Of a stretch of 64,000 nucleotides of DNA, positions 1-64,000 are shown in pieces. Position numbers and translations under genes: made by a program. Every line of letters starts with the position of its first letter. Position 1 is the first letter of the stretch. This DNA comes from SAR92 clade bacterium H455 (GTDB taxonomy: Bacteria; Pseudomonadota; Gammaproteobacteria; Pseudomonadales; Porticoccaceae). The stretch covers positions 1,736,001-1,800,000 of the forward strand of contig CP103416.1 in the NCBI GenBank assembly GCA_024802545.1, given 5' to 3'. The notes under the pieces were generated by a model. The model was given only the letters and a program-made list of their open reading frames with translations, was not told the DNA's origin and searched no databases.

Positions 1-1
1 G

Positions 2-1291
2 GTGGGGCTGTTTTTAAGTGATCAATATATAGTTAAGCAGGCAAAAAATCGTAGCCGTGCCCTGGCTGACAAACTGCCGGAGATCAAAACTGCTGGCGTG
101 ATTGGTGCCGGTATTATGGGTGGCGGTATTGCCTACCAAAACGCGATTCGCGGTTACTCGGTAGTGATGAAAGATATTAACCAGCCAGCATTGGATCTGG
201 GTATTCAGGAAGCCAATAAGCTACTGGCCAAAGGCGTTAAGCGCGGCAAGTTAACCGAAGAGAAAGCCGGCCAGATACTTAGCCTGATCAAGCCAAGCCT
301 TGAAGACGCTGATGTAGCCCCTTGCAACATACTGGTTGAAGCCGTAGTTGAACTGGAATCGGTTAAGAAAATGGTGCTGCCCGCCGTTGAGGCCTTGCTC
401 GATGACAGCGCAGTGATTACCTCAAACACCTCGACCATCTCGATCAACCGCCTTGCTGAGTCTTTAAAGCGCCCAGAAAATTTCTGCGGCATGCACTTCT
501 TTAATCCGGTTCACGCCATGCCACTGGTTGAAATTATTCGCGGCGAAAACACTTCTGATGCAACCATCGCAGCGGTCTGTGCCTATGCTTTGGGCCTTGG
601 TAAGAAGCCAATTGTGGTTAACGACTGCCCGGGATTCTTAGTCAACCGCGTACTCTTCGCCATGCTCTTTGGCCTCGAGATTATGATCTCAGAAGGCGTT
701 GACTTTCAGCAAGTGGATAAGGTCATGGAAGGTTGGGGGCTGCCAATGGGACCGGCTTATTTGATGGACGTAATCGGCATAGACACAATCAATCACTGCT
801 ATCCAGTGATGATCAATGGCTTGCCTGAGCGCTTCAAGAAAACTGCTGACCTGTGGCCCACTGAAGCTATCTTTCAGGCTGAACGCCTGGGTCAGAAAAA
901 TGGTCTTGGCTACTACAGCTATGAATTGAATGAAAAAGGTAAGCCAAGCAAGGCGGTTGACGAGAATGTGATTAAGATGTTTGCCGATCTTTATGGTGAA
1001 TCCAAGATGGTGGATGCGGATGAGATTGTCGATCGCCTGATGATCGCCATGGCCATGGAAATGGTTCACTGCTTAGAAGAGGGCATTGTTGCCTCACCAG
1101 CAGAAGCGGATATGGCGCTGATTTACGGTGTCGGTTTCCCAGCATTCCGCGGCGGTGTCTGTCGTTGGATGGATGAGATTGGTCTGCAGGAAGTCTGTGA
1201 TCGTGGCGATAGATATGCGCACATTAGTGAGCTGTATAGACCCACTGAGAAATTGCGTGCGATGGCTGCTAAGGGTGAAACCTTGTATTAA
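2..1291 (+). CDS. fadB: Fatty-acid oxidation complex alpha subunit FadB, C-terminal part (partial)
   Basis: This is the 3-hydroxyacyl-CoA dehydrogenase portion of the multifunctional beta-oxidation protein, which oxidises L-3-hydroxyacyl-CoA with NAD+. The reading frame is open to the left edge, so the N-terminal enoyl-CoA hydratase domain lies outside the window and no start codon is claimed. Visible features are the NAD-binding glycine motif GAGIMGGGIAYQ about 35 residues in, the catalytic stretch HFFNPVHAMPLVEI with its His and Glu, and a second C-terminal dehydrogenase domain. The 429 visible residues match the C-terminal 60% of an E. coli-type FadB of roughly 720 residues. FadA (thiolase) is not downstream. 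FadJ is an alternative name, but the linker LFLSDQY and overall likeness favour FadB. Confidence 0.9.
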   Translation: MGLFLSDQYIVKQAKNRSRALADKLPEIKTAGVIGAGIMGGGIAYQNAIRGYSVVMKDINQPALDLGIQEANKLLAKGVKRGKLTEEKAGQILSLIKPSLEDADVAPCNILVEAVVELESVKKMVLPAVEALLDDSAVITSNTSTISINRLAESLKRPENFCGMHFFNPVHAMPLVEIIRGENTSDATIAAVCAYALGLGKKPIVVNDCPGFLVNRVLFAMLFGLEIMISEGVDFQQVDKVMEGWGLPMGPAYLMDVIGIDTINHCYPVMINGLPERFKKTADLWPTEAIFQAERLGQKNGLGYYSYELNEKGKPSKAVDENVIKMFADLYGESKMVDADEIVDRLMIAMAMEMVHCLEEGIVASPAEADMALIYGVGFPAFRGGVCRWMDEIGLQEVCDRGDRYAHISELYRPTEKLRAMAAKGETLY

Positions 1292-1305
1292 GCTGATTAT
1301 TGCAA

Positions 1306-1344
1306 CCTGTCATCCCGACTGCTTTATTGCTTAGGGATGACAGG
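1306..1344. repeat. Palindromic element, perfect 11-bp arms
   Basis: The arms CCTGTCATCCC (1306-1316) and GGGATGACAGG (1334-1344) are perfect inverted complements around a 17-nt loop, lying between the convergent fadB and pyrD-like genes. No T-run follows on either strand, so it is not a standard intrinsic terminator. The head CCTGTCATCYCGAC matches the repeats at 35.3-35.8 kb, which suggests a dispersed REP-like family. Confidence 0.6.
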
Positions 1345-1383
1345 CTTGAGGGCCACTCCGAGCAACTACAACCTGCTAATTCT

Positions 1384-3024
1384 TTACAGATCTAAAGGTC
1401 TCTCAGGAGTGCCCTGCATAAACGGCCCATCAACACAGATGCGTCGACCGTCTGGTGAAGCACAGGCTCCACAGATACCCACGCCACATTTAGTCAGATA
1501 ATCAATCGCACTAAAGATCTGCTCATCGCGACAGAACTCACGCTGTACTTTCGCTGCGGCGTGCACCATAGGTGAAGGTCCGCAGTTATAGAACACTAAC
1601 TTATCCAATTCCTGCTGATCCATCTCTTCAAGACGACTGCGTAACAGCTCAGTGACAACACCTTTAAAGCCTTCGCTGCCATCATCTGTGGCCACGTGAA
1701 CCTTGGCAATTTTCTTACACTCATCAAGGTAATAAAGCCGTTCGGCGGTGCGTGCGCCGGTAAAGACTTCCGCATTACCAAAGTCTCGGGCTAGCTGATA
1801 AACCGCGGCTAAACCTGTTCCGCCGGCCACTGCCATAATCTTGGCATCTTCAGCTGGGGACACGGCAATGCCGTGAGGGCCGCGCACGTAGACTTCAGTG
1901 CCCACCTCTAGATCCATCAGCGCATGGGTAAAGATACCCACATCGATTACAGCGAGCTGGAAGGGATCATCGGCCAGGGCTGAAAAGGGCTTTTCGCCAA
2001 CTCCCGGCACCCAGAGAAAAATGAATTCACCGGCCTGAATATTGACTTTGCGATCAAAGGTCAAAACGCAGATATCCTTGCAGACGCGTTTGTTTTCCAC
2101 CAACACCACTGGCGAATAATCCATATCGATGTCGTAGCGAATATGGGCTTCTGCTTTGTCTGAGTCGAAAGCCATATCCGATTCAAGCTGATTGAAGTAA
2201 CTGCCAATTTCGTCTGTGGTCATACCGGTTAGGGCAGAGCCGATACCGACAATGGATGCGCCGGCATTGATAAACTCTCTCACATCTGCGGCGCTACTGG
2301 CACCACCACAGCCGATAATCGGCAAATCGGACACGGCGCGAATCTCAAGTACGCACTTTAACGCTATAGGCAATACGCCTTTGCCTGACATGCCGCCAGC
2401 GCCATTACTTAGCACTGGATGACCGTGAGAGGCGGTATAGCCTGGCCCGACAGTGTTAATCGCACAGATGCCGTCGGCGCCACCGGTGGCTGCAGCAAGG
2501 GCTATCTCGCCAATATTAGGGGTGTTGGGTGTTAATTTGGGAATCACTGGAATATCCACCACGGCTTTCACTGCGGCGGTAATAGCGCGCACCATCTCCG
2601 GATCCTGACCCATGGCCATACCATAACCTTTGGCGTGGGGGCAGGAGAGGTTGAGTTCTAAGCCATCGGCCACTGGGGCCATGATCTTGGCCACTTCAAC
2701 AAATTCTTCAAGGCTGCCACCGAAAATGGAGACCAGTAAAAAGCGATCTTCGGGAATGCGCAGTTTTGCCATGGCTTCGGCAGCTACTAGGGCGCCTGGG
2801 TTGGTCAGACCAACGGCATTGACGAAATTACCCGGGGAATACTGGCTATAAACCGGCTCACGGTTACCTGCGCGGGGCACAGGTCCGACACTCTTGGTGG
2901 TGATCACGCCAATTTGCGGCATATGATCAAACATATATTGGATAATAGGCACCGCGGTGGTGACGATTCCAGATGGCACTGTAAAAGGGCCTGAGAGGGT
3001 CTTGCCAAGAAATTCTGTTTTCAA
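1384..3024 (-). CDS. Dihydroorotate dehydrogenase fused to a PyrK-like FAD/[2Fe-2S] electron-transfer domain
   Basis: Residues 1-285 form an FMN-binding class 1 dihydroorotate dehydrogenase barrel: TTKSVGPVPRAGNREP, NAVGLTNPG and NLSCPHA, whose Cys sits at the class 1 catalytic position (class 2 enzymes have Ser). Residues about 300-546 resemble PyrK/ferredoxin-reductase subunits: an FAD-binding barrel, an NAD-binding GGTGLAAVY, and a C-terminal cluster motif CGVGICGAC ending in a fourth Cys (RRIC). Lactococcal-type class 1B enzymes split these parts between two proteins; here they are one 546-residue chain. The start is TTG, because no in-frame ATG or GTG occurs just upstream. The likely reaction is dihydroorotate to orotate with NAD+, but a dihydropyrimidine or other barrel substrate cannot be excluded. 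Confidence 0.75.
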   Translation of the reverse strand: MKTEFLGKTLSGPFTVPSGIVTTAVPIIQYMFDHMPQIGVITTKSVGPVPRAGNREPVYSQYSPGNFVNAVGLTNPGALVAAEAMAKLRIPEDRFLLVSIFGGSLEEFVEVAKIMAPVADGLELNLSCPHAKGYGMAMGQDPEMVRAITAAVKAVVDIPVIPKLTPNTPNIGEIALAAATGGADGICAINTVGPGYTASHGHPVLSNGAGGMSGKGVLPIALKCVLEIRAVSDLPIIGCGGASSAADVREFINAGASIVGIGSALTGMTTDEIGSYFNQLESDMAFDSDKAEAHIRYDIDMDYSPVVLVENKRVCKDICVLTFDRKVNIQAGEFIFLWVPGVGEKPFSALADDPFQLAVIDVGIFTHALMDLEVGTEVYVRGPHGIAVSPAEDAKIMAVAGGTGLAAVYQLARDFGNAEVFTGARTAERLYYLDECKKIAKVHVATDDGSEGFKGVVTELLRSRLEEMDQQELDKLVFYNCGPSPMVHAAAKVQREFCRDEQIFSAIDYLTKCGVGICGACASPDGRRICVDGPFMQGTPERPLDL

Positions 3025-3092
3025 GATAGCTCGCTCGAAACTGATTGTGTGGGAGGGTATACGCAGGTCGCGATTATACCGACTTTACAGAA

Positions 3093-4289
3093 TTAATCTG
3101 CCTCTCTTGCGCCTATGCTGCGAAAAAAGGCTAGGTGGCTGTAGTCGCTGCTGGGGACGTAGCTGAGGTCGTTGTAATGGGGATTGGCAGAGAGTTTGAC
3201 GATGACGGTGTTCTTAGCTGGATTGACATAAATATACTGCCCATAGACACCCATTGCCATATATTCGCCGTCCTCTGAGAGCGGCAACCACCATTGGTAA
3301 CCATAGCCAAAGTCATCTTGCTCAGGCTGGATGTGCGGGGCATCGGCAGCTGTTGAGACTTTGACCCACTCAGCTGGAACAATCTGTTTTTCGCCCAGGG
3401 CGCCGTTGTGCAAATAGAGCGAGCCAAGTTTAGCAAAATCTCGCAAGGTTAAATTGAGTCCGCCAAGGGCCATCTCTGTGCCGTCGCCGTCGACAATCCA
3501 GTAGCCGTCATATTCCATGCCTAAAGGCTCGTAGAGTTTTTCCTGCATATAGTCAGTCACGGACTGCCCAGTAGCGCGGCTCAGGACCATGCTCAAGACA
3601 TGGGTGTCGATGCTGACATAGTGATTTAGAGTGCCGGGCTCGCGGCCACGAGTTAGGGTGGCGGCAAAGTCATCCTGCGGGCTTCCCAGGGCAAAGCCTC
3701 GGCCCCAGCGATTGATATCACTGTTAAAGTCGGCGTAGTTTTCATTAAAGTCGATTCCCGATGACATCTGCAGTACATCTTTAATGCGCACCCCTTCATA
3801 ACCTGAACCTTTTAGCTCTGGAGCATAGGTGTCGACGGTTTGTTCAATGCTGGCGATGCTGCCTTCATCCACTGCGATACCCATCATGGCGGAAATAAAC
3901 GACTTGGCCATGGACCAGGAAATGGTGCGAGTGGATTTACTGTGGCCGAGAGTGTAGGCCTCGTGGACAATTTGATCATTCTGGATTACCAGCAGTCCTG
4001 TGGTCCAGGAGTCGGCTAAAAACTGCTCTGTGTTAAGGGCTTGCCCGGCAAACAAAAAATCCTCTGGCAATTCGATTGCAGTGCCTTGACTGTAGGGTCT
4101 TGGCTGCGCGGACGCGCTCATAATGCTGATTGCGCCAAGCTGGTCGGCGGAGCGAAAGTTTTCAACAATGCGATCTGGGTCGAATAGGTGCACAGCGCGG
4201 TAGAGGCTCTGCATTTTTGGTAAGGCCCAAAAACCGCCGATTATTACTACTGTGACGCCGATTAAAACACTGTTGCGAGCAATGGTCAT
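3093..4289 (-). CDS. Membrane-anchored serine hydrolase, class C beta-lactamase/esterase family
   Basis: The 398-residue protein starts with one hydrophobic segment (residues 7-24), probably an uncleaved anchor or signal, followed by a beta-lactamase-related fold. The SxxK motif SMAK gives the likely nucleophile Ser126 and base Lys129; a YxS-type second motif appears in HYVSIDTH. The GYGYQWW and GVYGQYIYVNP region is typical of the 6-aminohexanoate-dimer hydrolase/EstB group of this superfamily. The start has a good GAGGAA ribosome-binding site 6 nt upstream. It is followed by the pyrD-like gene on the same strand after a 68-bp gap. The substrate cannot be read from the sequence: peptidase, esterase or amidase are all possible. 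Confidence 0.75.
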   Translation of the reverse strand: MTIARNSVLIGVTVVIIGGFWALPKMQSLYRAVHLFDPDRIVENFRSADQLGAISIMSASAQPRPYSQGTAIELPEDFLFAGQALNTEQFLADSWTTGLLVIQNDQIVHEAYTLGHSKSTRTISWSMAKSFISAMMGIAVDEGSIASIEQTVDTYAPELKGSGYEGVRIKDVLQMSSGIDFNENYADFNSDINRWGRGFALGSPQDDFAATLTRGREPGTLNHYVSIDTHVLSMVLSRATGQSVTDYMQEKLYEPLGMEYDGYWIVDGDGTEMALGGLNLTLRDFAKLGSLYLHNGALGEKQIVPAEWVKVSTAADAPHIQPEQDDFGYGYQWWLPLSEDGEYMAMGVYGQYIYVNPAKNTVIVKLSANPHYNDLSYVPSSDYSHLAFFRSIGAREAD

Positions 4290-4432
4290 ATATTCCTCAG
4301 GGGAGTTTTAGACTGCTTATGCAGTCTTATTGTTGTGACCCATCCTACGGGAATTGGAGGCTGGAGTGCAATCAGAGACTTATGTGGCATAAGCTGGTGA
4401 TAAAAAGGGGCACAAAAAAATCAAAAAAAGAA

Positions 4433-4463
4433 TAAAAAAAAGAGCGACCCTAAGGCCGCTCTT
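4433..4463 (-). terminator. Rho-independent terminator of aceA
   Basis: Read on the minus strand, arms AAGAGCG and CGCTCTT with further CC/GG pairing inside are followed by a run of eight T residues. It sits 22 bp after the isocitrate lyase stop codon. Confidence 0.85.
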
Positions 4464-4485
4464 CTCGATCACACAGAAACCGGCT

Positions 4486-6066
4486 TTAGAACTGGTTCAT
4501 AGTGTTGTCTTTACCTGATGCTTTCAAGGCAGCATCACCGGCAAAGTATTCTTTATGGTCGTCGCCCATATCGGAACCTGCCATGTTCTGGTGCTTCACA
4601 CAGGCGATACCCTGACGGATCTCCTTGCGCTGAACACCAGCTACATAACCCAACATGCCTTGCTCGCCGAAGTACTCTTTGGCCAGGTTATCGGTAGACA
4701 GTGCCGCCGTGTGGTACGTAGGCAATGTAATCAGGTGATGGAAGATGCCAGCTTCACGGGCAGAGTCGGCCTGGAAGGTACGGATTTTGTCGTCGGCAAG
4801 AGCGGCCAGATCAGTTTCGTCGTAGCAGACATTCATCAGGTCGGCCCGATCGTAAGCGGACATATCTGCACCGGATTCACTCATGCTGTCAAAGATCTGC
4901 TGACGGAAGTTGAGGGTCCAGTTAAACGACGGGCTGTTGTTGTAAACCAGCTTAGCGTTGGGAACCACTTTACGAATCTCTGCCATCATTGCGCCGATTT
5001 GGCCAACGTGAGGCTTCTCGGTTTCGATCCAAATCATATCAGCGCCGTTCTGCAGGCTCGTGATGCTGTCAAGAATACAGCGTGCTTCGCCAGTGCCAGC
5101 CTTGAACTGATAAAGGTTGCTTGGCAGGCGCTTAGGGCGCACTAGCTTGCCGTTTCGATTTAGCACCACATCGCCATTCTTCATATCGGCAGGCGTGATT
5201 TCTTCAACGTCTAAGAAAGAGTTGTACTGATCGCCGAGATCGCCTGGCTCACGTGTTACCGCGATCTGCTTAGTCAGGCCAGCACCCAATGAATCGGTAC
5301 GGGCAACAATTACGCCATCGTCTACACCGAGCTCAAGGAACGCATAACGAACGGCGTTGATTTTGGCGAGGAAGTCTTCGTGTGGCACTGTAACCTTGCC
5401 ATCCTGGTGACCACATTGCTTCTCATCGGACACCTGATTTTCAATCTGGATACAACAAGCACCGGCCTCGATCATCTGCTTGGCCATTAAGTAAGTGGCC
5501 TCGGCGTTACCGAAACCCGCATCGATATCGGCAACGATGGGCACTACATGCGTCTCAAAGTTATCGATTTGATCCTGAATGGCTTGCTTGGCATCACCCT
5601 GTGCTTCGTCCAGCTGACGGAACAGACCGCCCAGTTCTCGTGCATCAGCCTGGCGCAAGAAAGTGTAGAGCTCAGCGATCAACGCGGCAACGGAAGTCTT
5701 CTCGTGCATTGACTGGTCGGGCAGGGGACCGAACTCTGAACGCAGAGCCGCAACCATCCAACCTGACAGGTAAAGGTACTTACGCTTGGTGGTACCGAAG
5801 TGCTTTTTAATCGCAATCAGCTTCTGCTGTCCGATAAAACCGTGCCAGCAACCCAGAGACTGAGTGTACTGAGATGAGTCGGCATCGTAGGCGGCCATAT
5901 CTTCACGCATAATTGCTGCGGTGTACTTGGCGATTTCAATTCCGGTTTGAAAGCGATTCTGAGCGCGCATACGGGCTGCAGAGTCTGCGCTGATGGCACC
6001 CCAGTTCCCGCCGTGTTGCTCTTTTAGTTTGGCAACAGCTGCAAGATCATTTGAAAAATTGGACAT
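4486..6066 (-). CDS. aceA: Isocitrate lyase
   Basis: This enzyme cleaves isocitrate to succinate and glyoxylate, the first step of the glyoxylate shunt needed for growth on acetate or fatty acids. The active-site loop appears as KQCGH, and the Mg-binding region DIDAGFGN and the conserved WIETEKP segment are present. At 526 residues it belongs to the longer isocitrate lyase subfamily found in Pseudomonas, rather than the 434-residue E. coli form. The ATG has an AGAGGG ribosome-binding site 8 nt upstream. It is divergent from the LysR gene at 6171, and malate synthase lies just beyond, so shunt control by that regulator is likely (inference). A strong terminator follows. Confidence 0.95.
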   Translation of the reverse strand: MSNFSNDLAAVAKLKEQHGGNWGAISADSAARMRAQNRFQTGIEIAKYTAAIMREDMAAYDADSSQYTQSLGCWHGFIGQQKLIAIKKHFGTTKRKYLYLSGWMVAALRSEFGPLPDQSMHEKTSVAALIAELYTFLRQADARELGGLFRQLDEAQGDAKQAIQDQIDNFETHVVPIVADIDAGFGNAEATYLMAKQMIEAGACCIQIENQVSDEKQCGHQDGKVTVPHEDFLAKINAVRYAFLELGVDDGVIVARTDSLGAGLTKQIAVTREPGDLGDQYNSFLDVEEITPADMKNGDVVLNRNGKLVRPKRLPSNLYQFKAGTGEARCILDSITSLQNGADMIWIETEKPHVGQIGAMMAEIRKVVPNAKLVYNNSPSFNWTLNFRQQIFDSMSESGADMSAYDRADLMNVCYDETDLAALADDKIRTFQADSAREAGIFHHLITLPTYHTAALSTDNLAKEYFGEQGMLGYVAGVQRKEIRQGIACVKHQNMAGSDMGDDHKEYFAGDAALKASGKDNTMNQF

Positions 6067-6096
6067 ACTTAAACCCTCTTAATGAATTCCGTTCGT

Positions 6097-6127
6097 TTGA
6101 CAGTGAGATGAGTTTAGGTATGATACC
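6097..6127 (+). promoter_or_regulatory. Sigma-70 promoter of the LysR gene with an overlapping palindrome
   Basis: A consensus -35 TTGACA (6097-6102), a 16-bp spacer and a -10 TATGAT (6119-6124) point toward the LysR gene start at 6171. The -10 lies inside the palindrome GGTATGATACC (6117-6127), which also sits 50 bp upstream of aceA on the other strand. That is a natural place for a regulator to act on both genes. Confidence 0.65.
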
Positions 6128-6170
6128 GCTATAAATCTAATTGATAGTTTCTATTGCGAGCATTTTTAAT

Positions 6171-7112
6171 ATGAATATAGCGAGAGTCGATTTAAACCTG
6201 CTGGTATACCTAGATGTACTGCTGCGAGAGTGCAACGTAACCCGCGCTGCAGAGGAGCTGGGGATTAGCCAGCCGGCTATGTCTAACAGTTTGCGACGGC
6301 TGCGGGATCTGTTTGATGACCCACTGTTAGTTAGAACCAGCGATGGCATGACACCTACTGACCGGGCTCTAGAGCTGCAGCCTTTAGTGCGCAATGTTTT
6401 GGCGGCTGCCGAGATCGCGGTATTACCCAAGACCCTCTTTGATGCCGCAGCCTCTGATCGTATCTTCCGTATTATGGCCAGTGACTATACCGAAGTCACT
6501 CTGCTACCCCAGTTGCTAACACGGCTGCGTAAAGAAGCACCAAATATTCGCCTGGATATCATGACCCCAAGTGACGTGAGCTTTCACGATGTGGAACGGG
6601 GTAAGGTGGATCTGGTGATCAATCGCTTTGATACGCTGCCACAGTCATTTCATCAGGTTCACCTTTGGGATGACAGCTTCTCCTGCGTGATGAGTGCAAA
6701 TAACAATGTGATTAAAAACTGGAGCCTCGACAGCTATCTGTCTCACAAGCATGTCTGGGTTAGTAAGACCGGCATGGGTGTAGGCGTGGGTATGAGTTCT
6801 GACGACGTACAGCGATTGGGCTGGGTTGATGAGGCGCTGGGTAAGCTCGATGCTAAGCGTGAGATCACTGTATTTACCCGGCATTATCAAGCGGCACTGC
6901 TTCTTGGTGAGCAGGATGACCTGATTGTTACCATTCCCACCATCGCGGCTCGAACCATGGCGAATAACCCCAAGGTGGTGATTCTTGACCCGCCTTTTGA
7001 GATACCAAGAATGCGCCTAAAAATGGTCTGGAGTCCACTGTTGCAGAGGGATCCAGGACACAAATGGCTGCGCCAAATGATCAAAGATGTGTCTGCCGAG
7101 ATTGCTCGGTAA
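6171..7112 (+). CDS. LysR-family transcriptional regulator beside the glyoxylate-shunt genes
   Basis: A typical LysR protein: an N-terminal winged helix-turn-helix (VTRAAEELGISQPAMSNSLR, about residues 20-40) and a C-terminal periplasmic-binding-like effector domain. ATG 6171 was chosen because the translation then begins MNIARVDLNLLVYLDVLL, the usual LysR start; a TTG 30 nt upstream is in frame but would overlap the promoter region. It is transcribed away from aceA and toward glcB, from a near-consensus promoter. Placement suggests it controls isocitrate lyase and malate synthase, perhaps with a shunt intermediate as effector. This is inference only: most known shunt regulators, such as IclR, belong to other families. 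Confidence 0.85.
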   Translation: MNIARVDLNLLVYLDVLLRECNVTRAAEELGISQPAMSNSLRRLRDLFDDPLLVRTSDGMTPTDRALELQPLVRNVLAAAEIAVLPKTLFDAAASDRIFRIMASDYTEVTLLPQLLTRLRKEAPNIRLDIMTPSDVSFHDVERGKVDLVINRFDTLPQSFHQVHLWDDSFSCVMSANNNVIKNWSLDSYLSHKHVWVSKTGMGVGVGMSSDDVQRLGWVDEALGKLDAKREITVFTRHYQAALLLGEQDDLIVTIPTIAARTMANNPKVVILDPPFEIPRMRLKMVWSPLLQRDPGHKWLRQMIKDVSAEIAR

Positions 7113-7123
7113 GCTTGTGAGTC

Positions 7124-7135
7124 GCATAGCTATGC
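7124..7135. promoter_or_regulatory. Perfect 12-bp palindrome upstream of malate synthase
   Basis: GCATAGCTATGC is self-complementary and lies 11 bp after the LysR stop and 92 bp before glcB. A second inverted pair (AATCCA...TGGATT) follows within 35 bp. It may be an operator or a weak hairpin; no T-run follows. Confidence 0.35.
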
Positions 7136-7227
7136 TGAATAGCAAAGATTGAATCCATAGATTTGGATTATTACAGGGTTGAGATTAGACTCTGCTCAAA
7201 CATCTAGTTACCTGCGGAGAAAGAATC

Positions 7228-9396
7228 ATGGTCGAACGTATCCAGCACTCAGGATTACAGATCGCAAAACCTATTTATGAGCTGGTCAACGAGCAAATCT
7301 GCCCCGGAACGGGCATTGAGCCCGACCAATTTTGGGCGTCATTTTCGTCAATCGTCAGTCATTTTGCGCCGATAAATCGCGATCTCCTTGAAAAGCGTGA
7401 AGCGCTTCAGGCGCAAATTGACAGCTGGCATCACCAGCACCGCGAGGATTTCAACTTTGCTGACTACAAAGCCTTTTTGCAAAATATCGATTATCTGGTT
7501 CCCGAGGGCCCCAATTTCAGCGTGACCCCGGACAATGTTGATCCCGAGATTGCTCAGCAGGCTGGTCCCCAGCTCGTTGTGCCAATTATGAATGCACGCT
7601 TTGCCCTAAATGCGGTCAATGCCCGTTGGGGCAGTCTCTATGACGCCCTCTATGGCAATGACGTGATCTCTGAAGAAGACGGCGCCGCAAAAGTTGGGAT
7701 CTATAACCCTGTGCGTGGCCAGAAAGTAATTGATTACGGAAGAGAATTACTTGATACCGCAGTACCTCTAGATAATGGCTCCCACCATTCTGCCAGCGGC
7801 TACCAGATCGTAAATCAGCGTCTAGTGGTAAGCTTGGACAATGGTTCAGAGGCTCATCTGACCAATCCAGAGCAGTTTGTTGGCTATCTGGGAACTACTG
7901 ATAATCCCACATCTATATTGTTAAAAAACAATAGGTTACATCTTGAAATTCAGCTAGATTCTAGTCATCAGGTCGGTGCTGCAGACAAGGCTGGGGTCAA
8001 GGATATAGTGCTTGAAGCAGCTCTGACTACCATTATGGATTGCGAAGATTCGGTTGCTGCCGTAGACGCTGAGGATAAGGCGCTGGCTTACAGCAATTGG
8101 CTGGGTCTCAATAAGGGCACGCTAAAAGAAACTATAACTCGGGGAGATAAGAGCTTTGTCCGCTCTATGAACCCAGATCGCGAATACTTTGCTAAAGATG
8201 GATCAAAACTGACGCTTAACGGCCGCAGCCTTATGTTCGTGCGTAACGTTGGCCACTTGATGACCAACCCAGCGATTCTTGACGCCGAGGGCAACGAAGT
8301 TGCAGAAGGTATTATGGATGGCGTGATCACTAGCCTGATCTCATTGCATGATCTCAACGGCACTGGCGGATTGCGTAATTCCACAGCCGGCAGTTGCTAC
8401 ATAGTTAAACCAAAGATGCACGGTCCAGAAGAAGTGGCCTTTACCAATGACCTATTCGATGCCATTGAAGATGCTCTGGGTCTTGCACGACACAGGATCA
8501 AGGTCGGTATTATGGACGAGGAGCGCCGCACCTCGGTCAACCTTAAAGAGTGCATTCGTGCCGCCAAAGGCCGCGTGGTGTTCATTAATACCGGGTTCCT
8601 AGATCGTACCGGCGATGAGATTCATACCAGTATGCATGCAGGTCCCTTCGCACTGAAAGCTGACTTAAAGGCGATGCCCTGGATTAGCGCCTACGAAGAT
8701 CGCAATGTCGATGTCGGCCTGGCCTGTGGCCTTAAGGGCAGGGCCCAGATAGGCAAGGGCATGTGGGCGATTCCGGACAATATGGCGGACATGATGGAGG
8801 TCAAAATAGGTCACGTGAAATCTGGCGCCAATACCGCTTGGGTGCCGTCGCCAACTGCAGCGACACTGCATGCCATGCATTACCATCAGGTTGATGTTGA
8901 AGCTGTGCAAGAGCAGGTGGCCAATCGGGCTATGGCCAGTGTCGACGATATACTGACCATTCCATTACTGGGCGATCGCAAACTCAGTGGCGCAGAGGTT
9001 CAACTTGAGTTAGATAACAATGCTCAGGGCCTTCTGGGCTATGTGGTGCGGTGGATAGAGCAGGGTGTAGGTTGTTCGAAGGTTTTGGATATTAACAATG
9101 TTGGCCTGATGGAAGATCGTGCAACGCTGCGTATCTCCAGCCAGCACATGGCCAATTGGTTACACCATGGCATCTGCAGCTCAGGTCAGATCATGGAGAC
9201 GCTAAAGCGTATGGCCGCTGTGGTTGATGGTCAAAACGCCGGCGATGCGGACTATGTTTCCATGAGCCCCAACTTTGAACAGAGCATTGCCTTTAAGGCG
9301 GCCTGCGACCTGGTATTTAAAGGTGACACTCAGCCCAGCGGTTACACTGAACCGTTGCTTCACGCCTATCGTCAGCAAGCTAAAGCTGAGCGTTAA
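7228..9396 (+). CDS. glcB: Malate synthase G
   Basis: Condenses glyoxylate with acetyl-CoA to give malate, the second step of the glyoxylate shunt. The 722-residue length matches the monomeric G isoform (about 723), not the 530-residue A isoform. Recognisable features are the TIMDCEDS segment (metal and substrate binding), the [17 protein letters not shown] stretch, the catalytic-loop region [17 protein letters not shown], and the C-terminal helical plug. The ATG has a GCGGAGAAAG ribosome-binding site. The gene follows the LysR regulator in the same direction and is 9 bp from the RraA-family gene, so the last two are probably cotranscribed. Confidence 0.97.
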
Positions 9397-9405
9397 TAGG
9401 GCCTT

Positions 9406-9885
9406 ATGATGAAATCCACTCCCGATCTCTGCGACCAGTACCCGGACTTGATTCAAGTGGTTGCTCCCATGTTCAAAAACTATGGCGGTCGCGAGAGTTT
9501 TGGCGGCGAAATCGTCACGGTGAAGTGCTTCGAAGATAACAGCTGCGTTAAACAGCTAGTGGGTAGTCAGGGTCAGGGTAGAGTAATGGTTGTGGATGGC
9601 GGTGGCTCAATGCGCCGCGCCTGCCTCGGCGATATGTTAGCTGAAAAGGCCGCCGTGAATGGCTGGAGCGGGTTGATTATCTATGGCTGTATTCGCGATG
9701 TGGATGAGATTATGGCTACTGATATTGGTGTTCAGGCTCTGGGCACCCATCCGATGAAAACGGCAAAAAAAGGAATTGGCGAGACACAAATCCCTGTGAC
9801 TTTTGGCGGCGTGAGCTTTAATCCGGGGCATTATGTCTACGCCGACAACAACGGTATTGTTGTGGCCTCCGAGCAGCTTCTCTAG
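9406..9885 (+). CDS. rraA: RraA-family protein (RNase E inhibitor or oxaloacetate decarboxylase/HMG aldolase)
   Basis: The 159-residue protein has the RraA signature [14 protein letters not shown] followed by [17 protein letters not shown], and C-terminal [19 protein letters not shown]. coli RraA binds RNase E and lacks metal-dependent catalysis; as I recall it has Gln where this protein has Asp98. The Arg97-Asp98-x-x-Glu101 arrangement here matches the motif of catalytic 4-hydroxy-4-methyl-2-oxoglutarate aldolases, which also decarboxylate oxaloacetate. Location 9 bp behind malate synthase makes a metabolic role plausible. Two consecutive ATG codons (9406, 9409) are possible starts. The family call is secure; which function applies is not. 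Confidence 0.85.
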
Positions 9886-9920
9886 GCTGCCTATCTAGAT
9901 GGCTTCTCTAAACGACGCCT

Positions 9921-10358
9921 CTAAATCAATTCAAGTTTCATAGCTATATGGGGCATACCCGCATCGAAAAATTCCTCGCCGTAACGGATAAACCCCAGAC
10001 CGCTGTAAAACGGTAGAGCAGTCAACTGGGCATGGAGGAATAACTCAGGCAGTTGCTCTGCCGCGGCGGTTTTGATTACCGCTCGCATAATGGCATCGCC
10101 AATACCGCGCCTGCGGTTGGGCTTGAGCACCGCCATACGGCCAAAGTGGCCATCAGCTAGCAAGCGGCCGGTGCCAACCGGTCTATTATCGCTGTCGTAG
10201 GCAAGCCAGTGAATGCACCCTGGGTCTAAGCCATCAAAATCCAGTTCGTAAGGAACCTGCTGTTCTTCGACAAATACCAGGCTGCGAATTTGTTTGATCT
10301 CTTTCACACTGGCCTGCCAACTTGTTTTCTCGACGCGGATTGGGAGTTTACTCTGCAT
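9921..10358 (-). CDS. GNAT-family N-acetyltransferase
   Basis: A single GNAT domain of the ElaA/YjcF type: EQQVPYELDFDGLD at the N-terminal side, then GTGRLL and the acetyl-CoA pyrophosphate loop RMAVLKPNRRRGIGDAIM, and LHAQLTALPFYSGLGF near the C-terminus. The open frame extends 42 codons further upstream, but that stretch has no similarity to the family and runs through a 13-bp tandem repeat. ATG 10358 (MQSKLPIRVEKTSW) is therefore preferred. It converges on the rraA gene. The acceptor substrate is unknown. Confidence 0.8.
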   Translation of the reverse strand: MQSKLPIRVEKTSWQASVKEIKQIRSLVFVEEQQVPYELDFDGLDPGCIHWLAYDSDNRPVGTGRLLADGHFGRMAVLKPNRRRGIGDAIMRAVIKTAAAEQLPELFLHAQLTALPFYSGLGFIRYGEEFFDAGMPHIAMKLELI

Positions 10359-10364
10359 AGTTAG

Positions 10365-10403
10365 CCTGTAAATATAGCTTGTAAATATAGCTTGTAAATA
10401 TAG
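10365..10403. repeat. Three tandem copies of a 13-bp unit
   Basis: The unit CTTGTAAATATAG occurs three times end to end (10365-10377 with one change, 10378-10390, 10391-10403). It lies immediately upstream of the chosen GNAT start on the minus strand. The spacing between that start and any upstream promoter would change with repeat number. Confidence 0.85.
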
Positions 10404-10590
10404 TCTCTTTGGTAACTGGTCAACAACGGCGCTAACAGTAATCGATCTGGCTCTGAATTTCATGCTGAGCAATACCAAAGCCAATAAGGCCTAAGCATCT
10501 TTAAAATAACGACAAAAGATTGCCTTCTGCAGCCGAATCAGAAAAGATGCAGCATGATTGTATCCACGGCCCAATGAGAGATTAATTTGC

Positions 10591-12378
10591 ATGATAAAGA
10601 ATCTATTTAAACCCGCCCATTTTGCAGTCTTGTTGCTGCTCAGCAGTGCTGCCGTAGCCAATGAAAAAGCTAGCGAGCAAGCCATTATCGATCCTAGTGC
10701 ACGCTTCCATCCAGTGCTCAGTGAGCGCGGCATGGTGGTCTCCCAAGAGATGATCGCCAGTCAGGTGGGCGCCGATATTTTAGCTGCTGGTGGCAATGCC
10801 GTTGATGCGGCTGTGGCGACCGGCTTTGCTCTGGCAGTGACTTTGCCCCGCGCGGGCAACCTCGGCGGTGGTGGATTTATGCTAGTGCATTTGGCGGAAG
10901 AGAATAAAACCATCGCTATCGACTATCGTGAAATGGCGCCAGCTTCTGCCTCCAAAGATATGTTCCTCGATGCCGAGGGCGATGTGGATAACAGTAAAGC
11001 GCGCTTTAGCATTCAGTCCTCAGGTGTACCGGGAACGGTTGCCGGTTTGCTACATGCACTGGACAGCTATGGCACTATGAGTCTAAAGCAGGTGTTAACA
11101 CCTGCGATCAAGTTGGCTGGTGATGGTTTCCGGATATCTTTTGACCTCTCTTCGTCGCTGCAGGCGCGCCAGAAAACCCTGCACAAAAACGCTGCCTCTA
11201 AAGCCTACTTTTATAAGGCGGATGGTTCTGGCTACCAATACGGCGAGACACTGGCACAAAAAGATCTTGCTGCGACCCTTGGTCGCATTGCCAAGAACGG
11301 TCGCAGTGGATTTTATCAGGGCAAAACCGCGGAGCTTATGGTTGCTGAGATGCAGCGCAGTGGCGGCTTAATCAGTTATAAGGACCTGGCCAACTATCAG
11401 GTTGTTGAGCGCGAGCCGGTCTGTGGTGACTATCGCGGCAACTCTGTTTGTGCCATGCCGCCACCATCCTCTGGCGGCGTGCATCTGGTGCAGATGTTGA
11501 ATATTCTCGAGGGGTGGGATTTGTCGTCTCTGGGTCATAACAGTGCGGCTTATATCCATCGCCTGGTTGAATCCATGCGCAGAGCTTATGCGGATCGCAG
11601 TAGCTACCTAGGTGATCCAGACTTTTTTCCCGTGCCTGTGGCCGAGCTGACAGATAAAAAATATGCCGCCAGCTTGCGTCAACAAATCAATTTAGAGGAA
11701 GCCAGCCGTTCCGCCGATATTGGTCCCGGACTCAATGGCAATACCGCGGGCAATGAGAGCACCGAGACCACGCATTTTAGTGCCTGGGATCAGTGGGGCA
11801 ATGTAGTGAGCAATACCTACACCCTCAACTTTTCCTACGGCAGTGGTATTTCTGTTGCTGGGGCAGGCTTTCTGCTGAACAACGAGATGGATGATTTCTC
11901 CGCCAAGCCGGGTTCACCTAATGGCTATGGTCTGGTGGGAGGCGTAGCCAATGCTATAGAGCCAGGTAAGCGACCGCTGTCATCTATGACACCCACCATT
12001 GTTTTCGACGCTACTGGCGCGCCTATGCTGGCTACCGGCAGTCCTGGTGGCAGTACCATAATTACAATTGTGATGCAGATGGTGTTGAATCATATCGATT
12101 TTGAGATGAATGTAGCTGAAGCCACTGCGGCGCCGCGCATTCACCATCAATGGCTACCGGACATGGTGTTCTATGAGTCAGGGGTGTCTGCAGATACATT
12201 GCAGCTGCTGCGAGACATGGGCCACCAGTTAAAAGATAAAACCAGCCGTCTCGGCGCGACCCAAAGTATTCAAGCTGGTGTCACTGGTACTGCGGTTTAC
12301 GGAGCCGCCGATTATCGTCGCGATGGGTCCGGTGCGGCGATTCCTGCCCTCAACAGCAAAGCAGTAGGCGAAAAGTAG
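10591..12378 (+). CDS. ggt: Gamma-glutamyltransferase (periplasmic)
   Basis: Hydrolyses or transfers the gamma-glutamyl group of glutathione and similar peptides in the periplasm. The precursor has a signal peptide (residues 1-23, ending AAVAN) and is expected to self-cleave. The nucleophile is Thr393 of the TTHFS motif, separating the large and small subunits. The GSPGGSTIIT motif of the substrate pocket and the N-terminal GGNAVDAAVATGFALAVT region are present. ATG 10591 is preferred over an upstream in-frame ATG because it directly starts the signal peptide and has GAGAG upstream. It stands alone and converges on roxA. Confidence 0.95.
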   Translation: MIKNLFKPAHFAVLLLLSSAAVANEKASEQAIIDPSARFHPVLSERGMVVSQEMIASQVGADILAAGGNAVDAAVATGFALAVTLPRAGNLGGGGFMLVHLAEENKTIAIDYREMAPASASKDMFLDAEGDVDNSKARFSIQSSGVPGTVAGLLHALDSYGTMSLKQVLTPAIKLAGDGFRISFDLSSSLQARQKTLHKNAASKAYFYKADGSGYQYGETLAQKDLAATLGRIAKNGRSGFYQGKTAELMVAEMQRSGGLISYKDLANYQVVEREPVCGDYRGNSVCAMPPPSSGGVHLVQMLNILEGWDLSSLGHNSAAYIHRLVESMRRAYADRSSYLGDPDFFPVPVAELTDKKYAASLRQQINLEEASRSADIGPGLNGNTAGNESTETTHFSAWDQWGNVVSNTYTLNFSYGSGISVAGAGFLLNNEMDDFSAKPGSPNGYGLVGGVANAIEPGKRPLSSMTPTIVFDATGAPMLATGSPGGSTIITIVMQMVLNHIDFEMNVAEATAAPRIHHQWLPDMVFYESGVSADTLQLLRDMGHQLKDKTSRLGATQSIQAGVTGTAVYGAADYRRDGSGAAIPALNSKAVGEK

Positions 12379-12408
12379 CAGAGAGGTAGTCGAGAAGCAG
12401 CTGCGCAG

Positions 12409-13350
12409 CTATTGTTTAAGACCATTCTCATAGTGGCTGATGCTGCCATCTGCATTGCGTAGATCGGCAGTGCGCTGCTCACCTGTTTCATCCACTAGCA
12501 TCTGATATTTGGGTGTGGTCATAAAGATCGCAAACCACTCTGCCAATAATTTATCGTCATCCAATGTTTCCAGTATCAACTTCTTCGCCTGAGCTACATA
12601 GGCTTCGGGTATAGGTCCCTGTGCGGATTCTGGAGTCAATGGGGGATCAATCAGATAGCGCGGCGCTGGGCCACGGCTAAGCAGTTCAGTGGCCAGATCA
12701 TCGAGCATTTCGGTAGCGGCAGGGGATCTAAAGCCTACGGAGAAGGTTGTGCAAGCACCTATAGCAACGCCGTGGTGAGCGATCTGGGGCGGCAGATACA
12801 ACATATCCCCTGGTTCTAGCACCCACTCATCAGTGGGCGCAAAATCAGCCAGTATTTTAAGGTCTGTATTCTCTACCAGAACCGTGTGTTCATCGCAGTG
12901 CTGGCCAATCTGCCAGCGGCGCTTGCCAGCACCCTGAAGTAAAAACACATCATAGTAATCAAAGTGCGGGCCGACACTACCGCCGTCTTCGGCGTAGCTG
13001 ACCATAATGTCATCTAGGCGCCAGGAGGGCAGGAAGTCGAATTTACAGAGTAGTTCAGCGACCTCAGGAACCCAGAGATCAACTGCTTGAACCAGCAATG
13101 TCCACTGGCTTTCTGGAAGAGTGGCAAAGCGCTCTTCATCGAAGGGGCCGTGTTCAAGCTTCCAGTCACTGCCAACCACCAGGCGTGATTCAACCTCAGC
13201 TTCGAGGGCCATACCGGCCAGTTCGTCACCATCAATAGGTGGCTCAAAGTTGGGGATAGCGCCGCGAATTAATAATGGCTTTTTTTGCCAGTAATTGGCT
13301 AAAAAGTCTGTTGTACTGATCTCGCCGAGAACACTCTGAAGTGAATCCAT
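12409..13350 (-). CDS. roxA: Ribosomal protein uL16 arginine hydroxylase RoxA (YcfD), cupin/JmjC family
   Basis: A 2-oxoglutarate- and Fe(II)-dependent oxygenase; the E. coli homologue hydroxylates an arginine of ribosomal protein L16. The start MDSLQSVLGE and segment YWQKKPLLIRGA are typical. The iron ligands are the HFD pair in GPHFDYYDVF and the distal His in PPQIAHHG. The C-terminal winged-helix region follows to residue 313. The start lies 4 bp after the purB stop, so translation is probably coupled to purB. An open frame 11 codons longer exists but overlaps purB and lacks support. Confidence 0.9.
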   Translation of the reverse strand: MDSLQSVLGEISTTDFLANYWQKKPLLIRGAIPNFEPPIDGDELAGMALEAEVESRLVVGSDWKLEHGPFDEERFATLPESQWTLLVQAVDLWVPEVAELLCKFDFLPSWRLDDIMVSYAEDGGSVGPHFDYYDVFLLQGAGKRRWQIGQHCDEHTVLVENTDLKILADFAPTDEWVLEPGDMLYLPPQIAHHGVAIGACTTFSVGFRSPAATEMLDDLATELLSRGPAPRYLIDPPLTPESAQGPIPEAYVAQAKKLILETLDDDKLLAEWFAIFMTTPKYQMLVDETGEQRTADLRNADGSISHYENGLKQ

Positions 13351-13354
13351 AAGT

Positions 13355-14755
<1,401 letters not shown>

Positions 14756-14838
14756 TTAAGCCGCGTATGATAGCGGAATCACTGTGGGATTTCAGATTAT
14801 TTACGCCCCAGTGATTGAGGCGCGGGGATTGGACTGGT

Positions 14839-15456
14839 CTAGTTTTGCAGCGCTCGGATCAGGGCTTTGCGATAGATTACCAGGTGATATCGCTTGCCGC
14901 CTAATTGACGCCACAGGAAGGCACTTCTGACAGCGGCAAACAGCAGACAGCGAATACGCTCGGCAATACCGGGCTGCTGTAGATAAATCGGATTGCCCTT
15001 GACCTGAATACGCTGGCGCAATGTGCTGATGGTCTGCTGATAAAGCCCAGCAATATTGGCAAAGACATTGTCGTGAATAAGCGAAAAACGTTCGGCTTGT
15101 CGGGTAGCGTTGTCTATACCCTCGGCAATATTTTTCAACATTACCGGGCGACTATTCAGCTGCCGTTCAATGCTTAAAATCGAGATGCCGTAAACCAAGA
15201 TAATGCTGCTGAAAAGGTCGTTGCCCTTATGCTCGCCGAGCAATAGCGTCATTGCGGCTACACCGGTTTGCAGATTTTCCTCTGACCCATAGAGATCGAC
15301 TAAAGACTCTGGATCTTGATTGAGTAGGGCGCCGATACAAACTTCCATCTCTTCGGTGGAAGCTTCGCCGGTATTAGCCAGCTGGTCCACTAGATGGCAG
15401 GCTTGAAACACTGCTGCCAGAGCCATGGCTTGGTCGTGAGTCGGCTTAGCAAACAT
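14839..15456 (-). CDS. hflD: HflD homologue (high-frequency lysogenization regulator family)
   Basis: A 205-residue helical protein of the HflD/YcfC family, in E. coli a membrane-associated protein that sequesters the lambda CII activator. Its host function is unclear. Family features are the N-terminal [22 protein letters not shown] and the C-terminal [25 protein letters not shown] 15456 is preferred over an upstream TTG/GTG frame because a GGAGG ribosome-binding site precedes it by 6 nt. It overlaps the mnmA 3' end by 11 bp. Placement between mnmA and purB exactly matches E. coli. Confidence 0.9.
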
Positions 15457-16558
15457 CAGCGGCCTCCATTTGACCATTCCAAGTCGCTTCAATAGTGCCA
15501 CCACCAAGACAGTGATCGCCTTGATAAAAGACCACTGACTGGCCTGGAGTTATAGCTCGCTGAGGCTGCTCAAACTGCACTTCACAGCCAGTGGCTGTGG
15601 GCGTCACCAAACATTGTTGATCTGGCTGACGGTATCGCGCTTTGGCCATGCAGGTAAAGCGAGAGGAGGGCCTGCCATTGATCCAGTTAATACCCTCAGC
15701 GCGCAGATGATCAGTGAATAATAATGGATGCTGAGCTCCCTGTCCCACCACCAGACGATTGCTTGTTAGGTCTTTTTGCAATGTGTACCAGGGTTCGTCT
15801 GGGCTGTTCTTGACGCCGCCAATTCCGAGGCCCTGACGCTGGCCGATGGTATAGAACATCAAACCCTGATGTTCACCAATCACCAGTCCTTCAGGTGTGA
15901 CCATCTCGCCTGGCTGTGCCGGAATATACTGTTCGAGGAAATCTTTAAAGCGACGCTCGCCAATAAAACAGATGCCGGTGCTGTCTTTTTTTGTCGAAGT
16001 AACAAAGCCATGTTCTTCGGCAATACGACGCACCTCAGGCTTTTCCAATTCGCCCACAGGAAATAGTGATTTAGCAAAGGCGCTCTGTTCCACTGCATGG
16101 AGGAAGTAACTCTGATCTTTGTTGCTGTCGAGGCCCTTTAACAGTTGGGTCTGACCATCGACCTCCGCAAGACGAGTGTAATGGCCGGTGGCAATAGCGT
16201 CAGCACCGAGAATTTGGGCGTAGTCGAGAAACACCTTAAATTTGATTTCACGGTTACAGAGAATGTCGGGGTTGGGTGTGCGGCCGGCACGGTATTCTTC
16301 GAGGAAGTGTTCGAAGACATTGTCCCAGTAGTCGGCGGCAAAGTTTGCTGTATGCAATGTAATACCAAGCTTGTCGCAAACCTGTTGAGCATCCGCCAGA
16401 TCAGCTTTAGCGGTGCAGTATTCGGTCTCGTCGTCTTCATCCCAGTTCTTCATAAACAGGCCTTCAACGCTGTAACCCTGCTCAATTAAAAGCAGCGCTG
16501 CGACGGAGGAGTCGACACCACCAGACATGCCGACTATGACTTTTTCTACTTTGCTCAT
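15446..16558 (-). CDS. mnmA: tRNA-specific 2-thiouridylase MnmA
   Basis: Inserts sulfur at C2 of the wobble uridine in tRNA for Lys, Glu and Gln. The ATP-binding PP-loop [15 protein letters not shown] is at residues 9-23. The two catalytic cysteines are present in [12 protein letters not shown] and [12 protein letters not shown]. The 370 residues match the family. It is the third gene of the conserved rluE-nudJ-mnmA-hflD-purB-roxA run. Confidence 0.97.
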
Positions 16559-16615
16559 GGTTTACCAAGTAAATAACGGGGGAATCAATCTAGACGTCTA
16601 CTATCTAGCCAAACA

Positions 16616-17062
16616 CTATAAAGCGTTGCGAAATATTTCCATAGGGAAAATGCGCTTGGCCAGGTAATCATCAAGGCAGCTTATGACGCCGGGGCTGCGC
16701 AGCTGGTCGAGGTTCTGCTGAATCTCGTCGTAGCTCATCCACAGGGCATAATCTATATCCGAATCAATCACTGCATCAGCGTCAAACTCGAGCGCCTCGG
16801 CGGCAAAGGCTAAGCGATAGTAGGTGATGCCACTGGTCTCATTAAAAGAGGTTAAGAAGCCGAGAAAGCCAGTTAGTTTCACATGCCAGCCAGTCTCTTC
16901 AAAGGTTTCACGAATAGCGGCGGCCTGTATCTCCTCTCCGGGCTCCACATGGCCCGCAGGTTGATTGATCACCTGACGGCCAAATTTAGTTTCTTTGACC
17001 ATCAAAAACTCACCCTCGCGCTCGACAATAGTGGCCACTGTGAGATGTATTTTATTCGGCAC
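16616..17062 (-). CDS. nudJ: Nudix hydrolase NudJ-type
   Basis: A 148-residue protein with one complete Nudix box, GHVEPGEEIQAAAIRETFEE followed by TGW, which binds Mg and positions a nucleoside diphosphate substrate. The E. coli homologue at this locus hydrolyses thiamine pyrimidine diphosphate and nucleoside triphosphates. The N-terminus HLTVATIVEREGEFLMV and NQPAGHVEPGE agree with that group. The start lies 3 bp after the rluE stop, indicating coupling. The gene order (rluE, nudJ, mnmA) supports the specific name. Confidence 0.88.
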   Translation of the reverse strand: MPNKIHLTVATIVEREGEFLMVKETKFGRQVINQPAGHVEPGEEIQAAAIRETFEETGWHVKLTGFLGFLTSFNETSGITYYRLAFAAEALEFDADAVIDSDIDYALWMSYDEIQQNLDQLRSPGVISCLDDYLAKRIFPMEIFRNAL

Positions 17063-17064
17063 GT

Positions 17065-17706
17065 TTAGCGCCTCCGTTTGGCTAAAGGCATTTTATTGGC
17101 AGTTCTTTTCGAAGTACGTCTATTGGCATTGGGTCCTTTGCCAGTGGATTTTTTCGCTGCAATGCTGGCGACGGTTTCCACAAAAAACTCTCCAGGGCTA
17201 ATATCTGTGACCTTCCAGTCGCCAATTGCCGCGCGAACTAATCGCAATGTCGGCAAACCCACAGCGGCTGTCATTCGCCTAACCTGCCGATTACGGCCCT
17301 CATTAATAACCAGTTCTATCCAGCTGTCAGCGACAGTCTGCCGCTCTCTTATAGGTGGCACTCGGGGCCAAAGACTGGGCGTATGCATTAAGCGGCAGGC
17401 AACTGCAGAGGCAGGGCCATCTTTGAGCTTGACACCCTCGATCAACTCTAGGCATTGGGCCTCAGTAGCTGTGCCCTCAACCTGAGCCCAATAGGTCTTG
17501 TTGAGTTTGTATTTTGGGTTGCTAATCTGCGTTTGAAGTTGGCCGTCATCGGTTAATAAAAGTAGACCCTCAGAGTCATAATCAAGCCGTCCAGCAGGGT
17601 AGACGCCTTTGACTTTAATAAAATCGGAGAGTGTCTTTCTGTCCGCAGAATCAGTAAATTGGCTCAGGACATGAAAGGGTTTATTGAAGAGGAGTAGTTT
17701 AGACAC
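17065..17706 (-). CDS. rluE: 23S rRNA pseudouridine synthase RluE
   Basis: A RsuA/RluB/E/F-family pseudouridine synthase without an S4 domain, as in RluE, which modifies U2457 of 23S rRNA in E. coli. The catalytic loop GRLDYDSEGLLLLTDDG includes the essential Asp, and INEGRNRQVRRMTAAVG is the conserved downstream motif. A basic tail of about 30 residues rich in Lys and Arg ends the protein. It is the first gene of the operon and is divergent from icd, as in E. coli. Confidence 0.93.
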   Translation of the reverse strand: MSKLLLFNKPFHVLSQFTDSADRKTLSDFIKVKGVYPAGRLDYDSEGLLLLTDDGQLQTQISNPKYKLNKTYWAQVEGTATEAQCLELIEGVKLKDGPASAVACRLMHTPSLWPRVPPIRERQTVADSWIELVINEGRNRQVRRMTAAVGLPTLRLVRAAIGDWKVTDISPGEFFVETVASIAAKKSTGKGPNANRRTSKRTANKMPLAKRRR

Positions 17707-17745
17707 AAATTTCTCTTATTTTTAAGCATTGTAAATGAAACAGGG

Positions 17746-17776
17746 TTACAAGAAAGGGTCGAAATGATGCTAAAAT
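17746..17776 (+). promoter_or_regulatory. Probable icd promoter
   Basis: TTACAA (17746-17751), a 19-bp spacer and an extended -10 TGCTAAAAT (TAAAAT 17771-17776) precede the icd start by about 50 bp. The extended TG compensates for the long spacer. Assigned by eye. Confidence 0.4.
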
Positions 17777-17828
17777 GCCGCAAATTGGTAAATCTTTTAC
17801 AAATAACATTAACCCCGCGGAGACAATA

Positions 17829-19082
17829 ATGGGATATCAGCATATCCAGATACCCGAATCTGGTAAAAAAATAACCGTCAATTCAGACTTTTCACTTAAC
17901 GTTCCTAACAATCCTATTGTGCCTTTTATTGAAGGCGATGGCATTGGTGTAGACATTACGCCTGTAATGATCAAAGTTATCGACGCGTCGATCAAGAAAG
18001 CCTATGCCGGTGAGCGCAAGATCTCTTGGATGGAAGTATTCTGTGGTGAGAAAGCCGCTGAACTTTATGAAGGTGACTGGTTCCCAGCTGAAACATTAGA
18101 AGCTGTTAAAGAATATGCAGTCTCCATCAAGGGGCCATTGACTACACCTGTAGGCGGCGGTTTTCGCTCGTTGAACGTTGCTCTGCGTCAAGAGTTAGAC
18201 CTGTTTGTGTGTCAGCGTCCAGTGCGTTGGTTCCAGGGTGTTCCCTCTCCGGTTAAGCAGCCTAACAAAGTTGATATGTGCATCTTCCGTGAGAACTCCG
18301 AAGATATTTATGCCGGTATCGAGTGGAAGGCCGGCAGTGAAGAAGCCAACAGGGTCATCAAGTTTCTCCAAGAAGAGATGAGCGTTACTAAGATTCGTTT
18401 TGACGAGAACTGTGGTATCGGCGTTAAGCCAGTATCAGAGCAGGGTACCAAGCGCTTGGTCACTAAAGCGATTCAGTACGCCATTGATCAGAACAAGCCG
18501 TCTGTGACTATTGTTCACAAAGGCAACATCATGAAGTTCACCGAAGGGGCATTCTGCGATTGGGGCTATGAAGTCGCTCGCGAACAGTTTGATGCAAAGC
18601 CTTTAGACGGTGGCCCATGGCACGTAGTTAAGAACCCAAATACTGGTGAAGACATTGTTATTAAAGATGTGATTGCCGATGCGATGCTACAACAGATTAT
18701 CCTGCGCCCCGATGAGTACAGCGTTATTGCTACGCTGAACCTGAACGGCGACTACATCTCTGATGCACTGGCCGCTCAAGTCGGTGGTATTGGTATTGCT
18801 CCAGGCGCTAACCTATCTGACGACGTTGCTATCTTTGAAGCCACTCACGGCACAGCACCTAAGTATGCAGGTCAGGACAAGGTTAACCCTGGCTCACTGA
18901 TCCTGTCTGCTGAGATGATGTTGCGCCACATGGGTTGGAGCGAAGCTGCTGACCTAGTAATCAAAGGCATCGAAGGAGCTATCTCTGAAAAGAAAGTCAC
19001 CTATGATTTCGAGCGACTGATGGACGATGCAACATTGATGTCTTGTTCAGAGTTTGGCGATGTGATGATCGAGAATATGTAA
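17829..19082 (+). CDS. icd: NADP-dependent isocitrate dehydrogenase
   Basis: Oxidatively decarboxylates isocitrate to 2-oxoglutarate, competing with isocitrate lyase for substrate. The start [12 protein letters not shown] at ATG 17829 has a GGAG ribosome-binding site 7 nt upstream; an earlier in-frame ATG lacks support. The active-site stretch [15 protein letters not shown] contains Ser114, equivalent to E. coli Ser113, the residue phosphorylated by AceK. NADP specificity is supported by [12 protein letters not shown]. The aceK gene is not in this window, so phospho-control is possible but untested. A terminator follows 47 bp downstream. Confidence 0.97.
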
Positions 19083-19128
19083 TTGCTCGCTAGCAGGGCT
19101 GTGTAATAGAGCAGTCTAGATGCATAAA

Positions 19129-19154
19129 AAACCGGCTGTGAGGCCGGTTTTTTT
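19129..19154. terminator. Terminator between icd and cspD
   Basis: Arms AAACCGGC and GCCGGTTT around loop TGTGAG, flanked by A-run and T-run, form a hairpin usable in both directions. It lies between convergent icd (+) and cspD (-). Confidence 0.9.
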
Positions 19155-19227
19155 ATACCTTTTAATTGTTTTTATCAAATACTTAGCTGAATTTCATCGT
19201 TTTCACCTAGCAACGTAAACAGCGCGC

Positions 19228-19497
19228 TTAGATATCCGACTCAGACGTTTTTGTATTCTGATTATCGCCTTTGTTTTGCGGTTTTAGTGTCTCGCCCGGG
19301 ATTATATTGACCGCGTGACGACCATTCTTGCCGTGTTCAACCTCAAAGGTAACCCGCTGAAAACATTTGAGCGTCTTGTAACCTTCCATAACAATGTTCT
19401 GATAATGAGCAAATAGCTCCCGTTCACCGTTGTCAGGCTCTATAAACCCGAATCCTCGGTCGTTACTAAACCACTTAACTTTACCTGTATCTGCCAT
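19228..19497 (-). CDS. cspD: Cold-shock-domain protein CspD
   Basis: An 89-residue nucleic-acid-binding protein with one cold-shock domain: GKVKWFSNDRGFGFI carries RNP1, and ELFAHYQNI is the CspD-style RNP2 region. The rest of the domain (GYKTLKCFQRVTFEVEHG) also resembles CspD, a stationary-phase replication inhibitor in E. coli, more than CspA. A short hydrophilic tail follows. It is divergent from clpS, the same arrangement as in E. coli and Pseudomonas, which supports the name. Confidence 0.88.
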   Translation of the reverse strand: MADTGKVKWFSNDRGFGFIEPDNGERELFAHYQNIVMEGYKTLKCFQRVTFEVEHGKNGRHAVNIIPGETLKPQNKGDNQNTKTSESDI

Positions 19498-19678
19498 GCT
19501 TCATGTCTCTCCATTTTGTTCTTTCCCATTCCGTTGTAAAAAGACAAGTTGTTACAAGCTGCGCCCACTGTAAATAGTTGAGTATCCCTGTCAAGACCGC
19601 TCATCGTTTAGCAGAACCAGCAATCTGATGTAAGATGAAACACGTAACCTAATATGTAAACTAATTGGCAAAAATTGT

Positions 19679-20023
19679 ATGAGTAACGATAAAAATTCCC
19701 CTTTTTGGCAACATGACAGCGATACTGTGGTCGAAACAGAAAGGCCGAAGCTAAAGAAGCCATCAATGTTCAAAGTAGTACTATTAAACGACGATTACAC
19801 CCCGATGGAATTTGTCGTCGAATTACTGGAAAAGTTTTTCTCCAAGACTCGCGAAAATGCTACGCGAATCATGTTAAGTATTCATACCGACGGAAAGGGC
19901 GTCTGTGGCATCTATACTAAAGATGTGGCAGAGACGAAAGCGGGCATAGTTAATCAGTATTCGAGGGACCACCAGCACCCGCTTTTATGTGAAGTAGAAC
20001 CCTGTAACGATGAAGAAGAGTAA
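19679..20023 (+). CDS. clpS: ClpS, adaptor for N-degron substrates
   Basis: A small adaptor that binds proteins with N-terminal Leu, Phe, Trp or Tyr and delivers them to ClpAP. The signature [20 protein letters not shown] (about residues 28-47) contains the Asn-Asp pair that recognises the substrate alpha-amino group. An N-terminal extension of about 25 residues, needed for handing substrates to ClpA, is present. The stop lies 5 bp before clpA, so the two form an operon. Confidence 0.97.
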
Positions 20024-20028
20024 AGACT

Positions 20029-22305
20029 ATGCTAAGTAGAGAACTGGAAGTTACCCTCAATCTGGCCTTCAAGAGTGCCAGAGACAAGCGTCATGAATTT
20101 ATGACAGTCGAACATCTGTTACTGGCACTGCTCGATGATGCCTCGGCATCAAATGTGCTCAAAGCCTGTGGTGCAGATATCAATGTGCTGCGGCAAGACC
20201 TAATAGAGTTTGTCGACTCCACCACACCGATCATCTCAGATATTCAGCTGGAGCAAGAGACTCAGCCAACTCATGGTTTCCAGCGAGTGCTGCAGCGTGC
20301 AGTGTTTCAGGTGAACTCAGCCAATCACAGTGAGGTGGTGGGGGCCAATGTAATAGTCGCGATCTTCAGTGAGCAGGAAAGTCAGGCGGTTTACTTTTTG
20401 CGCCTGCAAAATATTGCTCGCATTGATGTGGTCAACTACATCTCACACGGCATTTCTAAATACGTAGATCAACCTGAGAACAGCAGTGAGGAATCCACTA
20501 GCAACGCAGAGTCGGGCAGCGCGTCTGATTCCCAGGAAGAGAGTCTACTCAGTCAATTTGCCACCAACCTCAACGAACAAGCAGCCCTGGGTAACATTGA
20601 CCCATTGATCGGACGTGCCGCAGAAGTTGAGCGTGTCAGCCAGGTATTGGTTAGACGTCGCAAGAACAATCCGCTGTTAGTGGGTGAGTCCGGTGTGGGT
20701 AAAACCGCGATTGCCGAAGGTTTAGCGAAGCTTATTATCGAAGACGCCGTGCCGGAGCCGTTAAAAGGCAGTGTGGTCTACTCATTGGATATGGGCGGCC
20801 TGCTGGCCGGCACCAAGTACCGTGGGGATTTTGAAAAGCGCCTCAAGGGCATTATTGCCGAACTTGGTGAGCGGGATGGTTCGATCCTGTTTATCGATGA
20901 GATACACACCATTATTGGTGCGGGTGCTGCATCCGGTGGCGTGATGGATGCCTCCAATCTACTCAAACCATTGCTCTCGTCTGGCAAATTGCGCTGTTTT
21001 GGTTCGACCACTTATCAAGAGTACCGCGGTATATTTGAGAAGGATCAGGCGCTGTCGCGTCGCTTCCAAAAAATTGATGTGGAAGAGCCTTCAGTCGAAG
21101 AGACCTATCAGATTCTCAAAGGGTTGAAGTCTCGCTTTGAGGAACACCATGATCTGAAGTTCAGCAACCCGGCGTTAAAAGTGGCCGCGGAACTGTCTGC
21201 TAAACATATCAATGATCGCTTTTTGCCTGACAAGGCTATAGATGTAATCGATGAAGCCGGTGCCTATCAGCGCCTGCAGCCTGCCAGCAAACGCAAGAAG
21301 ATGATCGGTGTCAGCGATATAGAAATGGTGATCTCTAAGATTGCCCGCATTCCGGCCAAGAGTGTTTCTACCTCGGATAAAGAGCAGCTCAAAGGCCTGT
21401 CTGAAAAGTTGAAGATGGTGGTGTTTGGTCAAGATCCAGCGATCGATGTATTGACCACCTCGATCAAGATGGCCCGCGCCGGTTTGCGTGAGGGCACTAA
21501 GCCCATTGGTAGCTTCCTGTTTGCCGGCCCCACTGGTGTAGGCAAAACCGAAGTCAGCCGCCAGTTGGCTAATATTCTTGGCGTTAATCTGATGCGCTTT
21601 GATATGTCCGAGTATATGGAGCGTCACACAGTGTCGCGACTGATCGGCGCGCCTCCTGGCTACGTTGGTTATGATCAGGGCGGATTGCTCACAGATGCAG
21701 TCAACAAGCACCCACATTGCATTGTGCTGCTAGACGAAGTCGAGAAAGCCCACCCGGATGTGTTTAACCTGTTACTCCAGGTTATGGATCACGGTACGCT
21801 CACTGACAACAATGGCCGCAAAGCGGATTTCCGCAACGTTATCCTGATCATGACCACCAATGCTGGTGCTGAGTTGATGAGCCGCTCTTCAATGGGCTTC
21901 GCACAGCAGGATCACCGCACCGATGGGATGGAGGCGATCAAGAAAATGTTTACCCCGGAATTCCGCAACCGTCTCGACAGCATTGTGCAGTTCGCTGAGC
22001 TGTCCATGGATGTGATTACCACAGTGGTAGACAAGTTCCTGGTGCAGCTGCAGTCGCAGCTGGACAGCAAGAAAGTCTTCCTGGACATAGACGACGATTC
22101 TAGAGAATGGTTAGCGGTAAATGGTTATGACGCCAAGATGGGCGCGAGACCAATGGATCGATTGTTGCAAGAAAAAATTAAAAAGCCTCTGGCCGAAGCA
22201 GTATTGTTTGGCAGTCTATCGGAGAAGGGCGGTACCGCCTATGTGCGGGTCGAAGATGGTGAGTTGGTTGTGCACGCTGAGGATGAGCTCGCGACCAGCG
22301 AGTAA
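20029..22305 (+). CDS. clpA: ClpA, AAA+ unfoldase of the ClpAP protease
   Basis: Unfolds proteins and threads them into ClpP. The order is an N-terminal ClpN domain (about 1-145) that docks ClpS, an acidic/serine linker, AAA module D1 with Walker A GESGVGKTAIAEG, and D2 with GPTGVGKTEVSRQ and Walker B CIVLLDEVEKAHPD. The C-terminal small domain follows. At 758 residues it equals the E. coli protein. ClpP is not in the window. A strong 16-bp-stem terminator follows. Confidence 0.97.
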   Translation: MLSRELEVTLNLAFKSARDKRHEFMTVEHLLLALLDDASASNVLKACGADINVLRQDLIEFVDSTTPIISDIQLEQETQPTHGFQRVLQRAVFQVNSANHSEVVGANVIVAIFSEQESQAVYFLRLQNIARIDVVNYISHGISKYVDQPENSSEESTSNAESGSASDSQEESLLSQFATNLNEQAALGNIDPLIGRAAEVERVSQVLVRRRKNNPLLVGESGVGKTAIAEGLAKLIIEDAVPEPLKGSVVYSLDMGGLLAGTKYRGDFEKRLKGIIAELGERDGSILFIDEIHTIIGAGAASGGVMDASNLLKPLLSSGKLRCFGSTTYQEYRGIFEKDQALSRRFQKIDVEEPSVEETYQILKGLKSRFEEHHDLKFSNPALKVAAELSAKHINDRFLPDKAIDVIDEAGAYQRLQPASKRKKMIGVSDIEMVISKIARIPAKSVSTSDKEQLKGLSEKLKMVVFGQDPAIDVLTTSIKMARAGLREGTKPIGSFLFAGPTGVGKTEVSRQLANILGVNLMRFDMSEYMERHTVSRLIGAPPGYVGYDQGGLLTDAVNKHPHCIVLLDEVEKAHPDVFNLLLQVMDHGTLTDNNGRKADFRNVILIMTTNAGAELMSRSSMGFAQQDHRTDGMEAIKKMFTPEFRNRLDSIVQFAELSMDVITTVVDKFLVQLQSQLDSKKVFLDIDDDSREWLAVNGYDAKMGARPMDRLLQEKIKKPLAEAVLFGSLSEKGGTAYVRVEDGELVVHAEDELATSE

Positions 22306-22317
22306 ATCCCAGGCAGG

Positions 22318-22354
22318 AAAAAACCGTCCCATGGGCTCATGGGACGGTTTTTTT
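22318..22354. terminator. Bidirectional terminator between clpA and infA
   Basis: Perfect 16-bp arms (22318-22333 and 22338-22353) with loop GGCT, an A-run on the left and a T-run on the right. It serves the convergent clpA and infA transcripts. Confidence 0.95.
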
Positions 22355-22384
22355 ATACATCAAATAATCTGTAGAGGTCTGAGC

Positions 22385-22603
22385 TTATCGCTCTCTAAAG
22401 GTAATGCGACCTTTAGTTAGGTCATAGGGAGTCATCTCAACCTTAACCTTGTCACCCGTAAGAATACGAATGTAGTGCTTGCGCATCTTTCCAGAGATAT
22501 GAGCAATGATAACGTGATCATTCTCCAATTTAACTCGAAAAGTCGTGTTCGGCAAAGTGTCGATAACTTCGCCTTCAAATTCAATGTGGTCTTCTTTCGC
22601 CAT
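22385..22603 (-). CDS. infA: Translation initiation factor IF-1
   Basis: A 72-residue single OB-fold (S1-like) protein that binds the ribosomal A site during initiation. The sequence [20 protein letters not shown] and the ending ITFRER are nearly the universal bacterial form. It is the last gene of a minus-strand run trxB, aat, bpt, infA. In E. coli a serine tRNA gene lies between infA and clpA; none is visible here in the 79-bp gap. Confidence 0.98.
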
Positions 22604-22724
22604 AAGCTTAATGTAGTGCCCGTCAAATGAGATTGTTTAAACCCAGTGCTGGTAGGGGACGTTCGCCTGTGCGGATCCCCAAAAAGCGCGGCAAGTTTGC
22701 CTTAAAACGTCTCGCATAGCAAAG

Positions 22725-23447
22725 TCATTCGGCAATTCCCCAGCTATTTTGTCGGTACAGCTCAAGGGGACGGTAATTGGTTTTGTATTCCATCTTGTCA
22801 CAGCCGGAAATCCAATAGCCTAAATAGAGATATTCGAGGCCTAGCCGCTGCGCCATATCGATCTCCACAAGGATTGCCAGCACCCCGAGACCGCGATCTG
22901 AAAAGGCCGGGTCAAAATAGGTATAAATCGCAGAGAGCCCATTTTCAATCACATCGATCACTGCACAGCCGATCAGTTGGTCGCCCAATCTAAATTCAAG
23001 AAACTGTGTGCACTCCCAGGCATTGCCGAGAAAATCTTCAAACTGCCGGCGCGATGGCGGGTACATGTCTCCGTCGCTGTGGCGCTGTGCTATATAGCGA
23101 GCATAGATGGGGAAGTGCTCACCGAGATTAATCCCATCGAGCTGTTCCACCATAATGTCGTCGTTCTTTTTCCAACAGCGTTTCTGAGCACGAGTCGGTT
23201 TGAAGTCGTCGACCGGTAAGCGAGCCGGAATGCAGGCATTGCAGCTAGTACATTTGGGTGCGTAGAGAAAGGGGCCACTGCGGCGAAAGCCAAGCTTGGT
23301 CATGCGCGAGTAAAGCTCGACATCAATAGTCATATCTGGATCCACAAAAGCGGTGGTCGATTGACGCTCAGGCAGATAGCTACAGTCATGGGCCTCGGTC
23401 AAGCAGAGCTTGATCATGCCTATATCTGGGGAGATATCGCGAGTCAT
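22725..23447 (-). CDS. bpt: Aspartate/glutamate leucyltransferase (Bpt/Ate type)
   Basis: Transfers Leu from tRNA to N-terminal Asp or Glu, making proteins recognisable to ClpS. The arginyltransferase-superfamily N-terminus has CSYLPERQSTTAFVD and the cysteine pair CTSCNACIPARL. The C-terminal GNAT-like half contains YTYFDPAFSDRGLGVLAIL and LGYWISGCDKMEYKTNYRP. The 240 residues match bacterial Bpt. It stands between aat and infA, as in Pseudomonas. Confidence 0.93.
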   Translation of the reverse strand: MTRDISPDIGMIKLCLTEAHDCSYLPERQSTTAFVDPDMTIDVELYSRMTKLGFRRSGPFLYAPKCTSCNACIPARLPVDDFKPTRAQKRCWKKNDDIMVEQLDGINLGEHFPIYARYIAQRHSDGDMYPPSRRQFEDFLGNAWECTQFLEFRLGDQLIGCAVIDVIENGLSAIYTYFDPAFSDRGLGVLAILVEIDMAQRLGLEYLYLGYWISGCDKMEYKTNYRPLELYRQNSWGIAE

Positions 23448-23543
23448 ATGAGGCTACCTAGCAAATGAATGTACTGGTTGACGGTAAACTCAAGAGTAGT
23501 TGAGCTAATTAGGATACTCAATGAGATTTTTCCATCGACTTGA

Positions 23544-24263
23544 TCACCAATTGAACTTTAATTTTGTTGGCTGTTCCGCAGCGCTGGGAAGCGGCCAATT
23601 AAAGGCCTTATCTCGCCAGAGAGATAACTCAGCAAGGAAGGCACTGCGCTCTATCGACAAGGCGCCCAGGCTTGCTAGATGAGGGTTAGCCAACTGACAG
23701 TCAATCAGTTGCAAACCACAATCCAGCCCCCAGCGACAGAGGTGGGCCATAGCAATTTTTGACGCATTAGCACGGCGACTAAACATAGATTCGCCACAAA
23801 AAATGCTGCCAACCCCGACACCGTAGAGCCCGCCAATCAATTCACTATCCAGCCAAACCTCTAGGGAATGAGCCTTTCCCCGCAGATGCAGCTGGGTATA
23901 AGCCGCAATCATCTCCTCGGTGATCCAGGTGCCGCCATGGTCATCACGGGGTTCGCTACAGGCGCGAATAACATCGCTAAAGGCATGATTAACGGTTATC
24001 TGATAATCATTGCGACGCAGAGTTTTACGCAGGCTTTTGGAACAGTGTAGCTGGGACGGTGGCAGCACACAGCGAGTTGCTGGGCTCCACCAGAGAATAG
24101 GGTCGTCATGCTGATACCAGGGAAAGATAGCTGAGCGGTAGGCATTGAAGAGAGTCTGCGGCTGTAAATTACCCCCGACGGCAAGGAGCCCGTCGGGTTC
24201 AGTTAAAGCGCCCCTAGGATCGGGAAACTGCGGATGATCTTGGTCTAGCAGAGGTATCTGCAC
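23544..24263 (-). CDS. aat: Leucyl/phenylalanyl-tRNA-protein transferase
   Basis: Attaches Leu or Phe to proteins with N-terminal Lys or Arg, the other tier of the bacterial N-degron pathway. Hallmarks are FPDPRGALTEPDGLLAVGG near the N-terminus, FPWYQHDDPILWWSPATRCV, GLYGVGVGSIFCGESMFSR and LIDCQLANPHLASLG. The length of 239 residues is normal. It follows trxB by 39 bp on the same strand. Confidence 0.95.
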   Translation of the reverse strand: MQIPLLDQDHPQFPDPRGALTEPDGLLAVGGNLQPQTLFNAYRSAIFPWYQHDDPILWWSPATRCVLPPSQLHCSKSLRKTLRRNDYQITVNHAFSDVIRACSEPRDDHGGTWITEEMIAAYTQLHLRGKAHSLEVWLDSELIGGLYGVGVGSIFCGESMFSRRANASKIAMAHLCRWGLDCGLQLIDCQLANPHLASLGALSIERSAFLAELSLWRDKAFNWPLPSAAEQPTKLKFNW

Positions 24264-24302
24264 AGACAGTCTCCAGAGCTACTATTTAGAGTTGCTATTT
24301 AT

Positions 24303-25256
<954 letters not shown>

Positions 25257-25376
25257 CTACTATTAAGGATTCAAAAAGTTTAAAAATTTGCTTACACCAG
25301 CTTTTAAAAAGGCGGTGTTTAAAATAGAGCGCTATCATAATCAATCCCATGGCCCGGACAAATAAGTTTCTTCACT

Positions 25377-25407
25377 ATCTTTACTCGATCTTTACTCGAT
25401 CTTTACT
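25377..25407. repeat. Short tandem repeat, 11-bp unit, about 2.8 copies
   Basis: ATCTTTACTCG is repeated at 25377, 25388 and 25399 (the last copy has 9 of 11 bases). It lies in the 284-bp intergenic region between divergent trxB and ftsK. I see no coding sequence in that gap. Confidence 0.8.
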
Positions 25408-25531
25408 AGGGCCCCAGGATTTACCCTATTGAATTCATTGCCCTTCTGGGCGATTAAGGGCTGCTGAACCGTAGCATTTAATTCTCAACGGGCTACAATT
25501 GGCGCTGCATTAACACACAGGGAATCACCCG

Positions 25532-27901
25532 TTGAGCACAGATAAGCGAAAGTCGCGTAATCCAGCACCAGTCGAAGCCAGCTACAACGAAACCCGTGGC
25601 AAGCGATTGCTCGCCGAGGGCGCACTAATAGGCTGGATTGCTCTCTGCTCAATACTCCTGCTGGCTCTGCTCAGCTACTCCTCGGATGACCCAGGCTGGT
25701 CACATACAGGCGTCCGCGGTGACCTCAACAATGCTGTGGGCCTAGCTGGCGCCTGGATTGCCGACATCTTCTTTGCCCTGTTTGGGGTAATGGCTTACCT
25801 GTTTCCAGCACTACTTGCAGTCCGTGCCATACAAATACTGCGCACCTATATTCTCCGTGAAGCGGACGCCTTCGACTCCGTCACCTTCACCCTCCGGGTG
25901 ATCGGTTTTATTTTAGTGATGATCAGCGCCACCTCACTGGCCAATATCCAATACGCCGAAGTGCACAACAATTATCCCTTTGGCGTCGGCGGCATACTCG
26001 GCAATAAGATTGGCGAAGCCACCATGGCAGTGTTCAGCTATGTTGGCAGCACCTTAATTCTACTGTCACTATTCCTCTTTGGACTCACTGTATTTGTCGA
26101 TATCTCCTGGATCTCTCTGATTGACCGCCTCGGTCTAGCCGCCATAGATCTCTACGATCGAACGCGCAGCAAACTGGCGGCAATCAAAATTGCCCGTGCC
26201 GAAAAAGCCAAATCCCGGGAAGCGGTTCTCGAGCGACAGGCCAAAGTCGAAGTCGAAACAAAAATGCAAAAGCTGCGCACACCGCCAACCATCCAGCCCC
26301 CCAAAGCCAAGCCCGTGGTCAGCAAACGCATCGAACGAGAAAAGCAGCAGACGCTCTTTGGTGACACCGAAGTTATTGGCTCACTGCCGCCGATTAACCT
26401 ACTGGATCCAGCAGACAGCAACACCAACAGCGGCTACTCTGCCGAATCCCTAGAGCACCTTTCACGCCTGTTGGAGCACAAGCTCCTCGACTTTGGTATC
26501 AAAGCCGATGTGGTAGAAGTGCTGCCAGGTCCAGTAGTCACCCGATTTGAAATTCAGCCCGCGGCCGGCATCAAGGTCAGCCGTATAAGCGGTCTAGCTA
26601 AAGATTTGGCCCGCTCCATGGCGGTGATCAGTGTGCGCGTGGTTGAAGTGATTCCCGGCAAGTCCGTTGTCGGCATTGAAATCCCCAATGAAAAGCGTGA
26701 GATGGTCCGCCTCAGTGAAGTACTGTCATCTGAAGCCTACGACCGCTCAAGCTCACCGGTGACCTTAGCGCTAGGGCATGATATTGCCGGCATCCCCATA
26801 GTGGCAGATCTCGGCCGCATGCCGCACCTGCTTGTTGCAGGAACCACAGGTTCGGGCAAATCAGTAGGCATCAACACCATGCTCCTAAGCCTGCTGTTTA
26901 AGGCCTCACCAGAAGAAGTTAAGCTAATTCTGATCGATCCAAAAATGCTTGAGCTATCGGTCTATGATGGTATTCCACATTTGCTGACACCTGTTATCAC
27001 CGATATGAAAGACGCCGCCAGTGGCCTGCGCTGGTGCGTTGGTGAAATGGAACGACGCTACAAGCTTATGGCCGCACTGGGTGTACGAAATCTAGCCGGT
27101 TATAACCGCAAAATTGAAGACGCCATAAAAGCCGGCGAACCGATCACTGATCCACTGTGGACATTTAACCCAGATGACATGGGCTGGGATGCAACTCAAG
27201 AAGCCCCCGAGGCACCAACCCTCGAGACACTCCCATATATAGTGGTAGTGATCGACGAATTCGCCGACATGATGATGATCGTCGGCAAGAAAGTTGAACA
27301 GCTGATAGCTCGAATTGCACAGAAGGCACGCGCCGCAGGTATCCACCTGATACTCGCCACACAGCGCCCTTCGGTGGACGTTATCACCGGCCTGATCAAG
27401 GCCAACGTCCCCACAAGAATCGCCTTCCAAGTCTCATCAAAAATCGACTCAAGAACCATTCTCGACCAAGGTGGCGCAGAACAATTACTCGGTAACGGCG
27501 ACATGCTTTATCTGCCGCCGGGAACCAGCGTTCCAGAACGTATTCACGGCTGTTTCGTCGACGACCATGAAGTGCACAAAGTGGTCGCCGACTGGAAGCG
27601 TCGCGGCGAGCCCAACTACCTCCAAGAGATTACCGACGAAGCCGCTGTTTCATCCATCGCAGTACCAGGATATAGCAGCGGAGAAGAGGTCGAAGACGAC
27701 CCAGAATCTGATCCCTTGTATGACGAAGCCGTGGCCTTTGTGCTTGAGAGCCGCAAAGCATCGATTTCATCTGTACAGCGCAAACTCAGAGTGGGTTACA
27801 ACCGCGCTGCGCGTTTGATTGAACAGATGGAAGTGGCTGGTGTGGTGAGTCCCATGAGCAGTAATGGCAGTCGTGACATATTGTCCCAGAGTGGGCGCTA
27901 A
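25532..27901 (+). CDS. ftsK: DNA translocase FtsK
   Basis: Membrane-anchored hexameric ATPase that pumps chromosome ends across the division septum and activates XerCD at dif. There are N-terminal membrane helices (about residues 30-205), a short charged linker (about 205-290, much shorter than the 600-residue E. coli linker), the motor with Walker [13 protein letters not shown] at about 436 and Walker [13 protein letters not shown], and a C-terminal gamma winged helix ([20 protein letters not shown]) for KOPS reading. The start is TTG at 25532 with CAGGGAA 7 nt upstream; no ATG fits. Confidence 0.96.
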
Positions 27902-27991
27902 TGATCGCCGCGAAGAAAGGTTAAAAAAAATCTTAAAAGCCGGCTAGACTAACAGCAGGGTGCTGGATCACCTCAACATGAGGGAAGAAAA

Positions 27992-28273
27992 ATGCAATTG
28001 GAATTGCAAAATCTATGGCGGCCTGCGGTAGCCGCTCTTGTTTTAGCTTGGCTTGTGGCCCTTGGCTTAACGGCAAGTCATGATTTTAACAACCTCAGAG
28101 CAGAGCCACAGCTGCCCGTGCATTCGATTGCAACTTCCACAACAATTAACACTTCCAGGCCTGCACATATAGAGTATTCATCGATCGCAGAGATGTTTCT
28201 TATGGGAATAGCCGAGCAAGCTCCCATGCCAGAAACCATTGTCCCGACCGCTGTCCGAAGAGGCGATGGGTAA
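27992..28273 (+). CDS. Small single-pass membrane or secreted protein, unknown function
   Basis: A 93-residue open frame preceded by an AGGGAAG ribosome-binding site 5 nt from the ATG. One hydrophobic segment (about residues 12-28) is followed by a polar tail rich in Ser, Thr and Pro, predicted to be outside the cytoplasm. I do not recognise the family. It is the first gene of the segment that separates ftsK from lolA, which are neighbours in Pseudomonas. The start signal makes it likely to be real. Confidence 0.55.
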   Translation: MQLELQNLWRPAVAALVLAWLVALGLTASHDFNNLRAEPQLPVHSIATSTTINTSRPAHIEYSSIAEMFLMGIAEQAPMPETIVPTAVRRGDG

Positions 28274-28341
28274 GTAATTTCAAGGGCTATTTTTACAACA
28301 AGTGATTAAAAAATAACGCTCGATCTTTAACAACAAGCAAG

Positions 28342-28491
28342 TTAGTTGATTAACGTGCCAAAAAACCGCTCAATCTTACCCTTCATCCAGAAACAGCACT
28401 TATCAGTGCGAATAATTTTAGGCTTATCGTAGCGATGAATAGAATCTATTGTAATCTCCCCATTTCCCATTGGAGCAATAAGTAGAAACTG
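28342..28491 (-). pseudogene. Relic of an rve-type (DDE) transposase
   Basis: On the minus strand a 49-codon stretch encodes KPKIIRTDKCCFWMKGKIER followed by FFGTL. Intact integrase-core transposases carry IRTDN...(about 30 residues)...W-Q-N-G-R-I-E-R-F-F-G-T-L. Here the IRTD block and the W-x-x-G-K-I-E-R-F-F-G-T-L block are joined directly, as if the intervening part were deleted, and the protein stops just after. No terminal inverted repeats were found. It is interpreted as a decayed insertion-sequence fragment. The rest of the 387-bp gap 28274-28660 holds only the promoter listed next. Confidence 0.5.
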
Positions 28492-28549
28492 TTAGGCCGC
28501 GCACGGAGACTAGCTAAGGCAGCGTTTATCTGGATTAATTTATTCTGTC

Positions 28550-28577
28550 TTGCACCTCGGGAAGGCTAGTCTATACT
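28550..28577 (+). promoter_or_regulatory. Sigma-70 promoter of the lipoprotein/barrel genes
   Basis: -35 TTGCAC (28550-28555), 16-bp spacer, -10 TATACT (28572-28577), about 84 bp before the ATG at 28661. Assigned by eye. Confidence 0.55.
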
Positions 28578-28660
28578 TTTTGGAAACTTGGCAGGTACGC
28601 TGCGATTCATATCCCTATTTATATATTGAACAATAAACCACTAAATGGATTTTAGAGAAC

Positions 28661-29059
28661 ATGAATAAATATTACTTCACTATTTTTTCTTTGTTAGTAA
28701 TTTTAACTAGCTGTGTTGCGCCTCAGCAGCCTCTAACTGAAAAAAATTCAAATTTAACCCAAGGCAATGTGCAGATGAATTTGGTTGTTGGGAAGACCTC
28801 CAAGTCTGATGTATTGCAAAATTTTGGCGCACCTAACGTCACAACCAGAGATGGTGCCGGCCGTGAAGTCTGGAGTTACCAACGCGCGGCTCAGGTTACT
28901 CAGTCATCTAAGCAATCCGGTTATTGGACCGTTATTCTTGCGGGCCAGTCATCTTCAGCGGCTGGCTTTGAAACCAGTTCAAGAATGATAACGCTGATCA
29001 TCAAATTTAATGAGCAAGATATAGTTTCTGATTTCAGAAGCAGAACATCTAACTTTTAA
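28661..29059 (+). CDS. Lipoprotein with a SmpA/BamE-like domain
   Basis: A 132-residue precursor with a lipoprotein signal ending in the lipobox LTSC (Cys18 lipidated). The mature part contains VVGKTSKSDVLQNFGAPN followed by EVWSYQ, the pattern of the SmpA/OmlA (BamE) fold in which a short helix precedes a two-strand sheet. It is shorter and more divergent than BamE itself and lies away from the usual fur/omlA locus, so it is probably a relative, not the BAM subunit. It lies 9 bp before a second lipoprotein, suggesting an operon. Confidence 0.7.
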   Translation: MNKYYFTIFSLLVILTSCVAPQQPLTEKNSNLTQGNVQMNLVVGKTSKSDVLQNFGAPNVTTRDGAGREVWSYQRAAQVTQSSKQSGYWTVILAGQSSSAAGFETSSRMITLIIKFNEQDIVSDFRSRTSNF

Positions 29060-29068
29060 GAGACTACT

Positions 29069-29542
29069 ATGAAAAAAATATATCTATGGATGTTTTTATC
29101 TTCACTTGTGTTATCAGGTTGTGCCACTACACCAAAGACGACGTTGACCCCGCTAGAGATTCAAGCCTTACAAACTCGGACTTACGAACATAGTAAAGAT
29201 ATAGCTTTCCCTAGTGTCATGTCGGTCTTTCAAGATTTAGGCTATACCGTCAATAGTGCGGATAAAGATACCGGGCTAATCACAGCGGAAAGTGCTACAG
29301 CCAGCGATGCAGCATCAAAATTCTGGCTGGGTATAACCGATGTGTCTCAGACGAAAGCTACTGCATTTATTGAGCAAATGGGATCTAGCTCTAGCGTGCG
29401 GTTAAATTTTGTTGCGACTAATAAAAAATCCACTATGTATGGCAGGTCTGACCGGCAAGACACGCCGATACTTGATGCAGCCGTTTACCAGAATGCTTTT
29501 GAGCGGATTGAGAATGCGATCTTTATGCGCTCAAGTAACTAA
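29069..29542 (+). CDS. Lipoprotein of unknown function
   Basis: A 157-residue precursor with signal MKKIYLWMFLSSLVLSGC, Cys18 being the lipidation site. The mature part opens with RTYEHSKDIAFPSVMSVFQD and LGYTVNSADKDTGLITAES, the kind of alpha-beta unit seen in many small envelope lipoproteins in which a first strand faces a conserved DKDTGLI turn. I do not recognise a named family. It is translated right after the BamE-like lipoprotein, so the two probably act together in the envelope. Confidence 0.65.
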   Translation: MKKIYLWMFLSSLVLSGCATTPKTTLTPLEIQALQTRTYEHSKDIAFPSVMSVFQDLGYTVNSADKDTGLITAESATASDAASKFWLGITDVSQTKATAFIEQMGSSSSVRLNFVATNKKSTMYGRSDRQDTPILDAAVYQNAFERIENAIFMRSSN

Positions 29543-29684
29543 GTAGGCCTATTCTGGTAAGACTTTGGAAGAGCTTAAGTTAAATAAAGCGCCGCCAATT
29601 GGAAAATGGTTCCACGTCGTTGAGATACATAGCAAAAAATTTAAAAGGCATCATTCATTTACCCATTACCATAAGGAAATTGTA

Positions 29685-30239
29685 ATGCTTAAATCTGTCG
29701 TAATAATCTTCGCAACTGCTACTCTAAGTTGCGCATCTCTTGCCTGTTATGGCGACTCTTACGCGTCGTTGCAGCTTGGCTTTCACGATTATGAAGAGAC
29801 CGTTTCAGGAACGTCACCGATGCTTTTTGATTCGTCCCTAACCTCACTCTATGGCCGTTTAGGCAAACAATACAATGAAAATTTCTCCGCAGAAGTCAGA
29901 CTGGGGGTAGGTCTTGGCGACGATGTGTATGAGCAGGATGGACTAGACACTGGCCTTAAGCTGTCATTGCGGGATATTTATGGCGTCTACCTACGTGGCG
30001 GCATGCAGGTAACTGAAAAGCTCTATCCCTATGTGATTTTCGGCTACACCCAAGCCACACTTGAACTGGGTGATGATAGTTTTGATTTTCATGAGGATTT
30101 TGGTGGCGTTTCATATGGTGTGGGGGTTGATCTTGAGCTTAAGCCAGAACTTTATACCAGTATTGAATATATACATTATTTCGATACGGTCGGCACTGAA
30201 TTGAGCGCTTTTTCTGTCGGGCTAACCAAGTCTTTTTGA
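29685..30239 (+). CDS. Outer-membrane beta-barrel protein, paralogue 1
   Basis: A 184-residue protein with an N-terminal signal peptide (residues 1-24) and alternating-residue strands typical of an eight-stranded OmpA/opacity-like barrel (YASLQLGFHDY, SLYGRLGKQYNENFSAEVRL, YGVGVDLELKPELYTSIEYI). It ends in Phe, as barrel proteins recognised by BAM do. ATG 29685 has AAGGAA upstream; the open frame extends 40 codons further but that part is polar and lacks a signal. It shares clear similarity with the next gene over its full length. Confidence 0.75.
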   Translation: MLKSVVIIFATATLSCASLACYGDSYASLQLGFHDYEETVSGTSPMLFDSSLTSLYGRLGKQYNENFSAEVRLGVGLGDDVYEQDGLDTGLKLSLRDIYGVYLRGGMQVTEKLYPYVIFGYTQATLELGDDSFDFHEDFGGVSYGVGVDLELKPELYTSIEYIHYFDTVGTELSAFSVGLTKSF

Positions 30240-30320
30240 TGGCCCATAAGTGTCACAACGGTAAGGGTGCGTTGTAAAAATAGCTCTTAAATTGAATCTA
30301 ACTTTATAGGGAAATTAAAT

Positions 30321-30863
30321 ATGTCTGTAAAAGACAAGATTGTGCGATCTATCACCTGTGGCGCTTTGCTGGCGGTGTCTGGAACTGTTTTTGGCGACGA
30401 TATTTACTATGGTGCCAATGTTGCATTTATCGATTACTCGGAAGAGGGTGTTGCCGCTGATGCCTCGGTAACCGCGTTATATGGAAGGGTCGGCACCTCC
30501 TTCAATGAAAATTTTTCGGCAGAGGCGCGAATCGGCTTTGGTCTTGCTGATGACACAGTTACTATTTTCGATGAAGATATAGATGTTGAGCTTAATAACT
30601 ATTTTGGAGCGTATCTTAAAGGCGGTGCACAGGTAACCGAAGTAATTTATCCCTACGCTATTATCGGTTACACGCGGGGAGAAGTGGAGTATTCTGCGTT
30701 TGGTGCTAGCATTTCCGAGTCTGAGTCGGACGTTTCTTTTGGTTTAGGCGCTGATCTCACAGTTACTGATGGGATGACGTTTAATATTGAGTATATGAAT
30801 TATTATGATAAGGATGGAGCGGAGCTCAGCGGCTTTTCAGTTGGCTTTATCTCCAGATTTTAA
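30321..30863 (+). CDS. Outer-membrane beta-barrel protein, paralogue 2
   Basis: A 180-residue barrel protein with a signal peptide (residues 1-26, ending VFG) and C-terminal Phe. Blocks such as ALYGRVGTSFNENFSAEARI and YLKGGAQVTEVIYPYAIIGY align with paralogue 1, and the two ends (ELSGFSVGFISRF against ELSAFSVGLTKSF) are nearly the same, so this pair arose by tandem duplication. AGGGAAA precedes the ATG by 6 nt. The acidic loops differ between the copies. Substrate or function is unknown. A terminator follows. Confidence 0.75.
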   Translation: MSVKDKIVRSITCGALLAVSGTVFGDDIYYGANVAFIDYSEEGVAADASVTALYGRVGTSFNENFSAEARIGFGLADDTVTIFDEDIDVELNNYFGAYLKGGAQVTEVIYPYAIIGYTRGEVEYSAFGASISESESDVSFGLGADLTVTDGMTFNIEYMNYYDKDGAELSGFSVGFISRF

Positions 30864-30891
30864 GCCATACCTGCTACTTGGTTAGTACTAA

Positions 30892-30918
30892 ATGCCTAGC
30901 ACTTTGCTGGGCATTTTT
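30892..30918 (+). terminator. Rho-independent terminator after the barrel genes
   Basis: Arms ATGCCTAGCA and TGCTGGGCAT (one G-U pair), loop CTT, then a T-run. It marks the end of the lipoprotein/barrel group. Confidence 0.85.
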
Positions 30919-31055
30919 AGTTCTGATTTTAGCCTGAAGTCATAGCCCAGCCAACATTCCAAATCCTGAAACCTCACCAATTCAGCGTAAGACAGCATCC
31001 TCATCACCAGCGCCACAACCCATACTAAAAAGGGTATAAGTCGCCATATAATTCT

Positions 31056-31175
31056 TCAATTGATCCGCAAAACGACCCCCCACAGGGTACCGGGCACATA
31101 GAGCATTTTGGCATCTTGGGTAAGTATGTAAATACAGGGGTTTTTATCGTCTCCCGATAGAAGTTGGAGGATGTC
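31056..31175 (-). pseudogene. Possible decayed GIY-YIG-like fragment
   Basis: A 39-codon minus-strand stretch without a start codon reads KNPCIYILTQDAKMLYVPGT. GIY-YIG domain proteins commonly start with a pattern like PCVYILxSKxxGTLYVGVT, so the spacing Y-I-L...L-Y-V is suggestive. The frame stops soon after, and a longer overlapping frame (31025-31225) shows no recognisable family. This is a weak call. The region 30919-31649 has no intact gene that I can support. Confidence 0.2.
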
Positions 31176-31330
31176 CTAGAACCAGTGAAGGTGATGGTTG
31201 GATTCAAGTATGGTAATACATGCATGCTTGGTTAAGTAGTTGGCGCGAAACATCAACATGCGGCCGGATACGGTTACACTTTGTTGAACATGGCGCATGT
31301 TTGCCGTAACTGGAGCCTTTTGGGTCGTAG

Positions 31331-31588
31331 CATCTGACTTCTTTATTCGGACGCCTCACCGCCAATCTTGAAAGCGTACCCACTGCACCGAAACAACAAT
31401 GGAACTGGTTTTATCAGTCGCGCCGTTACATGGGCAATATAGCTGAGGGTTTGATTATCGGTTGGGGCGACCTATTGTCGGGATAAATAATCGTCCGCCG
31501 TGAAACCTCAGATCATGACCGCGAAACGTCCGAGCAATTCACGCTCAAGCTAGTGGCGGAGCCAAATGTTGCTACTTCAGAGCCCTAA
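31331..31588 (+). pseudogene. Decayed reading frame interrupted by one stop codon
   Basis: The frame from 31331 runs 51 codons to TAA (31484-31486) and continues in the same frame for 33 more codons to TAA at 31586. Both halves look coding: the first contains PKQQWNWFYQSRRYMGNIAE, the second IIVRRETSDHDRETSEQFTL. No start codon lies within reach and the family is unrecognised. It looks like the C-terminal remnant of a lost gene with a nonsense mutation. Confidence 0.35.
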
Positions 31589-31649
31589 AAAGCGGTAGAA
31601 TCATTTGTTCTAATTGACCTTATTGGCCAACGGCCTGGTGATAAAACAG

Positions 31650-32279
31650 ATGATGCGTTTACTGGACAAAATTGCTCTGCCTTTTACTCTGCTACTCGCG
31701 GTCAATAGCTGGTCCGGCGGCGCCCCTGAGGATATCCAACAGCTGCGCGACCTGTTGCAGCCTATCACTAGCCTGTCGGCACGCTTTGAACAGCAAATTA
31801 CTGACGGTGATGGCTTTGAACTGCAGGTCTCAGAAGGGCTGTTTCAAGTGTCCCAGCCGAATCGCCTGCGCTGGGTGGTTGAGATGCCCATGCCCCAGCA
31901 GATTATTGCCAATGGTGAGACGCTGTGGATCTATGACCCGGATCTGGAGCAGGTGATTATCCAGCCCTTCAATGACGATATAGCCGCGACGCCGGCGATC
32001 CTATTTTCTGGTGATCTGAGTCAGCTTGACGATGCCTATTTTGTCACCCAGCTTGGCGTGGGACGCTTTGAGCTAAAACCAGAGCAGGGCGGCAGTCTGT
32101 TCGACAGCATGACTATTGCCTTTGATGGCAGTAAGCCCGCGTCTATTGCCTTAACCGATACTCTGGGTCAGACCACTAGCATTCGTTTTAGTCAGCTTGA
32201 GCTCAACCCAGTGCTCTCTGGAGATCTATTCGTCTTTCAGGCGCCCGATGGGGTTGACGTAATCAATAATGCCAACTGA
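31650..32279 (+). CDS. lolA: Outer-membrane lipoprotein carrier protein LolA
   Basis: Periplasmic chaperone that takes lipoproteins from LolCDE to LolB. The signal peptide (MMRLLDKIALPFTLLLAVNS) is followed by the LolA fold: LLQPITSLSARFEQQITDGD, QVSQPNRLRWVVEMPMPQQI and NGETLWIYDPDLEQV. ATG 31650 (or 31653) is chosen over the upstream TTG/GTG because it begins the signal. Its 3' end overlaps rarA by 11 bp. The cargo pathway fits the lipoprotein genes just upstream, although lolA is part of the conserved ftsK-lolA-rarA-serS order. Confidence 0.93.
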   Translation: MMRLLDKIALPFTLLLAVNSWSGGAPEDIQQLRDLLQPITSLSARFEQQITDGDGFELQVSEGLFQVSQPNRLRWVVEMPMPQQIIANGETLWIYDPDLEQVIIQPFNDDIAATPAILFSGDLSQLDDAYFVTQLGVGRFELKPEQGGSLFDSMTIAFDGSKPASIALTDTLGQTTSIRFSQLELNPVLSGDLFVFQAPDGVDVINNAN

Positions 32280-33599
32280 TCTCTTTAATCAGACTGTTTA
32301 TCGCCCACTAGCGGCGCGTATGCGCCCGGCCACTCTCGATGGTTTTTATGGTCAGGAGCACTTGATCGGGCCGGGTAAACCCCTGCGCGAGGCGATTGAG
32401 GGCGGCGCGCTGCACTCAATGATATTTTGGGGTCCGCCGGGAGTGGGTAAGACCACTCTGGCGAAAATTATTGCCGCTTCGGCAGATGCGCACTTTGAGA
32501 GTATCTCCGCGGTGCTGTCTGGGGTAAAAGAAATTAGGGCTTCCATAGCCAAGGCCACAGAGCAGCGCGATCTGCATGGCCGCAAAACCATTCTGTTTGT
32601 GGATGAGGTGCATCGCTTTAATAAGTCTCAGCAGGATGCCTTTTTGCCCTTTGTTGAAGATGGCACTGTGGTGTTTATTGGCGCGACCACCGAAAACCCC
32701 TCGTTTGAGTTAAACAATGCACTGCTATCTCGCTGTCGTGTCTATGTACTTAAAAGTCTGGATAACCAGCAGATTACAACGGTGATACAACAAGCTTTGG
32801 CCGATCAGCAGTCGGGGTTGGGCGAGCGTCATTTGCTGCTGGATGATGAGGCTCTGGATCTTTTGGCCCGTGCTGCAGATGGTGATGCACGACGGGCGCT
32901 AAATCTATTAGAAATTGCCAATGATCTGGCCAGCGAGAGTGGTAAAAGTGCGACCATTGATCGAGCGGTGCTGGAGCAGGTCTTGGTGGGAGACACGCGG
33001 CGCTTTGATAAGGGTGGCGAATATTTCTACGACCAGATCTCGGCGATGCACAAGTCGGTGCGCGGTTCGTCTCCAGATGCGGCTCTCTATTGGCTGTGCC
33101 GCATGTTAGACGGTGGCTGTGATCCCATTTATATAGCTCGGCGCTTGGTGCGCATGGCCAGTGAAGATATAGGCAATGCCGATCCACGAGCACTGGAACT
33201 GGCGATGAGCGCCTGGGATGTTCAGGAACGTCTAGGTAGCCCTGAAGGGGAGTTAGCGTTGGCTCAAGCAGTAGTTTATCTTGCTGTAGCGGCTAAGAGT
33301 AATGCTGTGTACAGCGCCTTTAATGCCACCATGGCAGATGTGCGCTCACTGCCCAGTTATGAAGTGCCCATACATCTGCGCAACGCGCCGACCAGCCTGA
33401 TGAAGGACTTAGACTACGGCAAAGACTATAGATATGCCCACGATGAAGAGGGCGGTTATGCCCCAGGCGAGTGCTATCTGCCTGAGGAACTTGGCGGAAA
33501 AACGTACTATCAGCCCACTGATCGCGGGCTGGAGAAAAAAATTTCAGAGAAGCTCGCCTACCTGCGTAGCTTAGATAACCAGCAAAAAGGAACGCTGTA

Positions 33600-33600
<1 letters not shown>
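32269..33600 (+). CDS. rarA: Replication-associated recombination protein RarA (MgsA)
   Basis: An AAA+ ATPase related to clamp loaders and RuvB that acts at stalled replication forks. Walker A GPPGVGKTTLAK at about residue 54, Walker B ILFVDEVHRF and sensor 1 FIGATTENPSFE are followed by the tetramerisation domain with SAVYSAFNATMADV. The 443 residues match the family. It overlaps lolA by 11 bp and crcB by 1 bp, so lolA-rarA-crcB is a translationally coupled operon. Confidence 0.95.
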
Positions 33601-35292
<1,692 letters not shown>

Positions 35293-35300
35293 TCAGTATT

Positions 35301-35334
35301 GTCGTCTCGACAGAGCGTAGCGACGAGAGATCTC
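35301..35334. repeat. Dispersed palindromic repeat, copy 1
   Basis: Begins GTCGTCTCGACAGAGCGTAG and ends CGACGAGAGATCTC, 9 bp after the serS stop. It has the same body as the copies at 35630 and 35781, with one internal change and a truncated head. Confidence 0.75.
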
Positions 35335-35364
35335 TGTGTTGGGTGCGGGCAAACCCATACAGAC

Positions 35365-35489
35365 CCTTTGCGATCGGTCCCATGGACTTGCCAGTTTCAG
35401 CGTTCGCGCAACTCGCTATCGCTCAAACAGGGCGCTCTCTCAGTCTGAAAATGACAAGCCCATAAGCGGTCCCTGATTGATCGCAAAGG
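35365..35489. repeat. Large imperfect hairpin, about 125 bp
   Basis: Outer arms CCTTTGCGATC (35365-35375) and GATCGCAAAGG (35479-35489) are exact inverted complements. Inner arms CTTGCCAGTTTCAG and CTGAAAATGACAAG pair at 12 of 14 positions. It is non-coding in appearance; any reading frames across it are low-complexity by-products. Confidence 0.65.
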
Positions 35490-35508
35490 CTCTGCATGGT
35501 TTTGCTGG

Positions 35509-35817
35509 GAGATCGAGGGTGCTGATGGTAGATCTCTCACATACGTTCGAGATGACAGGTTTGGGAACGTTCGAGATGACAGGTTTGGGAACGTTCGAAA
35601 TGGCAAGGTTTAGCGCTGAACCCAAACACCCTGTCATCTCGACAGAGCGCAGCGACGAGAGATCTCTTTGTTGGGTTTTCTGCGAGATTGAGGGTGCTGA
35701 TGGTAGATCTCTCACATACGTTCGAGATGACAAGTTTGGGAATATTCGAAATGGCAAGGTTTAGCGCTGAACTCAAACACCCTGTCATCTCGACAGAGCG
35801 CAGCGACGAGAGATCTC
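35509..35817. repeat. Tandem pair of long direct repeats carrying palindromic elements
   Basis: Copy A (about 35509-35666) and copy B (about 35685-35817) share nearly their whole sequence: GAGGGTGCTGATGGTAGATC, an inverted element ending TTCGAGATGACA, the spacer AATGGCAAGGTTTAGCGCTG, and the forward element CCTGTCATCTCGACAGAGCG (35630-35666 and 35781-35817). Copy A carries an additional 24-bp tandem duplication (35543-35566 and 35567-35590). The forward element and the inverted element share the ends TGTCATCTCGA and GAGAGATC, so each copy can fold on itself. No gene lies between 35293 and 35899. Confidence 0.85.
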
Positions 35818-35899
35818 CGACCTGCAGTCGAGACAATATCTAAGGTAGCAAAGTAACAAACACCACCAAACCACAGAATACTCCACAAATAGAGAACCC

Positions 35900-37321
35900 A
35901 TGGATTACCTACCACTGTTCCATAACCTCAAAGGCCGCAATATCCTCGTGATTGGCGGCGGCGAAATTGCCCTGCGTAAAGTGCGCCTGGTGCAAGAAGC
36001 CAGTGCCATTATTACCATTGTGGCCAAAGACTTCTGCCCAGACCTATTGGAGATGGACGTTCGGGACAAGGAACAAGGCTGCAATGGACTGATCCTGATC
36101 ACTGCTGGCTACGAGCACCAACATATGCTCGATTTGCCCAATATCGTTATGGTAATCGCGGCAACCAATGATCGCGATCTCAATCGTCTGGTATCAGAAC
36201 AGGCCCAAGCGGCCAATATTCTGTCTAATGTAGTGGATGACCCTAAATTCTCCACGGTGATTTTTCCGTCGATTGTGGATCGCTCACCCATCCAGATAGC
36301 CATTTCCAGTGGTGGCGATGCACCTGTGCTAGTGCGTCTATTACGCACAAGGTTTGAAGCTCTATTACCCGCTGGTATGAGCAAGCTGGGATCATTGGCA
36401 GGCAGCTTCCGCGACCGGGTCAAAGCCAAGTTTTCCAACGGTGCCGACCGCAAGGCATTCTGGGAAGAAGTGTTTCACGGGCCTATCGCCGAGCAGGCCT
36501 ATGCCAATAATCTCGATGAAGCGGAGCGTATGCTGGCCCACAAGCTTGAATCCACAGATGAATTTAAAACCGGTGAAGTCTATCTAGTTGGCGGAGGCCC
36601 CGGGGATCCAGACCTGCTCACCTTTAAGGCCCTGCGACTGATGCAGCAGGCGGATATAGTGCTCTACGATCGCTTGGTGTCGCCAGAGGTGCTCAATCTG
36701 GTGCGCCGTGATGCAACTCGGATCTATGTGGGTAAAACCGCTGGCGATCATCCGGTTACCCAAGACAATATTAATCAAAAGCTGGTGGATTATGCCCTTG
36801 AGGGCAATCGTGTGGTGCGCCTTAAAGGCGGCGATCCGTTTATCTTTGGTCGCGGCGGTGAAGAGATTGAAACCCTCGCCGAACATGGTATTCCATTCCA
36901 AGTGGTGCCGGGCATTACAGCAGCTTCTGGCTGTGCCAGCTATGCCGGTATTCCGCTAACTCATCGAGATCATGCCCAGTCGGTGCGCTTTATTGCCGGC
37001 CATTTGCGCTCAGGCAAGATGGATCTAAACTGGCCAGAGCTGGTGCAGCCCAACCAAACCTTGGTGTTCTACATGGGTTTGAATGGCATGGAGACCATCT
37101 GCGAGCAGCTCAAGCAACATGGTTTGGATGCCCAGACACCGGCGGCGCTGATCGAGAAGGGCACCACTGACCGTCAGCAGGTGTTTATTGCTGATCTCGA
37201 TAGCTTGCCCGAAATTGTACGCAAGGCCGGTGCCAAGGCGCCGACTCTAATAATTGTTGGTCATGTGGTGAGCCTTCACGACAAGCTGGCCTGGTTTAAT
37301 GTTGAGGAAAATGCGCAATGA
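35900..37321 (+). CDS. cysG: Siroheme synthase CysG (trifunctional)
   Basis: Makes siroheme for sulfite and nitrite reductases. The N-terminal half is the precorrin-2 dehydrogenase/ferrochelatase with the NAD motif [15 protein letters not shown]; the C-terminal half is uroporphyrinogen III methyltransferase with [20 protein letters not shown] and [18 protein letters not shown]. The 473 residues fit the fused enzyme. Its stop overlaps the gor start (ATGA). Sulfur use is supported by cysH and cysB 20 kb away. Confidence 0.96.
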
Positions 37322-38676
37322 CCGCTGAATTTGATTACGACCTATTTGTTATTGGCGCTGGTTCTGGCGGTGTGCGCGCTGCCCGTATGGCGGCATCTAA
37401 GGGCAAAAAAGTTGCCGTGGCGGAAGAGCGCTATCTGGGTGGCACCTGCGTCAATGTCGGCTGTGTACCGAAGAAACTGTTTGTCTATGCCTCTCAGTTC
37501 CCCGAATCATTTCATGCCAGCAAGGGCTATGGCTGGTCTAGTGCTGAGGCACCGACCTTGGATTGGGCTGTTTTGAGAGATAATAAAACCGCCGAGATCG
37601 AGCGCTTAAACGGCATTTATAACTCTATGATTAATAACAGCGGTGCCGATCTTTTTGGTGGTCGCGCCATAGTTACTGGGCCTCACCAGGTAGAAGTAAA
37701 TGGCAAAGGCTACAGCGCTAAAGTGATTCTGATCGCCACCGGCGGCTGGCCCTATATCCCAGAATTCCCCGGCAGCGACTTGGCGATCAGCTCCAATGAG
37801 ATGTTCTTTCTCGATGAACTGCCGAAAACCGCAGTAGTTGTAGGCGGGGGCTACATCGCCGTGGAGTTTGCCGGCATTTTAAATGGCCTGGGTGTCGAGA
37901 CCCATCTGATTTATCGCGGCCCCAATCTGCTGAAGTCTTTTGATCGCGAAATGAGTGACAAGGTGACCGACGGTATGGTGGCCAAAGGTGTGCATATGCA
38001 CCTAAGCACCCAGATCAATGAAATTGTTAAGACTGACGCTGGTATCTCTGTTGTGCTGGATAACGGCAGCAGCTTAGAGGCGGGCTTGGCGCTCTATGCT
38101 ACGGGTCGTCAGGCGAATACTGCAGGGCTAGGTCTAGAGCATACCAACACTGTATTGCGGCCTAATGGCTCAATCGTGGTAGACGATAATTTTGCTACTG
38201 GCGATCCGAGTATTTATGCTCTAGGTGATGTGATTGACCGCGTTCAGCTGACGCCAGTGGCGATTCAAGAGGCCATGGTATTGGTAGATCATCTCTACGG
38301 GGACGGCTCTGCAAGAATCGATTACGGGGATATCCCCACCGCGGTGTTCTGTCAGCCTGAGTTAGGCACAGTGGGCCTTGGCGAAGAGCAGGCCAGAACT
38401 GAATACAGCGATATCGATGTCTATGTGTCGGACTTTAAGCCGATGCTACAAACTCTGGGTGGCGGCAATGATCGCATCACCATGAAGCTAGTGGTGGATA
38501 GGGCTTCTGACCTGGTAGTGGGCTGTCATATGGTGGGCGAGCACGCGGCGGAAATTATTCAGGGTATGGGTATTGCCCTAAAGGCTGGTGCCACCAAGGC
38601 GCACTTCGACGCCACCGTGGGTATTCATCCTTCTGCTGCTGAAGAGTTTGTCACTATGAGGGAGAAGACACGTTAA
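37318..38676 (+). CDS. gor: Glutathione reductase
   Basis: NADPH-dependent flavoenzyme that regenerates glutathione. It has the FAD motif GAGSGGVRAARMAASKGK, the redox disulfide in GGTCVNVGCVPKKLF, the NADPH motif VVGGGYIAVEFAGILNGLGV, and the C-terminal active-site GIHPSAAEEFVTM supplying the His-Glu pair from the partner subunit. The 452 residues match Gor. It overlaps cysG by 4 bp, an unusual partner. Confidence 0.9.
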   Translation: MTAEFDYDLFVIGAGSGGVRAARMAASKGKKVAVAEERYLGGTCVNVGCVPKKLFVYASQFPESFHASKGYGWSSAEAPTLDWAVLRDNKTAEIERLNGIYNSMINNSGADLFGGRAIVTGPHQVEVNGKGYSAKVILIATGGWPYIPEFPGSDLAISSNEMFFLDELPKTAVVVGGGYIAVEFAGILNGLGVETHLIYRGPNLLKSFDREMSDKVTDGMVAKGVHMHLSTQINEIVKTDAGISVVLDNGSSLEAGLALYATGRQANTAGLGLEHTNTVLRPNGSIVVDDNFATGDPSIYALGDVIDRVQLTPVAIQEAMVLVDHLYGDGSARIDYGDIPTAVFCQPELGTVGLGEEQARTEYSDIDVYVSDFKPMLQTLGGGNDRITMKLVVDRASDLVVGCHMVGEHAAEIIQGMGIALKAGATKAHFDATVGIHPSAAEEFVTMREKTR

Positions 38677-38735
38677 GACATATATCCATTAATAACAGCA
38701 TCTTAGCAAATTTACTTAATGTTAATAGTCAGGAG

Positions 38736-39365
38736 TTAAAACTGACTTTTTGCCCGCTCAAGTAAACATAGGCTGACATATTTTAAGTCGTTCAGGGTTT
38801 TTAAACTGTCCGCTTTACTTTGATTAACCACCACGAGTAGTAGTGCGTGGTTAATTTCGAGAAATCCACGGCCGAGGCGTGATAGCTCGGCGGGGCGTTC
38901 AGCCACTTCTAATCGGGCAAACATACGCGCCATAGAGGTAATAATCAGCTCATCGTGGGCCGTATCCAAATCCTTTAGCTCTGGTACACCAAACATTGCC
39001 TGCACCAGGGGCAGCAAACCACGCTGATTGGTGTAAGCCAGCAACATTCGTTCCACGGCCTTATCGACAAACTTCTTGAGGCTCATGGTTTCAAGGCGCT
39101 CGGCCTCTAACTCCTGCAATACAGTATCGATCTCACCCAGCCATTGCTCCGCCAGAGCATAGAGAATGGCGTATTTGTTGGGAAAGTAGTGATACAGAGT
39201 GCCTACAGACATCTCGGCGCGCTTAGCGACCAAGATTGTGGTCAAATCATCCTGACCCACCTCTTCAAGCAGTACCGCGGTAACCTCGAGTATTTTGGCG
39301 CGACGCTCGAGGGCGCGCTTCTGGATCGGAGCGTTGCGTGGCGTCAGTGGTCGAACAGTAGTCAT
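38736..39365 (-). CDS. TetR-family regulator of the polyamine locus
   Basis: A 209-residue regulator with an N-terminal TetR helix-turn-helix (TTILVAKRAEMSVGTLYHYF, about residues 42-61) followed by PNKYAILYALAEQWL. The ligand domain is helical and unrecognised. It starts 2 bp after the puuB-like stop codon, so it is cotranscribed with the oxidase and probably represses both the puuB-like and puuA-like promoters at the 40-bp inverted repeat (inference). E. coli uses PuuR, from a different family, for the same job. Confidence 0.85.
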   Translation of the reverse strand: MTTVRPLTPRNAPIQKRALERRAKILEVTAVLLEEVGQDDLTTILVAKRAEMSVGTLYHYFPNKYAILYALAEQWLGEIDTVLQELEAERLETMSLKKFVDKAVERMLLAYTNQRGLLPLVQAMFGVPELKDLDTAHDELIITSMARMFARLEVAERPAELSRLGRGFLEINHALLLVVVNQSKADSLKTLNDLKYVSLCLLERAKSQF

Positions 39366-39367
39366 GG

Positions 39368-40639
39368 TTAAATCCTGTCACGAAGAGCGAAGTAGAGCAT
39401 CCCGGCGACCATGCCGGGCCAGCGCAGGAGGGTGCCGCCGGGAAATTTCCGGGTAGGTAGGCTGGAGAGTAGATCAAAGCGTTCAAGCTTGCCGCTAATC
39501 GCCTCTGCAATGAGCTTGCCGGCGAGGGTGGCTGTGGGTACCCCATGACCTGAGTAGCCCTGGAGGTGCCATATATTGTCGCCAATACGGCCAAAGTGCG
39601 GCATGCGGTTAAGAGTGATCGCTAATGTTCCGCCCCAGCCATAATCGATTGCGGTACCCTCTAGCTGGGGATAGATCTGCAGCATATATCTGCGCACAAA
39701 GGCTTTGATATCGCGGGGAAAGCCTCGACGATAGTTCTCGCCACCGCCAAATATAAGCCGATTGTCAGCGGAGAGCTTCCAATAGTTAATCACAAAGCGG
39801 GTATCTTGCATGGCCGTGTCCCGCGCACTAACAGACTGCGCCAAGTCATTAGAGAGAGGCTCTGTGGCCAATATAAAGTTATTGATCGGCATGATGTAGC
39901 CGTTGATGCGCGGCTCAAGCTTTTCGATATAGCCATTGCAGGCGAGCACTAATTCGCTAGCCGTCACTGAACCATTGGCTGTGCGCACAACAATAGAGTC
40001 ACCCTCAGAATAACTAAGTACCTTTGATTGCTCACAGATGGTTACACCTGCCTCTGCTGCAGCTTTGCCTAAGCCCTGGGCATATTTGAGCGGATGCAGG
40101 TGCAGCGATGCCTTATCCCACTGGGCGCCATAATAGGCTTGGCTATCAAGAAAGTTGGGCAGGGCGCCTGCATCTACATACTCCATTTGCTCAAACTGAT
40201 AATGATCACGAAGGTGATCAACCTCGTCTTCAAGCTCTCGGCAATACTTGCTGCGGTGTGCCAAATGTAAAATACCCCGCTTAAGATCACAATGGATTCC
40301 GTGCTTTTGAATAAGCTGCTCAACTGTATCCACAGCCTCTAAACCCATATCCCAGAGACCTCGGGCCACCTCGTCGCCAAACTGCTTTTCAAGGTAGTAC
40401 TGATCTTGGCGCTGGCCAATACCCACGTGCCCACCATTGCGTCCAGAGGCACCAAAACCGACGCTTTCGGCTTCGAGAACGATCACAGAATAACCCCGCT
40501 CAGCCAGATATAACGCCGAAGAGAGGCCTGTATAGCCAGCGCCGACGATACAGATGTCAGCGCGCTGGTCACCTAGTAGTGACGCAAATGCCGCTTGCGG
40601 GCCTGCGCTGTGGGCATAGTAAGAGTTTACTTCTTGCAT
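39368..40639 (-). CDS. puuB: FAD-dependent amine oxidase, gamma-glutamylputrescine oxidase-like (PuuB)
   Basis: A DAO-family flavoprotein of 423 residues with the N-terminal ADP-binding motif IVGAGYTGLSSALYLAERGY and GFGASGRNGGHVGIGQ, typical of the PuuB/OrdL group that oxidises gamma-glutamyl-putrescine to the aldehyde. The C-terminal HLQGYSGHGVPTATLAGKLI is the second FAD-contact region. Divergent transcription from a PuuA-like synthetase supports the pathway. Other OrdL-type oxidases act on different amines, so the exact substrate is not fixed. Confidence 0.82.
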   Translation of the reverse strand: MQEVNSYYAHSAGPQAAFASLLGDQRADICIVGAGYTGLSSALYLAERGYSVIVLEAESVGFGASGRNGGHVGIGQRQDQYYLEKQFGDEVARGLWDMGLEAVDTVEQLIQKHGIHCDLKRGILHLAHRSKYCRELEDEVDHLRDHYQFEQMEYVDAGALPNFLDSQAYYGAQWDKASLHLHPLKYAQGLGKAAAEAGVTICEQSKVLSYSEGDSIVVRTANGSVTASELVLACNGYIEKLEPRINGYIMPINNFILATEPLSNDLAQSVSARDTAMQDTRFVINYWKLSADNRLIFGGGENYRRGFPRDIKAFVRRYMLQIYPQLEGTAIDYGWGGTLAITLNRMPHFGRIGDNIWHLQGYSGHGVPTATLAGKLIAEAISGKLERFDLLSSLPTRKFPGGTLLRWPGMVAGMLYFALRDRI

Positions 40640-40683
40640 GGAAACTTGAGCTCAGACTGATTAAAAATTGACATTACCATCTT

Positions 40684-40723
40684 TTCGAATAATAATTCAA
40701 CATTAATTGAATAATTATTCGAA
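40684..40723. promoter_or_regulatory. 40-bp inverted-repeat operator between puuB- and puuA-like genes
   Basis: Arms of 17 bp, TTCGAATAATAATTCAA (40684-40700) and TTGAATAATTATTCGAA (40707-40723), pair at 16 of 17 positions around CATTAA. The right arm also contains the perfect 12-bp palindrome GAATAATTATTC. This suits a TetR-type dimer or pair of dimers controlling both divergent promoters. Confidence 0.75.
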
Positions 40724-40771
40724 ATACACGGTAAACCTAATACTTATATACAACCTGTGGATAGGTGCTTT

Positions 40772-42115
40772 ATGCAGTCGGAACAATCAGTGGAAGAGTG
40801 GCTTAAACAAAATAAGATCACCGAAGTGGAGTGCCTGGTGCCAGACATTACCGGTAATGCGCGAGGTAAATTTATTCCGGCCAACAAGTTTGTTAAAGAG
40901 GATAGTCGCCTACCTGAGGGGATTTTGGCGCAGACGGTTACTGGTGAGTATTCGGATGATTTCTGGGAGCTACTGGGCACAGTTGATGGCGACATGCTAC
41001 TTGAGCCGGATCCCTCGACAATGCGCAGCGTGCCTTGGGCCAACGAGCCTACAGTACAAATTATTCACGACTGCTTTACCAAGGACGGCAAGCCTCACCC
41101 GTTTTCATCGCGCAATGTCCTTAAGCGCATTCTGGCGCTATACGAAGCCGAGGGCTTGAAGCCAGTTATAGCCCCAGAGGTTGAGTTTTATCTGATTGAG
41201 AAAAACGTTGACCCAGATTCCGCCCTAAAGCCGCCCATCGGACGCTCAGGACGCTATGAAACAGCGCGCCAGTCATACAGTATTGATGCGGCCAACGAGT
41301 TCGAAGATTTTGTCGAGACCATGTACAGCTATAGCGACGCCATGGGTCTTGATCTGGATACGTTGATTCACGAGTCTGGTGCTGCGCAGCTGGAGGTCAA
41401 CTTTATCCACGGTGACCCGCTGAATCTTGCAGATCAGGTGTTTACCTTTAAGCGCTTGGCTCGCGAGGCTGCTCTAAAGCACAATATCTACGCCACCTTT
41501 ATGGCCAAGCCAATGGCTTCGGAGCCCGGCTCAGCCAAGCATATTCACCAGAGCGTGCTGTCACTAAAAGATGGCTCCAATATCTTTGCCACTCCAGATG
41601 GCGAGTACAGTGAAGCGTTCTATCACTATTTGGGCGGGTTGCAGACTTACACACCCTTTGTAATGAGCTTTTTCGCGCCCAACGTTAATTCCTACCGCCG
41701 CTTTACCCGGGAGGTTGCCGCACCAATCAATCTACACTGGGGCTTTGATAACCGTACAACTGGATTGCGTGTGCCTGACGCGGCTCCTAAGGATTACCGT
41801 ATTGAGAATCGCTTTCCCGGCGCTGACGTTAACCCTTATCTGTCCATTGCGGCGTCTCTGGCCTGCGGCTATCTTGGCCTTAAGAAGGGCATCAAGCCCT
41901 CCGAACCCTTTCAAGGCAACGCCTATAACGAAGAGATGCAGATGCCGCGAACTCTTGAAGAAGCACTGCGCGGGCTCAAGGAAGACAGCGATATTGTCGA
42001 GATCTTTGGCAGCGAGTTTATCCAACTCTATACCTCTATTAAGCTGGTTGAGTTCGAGGAATTTAATCGGGTGATCTCTTCCTGGGAGCGAGAGTTCTTG
42101 CTGCTGACGGTATAG
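40772..42115 (+). CDS. puuA: Glutamine synthetase-like gamma-glutamylpolyamine synthetase (PuuA/GlnA-like)
   Basis: A type I glutamine synthetase-fold protein of 447 residues. It has the ATP/metal region PVIAPEVEFYLIEK, the glutamate-site ESGAAQLEVNF and KHIHQSV, and RVPDAAPKDYRIENRFPGAD followed by VNPYLSIAAS. It lacks the adenylylation-site region typical of GlnA and sits opposite a PuuB-like oxidase, so ligation of glutamate to putrescine or a related amine is the likely reaction. ATG 40772 has AGGTG 4 nt upstream; a GTG 15 nt earlier is an alternative start. Confidence 0.85.
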   Translation: MQSEQSVEEWLKQNKITEVECLVPDITGNARGKFIPANKFVKEDSRLPEGILAQTVTGEYSDDFWELLGTVDGDMLLEPDPSTMRSVPWANEPTVQIIHDCFTKDGKPHPFSSRNVLKRILALYEAEGLKPVIAPEVEFYLIEKNVDPDSALKPPIGRSGRYETARQSYSIDAANEFEDFVETMYSYSDAMGLDLDTLIHESGAAQLEVNFIHGDPLNLADQVFTFKRLAREAALKHNIYATFMAKPMASEPGSAKHIHQSVLSLKDGSNIFATPDGEYSEAFYHYLGGLQTYTPFVMSFFAPNVNSYRRFTREVAAPINLHWGFDNRTTGLRVPDAAPKDYRIENRFPGADVNPYLSIAASLACGYLGLKKGIKPSEPFQGNAYNEEMQMPRTLEEALRGLKEDSDIVEIFGSEFIQLYTSIKLVEFEEFNRVISSWEREFLLLTV

Positions 42116-42150
42116 TGGCCAGCTGACAGCTAGACATTAAGAGAAAGGGA

Positions 42151-42891
42151 CTAGCTAGATAAAAAGTCAATAATCCAGCTTGCCACCAGCGCGCCATGCT
42201 CTTGCTCTTGTAGCGAGGTCATGGCGTTTTTGTATGTGGCTGGGGGATAGATCTTTTCGCGCAGGCTATAAAGTGCCTGAGCATAGCCATGAGAGAACTC
42301 AGGATGGCCCTGAAAGCTGAGCATATGCTGGCCAATTGCGACCATCGCCACAGGGCAGATATGGGTTGAGGCCAGCAGGGTACTGTCGGGTGCCGGCACG
42401 GTTATTTGATCTTGATGACTATAAAGTAGGTTGATACTTGAATCGCCCTCGTTTAATTTTAGACCTGCATCCGCAGCCGCTTGAGTAAGAGTGGTCGCTT
42501 TGACCCCTAGACCCCAGCCTACAGTGGCTTTTTGCACCTTGCCGCCAAGCGCCGAAGCAATGATTTGATGGCCAAAACAGATGCCTACGGTCTTCTTTCT
42601 TTTATCATGCAGGGACTCAATAAAACGGTGAAGCCGCCTAATCCAGGGCTCCTGATCATAGACGCTGCTTTTACTGCCCGTAATAATATAGGCGTCAACT
42701 TCATCTATATGGCTGGGATATTGCTGTCGATTTACGGCGTAGCTGATGAATTCTAGGGATTTTGCATCAACACCACGGGCAAGATTGGCGGCAACCACCA
42801 GGTCTTCGACCATCTGCGAGTACTGACCAAACTCTGCGGCCAGCTCAAGAGCGACGTCATCCGCTCGTAGAATGCCAATTTTGAGTGTCAC
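42151..42891 (-). CDS. Class I glutamine amidotransferase-like protein
   Basis: A single triad-type glutaminase domain of 246 residues: the nucleophile Cys in TVGICFGHQIIASALGG, and His and Glu in LSFQGHPEFS. It is of the GMP-synthase-like/YfeJ type, not the PuuD peptidase C26 type. Placement just after the PuuA-like gene (convergent) suggests that it may hydrolyse a gamma-glutamyl intermediate such as gamma-glutamyl-GABA, as reported for some Pseudomonas amidotransferases; this is inference. Confidence 0.75.
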   Translation of the reverse strand: MTLKIGILRADDVALELAAEFGQYSQMVEDLVVAANLARGVDAKSLEFISYAVNRQQYPSHIDEVDAYIITGSKSSVYDQEPWIRRLHRFIESLHDKRKKTVGICFGHQIIASALGGKVQKATVGWGLGVKATTLTQAAADAGLKLNEGDSSINLLYSHQDQITVPAPDSTLLASTHICPVAMVAIGQHMLSFQGHPEFSHGYAQALYSLREKIYPPATYKNAMTSLQEQEHGALVASWIIDFLSS

Positions 42892-43004
42892 TGATAGGTT
42901 CTCCGGTAGGGCGCACCCAGCCTAATAGCGGATGTTCCATGCTGACAATTAAGGTTTAAATACATGCATAAAGCATTGATATTTATAATTTTTATAGTTA
43001 CTTG

Positions 43005-44282
43005 TTAAACGTCACGCCCTTTGCCCGATTTCGCGCGCTCTTTCATATCCGACTGGATATAGATCTGATCAGTGGTCCCCATACTGGCGTGACCAAGATC
43101 GTCCGACATATGTTTCAAAGGCCTGGTGGCAATATCTTGGGACGCGCCCGTATGTCGCAGCCAGTGGGTTGTGGCTTCTCGCAGCGCCTTGGCTTCACCG
43201 CCAAAGCCTTCAGCCATCATTTTATCGTAAGCCAGATCGAAACCTTCCTGAACAATGCGCCGCAGCTGCCTCGACGTCATGCCGCCTGAACCGCGGTTTT
43301 TTGCCACCAGAGCGGAGTTTACGCCAAAGGATGAGTTCAGTGATGATCGATAACGCTGATAGCGGTCAATATAAGGAAAAAGCGCACTCGGCACTGAAAC
43401 ATCTCGCAGCTTATTGCCTTTGCCCAGCACTTTAAGCCAGTTATTGCCGTCGCTGTCCTGCCAATAATGCTTCCACACCGGCTGCCAGTTAGCACGATCA
43501 GATAGCTCAGAGACCCTTAGATATAGGGTTTTAAGGGTAGCGATAACAAACAATGTGCGTTCGTGCATTGGATCTTTGTCAGCCGCGGTCTCAGCACATT
43601 CCAGAACGAAGTCCCACTGCAGGTCCGACAGCCGTTTAATGGTTTTCTGGGTGGCGCCTTTGATAAGGTAGGGCGACTGTTTGCGAATCGCTGGAATAGG
43701 ATTGCCAAAGGCATAGCCCTCATCGGTGAGATAGTCGTAATAGGCGGATACCGCCGAGTAGCAGATTTTCATCGCTTCATGACTCAGGGTATGCCCATCT
43801 TTTGACACCTTGATATCGGCGCCCTCCAGTGTTGCCTGCTTACGGTCTTCCTTGGCCAATTTCCCGGCAAATGGCCGCCAGTTTTTATTTTGACGGCACT
43901 CTCCGCCGATTATTTTGAAGCGATCCTGCACTGAATCCCCAACCCAAGCTGCCGGTGGATTGTGAACAAAATCGAAATATGTCTCTAAATCTGGACGTTT
44001 GAGCTGGATAACGCTTTTGCCAGCTATGGTCCAGGCCCAGAGTAATAAACGCTCAACCTCATTGCGGTAACCGCGAAACGTGGCTTCGCTTTTACGGCTG
44101 TAACTTTTCAAAAAGGATTGGGTGTAGAGAAAGTCTTCGCGAGCATCGGGGATTGGTTTGCAGATCTTATCGAGAAACAATTTTGAGTCTGGATAACCAT
44201 CGAGCATCTTAATGGCCATTGGCAAACGTACAAAGGACTTGTGCGCATCGAACAGTGGGCAGGCATTAAAGGCTTTGGACAT
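43005..44282 (-). CDS. Tyrosine recombinase (phage-type integrase)
   Basis: A 425-residue tyrosine recombinase with all catalytic residues visible: the first Arg in LKTLYLRVSELSD, the Lys in LGKGNKLRDVSVP, HWLRHTGAS (His-x-x-Arg), and LGHASMGTTDQIYIQ (His and the nucleophilic Tyr). The N-terminal half contains a SAM-like DNA-binding domain (SEATFRGYRNEVERLLLWAW). The Tyr is near the end, followed by a short basic tail. No other phage or plasmid gene is nearby. XerC and XerD are shorter (about 300), so it is not one of these. Confidence 0.88.
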   Translation of the reverse strand: MSKAFNACPLFDAHKSFVRLPMAIKMLDGYPDSKLFLDKICKPIPDAREDFLYTQSFLKSYSRKSEATFRGYRNEVERLLLWAWTIAGKSVIQLKRPDLETYFDFVHNPPAAWVGDSVQDRFKIIGGECRQNKNWRPFAGKLAKEDRKQATLEGADIKVSKDGHTLSHEAMKICYSAVSAYYDYLTDEGYAFGNPIPAIRKQSPYLIKGATQKTIKRLSDLQWDFVLECAETAADKDPMHERTLFVIATLKTLYLRVSELSDRANWQPVWKHYWQDSDGNNWLKVLGKGNKLRDVSVPSALFPYIDRYQRYRSSLNSSFGVNSALVAKNRGSGGMTSRQLRRIVQEGFDLAYDKMMAEGFGGEAKALREATTHWLRHTGASQDIATRPLKHMSDDLGHASMGTTDQIYIQSDMKERAKSGKGRDV

Positions 44283-44340
44283 TGATGTGGTTTCTCAGAT
44301 TTAAGCTTGTAACGGACTTTATCAGCCTCTCTTGGCCCTG

Positions 44341-44360
44341 TCCACTAAAGTCCACTAATT
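44341..44360. repeat. Short direct repeat upstream of the recombinase gene
   Basis: TCCACTAAAG and TCCACTAATT stand side by side about 60 bp upstream of the integrase start. Such repeats can flank recombination sites, but no second copy was found on the other side of the gene. I see no gene in the 44283-44510 gap. Confidence 0.3.
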
Positions 44361-44510
44361 GAGATTAGAGGACATAGCGGGAAGCTAGGTGGAGCCCTCT
44401 CTACAGCTACAGATAATACCAAGCTTAATGAGCGAATTAACCAACAAGATGTCTATAGTAGTTAAATCGACATCTGCTAAACTAGCTTCACACTGATAAG
44501 GACAACCATT

Positions 44511-46742
44511 ATGTTGCGCGCTATCCTCGCCTTCGTACTCACTGTTTCATTTTCGCTGACTGCTGTAGCTATTGCTCCAATCGAAAAGCAGTCAGATCAG
44601 ACCGCACTCTATCGTGAAATTCTCGATCGCCTCGCCACCCGTCATTACCGCGGCCAGGACATTAACGACGAACTTTCCCAGCGCTACCTCTCTAACTATA
44701 TAGAGATGCTAGACCCCATGAAGAGCTACTTCCTGCAGTCTGATATTGAGGAATTCAATCAGTGGTCCACCAAGCTAGACGATTTGGCCCGCCGCGGAGA
44801 TGTAACTCCGGGCTTTGTGATGTTCAATCGTCTCCGCGATCGCCTGCTTGAGCAGCTAAAGGCGAATATCGAACTGTTAGAAAGTGACTATGAGTTTGAC
44901 TACAGCGTTGACGAGACCATCGTTCTCGACGGTGAAGAGCGCCAATGGCTGCAGAGCGCCTCAGAACAACGTGATTATTGGCGCAAGCGCATCAAAGACT
45001 CAATGATCCGCTTACTACTCAATGACAAGGAGCCAGTTAAAGCCCGCGAACTACTGATAAAGCGCTTTACCAATCAGATAACCCAGATGGAACAGCGCGA
45101 TAGCCAAGATGTCTTTCAGCTCTATGCTAACGCCCTAGCCACCCTCTATGACCCGCACACATCTTACTTCTCCCCTCGCACCACGGAAAACTTTCAGATC
45201 AATATGTCGCTGTCTCTGGAAGGTATTGGCGCCGAGCTGCGCACCGTAGATGAGTACACCAAGGTTGCACGGGTTATTCCAGGTGGACCAGCAGATATGC
45301 AGGGCATTTTAAAAGCCTCTGACAAGATTATTGCCGTGGGACAGGGCGAGGAAGAACTTGTGGATGTGATTGGCTGGCGTATTGACGACGTTGTGCGTCT
45401 CATTCGTGGCGCCAAGGATACAGTCGTCAGACTAGAATTGATTGAAGGCGGCAGCGACTCTGCCGACAGCACTAAGATCATTGCCATTGTTCGGGACAAG
45501 GTCAAGCTGGAAGAAAAATCCGCCCAGAGCAAAATTATCAACATTAATCAAAACGGCGTCGATTTAAAGCTTGGGGTGATCGATATCCCCGCCTTCTATA
45601 TGGACTTTGATGCCTATCGCAAACGCGATCCGGAGTATAAAAGCACTACTAGAGACGTCTACAAATTACTTGGCGAACTCCGTGAAGAGCAAGTTGACGG
45701 TATTGTTTTAGACCTGCGCAATAACGGCGGCGGCTCCCTCCATGAAGCCACTATGCTCACCGATTTGTTTATCGATACGGGCCCTGTGGTGCAGATCCGC
45801 AATGCCTACCAACAGGTATCTAGAGATCAGCGCGCAATGATGCGTGCCGCTTACAATGGCCCGCTACTGGTTTTGATCAACCGTCTCAGCGCTTCGGCCT
45901 CAGAGATTTTTGCCGGTGCGCTGCAGGACTATGGGCGCGCTGTAGTGGTTGGCAGTCAGAGCTTTGGCAAAGGCACAGTGCAAGATGTTACCGGTCTCAG
46001 CAGCGGTCAGTTGAAGCTCACCGTATCAAAATTTTATCGTGTCTCCGGTGACAGTACCCAACATCGAGGTGTGGTACCGGATATTGAACTCCCCTCCCTC
46101 TATGACAAAGCTGAAGTGGGTGAAAGCCAGCAAGACAACGCCCTGCCCTGGGACAATATTCACAGCGTGCCCTTCAAGCCTATGCCCGGTGTAAAGCAAT
46201 ACTTTGCTGCTCTTACAGCAGAGCATGAGCGACGTATCGCCAGTGACCCTGATTTTGTGCACCTGGTTAACACACTAGAGTTGAGCAATAGCTGGGACGC
46301 TGAACAGGCCGTTTCCCTAAATATTGAAAAGCGCCGAGCGCGGAGCCGCGACTGGGATAAGCAGCGATTTTTGCTTGAGAATAAACGCCGCAAGTTAAAA
46401 GGTCTTGAGCTCTATGCTGATCAAAAAGCGTGGAAAAGTGACAATAAAGGAGCCGAGGATGATGACGAGACCTTAGCTGAAGGCGATGACAAAACTAACG
46501 CTGAGGACAAGATTGAAAGCATTGTCGATAAAGCGCCAAGCACTGAATCTCTCATCGACTCTGAGAATGACTCCCTAGCTGATGGGGAGGCCAAGGCTGA
46601 GGATGATAAAGAGGAGGAAGATATAGCGGAAACTGATCCGATACTACAAGAAGCTGGTCATATTCTAGCGGATCAAATTCGCCTGCAGGCAAAACCCGCC
46701 AGCAAGCACATGTTGGTGCACTCTGAGAAAGTTGAGAAATAG
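44511..46742 (+). CDS. prc: Tail-specific protease Prc (CtpA)
   Basis: Periplasmic S41 protease that trims or degrades envelope proteins from the C-terminus. It has an N-terminal signal peptide (residues 1-21), a helical N-terminal domain, a PDZ domain (about 230-320; LEGIGAELRTVDEYTKVARV), then catalytic Ser in NRLSASASEIFAGALQDYG and Lys in QSFGKGTVQD. After the normal C-terminal domain there is a very acidic stretch of about 75 residues (roughly 650-725, rich in Glu and Asp), which makes the protein (743) longer than E. coli Prc (682). The stop is 2 bp before xthA. Confidence 0.93.
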   Translation: MLRAILAFVLTVSFSLTAVAIAPIEKQSDQTALYREILDRLATRHYRGQDINDELSQRYLSNYIEMLDPMKSYFLQSDIEEFNQWSTKLDDLARRGDVTPGFVMFNRLRDRLLEQLKANIELLESDYEFDYSVDETIVLDGEERQWLQSASEQRDYWRKRIKDSMIRLLLNDKEPVKARELLIKRFTNQITQMEQRDSQDVFQLYANALATLYDPHTSYFSPRTTENFQINMSLSLEGIGAELRTVDEYTKVARVIPGGPADMQGILKASDKIIAVGQGEEELVDVIGWRIDDVVRLIRGAKDTVVRLELIEGGSDSADSTKIIAIVRDKVKLEEKSAQSKIININQNGVDLKLGVIDIPAFYMDFDAYRKRDPEYKSTTRDVYKLLGELREEQVDGIVLDLRNNGGGSLHEATMLTDLFIDTGPVVQIRNAYQQVSRDQRAMMRAAYNGPLLVLINRLSASASEIFAGALQDYGRAVVVGSQSFGKGTVQDVTGLSSGQLKLTVSKFYRVSGDSTQHRGVVPDIELPSLYDKAEVGESQQDNALPWDNIHSVPFKPMPGVKQYFAALTAEHERRIASDPDFVHLVNTLELSNSWDAEQAVSLNIEKRRARSRDWDKQRFLLENKRRKLKGLELYADQKAWKSDNKGAEDDDETLAEGDDKTNAEDKIESIVDKAPSTESLIDSENDSLADGEAKAEDDKEEEDIAETDPILQEAGHILADQIRLQAKPASKHMLVHSEKVEK

Positions 46743-46744
46743 TT

Positions 46745-47560
46745 ATGGCAGCACGAATCGTTTCATTTAACGTCAATGGGCTGCGCTCACGCTTAGATCA
46801 GCTGAAAACTATGATTTTGCAGCATTCGCCAGATATTATCGGCCTTCAGGAAACCAAGGTCAGCGATGAGGAGTTTCCCCATAAGGCGATTGCGGATCTC
46901 GGCTATGAGGTGAACTTTCATGGTCAAAAAGGCCATTATGGCGTTGCTCTGCTAAGCAAGGCCCCCGCCGTCGCCATTACCCGCGGCTACCCCTCCGATG
47001 ACAAAGATGCCCAGAGACGCATGATTCACGGTGAATACTCGATCAATGGCCAAACAGTACACGTGATTAATGGTTACTTCCCTCAGGGCGAGAGTCGCGC
47101 TCATCCAACCAAATTTCCCGCCAAAGAAAAGTTTTACGCTGACTTATTAGCCTATTTGGAGAGCAGTTTTAATTCCGATGATCTAGTAGCTGTGATGGGC
47201 GATATGAATGTCGCAGCTGAGGATATAGATGTGGGCATTAAGCCAGAAAATGCCAAGCGCTGGATTAAGACCGGCAAGTGCGCCTTTCTACCCGAAGAGC
47301 GGCAGTGGCTACAGAACTTGCTCGATTGGGGCTTGCGCGATAGCTTTAGAGAGCAGAATGCCGAAACCAACAGCTACAGTTGGTTTGACTATCGCAGCAA
47401 AGGTTTTGATCTAGAGCCTAAGCGCGGCCTGCGTATTGACCTTATTCTGGCTTCGCCTTCACTGATGAAGCTAGTCGCAGACACTGGTATAGACACCGAG
47501 GCCAGAGGTTTTGAAAAGCCCTCTGACCACTGCCCTATTTGGGCTGACCTGAGCCTTTAA
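46745..47560 (+). CDS. xthA: Exodeoxyribonuclease III
   Basis: A 3'-5' exonuclease and AP endonuclease of base-excision repair. The exonuclease-endonuclease-phosphatase fold motifs are visible: IVSFNVNGLRSRLDQ, IIGLQETKV (metal Glu), GDMNVAAEDIDVG, and the C-terminal LRIDLILAS and PSDHCPIWADLSL with the catalytic His. The 271 residues match XthA. It is tightly packed behind prc (2 bp). Confidence 0.95.
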   Translation: MAARIVSFNVNGLRSRLDQLKTMILQHSPDIIGLQETKVSDEEFPHKAIADLGYEVNFHGQKGHYGVALLSKAPAVAITRGYPSDDKDAQRRMIHGEYSINGQTVHVINGYFPQGESRAHPTKFPAKEKFYADLLAYLESSFNSDDLVAVMGDMNVAAEDIDVGIKPENAKRWIKTGKCAFLPEERQWLQNLLDWGLRDSFREQNAETNSYSWFDYRSKGFDLEPKRGLRIDLILASPSLMKLVADTGIDTEARGFEKPSDHCPIWADLSL

Positions 47561-47626
47561 GTATTGTTAGTGACAATAGTGTTAATAGCACTACTAGTTT
47601 AACTCCGTCGCCAGTCAACCAATCTC

Positions 47627-47665
47627 TCCTGTCACCGTTCAACAGAGCGACAGGAAAATAAGGAG
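47627..47665 (+). promoter_or_regulatory. Leader hairpin and strong ribosome-binding site
   Basis: TCCTGTC (47627-47633) and GACAGGA (47649-47655) form a 7-bp stem ending 4 nt before the strong AAGGAG (47660-47665), which in turn lies 6 nt before a GTG start. The strong site is what makes the GTG start credible. The stem could influence access to it. Confidence 0.45.
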
Positions 47666-47671
47666 ATAGAC

Positions 47672-48226
47672 GTGGGTAGAATTTTAACGGTATTGACACT
47701 GAGCGTTAGCCTGCTGACGTTCCCGCCAACGGCGCTGGCTGAGCGTGATAAAGACAGGGCAGCGAGCGATCGCAGCTTTTATAAGTACCAGCACAGGAAA
47801 GATAGCGACAGGAACCATTCTGGTAAAAAACTTGCTGACAAAAACTATCAATATGAAAAGCATCAATATGAACAGCATCAAAACAAAAAATACATAAATA
47901 AAAAACACCAATATAAAAAATCTCGCGCCGAGACAATTAGGCAGTACAAGCTGGCCACAAAACATCAGCAGAGAATCGCTGCCTATAGTTACTTTAACGG
48001 CAATAATTATCAGCACTGGCGTGGGCCTCACATCTATCAAAAGCACCCCAGCTACCGAGCGCTACGCAGACATTATTACGCTCCTAATCACGATCGTTAC
48101 TGGACTCATTACCAACGCTATCATCGAGCCCATAAACACAGCCATCACCAGCACGACGATAATTACCTAGAATGGGTAACCACCATGCTCTTGCTGAATG
48201 ATCTTTTAGATGATGACTACCCTTAA
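47672..48226 (+). CDS. Secreted His/Tyr-rich protein of unknown function
   Basis: A 184-residue protein starting with GTG, with a cleavable signal peptide (residues 1-23, ending TALA). The mature part is highly polar, with long runs rich in Lys, Gln, His and Tyr (NYQYEKHQYEQHQNKKY, RYHRAHKHSHHQHDD). The sequence suggests binding of transition metals or of polyanions; no family is recognised. The C-terminal end overlaps the sigma-factor start by 17 bp, so its translation is linked to that of the sigma gene. Confidence 0.65.
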   Translation: MGRILTVLTLSVSLLTFPPTALAERDKDRAASDRSFYKYQHRKDSDRNHSGKKLADKNYQYEKHQYEQHQNKKYINKKHQYKKSRAETIRQYKLATKHQQRIAAYSYFNGNNYQHWRGPHIYQKHPSYRALRRHYYAPNHDRYWTHYQRYHRAHKHSHHQHDDNYLEWVTTMLLLNDLLDDDYP

Positions 48227-48983
48227 CCCCGAGTTGACAGTTGCGCAAATGGAGCTTTTAGTGCAGGAACCGCAAACGGACCAGGCAAACGTTGAAGATA
48301 GCTATGTTGAGGCTAGTTTTATCAACAACCGCCGCGACAAAAACAATAGCGCCATGGCTGAGGACATTAGGGTTGAGCAAACTGATATTGAAAAAACTAA
48401 TGCCGATAAAAAAACACCTGGGTTATTGGCTATGCCTTTAGATGAAGTGTCCATGGACGAGTTTCTTCAGAGCATTGAACGCCGCGCCTTTCATATGGCA
48501 AGAATGGCCACCGGGAGTCGCGATGATGCTCTGGATATAGTTCAAGACGCTATGTTCAAGTTGGTGGAGAAATACTCCGCCAAAAGCGTCGACCAGTGGC
48601 GTCCACTGTTTTACCGAATCTTAAACCGCAAGATTACCGACCACTATCGTCGCAACGCGGTGAAAAAAAAGCTTTTTAGTCTCGCCAGTTTAGGTCTAAA
48701 AGTTGGCGATGAGGGTGCTGATCTAATCGACCGCGCTGAGGGTCGCAAGAGCGATGCCCCGGATCAGAGTGTTGCCCGGGCGTTACAGATGGAAGTGCTC
48801 TCTAAAGCTATAGTCCAGCTACCCGGCCGTCAGCGTCAAGCTTTTATGCTGCGTTGCTGGGACGGAATGAGCACTGCTATAACTGCTGAAACTATGGGCT
48901 GTAGTCAGGGTAGCGTCAAGACCCACTACTCCCGAGCCATACATTCCCTGAGAGCCTCACTGGAGGAGTACAGACATGAATAG
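48210..48983 (+). CDS. Sigma-70 family (ECF-type) RNA polymerase sigma factor
   Basis: Region 2 is SRDDALDIVQDAMFKLVEKY with WRPLFYRILNRKITDHYRRN; region 4 is LPGRQRQAFMLRCWDGMSTA and GCSQGSVKTHYSRAIHSLR. The protein has an unusual polar N-terminal extension of about 75 residues before region 2, unless translation starts at an internal ATG (for example codons for MAEDIRVEQ or MPLDEVSMDE). The start at 48210 overlaps the upstream secreted-protein gene, and the 3' end overlaps the membrane-protein gene by 8 bp. It is presumably released by a membrane partner in response to an envelope signal (inference). Confidence 0.82.
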   Translation: MMTTLNPELTVAQMELLVQEPQTDQANVEDSYVEASFINNRRDKNNSAMAEDIRVEQTDIEKTNADKKTPGLLAMPLDEVSMDEFLQSIERRAFHMARMATGSRDDALDIVQDAMFKLVEKYSAKSVDQWRPLFYRILNRKITDHYRRNAVKKKLFSLASLGLKVGDEGADLIDRAEGRKSDAPDQSVARALQMEVLSKAIVQLPGRQRQAFMLRCWDGMSTAITAETMGCSQGSVKTHYSRAIHSLRASLEEYRHE

Positions 48984-49305
48984 CAATACAGAGCGTAACT
49001 TGCAGAAGCAGCTAGTAGCGCTGGAACAAGACACGGCCAGCGAAGACCTCTTTCGCCTGGCCCAAGGACGTAAAAACGCCCTGCAGCAAAAGCGTCGAAA
49101 GGCTAGTTGGATAATCTGGCCGGCACTGGCCACGTCTTTGGCCTCAGCCCCACTGATCGCCATACTCTATACCCCCACAGGCTTGGTAATATCTCCAGAA
49201 AGAGACATTATTGAAGATGATTACTACTCAGAACTGGCGGAGGAAAGCATAGATCTTTACGATGACTTGGAATTTTATGATTGGTTAGCGGATATGCAGA
49301 GCTAA
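48976..49305 (+). CDS. Small single-pass membrane protein, candidate anti-sigma factor
   Basis: A 109-residue protein with a basic cytosolic N-terminus (about residues 1-43, rich in Gln, Lys and Arg), one hydrophobic segment (44-64, WIIWPALATSLASAPLIAIL) and an acidic periplasmic tail of about 45 residues. It begins inside the sigma gene (8-bp overlap). The topology fits a membrane tether for the sigma factor. It resembles small DUF3619-type proteins found beside sigma/DUF3106 genes. Function is inferred from position. Confidence 0.6.
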   Translation: MNSNTERNLQKQLVALEQDTASEDLFRLAQGRKNALQQKRRKASWIIWPALATSLASAPLIAILYTPTGLVISPERDIIEDDYYSELAEESIDLYDDLEFYDWLADMQS

Positions 49306-49328
49306 TCCAAGATTCACTAAAGAGACAA

Positions 49329-49886
49329 ATGATGAAAAATAAGCGACTAACACTATTAGCATTGCTGTCATTACTGGCTTGCTTCGCCCTGCCTGTGCTG
49401 GCAGATCAGCACGCTGAAGAACCAATACCCTGGCAAGACCTGCCGGCTGACGCGCGCAGTTTACTGGCGCCCATGGCAGATCACTGGGACCAGCTAAAGC
49501 CTAAGCAGCAACATCGTCTATTGCGCAAAGTCGGAAACCAAAAATTTAAACAGGGTGCCGATCGCTGGAAGCGGCTCTCACCAGAGGAGCGCGAACGACT
49601 TAAGCAATCTCGCGGACGGTTTAAGCAACTGCCACCAGAAAAGCGCAAAGCATTGCGCCAGCAATGGGAGAATATGTCTGAGAGTGAACGCAAAGAGGCG
49701 ATTTATGCACGCCAGGCACTGAGTGATATTCCGCCCAAACAGCGCCATCGCCTTCTCAGGGAGCTACGCAACCTTCCCCAGGAACAGCGCCGCGCTGAAT
49801 TGCACAAACTGGTAAATGCAACGCCCCAGAATAAAGGGCAAAAAGACACAAAGCCTAAAGATAAAAACCCTAACAAGGCAGAATAG
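49329..49886 (+). CDS. DUF3106 periplasmic protein
   Basis: A signal peptide (MMKNKRLTLLALLSLLACFA, to VLADQ) precedes a repeated helical motif: WDQLKPKQQHRLLRKVG, WKRLSPEERERLKQSRGRF, QLPPEKRKALRQQWENM and DIPPKQRHRLLRELRNLP, each of the type W-x-L-x-P-x-x-R. This is the DUF3106 pattern, similar in style to the LTxxQ helical proteins Spy and CpxP. The C-terminus is Lys/Asn rich. Two adjacent ATGs (49329, 49332) are possible starts. It closes the sigma operon, and a terminator follows. Confidence 0.75.
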   Translation: MMKNKRLTLLALLSLLACFALPVLADQHAEEPIPWQDLPADARSLLAPMADHWDQLKPKQQHRLLRKVGNQKFKQGADRWKRLSPEERERLKQSRGRFKQLPPEKRKALRQQWENMSESERKEAIYARQALSDIPPKQRHRLLRELRNLPQEQRRAELHKLVNATPQNKGQKDTKPKDKNPNKAE

Positions 49887-49905
49887 CCAACTCAAAACCC
49901 AAGGC

Positions 49906-49936
49906 AAAAAAAAGACCCCAACGGGGTCTTTTTTTT
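49906..49936. terminator. Terminator between the sigma operon and etfA
   Basis: Perfect 14-bp arms (49906-49919 and 49923-49936; core GACCCC/GGGGTC) with loop AAC, A-run left and T-run right. Usable in both directions between convergent genes. Confidence 0.92.
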
Positions 49937-49966
49937 ACGACTAAACTCAGCGCACAATGCAATCGA

Positions 49967-50896
49967 TTAGAGCGCAGACTCAAGTTCAGGCAGTGCAGTA
50001 AAGAGATCCGCAACCAAACCGTAGTCAGCAACCGAAAAGATCGGCGCTTCTTCGTCTTTGTTGATCGCAACGATCACCTTACTGTCTTTCATACCCGCCA
50101 GATGCTGAATCGCACCAGAGATACCAACGGCAACATAGAGATCTGGAGCAACAATCTTACCGGTTTGACCCACCTGCATATCATTGGGTACAAAGCCTGC
50201 GTCAACAGCAGCGCGAGATGCACCAACACCAGCACCGAGCTTGTCGGCAATGCTGTAAATCATGCTGAAGTTGTCGCCGTTCCCCATACCGCGGCCACCG
50301 GATATAACAACTTTTGCTGCAGTCAATTCTGGACGATCTGACTTGGCGACTTCTTCGCCTTTAAACTCAGACTTGCCTGCATCATGGGCCGAGGCAACTG
50401 CTTCAATAGTGGCTGAGCCACCCTCAGCAGACGCCGCGTCAAAGGCAGTACCGCGAACGGTGAGCAGCTTAATTGCATCACTGCTCTGTACTGTGGCGAT
50501 CACGTTGCCCGCATAAATCGGACGCTTAAAGGTATCGGCACTGACTACCTCGCTGATTTCAGAAATAGCCTGGACATCCATCAGGGCAGCAGCGCGAGGC
50601 ATAATGTTTTTAGCCGTTGTAGTGGCGGTGGCCAGCACGTGGCTGTAGGCAGCACCCACCTCAGCGATCAACGGTGCAACATTCTCTGCCAATTGATGGC
50701 CATAGGCGCCATTGTCTGCAACCAAAACCTTACTAATACCAGCAACCTGAGCAGCCTGCTCAGCGGCACCCTGGCAATCGCTACCGATAACCAGAATATC
50801 AATGTCACCACCTATAGCTTGGGCTGCTGTAACTGAGTTCAAGGTAGCAGGCTTGAGACTGCTATTGTCGTGTTCAGCGATAACTAAAATGCTCAT
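49967..50896 (-). CDS. etfA: Electron transfer flavoprotein alpha subunit
   Basis: Large ETF subunit holding FAD and passing electrons from acyl-CoA dehydrogenases to ETF-ubiquinone oxidoreductase. The N-terminal half is variable; the C-terminal FAD domain has [40 protein letters not shown] and the end [19 protein letters not shown]. The 309 residues match EtfA. Its start overlaps the etfB stop (ATGA), giving coupled synthesis. Confidence 0.95.
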
Positions 50897-51645
50897 GAGA
50901 TCACCTTTGCTTCGTTTTTAAGTTTGTCTACTAACATGGCTACATCTTCAACTTTAATCCCGGCTTGACGCTCGGCGGGCAATTCCACACCCAGCAAGGT
51001 GACACGAGGAGCAATGCTTACAGCCAAATCATCCGGCGTCTTGACATCTAGTGGCTTGCGCTTGGCTTTCATAATATTCGGCAGCGAGGCATAGCGCGGC
51101 TCGTTCAATCGCAGGTCAGAAGTAACAACCGCTGGCAAGCTCAACTCGAGAGTCTGCAGGCCACCATCGACTTCACGAATAACCACCGCTTTGCCATCAT
51201 CTAAGCTCAGCTCAGAGGCAAAGGTCGCCTGGGCGCAATCTAACAGCGCAGAGAGCATTTGACCGGTCTGATTGTTATCACCGTCAATCGCTTGCTTGCC
51301 CATCAGAATAAGATCTGGGGACTCGGCATCACAAACGGCTTTCAGGCACTTGGCAATCGCCAATGGCTCGAGGGACTCATCGGTTTCGACCAGAATAGCG
51401 CGATCTGCACCCAGAGCCAGCGCCGTGCGCAATTGCTCTTGGCACTGCTTAGGACCAACTGAGACGGCAATCACTTCAGTGGCAATACCTTTCTCAGCGA
51501 GACGCACAGCTTCTTCAACAGCGATTTCGCAGAATGGGTTAATCGACATTTTGACATTGGCCAGATCAACATCTGAGCCGTCAGACTTGGGTCTTACTTT
51601 GACGTTGTAATCTACAACGCGCTTTACAGCTACCAATACTTTCAT
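50893..51645 (-). CDS. etfB: Electron transfer flavoprotein beta subunit
   Basis: Small ETF subunit that binds AMP and docks dehydrogenases. It has the start [39 protein letters not shown] and the recognition-loop region [20 protein letters not shown]. The 250 residues match EtfB. First gene of the etfBA operon, divergent from the ETF-QO gene. Confidence 0.96.
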
Positions 51646-51735
51646 GGTTTTCCTTCCACATGGCTGAATAAAATAAGTGATTTGAAGCGCCGCACTGCAG
51701 GTCTGCGGGGGGTCAAATTTCGAGTCGGTTATAGT

Positions 51736-51747
51736 GCCTAGCTAGGC
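51736..51747. promoter_or_regulatory. Operator-like palindrome upstream of etfB
   Basis: GCCTAGCTAGGC is perfectly self-complementary, 91 bp before the etfB start, in the shared etfB/ETF-QO intergenic region. On the minus strand it is followed by a -10-like TATAAC. Confidence 0.4.
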
Positions 51748-51869
51748 CTGATAAATCAAGCAACCGCGCGGCCTAACGCGACCGGCTAGTCAGCTCGGAC
51801 GATCGGTCATTGTTATAAATTATGGTTATCAATAATCACTATAGCTATGCCCATATGATGCTTGTAACA

Positions 51870-51881
51870 TGACAGCTGTCA
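51870..51881. promoter_or_regulatory. Operator-like palindrome upstream of the ETF-QO gene
   Basis: TGACAGCTGTCA is perfectly self-complementary and ends 24 bp before the GTG start at 51906. A repressor bound here would cover the ribosome-binding or promoter zone. Confidence 0.45.
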
Positions 51882-51905
51882 ATATTAACGCCTTGGGAGA
51901 AAAGT

Positions 51906-53546
51906 GTGGAACGCGAATTTATGGATTACGATGTCGTTATCGTTGGTGCCGGCCCTTCAGGCTTGGCGGCAGCTTGCCGACTAAAACAGGTTAACGCTGA
52001 TATATCAGTCTGTGTGGTAGAGAAAGGTTCCGAAGTCGGCGCCCATATTCTATCCGGTGCTGTTTTCGAACCCACCCCTCTCAATGAACTCTTTCCAGAG
52101 TGGAAGGAGATGGGCGCTCCCCTGCTGACGCCAGTTACTGAAGACGACATTTTTGTCTTCACCGGCGCCACCAAGCGCATCAAGGTTCCGGGGCTCTTTG
52201 CACCAAAAACCATGCACAATGACGGCAATTACGTGATCAGTCTCGGTAAACTGTGCCGCTGGTTGGCCGAACAGGCCGAGAATCTCGGCGTTGAAGTCTT
52301 CCCCGGTTTTGCCGCTGCAGAGATCCTCTACGGCGACAATAATGAAGTGCTGGGCATTGCCACCGGTGATATGGGTATTGGCCACAACGGCGAGCAGAAA
52401 GGGTCCTACATGCAGGGTATGGAATTGCGTGGCAAGTACACGCTCTTTTCAGAAGGCTGTCGCGGTAGCTTGGGCAAGCAATTAATTGCCAAGTATCAGC
52501 TCGATGCCGGCAAGGATCCACAGCACTATGGTCTTGGTATTAAGGAGCTGTGGACCATTCCAGCCGATCAACACAAACCCGGCCTAGTGGTTCACTCTGC
52601 GGGCTGGCCTTTGGATGAAAGCAAATCTCTGGGTGGCGGCTTTTTATACCACCTTGAAGACAATCAGGTTGCCGTAGGTTTGATTACTAACCTTTCCTAT
52701 ACCAACCCCCATGTCAGCCCCTACGATGAGTTTCAGCGCTATAAGCACCACCCCGAGATCGCCAAATATCTGCAGGGTGGCGAGCGCATCACCTATGGTG
52801 CACGTGCTCTCTTAAAAGGCGGCCTGCAGTCCCAGCCAAAAATGTCTTTCCCAGGTGGAATACTGATTGGTGATGACGCGGGCACACTGAACTTCGCTAA
52901 GATTAAGGGCAGCCACACTGCCATGAAGTCTGGCATGGTTGCAGCTGAAACCGTTGCCGAAGCCCTGGCGGATGAAAAAGCAAACACCGATCTGCTTGAA
53001 TACGCAGACGCCTACAAAAACTCTTGGGCCTATAAAGAGCTGCATATGCAGCGTAACTTTGGTCCAGCTCAGCACAAGTTTGGCAACATCATTGGTTCGG
53101 CTTATGCCTTTATCGACATCAATATCTTTAACGGCATGTTGCCCTGGACACTGTCAGATAAAGTTGCTGATCACGAGACACTGAAGCCCGCTAGCGAATG
53201 CCCTAAAATTGACTATCCCAAGTACGATGGCAAGCTCAGCTTTGATAAGGCTTCATCGGTGTTTATGTCAAATACTAACCATGAGGAAGATCAGCCCTGC
53301 CATTTGGTGTTAGCTGACCCTGGACTGCCAATTAGCAAAAACCTTCAGCTCTACGATGAGCCCGCGCAGCGCTACTGCCCCGCTGGCGTCTATGAGGTGG
53401 TGGCCAATGGTGATGGTAGCCAACGCTTTCAGATCAATGCCCAGAACTGCGTGCACTGTAAGACCTGTGATATTAAGGAGCCCAGCCAGAATATTAACTG
53501 GGTTGTGCCGGAAGGTGCTGGGGGGCCGAATTACCCGAATATGTAA
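51906..53546 (+). CDS. etfD: Electron transfer flavoprotein-ubiquinone oxidoreductase
   Basis: Membrane-associated flavo-iron-sulfur enzyme passing electrons from ETF to ubiquinone. The FAD motif DVVIVGAGPSGLAAACRL lies at the N-terminus, and the C-terminal ferredoxin-like domain has QNCVHCKTCDIKEPSQNINW for the 4Fe-4S cluster (with a preceding Cys in YCPAGVYEV). GTG 51906 is preferred over ATG 51921 because GGGAGAAAA lies just upstream and related proteins begin MEREXM. The 546 residues match. Confidence 0.95.
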   Translation: MEREFMDYDVVIVGAGPSGLAAACRLKQVNADISVCVVEKGSEVGAHILSGAVFEPTPLNELFPEWKEMGAPLLTPVTEDDIFVFTGATKRIKVPGLFAPKTMHNDGNYVISLGKLCRWLAEQAENLGVEVFPGFAAAEILYGDNNEVLGIATGDMGIGHNGEQKGSYMQGMELRGKYTLFSEGCRGSLGKQLIAKYQLDAGKDPQHYGLGIKELWTIPADQHKPGLVVHSAGWPLDESKSLGGGFLYHLEDNQVAVGLITNLSYTNPHVSPYDEFQRYKHHPEIAKYLQGGERITYGARALLKGGLQSQPKMSFPGGILIGDDAGTLNFAKIKGSHTAMKSGMVAAETVAEALADEKANTDLLEYADAYKNSWAYKELHMQRNFGPAQHKFGNIIGSAYAFIDINIFNGMLPWTLSDKVADHETLKPASECPKIDYPKYDGKLSFDKASSVFMSNTNHEEDQPCHLVLADPGLPISKNLQLYDEPAQRYCPAGVYEVVANGDGSQRFQINAQNCVHCKTCDIKEPSQNINWVVPEGAGGPNYPNM

Positions 53547-53614
53547 GCTGGAAAGCTTGTATGAGAAGATTTATCTAAGAGGGTTTGTCTTCGATCATTG
53601 GCCAAAAAAACGAC

Positions 53615-53645
53615 ATGCCCGTATCAGTGATGCGGGCATTTTTTA
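53615..53645 (+). terminator. Terminator after the ETF-QO gene
   Basis: Arms ATGCCCG and CGGGCAT (extendable with a G-U pair), followed by a run of T. Also usable by the opposing DUF1285 gene thanks to an A-run on the other side. Confidence 0.85.
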
Positions 53646-53664
53646 TTGACGCTTTTTGAGTAGC

Positions 53665-54231
53665 CTAAACACTGCCGAGAATAAAATTCTCACCCATACT
53701 GCTAATACTAAGGAATTGACTCTCACTATCACTCGCCTCTGCTGCCCAGTCAACGATCTCATAGAACAGGTTGCGGCTTAACAGTGCCTGTAGATTACGC
53801 CGTACTAGTACCAATGGCAGCGGATCCGCAGAACCGGGAAAGACTTGCATAGAAATGGGATGCTCACGGTCAACAATGACCACATCACCGGTGCGGGTGG
53901 TGAGCTTGATAGCCTGAAAACCGTCCCGCGTTTGCCGCTCTGCAGCAATCACAAATAGAGGGGCAACTTCCACCTGAATCCGCCACTTCTCCACTGGCGT
54001 AACCAGAAAATAATCCCCCTCTTCAAGCACCAGTATTGAGGCGAACAGCTTGACCATTGCCGGACGCTTAATTTCACCGCCCTCATGTATCCAGCGGCCC
54101 TCGCGATCGATGATCATATCCATACAACCGCTGAGTTGCGGATTCCACAGATGCACAGGAGGAAGTGAAGCAGAAGCGATGTCTTGTGATGCCAGTAAAT
54201 CGGCGAATAGCGTTTCTAATTGATCAGTCAC
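53665..54231 (-). CDS. DUF1285 protein
   Basis: A 188-residue soluble protein with the DUF1285 layout: PPVHLWNPQLSGCMDMIIDR near the N-terminus, IKRPAMVKLFASILVLEEGD then YFLVTPVEKWRIQVE, and a C-terminal RRNLQALLSRNLFYEIVDWA. The function of this family is not established. The gene follows the TetR regulator by 8 bp, so they are cotranscribed. Confidence 0.85.
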   Translation of the reverse strand: MTDQLETLFADLLASQDIASASLPPVHLWNPQLSGCMDMIIDREGRWIHEGGEIKRPAMVKLFASILVLEEGDYFLVTPVEKWRIQVEVAPLFVIAAERQTRDGFQAIKLTTRTGDVVIVDREHPISMQVFPGSADPLPLVLVRRNLQALLSRNLFYEIVDWAAEASDSESQFLSISSMGENFILGSV

Positions 54232-54239
54232 CGGCGGCG

Positions 54240-54947
54240 CTACTGCTTGCTGGAGTCTGGCGACTTGTGAGTTTTAGCGGACGACTTAATGGTGCTGGGA
54301 TCGCGGTACTGACCACTATTGCCAATGGTGACACCAACTCCAGTGATAAATTTCATCAGATCGGCGCTGTCGAGGCGGTAGTTCCAGCTGCGACTAAAGC
54401 ACAGCTCTACAGCACCCTGAGCCAAGGCCCAACAAGCCAGGTAATGATAGTGTGGTGGAACATCTTCGAGCACTCCCCGCTCAATCAAGCGCGTGATCAT
54501 GCTATTCAGAGAGTCTTCATTGGAACGACGCATGGCATGCAGCTGTTCCAGTTGAGCAGCCACATCTGAGGCATCGATCAAGCGGACTTCTAAATGCTGA
54601 ACCAGTCGATCTAGTTCCGGACGCGCCAGGCGCGACTCAAAATAAGCCTTAGCGGCGGCACCGGACTCGCCGGCTTCAGCGTCGGCTATACCTTCCGCCA
54701 AGCGCTGGGTAATGCTCTCTTCGTAGTCGAGCATGATGCGTACAAGAATTTCGTTTTTGGTGAGAAAGTGTTTGTAGACCGTGCCTTTGCCTATGCCGGC
54801 TTTGGCAGCAATGCTAGACACGGTTACACGATCTATACCGTCGGATAAAAATAGCGCCAGTGCAGCGTCGATAATCTTTTGTTCGCGATTGAGAAAAATC
54901 TTTTTCTTTTCACGAATTCTGTCTGCACTGGAGGATTTGCTATTCAT
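54240..54947 (-). CDS. TetR-family transcriptional regulator
   Basis: A 235-residue regulator with the helix-turn-helix VTVSSIAAKAGIGKGTVYKH (about residues 41-60) preceded by a basic N-terminal arm, and a helical ligand domain with a polar, Ser/Lys-rich C-terminal tail. It is upstream of DUF1285 and converges (through it) on the ETF-QO gene. Ligand unknown; palindromes in the etf region are possible targets but this is untested. Confidence 0.85.
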   Translation of the reverse strand: MNSKSSSADRIREKKKIFLNREQKIIDAALALFLSDGIDRVTVSSIAAKAGIGKGTVYKHFLTKNEILVRIMLDYEESITQRLAEGIADAEAGESGAAAKAYFESRLARPELDRLVQHLEVRLIDASDVAAQLEQLHAMRRSNEDSLNSMITRLIERGVLEDVPPHYHYLACWALAQGAVELCFSRSWNYRLDSADLMKFITGVGVTIGNSGQYRDPSTIKSSAKTHKSPDSSKQ

Positions 54948-55015
54948 ATCAAAGACAATCTTCTCTCGACCCTATGGATCACCATTAGAAACCTAAAGCC
55001 CATCAAAGACAATAT

Positions 55016-55633
55016 CTAAAGGTTCAGCTCGCGGTTACTGGCGCGAATAAATTCACTCTTTAAATCAGCGAAGCTGTGTACCGCAGGAAACTGTGGAAAC
55101 TCAGCAATCACATTGTCCGGCGCATGGAACAGGATGCCAGCGTCGGCCTCAGCAAGCATCGTTGTATCATTATACGAGTCACCGGCGGCGATGGTTCTGT
55201 AATACATACTTTTAAACCCAACTACCGCCTGGCGCTTGGGGTTGGCTTGACGCAAGTGATAGTCGATAACAGTGCCGTCTTCACCAGTCTCAAGCTTATG
55301 GCATAGCAGTGTCGGATAACCGAGCTGCTTCATCAGCGGACTGGCGAATTCATAAAAAGTGTCTGAGAGAATAACTACCTGGAAACGCTCGCGCAGCCAG
55401 TCGACAAATTCAATGGCTCCTGGCAGCGGTTCTAAGGTCGCAATCACCTCTTGGATTTCATTTAAACCCAAGCCGTGTTCGCGCAGTATATCCAAGCGAT
55501 AACGCATCAGCACATCGTAGTCCGGCTCGTCGCGAGTGGTCTTCTTTAACGCTTCTATACCAGTTTTTTCAGCGAAGGCGATCCAAATTTCGGGGACCAA
55601 AACGCCTTCCAGATCAAGACATGCGATTTCCAC
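55016..55633 (-). CDS. thrH: ThrH: phosphoserine phosphatase / homoserine phosphotransferase
   Basis: A HAD-superfamily enzyme nearly identical in pattern to Pseudomonas ThrH, which removes phosphate from phosphoserine and can pass it to homoserine. Motif I is CLDLEGVLVPEIWIAFAEKT, with Asp as nucleophile; motif II is in VVILSDTFYEF, and motif III in IAAGDSYNDTTML. GTG 55633 (VEIACLDLEG) is preferred over a TTG five codons earlier since Pseudomonas ThrH begins here and GGGAG lies 8 nt upstream. The gene may therefore have a GTG start. Confidence 0.92.
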   Translation of the reverse strand: MEIACLDLEGVLVPEIWIAFAEKTGIEALKKTTRDEPDYDVLMRYRLDILREHGLGLNEIQEVIATLEPLPGAIEFVDWLRERFQVVILSDTFYEFASPLMKQLGYPTLLCHKLETGEDGTVIDYHLRQANPKRQAVVGFKSMYYRTIAAGDSYNDTTMLAEADAGILFHAPDNVIAEFPQFPAVHSFADLKSEFIRASNRELNL

Positions 55634-55804
55634 AGATATTACTCCCAAGATTATATTTTGGCTGCACTTTACGTGGTTCCACAGACCTGCGCAATTGCCA
55701 TTGCGTGAGGATAAAAAGTTATAAGCCTATAGCCTCTTATTATTTTTACTAATTAGCCGCTTTTGCTATAGTGCCGCCCTTTGCAACCTATCGGAAAACC
55801 GTAC

Positions 55805-56530
55805 ATGAACTCGATCACCAACATCGTTGATATAGATAGTGAATTGGCAACCCAGTCACCACAAGAAATCCTCAGTTATGCCCTTGAGAACTTTGACAAT
55901 ATTGCGATCTCGTTTAGCGGTGCTGAAGATGTAGTGTTGATCGATATGGCATACAAAATCCGCAAAGACATCCAAGTCTTCTCTCTGGATACAGGTCGCC
56001 TCCATGCTCAGACATACAGGTTTATTGAAGCTGTGCGCAACCACTACGACATTAAAATCGATCTGGTTATGCCAGAAGCCGCAAAAGTCGAAAAATTGGT
56101 CAAAGAGAAAGGTCTGTTTAGCTTCTACCAGGATGACCATAAAGAATGCTGTGGCGTGCGTAAGATCGCTCCTCTGCGCAAACAACTATTAACCGTTGAT
56201 GCTTGGATCACAGGACAGCGTCGCGATCAGAGCCCAGGCACTCGAGCTGCCGTGCCGGCTATTCAGGACGATAAAGCCTTTGCCCGCCCAGATGACAGCC
56301 TGACCAAGTTCAACCCATTGGCCAACTGGACTTCAAAGCAGGTCTGGGACTATATCCGTGCCAACGATGTACCCTACAACGAACTCCATGACGAAGGTTT
56401 TGTCAGCATTGGCTGTGAGCCCTGCACTCGCCCTACTGGCCCAGGTCAGCACGAGCGCGAAGGCCGCTGGTGGTGGGAAGAAGCAACCATGAAAGAATGT
56501 GGTCTGCACGCCGTAAATATCAGCAAGTAA
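55805..56530 (+). CDS. cysH: Assimilatory adenylyl-sulfate (APS) reductase CysH
   Basis: Reduces APS to sulfite in sulfur assimilation. The PP-loop-like [19 protein letters not shown] lies near the N-terminus. The cysteine pairs CCGVRK and GCEPCTRP bind a 4Fe-4S cluster, which marks the APS-type enzyme of Pseudomonas and many bacteria rather than the cluster-free PAPS type of E. coli. The C-terminal Glu-Cys-Gly-Leu-His carries the catalytic cysteine ([13 protein letters not shown]). ATG 55805 is preferred over an upstream in-frame codon (MQPIGKPY) because it lies nearer a CGGAAAA site. Divergent from thrH. Confidence 0.95.
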
Positions 56531-56552
56531 CAGCACTCAAAAGGCGGTAAGT

Positions 56553-56885
56553 ATGAAAATCACCATGGTCAAAAAAATCTTTGCCGATGGTTCTCCGTGC
56601 AAAAAGTGTGGTGAAATTGAAGAGAAGATGCGCGCCGCAGGACAGCTCGAACGCATCGATCGCACAGTTGTTGCCGACGAATCAAATGATCAATCAGAGG
56701 GAATGGTGCTGGCAACAGAGCATGGCGTTGACCGCGCCCCATTCTTTATCGTTGAACGCGACGGTGCCCCTGCAGTGATCTATACAGTCTACTTTAAGTT
56801 TGTCAAAGAAGTGCTCAATGCAGAGACTCGCGAAGAAGACGAGATTGCTGAAATTATGAACGACGTGGATCTGGATTTTTTGTAG
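56553..56885 (+). CDS. Thioredoxin-fold protein next to APS reductase
   Basis: A 110-residue protein with a CxxC at SPCKKCGEIEEKM (Cys16, Cys19), following a first strand ITMVKKIFADG. A later RAPFFIVERDG has the position of the cis-Pro loop of thioredoxin folds. The middle segment is predicted helical, and the C-terminus is acidic. It lies 22 bp behind cysH, so the two are likely cotranscribed. CysH needs an electron donor such as thioredoxin or glutaredoxin; a dedicated donor or cysH maturation factor is a plausible role (inference). Confidence 0.65.
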   Translation: MKITMVKKIFADGSPCKKCGEIEEKMRAAGQLERIDRTVVADESNDQSEGMVLATEHGVDRAPFFIVERDGAPAVIYTVYFKFVKEVLNAETREEDEIAEIMNDVDLDFL

Positions 56886-56974
56886 ACCTGCTCTCTAACA
56901 GGGTCGACCTCACTTACGCCGTTTAGCTCTTGCCGCTGCCGGCGCTTGCTCCTACAAATATAAAGTGCTCTTTT

Positions 56975-58015
<1,041 letters not shown>

Positions 58016-58139
58016 TTAGGAAACATACCTCTATCTATACGATAAAGCTATAAAAATATATAAAACTATTCCTTCTTAGAATACCAGCAGCTTGCTAGAG
58101 TGGCACAATTATTCGGCCTACAAGTGACAGTTATCCTCA

Positions 58140-58928
58140 ATGATTGATCTTATTCTCTATATAGCCTCTGGCGCTGCTGTGGGTCTGGCAATAGGCCTGA
58201 CTGGTGTCGGAGGAGGCTCGCTGATGACGCCGCTGCTGATTCTTTTTGGCTTTCCCTACAACGTCGCCATCGGTACCGATCTACTCTATGCTGCCATTAC
58301 CAAGGCCGGCGGTGTTATCAGTCATCAGAAGCAGAAAACCATTCAGTGGCGCACCGTGCGCATGCTCGCCCTAGGCAGTGTGCCAGCCTCAGTGATCACC
58401 GCCCTATTTCTCAGTCAAGTGTTCAGTGACTCATCCGAATACGAGAGTATTTTAACCCGCAGTCTCGGCGTGATGCTGGTTTTGACCGCCACTGTGATCC
58501 TCTTCAATGGCCGCCTGCGGCGTTCAGTCAAAATAGAGGCAGAGACTAGCAATGGTTTTTTCCCCCGTCATAACGACGCGGTGATTCTCTTAGTGGGCAT
58601 CTTTTTAGGAATCTTTGTCACGCTATCATCAGTGGGTGCCGGGGCTTTTTGTGCCGCCGTGTTGATGGTGCTCTATCCGCATATGCCAGCCCTGAAGATC
58701 GTTGGCACCGATATAGCCCACGCCGTCCCCCTAACCCTAGTGGCAGGCCTTGGCCACCTGATCTGGCTGGGTAATGTTGATTTTATGCTATTGGGCTGTC
58801 TGTTGATTGGCTCGTTGCCAGCGATCCACTTAGGCACGCGGCTGGCGCGGAGCATTCCAAGCAATATACTACAGACCGCAATAGCAACCCTGCTGTTAGG
58901 AATGGGTATTAAGTTTGCGCTTTTCTAA
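58140..58928 (+). CDS. TSUP (TauE/SafE) family sulfite/anion exporter
   Basis: A 262-residue membrane protein with about eight hydrophobic segments. The N-terminal GLAIGLTGVGGGSLMTPLLI is the hallmark of the TSUP family, and the two halves are repeated (GTDLLYAAITKAGG and GTDIAHAVPLTLVAGLGHLI). Adjacent divergent cysB suggests a role in moving sulfite, sulfate or organosulfonates. Specific substrate unknown. Confidence 0.85.
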   Translation: MIDLILYIASGAAVGLAIGLTGVGGGSLMTPLLILFGFPYNVAIGTDLLYAAITKAGGVISHQKQKTIQWRTVRMLALGSVPASVITALFLSQVFSDSSEYESILTRSLGVMLVLTATVILFNGRLRRSVKIEAETSNGFFPRHNDAVILLVGIFLGIFVTLSSVGAGAFCAAVLMVLYPHMPALKIVGTDIAHAVPLTLVAGLGHLIWLGNVDFMLLGCLLIGSLPAIHLGTRLARSIPSNILQTAIATLLLGMGIKFALF

Positions 58929-58947
58929 GCGGTGGAAGGGTTAAAGT

Positions 58948-59199
58948 CTAGATAAAGTCTTTGCCGAAGCGAACAATGAAAAAGCCAAACATCAGCGCGT
59001 AGAAAAGATAGTAGAGTACCGAGTGGCGCGCTTTTTTATTGACCTGCCTTAATACTTGCAGCGCCTCTTCAGCTAGATCGCGCTGCTCTATTTCAACTTG
59101 AAGAAAGTACAGGTCTTCACCAGTGGCCTGGTCTTTATAGCGCTTAAGTATCTCCGCGTCGGACAGCTGAAGATATTTTCGAGATCGTAAAACCGCCAT
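58948..59199 (-). CDS. Small protein with one C-terminal membrane segment
   Basis: An 83-residue protein: a polar, charged N-terminal helix region (LQLSDAEILKRYKDQ, EIEQRDLAEEALQVL) and one C-terminal hydrophobic segment (LYYLFYALMFGFFIV, about residues 62-77). I do not recognise the family. It lies 42 bp downstream of the 5'-nucleotidase on the same strand, so it may end that operon. Confidence 0.55.
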   Translation of the reverse strand: MAVLRSRKYLQLSDAEILKRYKDQATGEDLYFLQVEIEQRDLAEEALQVLRQVNKKARHSVLYYLFYALMFGFFIVRFGKDFI

Positions 59200-59241
59200 A
59201 CTTAATGCTCTACCACCTAAATCACGCTTACCTATCCTGCT

Positions 59242-60150
59242 TTACTCTCTGAGCTCATTGGCGACACCGTGGGGAACATGACCTGTGGCCACATGCTCGC
59301 TGGCAGAGCTGCAGTGAACTTGCTGATCATCAAAGAATACATCGGCACCGAAGGACTTGAGAAAATCCCCTTTACTGAGCCCACCGAGAAATAGACTTTC
59401 ATCGATACGAATGCCCCATTCTCGCAATGTGCGCACAACACGCTCATGAGCTGGAGCGGCCCGCGCAGTGACCAATGCAGTTCGAATCGGACACTCATCG
59501 ACGGGGAATTCAGCCTGCAGTGAGTGCAGAGTCTGTAAGAATTTCTTAAATGGCCCTGCATCCAACGGCATGCGGGCTTCAGCTTTTTCATTGGCGGTAA
59601 AGGCGTCTAGACCGCGCTCTTTAAAGATACGCTCCGAGGCATCGGAGAACAGCACTGCATCACCATCAAAGGCAAAGCGCAGCTCATCGGATTCGCTAAT
59701 GCTTTTCTGGGATGGCAATAAGGTTGCCGCCGCCATTCCGCTGTCCAGAGCGCTGCGAACGTCCTGAGCATTGGTGCTTAAAAACAGATGGCAGGCAAAG
59801 GCTGAGACATATCTATAGGGTGAATTACCCCCGGAGAAAGCTGCACGGGTAATATTGAGCCCATAGTGGGCAATCGAATTAAATACCCGCAGACCGGTAT
59901 CCGCTGAGTTTCGAGAGAGTAGAATCACCTCTACCCTTGGCTCGCCACCGAGCTTTTCGTTGATTCGCAACAATTTGGTCACCAGGGGAAAGGCTTCTCC
60001 TGGCTCGAGAATATCATCCTCGTGCTCGCGCTGATATTTGGCATAAGCGGCCACGCCCTGGCTTTCATAGATCTCATGGCTCTCACGCATATCAAATAGC
60101 GCGGTGGAGGAAATCGCAATAACCAGTTTAGGGCCATTTAATTCAGACAT
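59242..60150 (-). CDS. 5'-nucleotidase (cytosolic 5'-nucleotidase 1-like)
   Basis: A 302-residue protein with features of the NT5C1 (cN-I) family: LVIAISSTALFDMRESHEIY at the N-terminus, VEVILLSRNSADTGLRVFNS and RAAFSGGNSPYRYVSAFACH, then FAFDGDAVLFSDASERIF carrying acidic residues, and FLGGLSKGDFLKSFGADVFF near the end. The family dephosphorylates AMP or IMP. Its start is 1 bp after the AGCS symporter stop, so it belongs to the dcyD-AGCS operon. Confidence 0.82.
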   Translation of the reverse strand: MSELNGPKLVIAISSTALFDMRESHEIYESQGVAAYAKYQREHEDDILEPGEAFPLVTKLLRINEKLGGEPRVEVILLSRNSADTGLRVFNSIAHYGLNITRAAFSGGNSPYRYVSAFACHLFLSTNAQDVRSALDSGMAAATLLPSQKSISESDELRFAFDGDAVLFSDASERIFKERGLDAFTANEKAEARMPLDAGPFKKFLQTLHSLQAEFPVDECPIRTALVTARAAPAHERVVRTLREWGIRIDESLFLGGLSKGDFLKSFGADVFFDDQQVHCSSASEHVATGHVPHGVANELRE

Positions 60151-60151
60151 A

Positions 60152-61501
60152 TCATATCTCTTTTAAAACCTGCTCTTCTTCAGCAAAGTACTCTTTGGAC
60201 AGGCGAAACACAACCGGCGCCAAAAATACCAGTGCAATTAGGTTGGGAATGGCCATCATGCCGTTGAGCACATCGGACATTTTCCACACCAGCCCTAAAC
60301 TCATCTGGGTGCCAAGAAAAATACCCGCTACCCAGAGTACTCGGAATGGCACGATCACTTTGGGACCGAGCAAAAATTCAGCACAGCGCTCGCCGTAATA
60401 GCTCCAACCCAGCATGGTGGTAAAAGCAAACAGGATAATACAGAGGGTCAGGATAATATCGCCAAATGGCAACTGCGAACTAAACGCAGCAGACGTCATG
60501 GCCGCGCCATATAACTCACCGTCCCAGACGCCGGTAACCACTAACACAAGACCGGTCATGGTGCAGATAATTAGCGTATCTATAAACGTACCTAGCATGG
60601 CGATTGAGCCCTGACGCACTGGACTATTAGTCTCTGCAGCGGCATGCGCAATAGGCGCTGACCCAAGGCCAGATTCGTTGGAGAAAACGCCTCGAGCGAC
60701 GCCACTTTGCAAAGCCAGCATTATGCTGGCGCCGACGAAGCCGCCGGTTGCTGCAGCACCGTTAAATGCGCTATCAACTATCAAGAAAACCGCCGCAGGT
60801 AGTTCCGCCGCATTGAGAATCAAAATACTCATGGTCGCCAACAGATAGATAATCGCCATTAGCGGAACCAGCTTGCCTGCAACTTCTGCGATGCGCTTAA
60901 TGCCACCGAGTAAAACTACGCCAACCAGTATCGACATAACAATACCGCTCACCAGAGTGGGTACATTGAAGTTGCTCTCGAGGATCTGGGATACGGCATT
61001 GGACTGCACTGTGTTGGCCAATCCAAATCCTGCCAGTGCGCCAAAAAAGGCAAATAACATACCCAGCCACTTCCACTTCGCCCCAAGACCATTTTTGATG
61101 TAGTACATGGGTCCACCGACTTTTTTACCTAGCTCATCGGTCTCACGATAGTGAACAGCTAAAACTGCCTCTGCATACTTGGTTGCCAAGCCAATCACGG
61201 CTGCACACCACATCCAGAAAAGTGCCCCGGGTCCGCCAAGGGCGATGGCCGTTGCAACACCGACAATATTACCGGTGCCGACGGTGGATGAAAGCGCCGT
61301 CATCAATGCATTAAAAGGGCTGATTTCCCCTTCGCCACTGCCTTTGCGACCTTTAAATAGCTGCTTAAAGGCGTAGGGAATCTTGGTGATACTGATTCCT
61401 TTTAGACCGACTGATAGGTAGATGCCGGTTCCCAATAGCAGTGCCAGCATGCCCGGACCCCAGATGACCTCTCTCATGGTGTCGACGATTTGTTCAAACA
61501 T
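60152..61501 (-). CDS. Sodium:alanine/glycine symporter (AGCS family)
   Basis: A 449-residue integral membrane protein with about eleven hydrophobic segments. AGCS signatures are GEISPFNALMTALSSTVGTG with GGPGALFWMWCAAVIGLATK, and the conserved GVARGVFSNESGLGSAPIAH. The family takes up alanine, glycine or glutamine with Na+ or H+. In operon with a D-cysteine desulfhydrase-like gene (43-bp gap) and a 5'-nucleotidase; D-amino acids are a possible substrate (inference). Confidence 0.93.
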   Translation of the reverse strand: MFEQIVDTMREVIWGPGMLALLLGTGIYLSVGLKGISITKIPYAFKQLFKGRKGSGEGEISPFNALMTALSSTVGTGNIVGVATAIALGGPGALFWMWCAAVIGLATKYAEAVLAVHYRETDELGKKVGGPMYYIKNGLGAKWKWLGMLFAFFGALAGFGLANTVQSNAVSQILESNFNVPTLVSGIVMSILVGVVLLGGIKRIAEVAGKLVPLMAIIYLLATMSILILNAAELPAAVFLIVDSAFNGAAATGGFVGASIMLALQSGVARGVFSNESGLGSAPIAHAAAETNSPVRQGSIAMLGTFIDTLIICTMTGLVLVVTGVWDGELYGAAMTSAAFSSQLPFGDIILTLCIILFAFTTMLGWSYYGERCAEFLLGPKVIVPFRVLWVAGIFLGTQMSLGLVWKMSDVLNGMMAIPNLIALVFLAPVVFRLSKEYFAEEEQVLKEI

Positions 61502-61544
61502 AACAGTTCCTTCTTTGTGTTTTTATTATTATTTTTACTGCGAG

Positions 61545-62537
61545 CTAATAGCCCAAGTGGTGCTGCTGGGCGAATAATCCGAATAGCCCACCAGTGTGGA
61601 GAAAAACGATATCACTACCCTGCTGGTGAGAGAATTTACCTTTTTTAATATCTTCCATCATGCCAAAGAATGCTTTGCCCGTATAAACCGGGTCGAGCAA
61701 AATACCCTCGAGAGCGGCAACCTGTTTTATACCGTCAAAGACCTCTTGGTCAGCAACGCCATACGCCGGGCCTACATAGTCATCGCAGGTGTCGGCAATT
61801 AGGCCAGAAATATCGGTTTCTGGGCTGTACTGACTCTGCCATTGCTCGAGGTCGTCACGCACTTTATGGGTGAAATAGGCCGCGTTGTCACACACCGCAT
61901 AGGCTTTTACCCAAGTGTTGATCTGATGTAGCTGGCAACCGAGCATTAAACCCGCCTGGGTGCCCGCAGAGCCAGTGGCATGAACTATCGCCTGAGGCAT
62001 TATGGCATTGCGTTTAAAGTCCTCAGACAGCTCCTCAGCGGCGGCTATATAGCCCCACATACCAGTGCCATTGCTGCCACCAGTAGGAATTGAATAGGCT
62101 TTGCTGCCCAAACCAGCGTAGTGCTCTGCCCACTGGGCAAAGAGTTTATCCAGGCTTCGATATTCATCGACACTGTAGTGGCTAATCCTGGCCCCGGCTA
62201 AATGGTCGAGAAGCAGATTACCCACCGGCTTAGGTTCAATATCAGCACGCAATATCAGGTGAACCTTGAGACCCAACTGTGCACCGAGCAGTGCCACCGA
62301 GCGACAGTGATTGGACTGAACACCACCAGAGGTGATCAAGGTATCGCAGCCATTGGCCAGTGCTTCAGCCAATAGAAATTCAAGCTTGCGGATTTTGTTA
62401 CCAGAGGTAGCTGCACCAGTGAGATCATCCCGCTTGATCCAGATGCGCGGTCCACCAAGCTGCTGAGACAGTCGCTCTAACGGATAGAACGGCGTCGGGG
62501 TCTGGGCGAGATTGAGTCTCTCTGGATAATTAATCAT
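61545..62537 (-). CDS. dcyD: PLP-dependent D-cysteine desulfhydrase / ACC deaminase family
   Basis: A fold-type II PLP enzyme of 330 residues. PLP-Lys is in TSGNKIRKLEFLLAEAL, and SGGVQSNHCRSVALLGAQLG gives the phosphate and substrate loop. The C-terminal LDPVYTGKAFFGMMEDI is shared by DcyD and ACC deaminase. D-cysteine desulfhydrase releases sulfide, ammonia and pyruvate; 1-aminocyclopropane-1-carboxylate deaminase is the alternative and cannot be excluded. The neighbour AGCS symporter suggests import of the substrate. Confidence 0.8.
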   Translation of the reverse strand: MINYPERLNLAQTPTPFYPLERLSQQLGGPRIWIKRDDLTGAATSGNKIRKLEFLLAEALANGCDTLITSGGVQSNHCRSVALLGAQLGLKVHLILRADIEPKPVGNLLLDHLAGARISHYSVDEYRSLDKLFAQWAEHYAGLGSKAYSIPTGGSNGTGMWGYIAAAEELSEDFKRNAIMPQAIVHATGSAGTQAGLMLGCQLHQINTWVKAYAVCDNAAYFTHKVRDDLEQWQSQYSPETDISGLIADTCDDYVGPAYGVADQEVFDGIKQVAALEGILLDPVYTGKAFFGMMEDIKKGKFSHQQGSDIVFLHTGGLFGLFAQQHHLGY

Positions 62538-62605
62538 TTTATAACTCTCGTTAAAGCGACTCTTTTTGAAGCGGATAGTTGCAACAGGCTAGTTAAGACA
62601 GCTAC

Positions 62606-62634
62606 AAAAAAGGCCGCCTAAGCGACCTTTTTTT
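62606..62634 (-). terminator. Terminator after yajC
   Basis: Arms AAAAAAGGcCGC and GCGaCCTTTTTT with one mismatch and loop CTAA. Read on the minus strand it follows yajC by 10 bp; the T-run on the other strand would also stop a plus transcript. Confidence 0.82.
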
Positions 62635-62644
62635 GATTGCGAGC

Positions 62645-62974
62645 TTAGATCGCCTTGATAGTGCCTTTTGGCAGCACCGCGTGAACCGCGGACTTTTGAA
62701 ACTTAAGCTCAAGTTTATCATTCACTTCAACCACTACATACTCACCTTCAAGCTTAACGATCTTGCCAAGTATGCCACTGGTCATGGTGACTTCGTCGCC
62801 CTTGCTCAGACCGGTAATCAGATCTGTGTGCTCTTTCTGACGCTTGCGCTGGGGACGGATAATAAACAGGTACATAAAGATAAAGAGTCCGCCAAACATA
62901 ATCAGCGATCCGGTAATACCTGGTTCGCCAGATCCGGCTGCCGTCTGCGCCTGTGCACTGGAAATAAAAAACAT
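62645..62974 (-). CDS. yajC: Sec translocon accessory subunit YajC
   Basis: A 109-residue protein with one membrane helix (about residues 22-40, LIMFGGLFIFMYLFIIRPQR) then KRQKEHTDLITGLSKGDEVT and TSGILGKIVKLEGEYVVVEV of the YajC beta-domain. YajC normally precedes secD and secF. Here the gene ends in a terminator and the next gene is dcyD, so it is detached from secDF. Confidence 0.93.
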   Translation of the reverse strand: MFFISSAQAQTAAGSGEPGITGSLIMFGGLFIFMYLFIIRPQRKRQKEHTDLITGLSKGDEVTMTSGILGKIVKLEGEYVVVEVNDKLELKFQKSAVHAVLPKGTIKAI

Positions 62975-63076
62975 AGAGAGTCCTTAGAGTTAAATAATTA
63001 AGCTTGGAGTATTAGCGCCGCAACAGTCTTACGTCTTGGCAGTTAAAGTTAAAAGTCCTTTAGCCTGACCAAAGAA

Positions 63077-63550
63077 TTATAAATTCTCTTTAATCCAGGC
63101 CAATGCGTCATCGTGATGCGTTTTGGTTTTCACCTTCGCCATCACATGTTTAATCAGGCCATCTTTGCCAATCACGAAGCTGCTACGCAGCACGCCCATA
63201 TATTCGCGGCCCATAAACTTTTTCATGTCCCAGGCGCCATAGCTTTCAGTAACCTGATGATCTTCGTCGGAGAGCAGCGTAAAGTTCAACTCTTGCTTGT
63301 CTTCAAATTTCACCAGCCGATCAACTGAGTCTGGGCTGACAGCCATGACGACTGTATCCAGTTTAGCAAATTGATCTTTGCTATCGCGAATACCACAGGC
63401 CTGCACTGTGCAGCCAGGGGTCATTGCCTTGGGATAAAAATACAACAGCACGTTCTTGAAACCACGGAAGTCCGCCAGACTGACTTTTTCGCCACGCTGA
63501 TTAAATAGCGAAAAATCGCTCGCCGGCGTTCCAACTTCAGAAAATGCCAT
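63077..63550 (-). CDS. bcp: Peroxiredoxin, Bcp/PrxQ type
   Basis: Thiol peroxidase reducing hydrogen peroxide and organic hydroperoxides with thioredoxin. The peroxidatic Cys is in MTPGCTVQACGIRD; the second Cys, five residues on, is the resolving Cys of the Bcp subgroup. The 157 residues and the N-terminal GTPASDFSLFNQRGEKVSLA fit. The 102-bp gap to yajC has no gene. Confidence 0.94.
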   Translation of the reverse strand: MAFSEVGTPASDFSLFNQRGEKVSLADFRGFKNVLLYFYPKAMTPGCTVQACGIRDSKDQFAKLDTVVMAVSPDSVDRLVKFEDKQELNFTLLSDEDHQVTESYGAWDMKKFMGREYMGVLRSSFVIGKDGLIKHVMAKVKTKTHHDDALAWIKENL

Positions 63551-63680
63551 GTTTCTCTCCCAATAAGAGGCTGTTTTTAAGGTCGCTTACTGTAGCAAAT
63601 TTATTGTCCCAGCCACCAGCAAAAGCGTCCCTGAGAGCTTATTTAGCGCTAAAAACAACAAAACCTACAGTTACAAAAAA

Positions 63681-63708
63681 GCCGCTCACTCAATGAAGAA
63701 TAAACGGC
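63681..63708 (-). terminator. Terminator after malate dehydrogenase
   Basis: On the minus strand arms GCCGTTTATTC and GAGTGAGCGGC pair over 11 positions (three G-U), loop TTCATT, then TTTTTT. It lies 37 bp after the mdh stop. Confidence 0.75.
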
Positions 63709-63745
63709 CCTTCTATATTGCTCATTAACAGGTCTAACAAAACAC

Positions 63746-64000
63746 TTATGGCAGCAAGTGCTGAACCGCGTCGCGCTCTTCTGTCAGTTCCTGCTGAGTT
63801 GCTGTCATCTTGGCGCGAGAGAAATCATTGATTTCAACGCCCTGAACAATTTGCCAATCGCCGTCTTTACAGACACAGGGAAAAGAGTAGATCAGACCTT
63901 CAGTGATGCCGTAGCTGCCATCGCTGTAAACGCCCATGCTAACCCAGTCGCCTTCGGCAGTTCCCAGAGCCCAGCTGCGCATATGGGCAATAGCCGCATT
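63746..64000 (-). CDS. mdh: Malate dehydrogenase, C-terminal part (partial)
   Basis: The frame is open to the right edge, so only the last 84 residues are in the window. The stretch [20 protein letters not shown] with [17 protein letters not shown] is the C-terminal catalytic domain of the cytosolic-type bacterial malate dehydrogenase, followed by [20 protein letters not shown] and [11 protein letters not shown]. It converts malate to oxaloacetate in the TCA cycle. Confidence 0.92.

Follow-up and report, generated by a model that had tools for sequence, protein, structure and literature searches.

A putative envelope sigma factor regulon in the SAR92 clade and other Gammaproteobacteria, with a recurrent slot for secreted low-complexity proteins

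Introduction

ECF sigma factors with a membrane partner, such as those of the RpoE-RseA type, are a well-known kind of regulatory system, and their promoters usually combine AAC in the -35 element with CGT in the -10 element. The general stress sigma factor EcfG of Alphaproteobacteria is regulated by the PhyR/NepR partner switch. According to one published account (PMC8103513), EcfG promoters carry the AAC (-35) and CGTT (-10) cores that are also seen in the locus described here, and EcfG is autoregulated.

Clusters that combine a sigma factor of the NF006550 (PRK09047) family with DUF3619 and DUF3106 proteins are found in Gamma- and Betaproteobacteria, and no mention of DUF3106, DUF3619, or PRK09047 was found in the open literature searched. 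Among the papers listed there as containing both GTCAACC and “sigma factor”, none gives a description of the regulon presented below, and it is likewise missing from the main text of two ECF toolbox papers and of an ECF review. The search, confined to the open literature, turned up no account of the regulon, of its promoter, or of a low-complexity first gene recurring in this way.

Organization of the SAR92 locus

The window analyzed here is a stretch of 64,000 nucleotides (G000:C1:1736001-1800000) from the single-contig, 2.96-Mb genome of SAR92 clade bacterium H455, whose best named relatives, judged by similarity of the sigma factor, are MOLA455 (87% identity) and HTCC2207 (76%). It carries four packed genes that follow xthA (46745-47560) and are bounded on the other side by etfA and etfB, which run convergently to them (Table 1). 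The four open reading frames, with overlaps of 17 and 8 bp and a gap of 23 bp, were confirmed as originally predicted, and so was the strong terminator closing the module, which corresponds to an inverted repeat; the proposal that the four genes form a single operon is also supported. The order xthA-module-etfA is repeated throughout the same-genus loci. An Rfam search of the region gave no match, and a scan for sigma-70 promoters found no forward-strand site. A gene for a Prc/Ctp-like tail-specific protease (window positions 44511-46742) is the second gene 5' of the module, in the order prc-xthA-module, and keeps this position in relatives wherever the locus extends that far. Tail-specific proteases cleave C-terminal tails, and the module proteins have tails of such a sort.

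Table 1. Features of the module (window coordinates)
Feature	Position	Strand	Evidence and remarks
ECF-type promoter GTCAACC-N15-CGTT	47614-47639	+	-35 element 47614-47620, -10 element 47636-47639; conserved in the same-genus genomes examined; precedes the module class-wide
Secreted His/Tyr/Lys-rich protein, 184 aa, first operon gene	47672-48226	+	GTG start; signal-peptide-like N terminus; conserved C-terminal DYLEWVxxMLLL
NF006550 (PRK09047) ECF-type sigma factor	48210-48983	+	Domain and NF006550 matches
Membrane protein of 109 aa with a single membrane span, probably a divergent DUF3619 homolog, probable anti-sigma factor	48976-49305	+	Ends in DLEFYDWLA; profile comparison
DUF3106 secreted, charged helical protein	49329-49886	+	ATG at 49329; PF11304, E = 1.5e-17
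Inverted-repeat terminator, boundary between the module and convergent etfA	49904-49938	.	Inverted repeat

The assignment of the second gene to the ECF type is borne out by matches to region 2 (PF04542, E = 5.6e-7) and region 4 (PF08281, E = 2.1e-14) alone, the domain search giving no match to region 3 or region 1.1, and by an NF006550 score of 212 bits (curated cutoff, 173). Close relatives retain the long polar N-terminal extension that had been noted for this protein, at 75% identity across residues 1 to 257, but it varies in length and is shortened in most of the genus, and the conserved core starts at approximately residue 77. The TIGR02939 (RpoE) factor of the same genome is encoded elsewhere (G000:C1:2546646). 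The last gene product matches DUF3106 above threshold (PF11304, 64.4 bits versus a gathering score of 24.3).

A promoter shared across Gammaproteobacteria

In the same-genus genomes examined, the gap after xthA contains the sequence GTCAACC-N15-CGTT, which precedes the His/Tyr-rich gene where that gene is present and the sigma gene where it is not. With the motif taken from SAR92, independent NF006550 loci outside the genus were examined, and the full set of 171 distinct loci (SAR92 included, mostly gammaproteobacterial) was scanned over the 1.5 kb that precede the sigma core. It was detected in 132 of them, including 108 exact matches and 126 with the 15-bp spacer; the number of exact matches expected by chance, at the rate observed in sigma-lacking genomes, is approximately 0.009. 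In 58 of the 132 loci, a secreted gene located ahead of the sigma gene has the promoter 5 to 130 bp before it; in another 68, no more than 300 bp separate the promoter from the sigma core, and the slot is empty. The remaining 6 have a more distant promoter and no secreted gene by the simple rule used, with at least one of them (L058) containing an intervening Asp/Arg-repeat gene. None of the 29 RpoE (TIGR02939) control loci had the promoter; an upstream open reading frame passed the same loose signal-peptide rule in 4 of these, none convincingly. The promoter is also missing from the apparently betaproteobacterial NF006550 loci (L218-L252; Burkholderiales, Gallionellaceae, Methylophilaceae, and relatives), so promoter specificity there is probably different. 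Judged by its sequence and position, GTCAACC-N15-CGTT is a group-specific, putatively autoregulated promoter that lies upstream of the operon throughout the class.

The original prediction of a transcribed leader hairpin starting at 47627 did not hold. The hairpin overlaps the -10 element of the promoter and the spacer between the -10 and -35 elements, so that its 5' arm precedes the point where transcription is expected to begin and would be left out of the transcript. The hairpin also shows no conservation in relatives.

The first gene and its counterparts in other lineages

The GTG start of the first gene is consistent with the alignment to the ATG starts of its relatives. His and Tyr account for 23% of the mature protein, and its AlphaFold model is of low confidence (pTM 0.33). 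The co-occurrence of this gene with the sigma gene could be traced through the genus: it is found directly 5' of the sigma gene in 18 of the 29 sigma-bearing same-genus genomes, and three more (L025, L028, and L029) carry in the first slot a secreted homolog with only 7 to 10% His+Tyr, which is related to the His/Tyr-rich protein along its length (hhalign probability 95.7, E = 9.3e-9). Of the remaining same-genus sigma loci, one (L011) has a degenerate stretch there, and the others have no gene in the slot or reach a contig end. Since whole-genome searches placed all genus homologs of the His/Tyr-rich protein next to the sigma gene, the observation that had been named in advance as evidence against the module, namely a lack of homologs beside the sigma gene, was not made. 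The His/Tyr-rich gene is apparently frameshifted in L006 and degenerate in L011, and the sigma gene is intact in both.

The His/Tyr-rich protein is one of several occupants that this recurrent slot has in different loci. These occupants are unrelated in sequence and alike in kind: they are small and secreted, and most are built mainly of a few polar residues, the four most frequent residues making up 42 to 72% of the mature chain in most slot proteins and 35 to 37% in the three non-His-rich SAR92 homologs. Export was called from simple hydropathy rules and Pfam families. Besides SAR92, His/Tyr-rich proteins occupy the slot in families represented by L030, L083, and L102; Asp/Arg-repeat proteins of the form DRLDRRGDRIENR occur in Microbulbifer and many others, Gly-rich GQG proteins in L065 and L217, a Gln/Thr/Gly type in L070, Glu/Arg/Gln-rich proteins in L185, L206, L208, and L245, and EF-hand proteins in L092 and L248. 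Its place between a putatively autoregulated promoter and the sigma gene, as one occupant of such a slot, argues that the His/Tyr-rich gene is a target of the sigma factor and is not there by accident.

The membrane partner

The membrane protein encoded after the sigma factor in the window has no Pfam match and no recognized anti-sigma domain. A profile of the SAR92 partners aligned over its full length (E = 5.8e-22) with one built from the partners found in other families; these include L043 and L050, both above the DUF3619 (PF12279) cutoff, and the SAR92 protein is, by this comparison, probably a divergent DUF3619-like homolog. Its C-terminal motif, [DE]L[DE]FYxWL, is common class-wide, and an FYxWL-type open reading frame follows the sigma gene in 85 of the first 102 loci. 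In L087 (1561-2013) and L102 (2646-3077), the FYxWL tail is joined to an N-terminal HX3CX2C motif resembling that of zinc anti-sigma factors, where the matches to zf-HC2 are weak and below the Pfam gathering score. This motif of class I zinc anti-sigma (ZAS) proteins was seen only in these two relatives; it favors an anti-sigma role for the partner family, even though the window protein lacks it. The cytoplasmic part comprises only ~45 residues, classical anti-sigma domains being longer, and the AlphaFold model is of low confidence (pTM 0.24), but topology and gene position fit an anti-sigma factor. Adjacent to the sigma gene, conserved throughout the class, and with the HX3CX2C N terminus in two relatives, the protein probably is the anti-sigma factor that had been proposed. 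In many families (L043, L050, L057, and others), the DUF3619 and DUF3106 genes are separated by a gene for a small secreted protein, which has the motif LEFLGxWExxDGxWxDP and no Pfam family and is absent in SAR92.

Other promoter targets

The window's genome contains two exact promoter sites, that of the operon and another located 34 bp before a gene for a glycine-zipper lipoprotein (PF05433) beside SPFH/NfeD-like genes. Orthologs of this lipoprotein are found in 23 SAR92 genomes, and 21 of these have the exact promoter in the same place. None of the six same-genus genomes that lack the sigma factor encodes the lipoprotein (P = 0.0006), an association confounded by the reduced or incomplete state of most of these genomes. 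Within the genus, the exact pattern gave 90 raw matches versus 64 for the reversed-pattern control, and therefore only the conserved sites are convincing there. In other families, sigma-bearing genomes have approximately 2 exact sites apiece, compared with a total of 4 in the 19 genomes lacking the sigma factor (P = 2.5e-8).

Outside the window's genome, the targets are mostly envelope proteins, in support of the envelope theme of the original prediction. The second sites examined precede genes for DUF4382 lipoproteins in six loci and, in single cases, those for an LTXXQ/Spy-like protein (E = 0.0024), a glycine-zipper OmpA lipoprotein, and another GQG protein; an EF-hand protein is a promoter target in one SAR92 genome. 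Several further exact matches, located inside unrelated genes, probably reflect chance. No metal transporter or oxidase was seen among the targets inspected. In L157 (G093:C458:2900-5200), tandem secreted His/Arg/Asp-rich paralogs each follow their own exact GTCAACC-N15-CGTT. The glycine-zipper promoters of SAR92 (L142, L143, L134, and others) often contain an inverted repeat, GTCAACC-N8/9-GGTTGAC, that overlaps the ECF elements; it is absent from the operon promoter and could mark a divergent promoter or the place where a different regulator binds.

Discussion

It is likely that the module constitutes an autoregulated envelope circuit of an ECF sigma factor and its anti-sigma factor, a reading that takes in both the release of the sigma factor by a signal and a response in the periplasm or outer membrane. 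The DUF3619-like small membrane protein would keep the sigma factor inactive until an envelope signal frees it. The freed factor would then transcribe its own operon and the distant glycine-zipper lipoprotein gene from GTCAACC-N15-CGTT, producing more sigma factor and partner alongside secreted and outer-membrane proteins. The first of these products in SAR92 would be the secreted His/Tyr-rich protein, and the low-complexity polyampholyte, the DUF3106 helical protein, and the lipoprotein could have a protective or structural role in the periplasm or outer membrane. A broader proposal, which we would place slightly short of an even chance, is that of a widespread gammaproteobacterial envelope sigma regulon in which lineage-specific, unrelated secreted low-complexity polyampholytes fill the first slot, selection keeps their physical property and regulation and not their sequence, and the membrane anti-sigma factor may receive feedback from them.

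Of the other ways to read the locus, the most probable, although still unlikely, makes the secreted first protein a regulator as well: the protein, or its C-terminal acidic-aromatic-Trp motif, would titrate a signal or present it to the periplasmic tail of the partner, as feedback or as a signal peptide. Such a protein is encoded first in the operon in 58 loci, and its DYLEWxxxM resembles the partner's DLDFYxWL, each being a short motif of the acidic-aromatic-Trp kind; this likeness is itself short, however, and in 68 loci the slot is empty and the promoter stands immediately ahead of the sigma gene, which indicates that the first protein is not required for the circuit. A little less probable is a membrane protein without anti-sigma activity, the sigma factor being under transcriptional control only and its partner being another envelope effector. 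The very short cytoplasmic region of the window protein and its want of a recognized domain would suit such an effector, but a single-pass protein encoded by an overlapping gene right after the sigma gene in most loci, with HX3CX2C-bearing homologs, points rather to an anti-sigma factor.

The metal-sensing option of the original prediction, taken here as a sigma circuit that would respond to Cu, Zn, or Ni with the His/Tyr-rich protein binding the metal, appears improbable. The His and Tyr content of the mature protein and the similar slot proteins of distant families speak for it, but the His-rich part is not conserved even within SAR92, where the subclade homolog lacks it and so leaves metal sensing unsupported; in most families the slot is held by Asp/Arg, Gly, Glu/Arg, or EF-hand types, and the inspected targets do not have the look of metal handling. 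Metal sensing was accordingly rejected as the conserved role of these loci, although it is conceivable for SAR92 itself. That the His/Tyr-rich gene is an unrelated neighbor caught by the compact spacing is far less credible still: the gene is missing in part of the genus, but this explanation is contradicted by the position of the promoter, with the gene lying between it and the sigma gene and every genus homolog found there.

Under the autoregulated circuit favored here, an operon that had lacked an explanation becomes a regulon open to testing, with an exactly defined promoter. The circuit ties a single sigma factor to DUF3106, DUF3619, DUF4382, and several unannotated secreted low-complexity families in widely differing groups that include SAR92, Microbulbifer, Thiothrix, and Hahella. 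A general question follows as well, namely why an autoregulated operon retains a secreted, probably disordered first protein whose sequence is repeatedly replaced.

Comparison with known systems

The module resembles the RpoE-RseA type in its sigma factor consisting of regions 2 and 4 only, the overlapping gene for a small membrane protein, the putatively autoregulated operon, the envelope targets, and the AAC/CGT-type promoter elements. It is not a member of that type: its sigma factor belongs to NF006550 and not to TIGR02939, its partner is DUF3619-like and not RseA, there are no RseB or MucD genes, and it has its own promoter, GTCAACC-N15-CGTT, and a secreted low-complexity first gene. The likeness to alphaproteobacterial EcfG extends to the AAC and CGTT cores and to autoregulation (PMC8103513), whereas the sigma family is another one and a membrane partner takes the place of the PhyR/NepR switch. 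As in the case of the LTXXQ chaperones Spy and CpxP, charged helical secreted proteins are placed under predicted envelope-stress control, and one of the class-wide targets is LTXXQ-like, but DUF3106 is a separate Pfam family. With the NF006550/DUF3619/DUF3106 clusters of Gamma- and Betaproteobacteria, the SAR92 module shares the sigma family, the probable partner family, and the DUF3106 gene, as well as the promoter in the gammaproteobacterial members; it differs from them in lacking the small LEFLGxWE gene of many relatives and in carrying the His/Tyr-rich secreted first gene.
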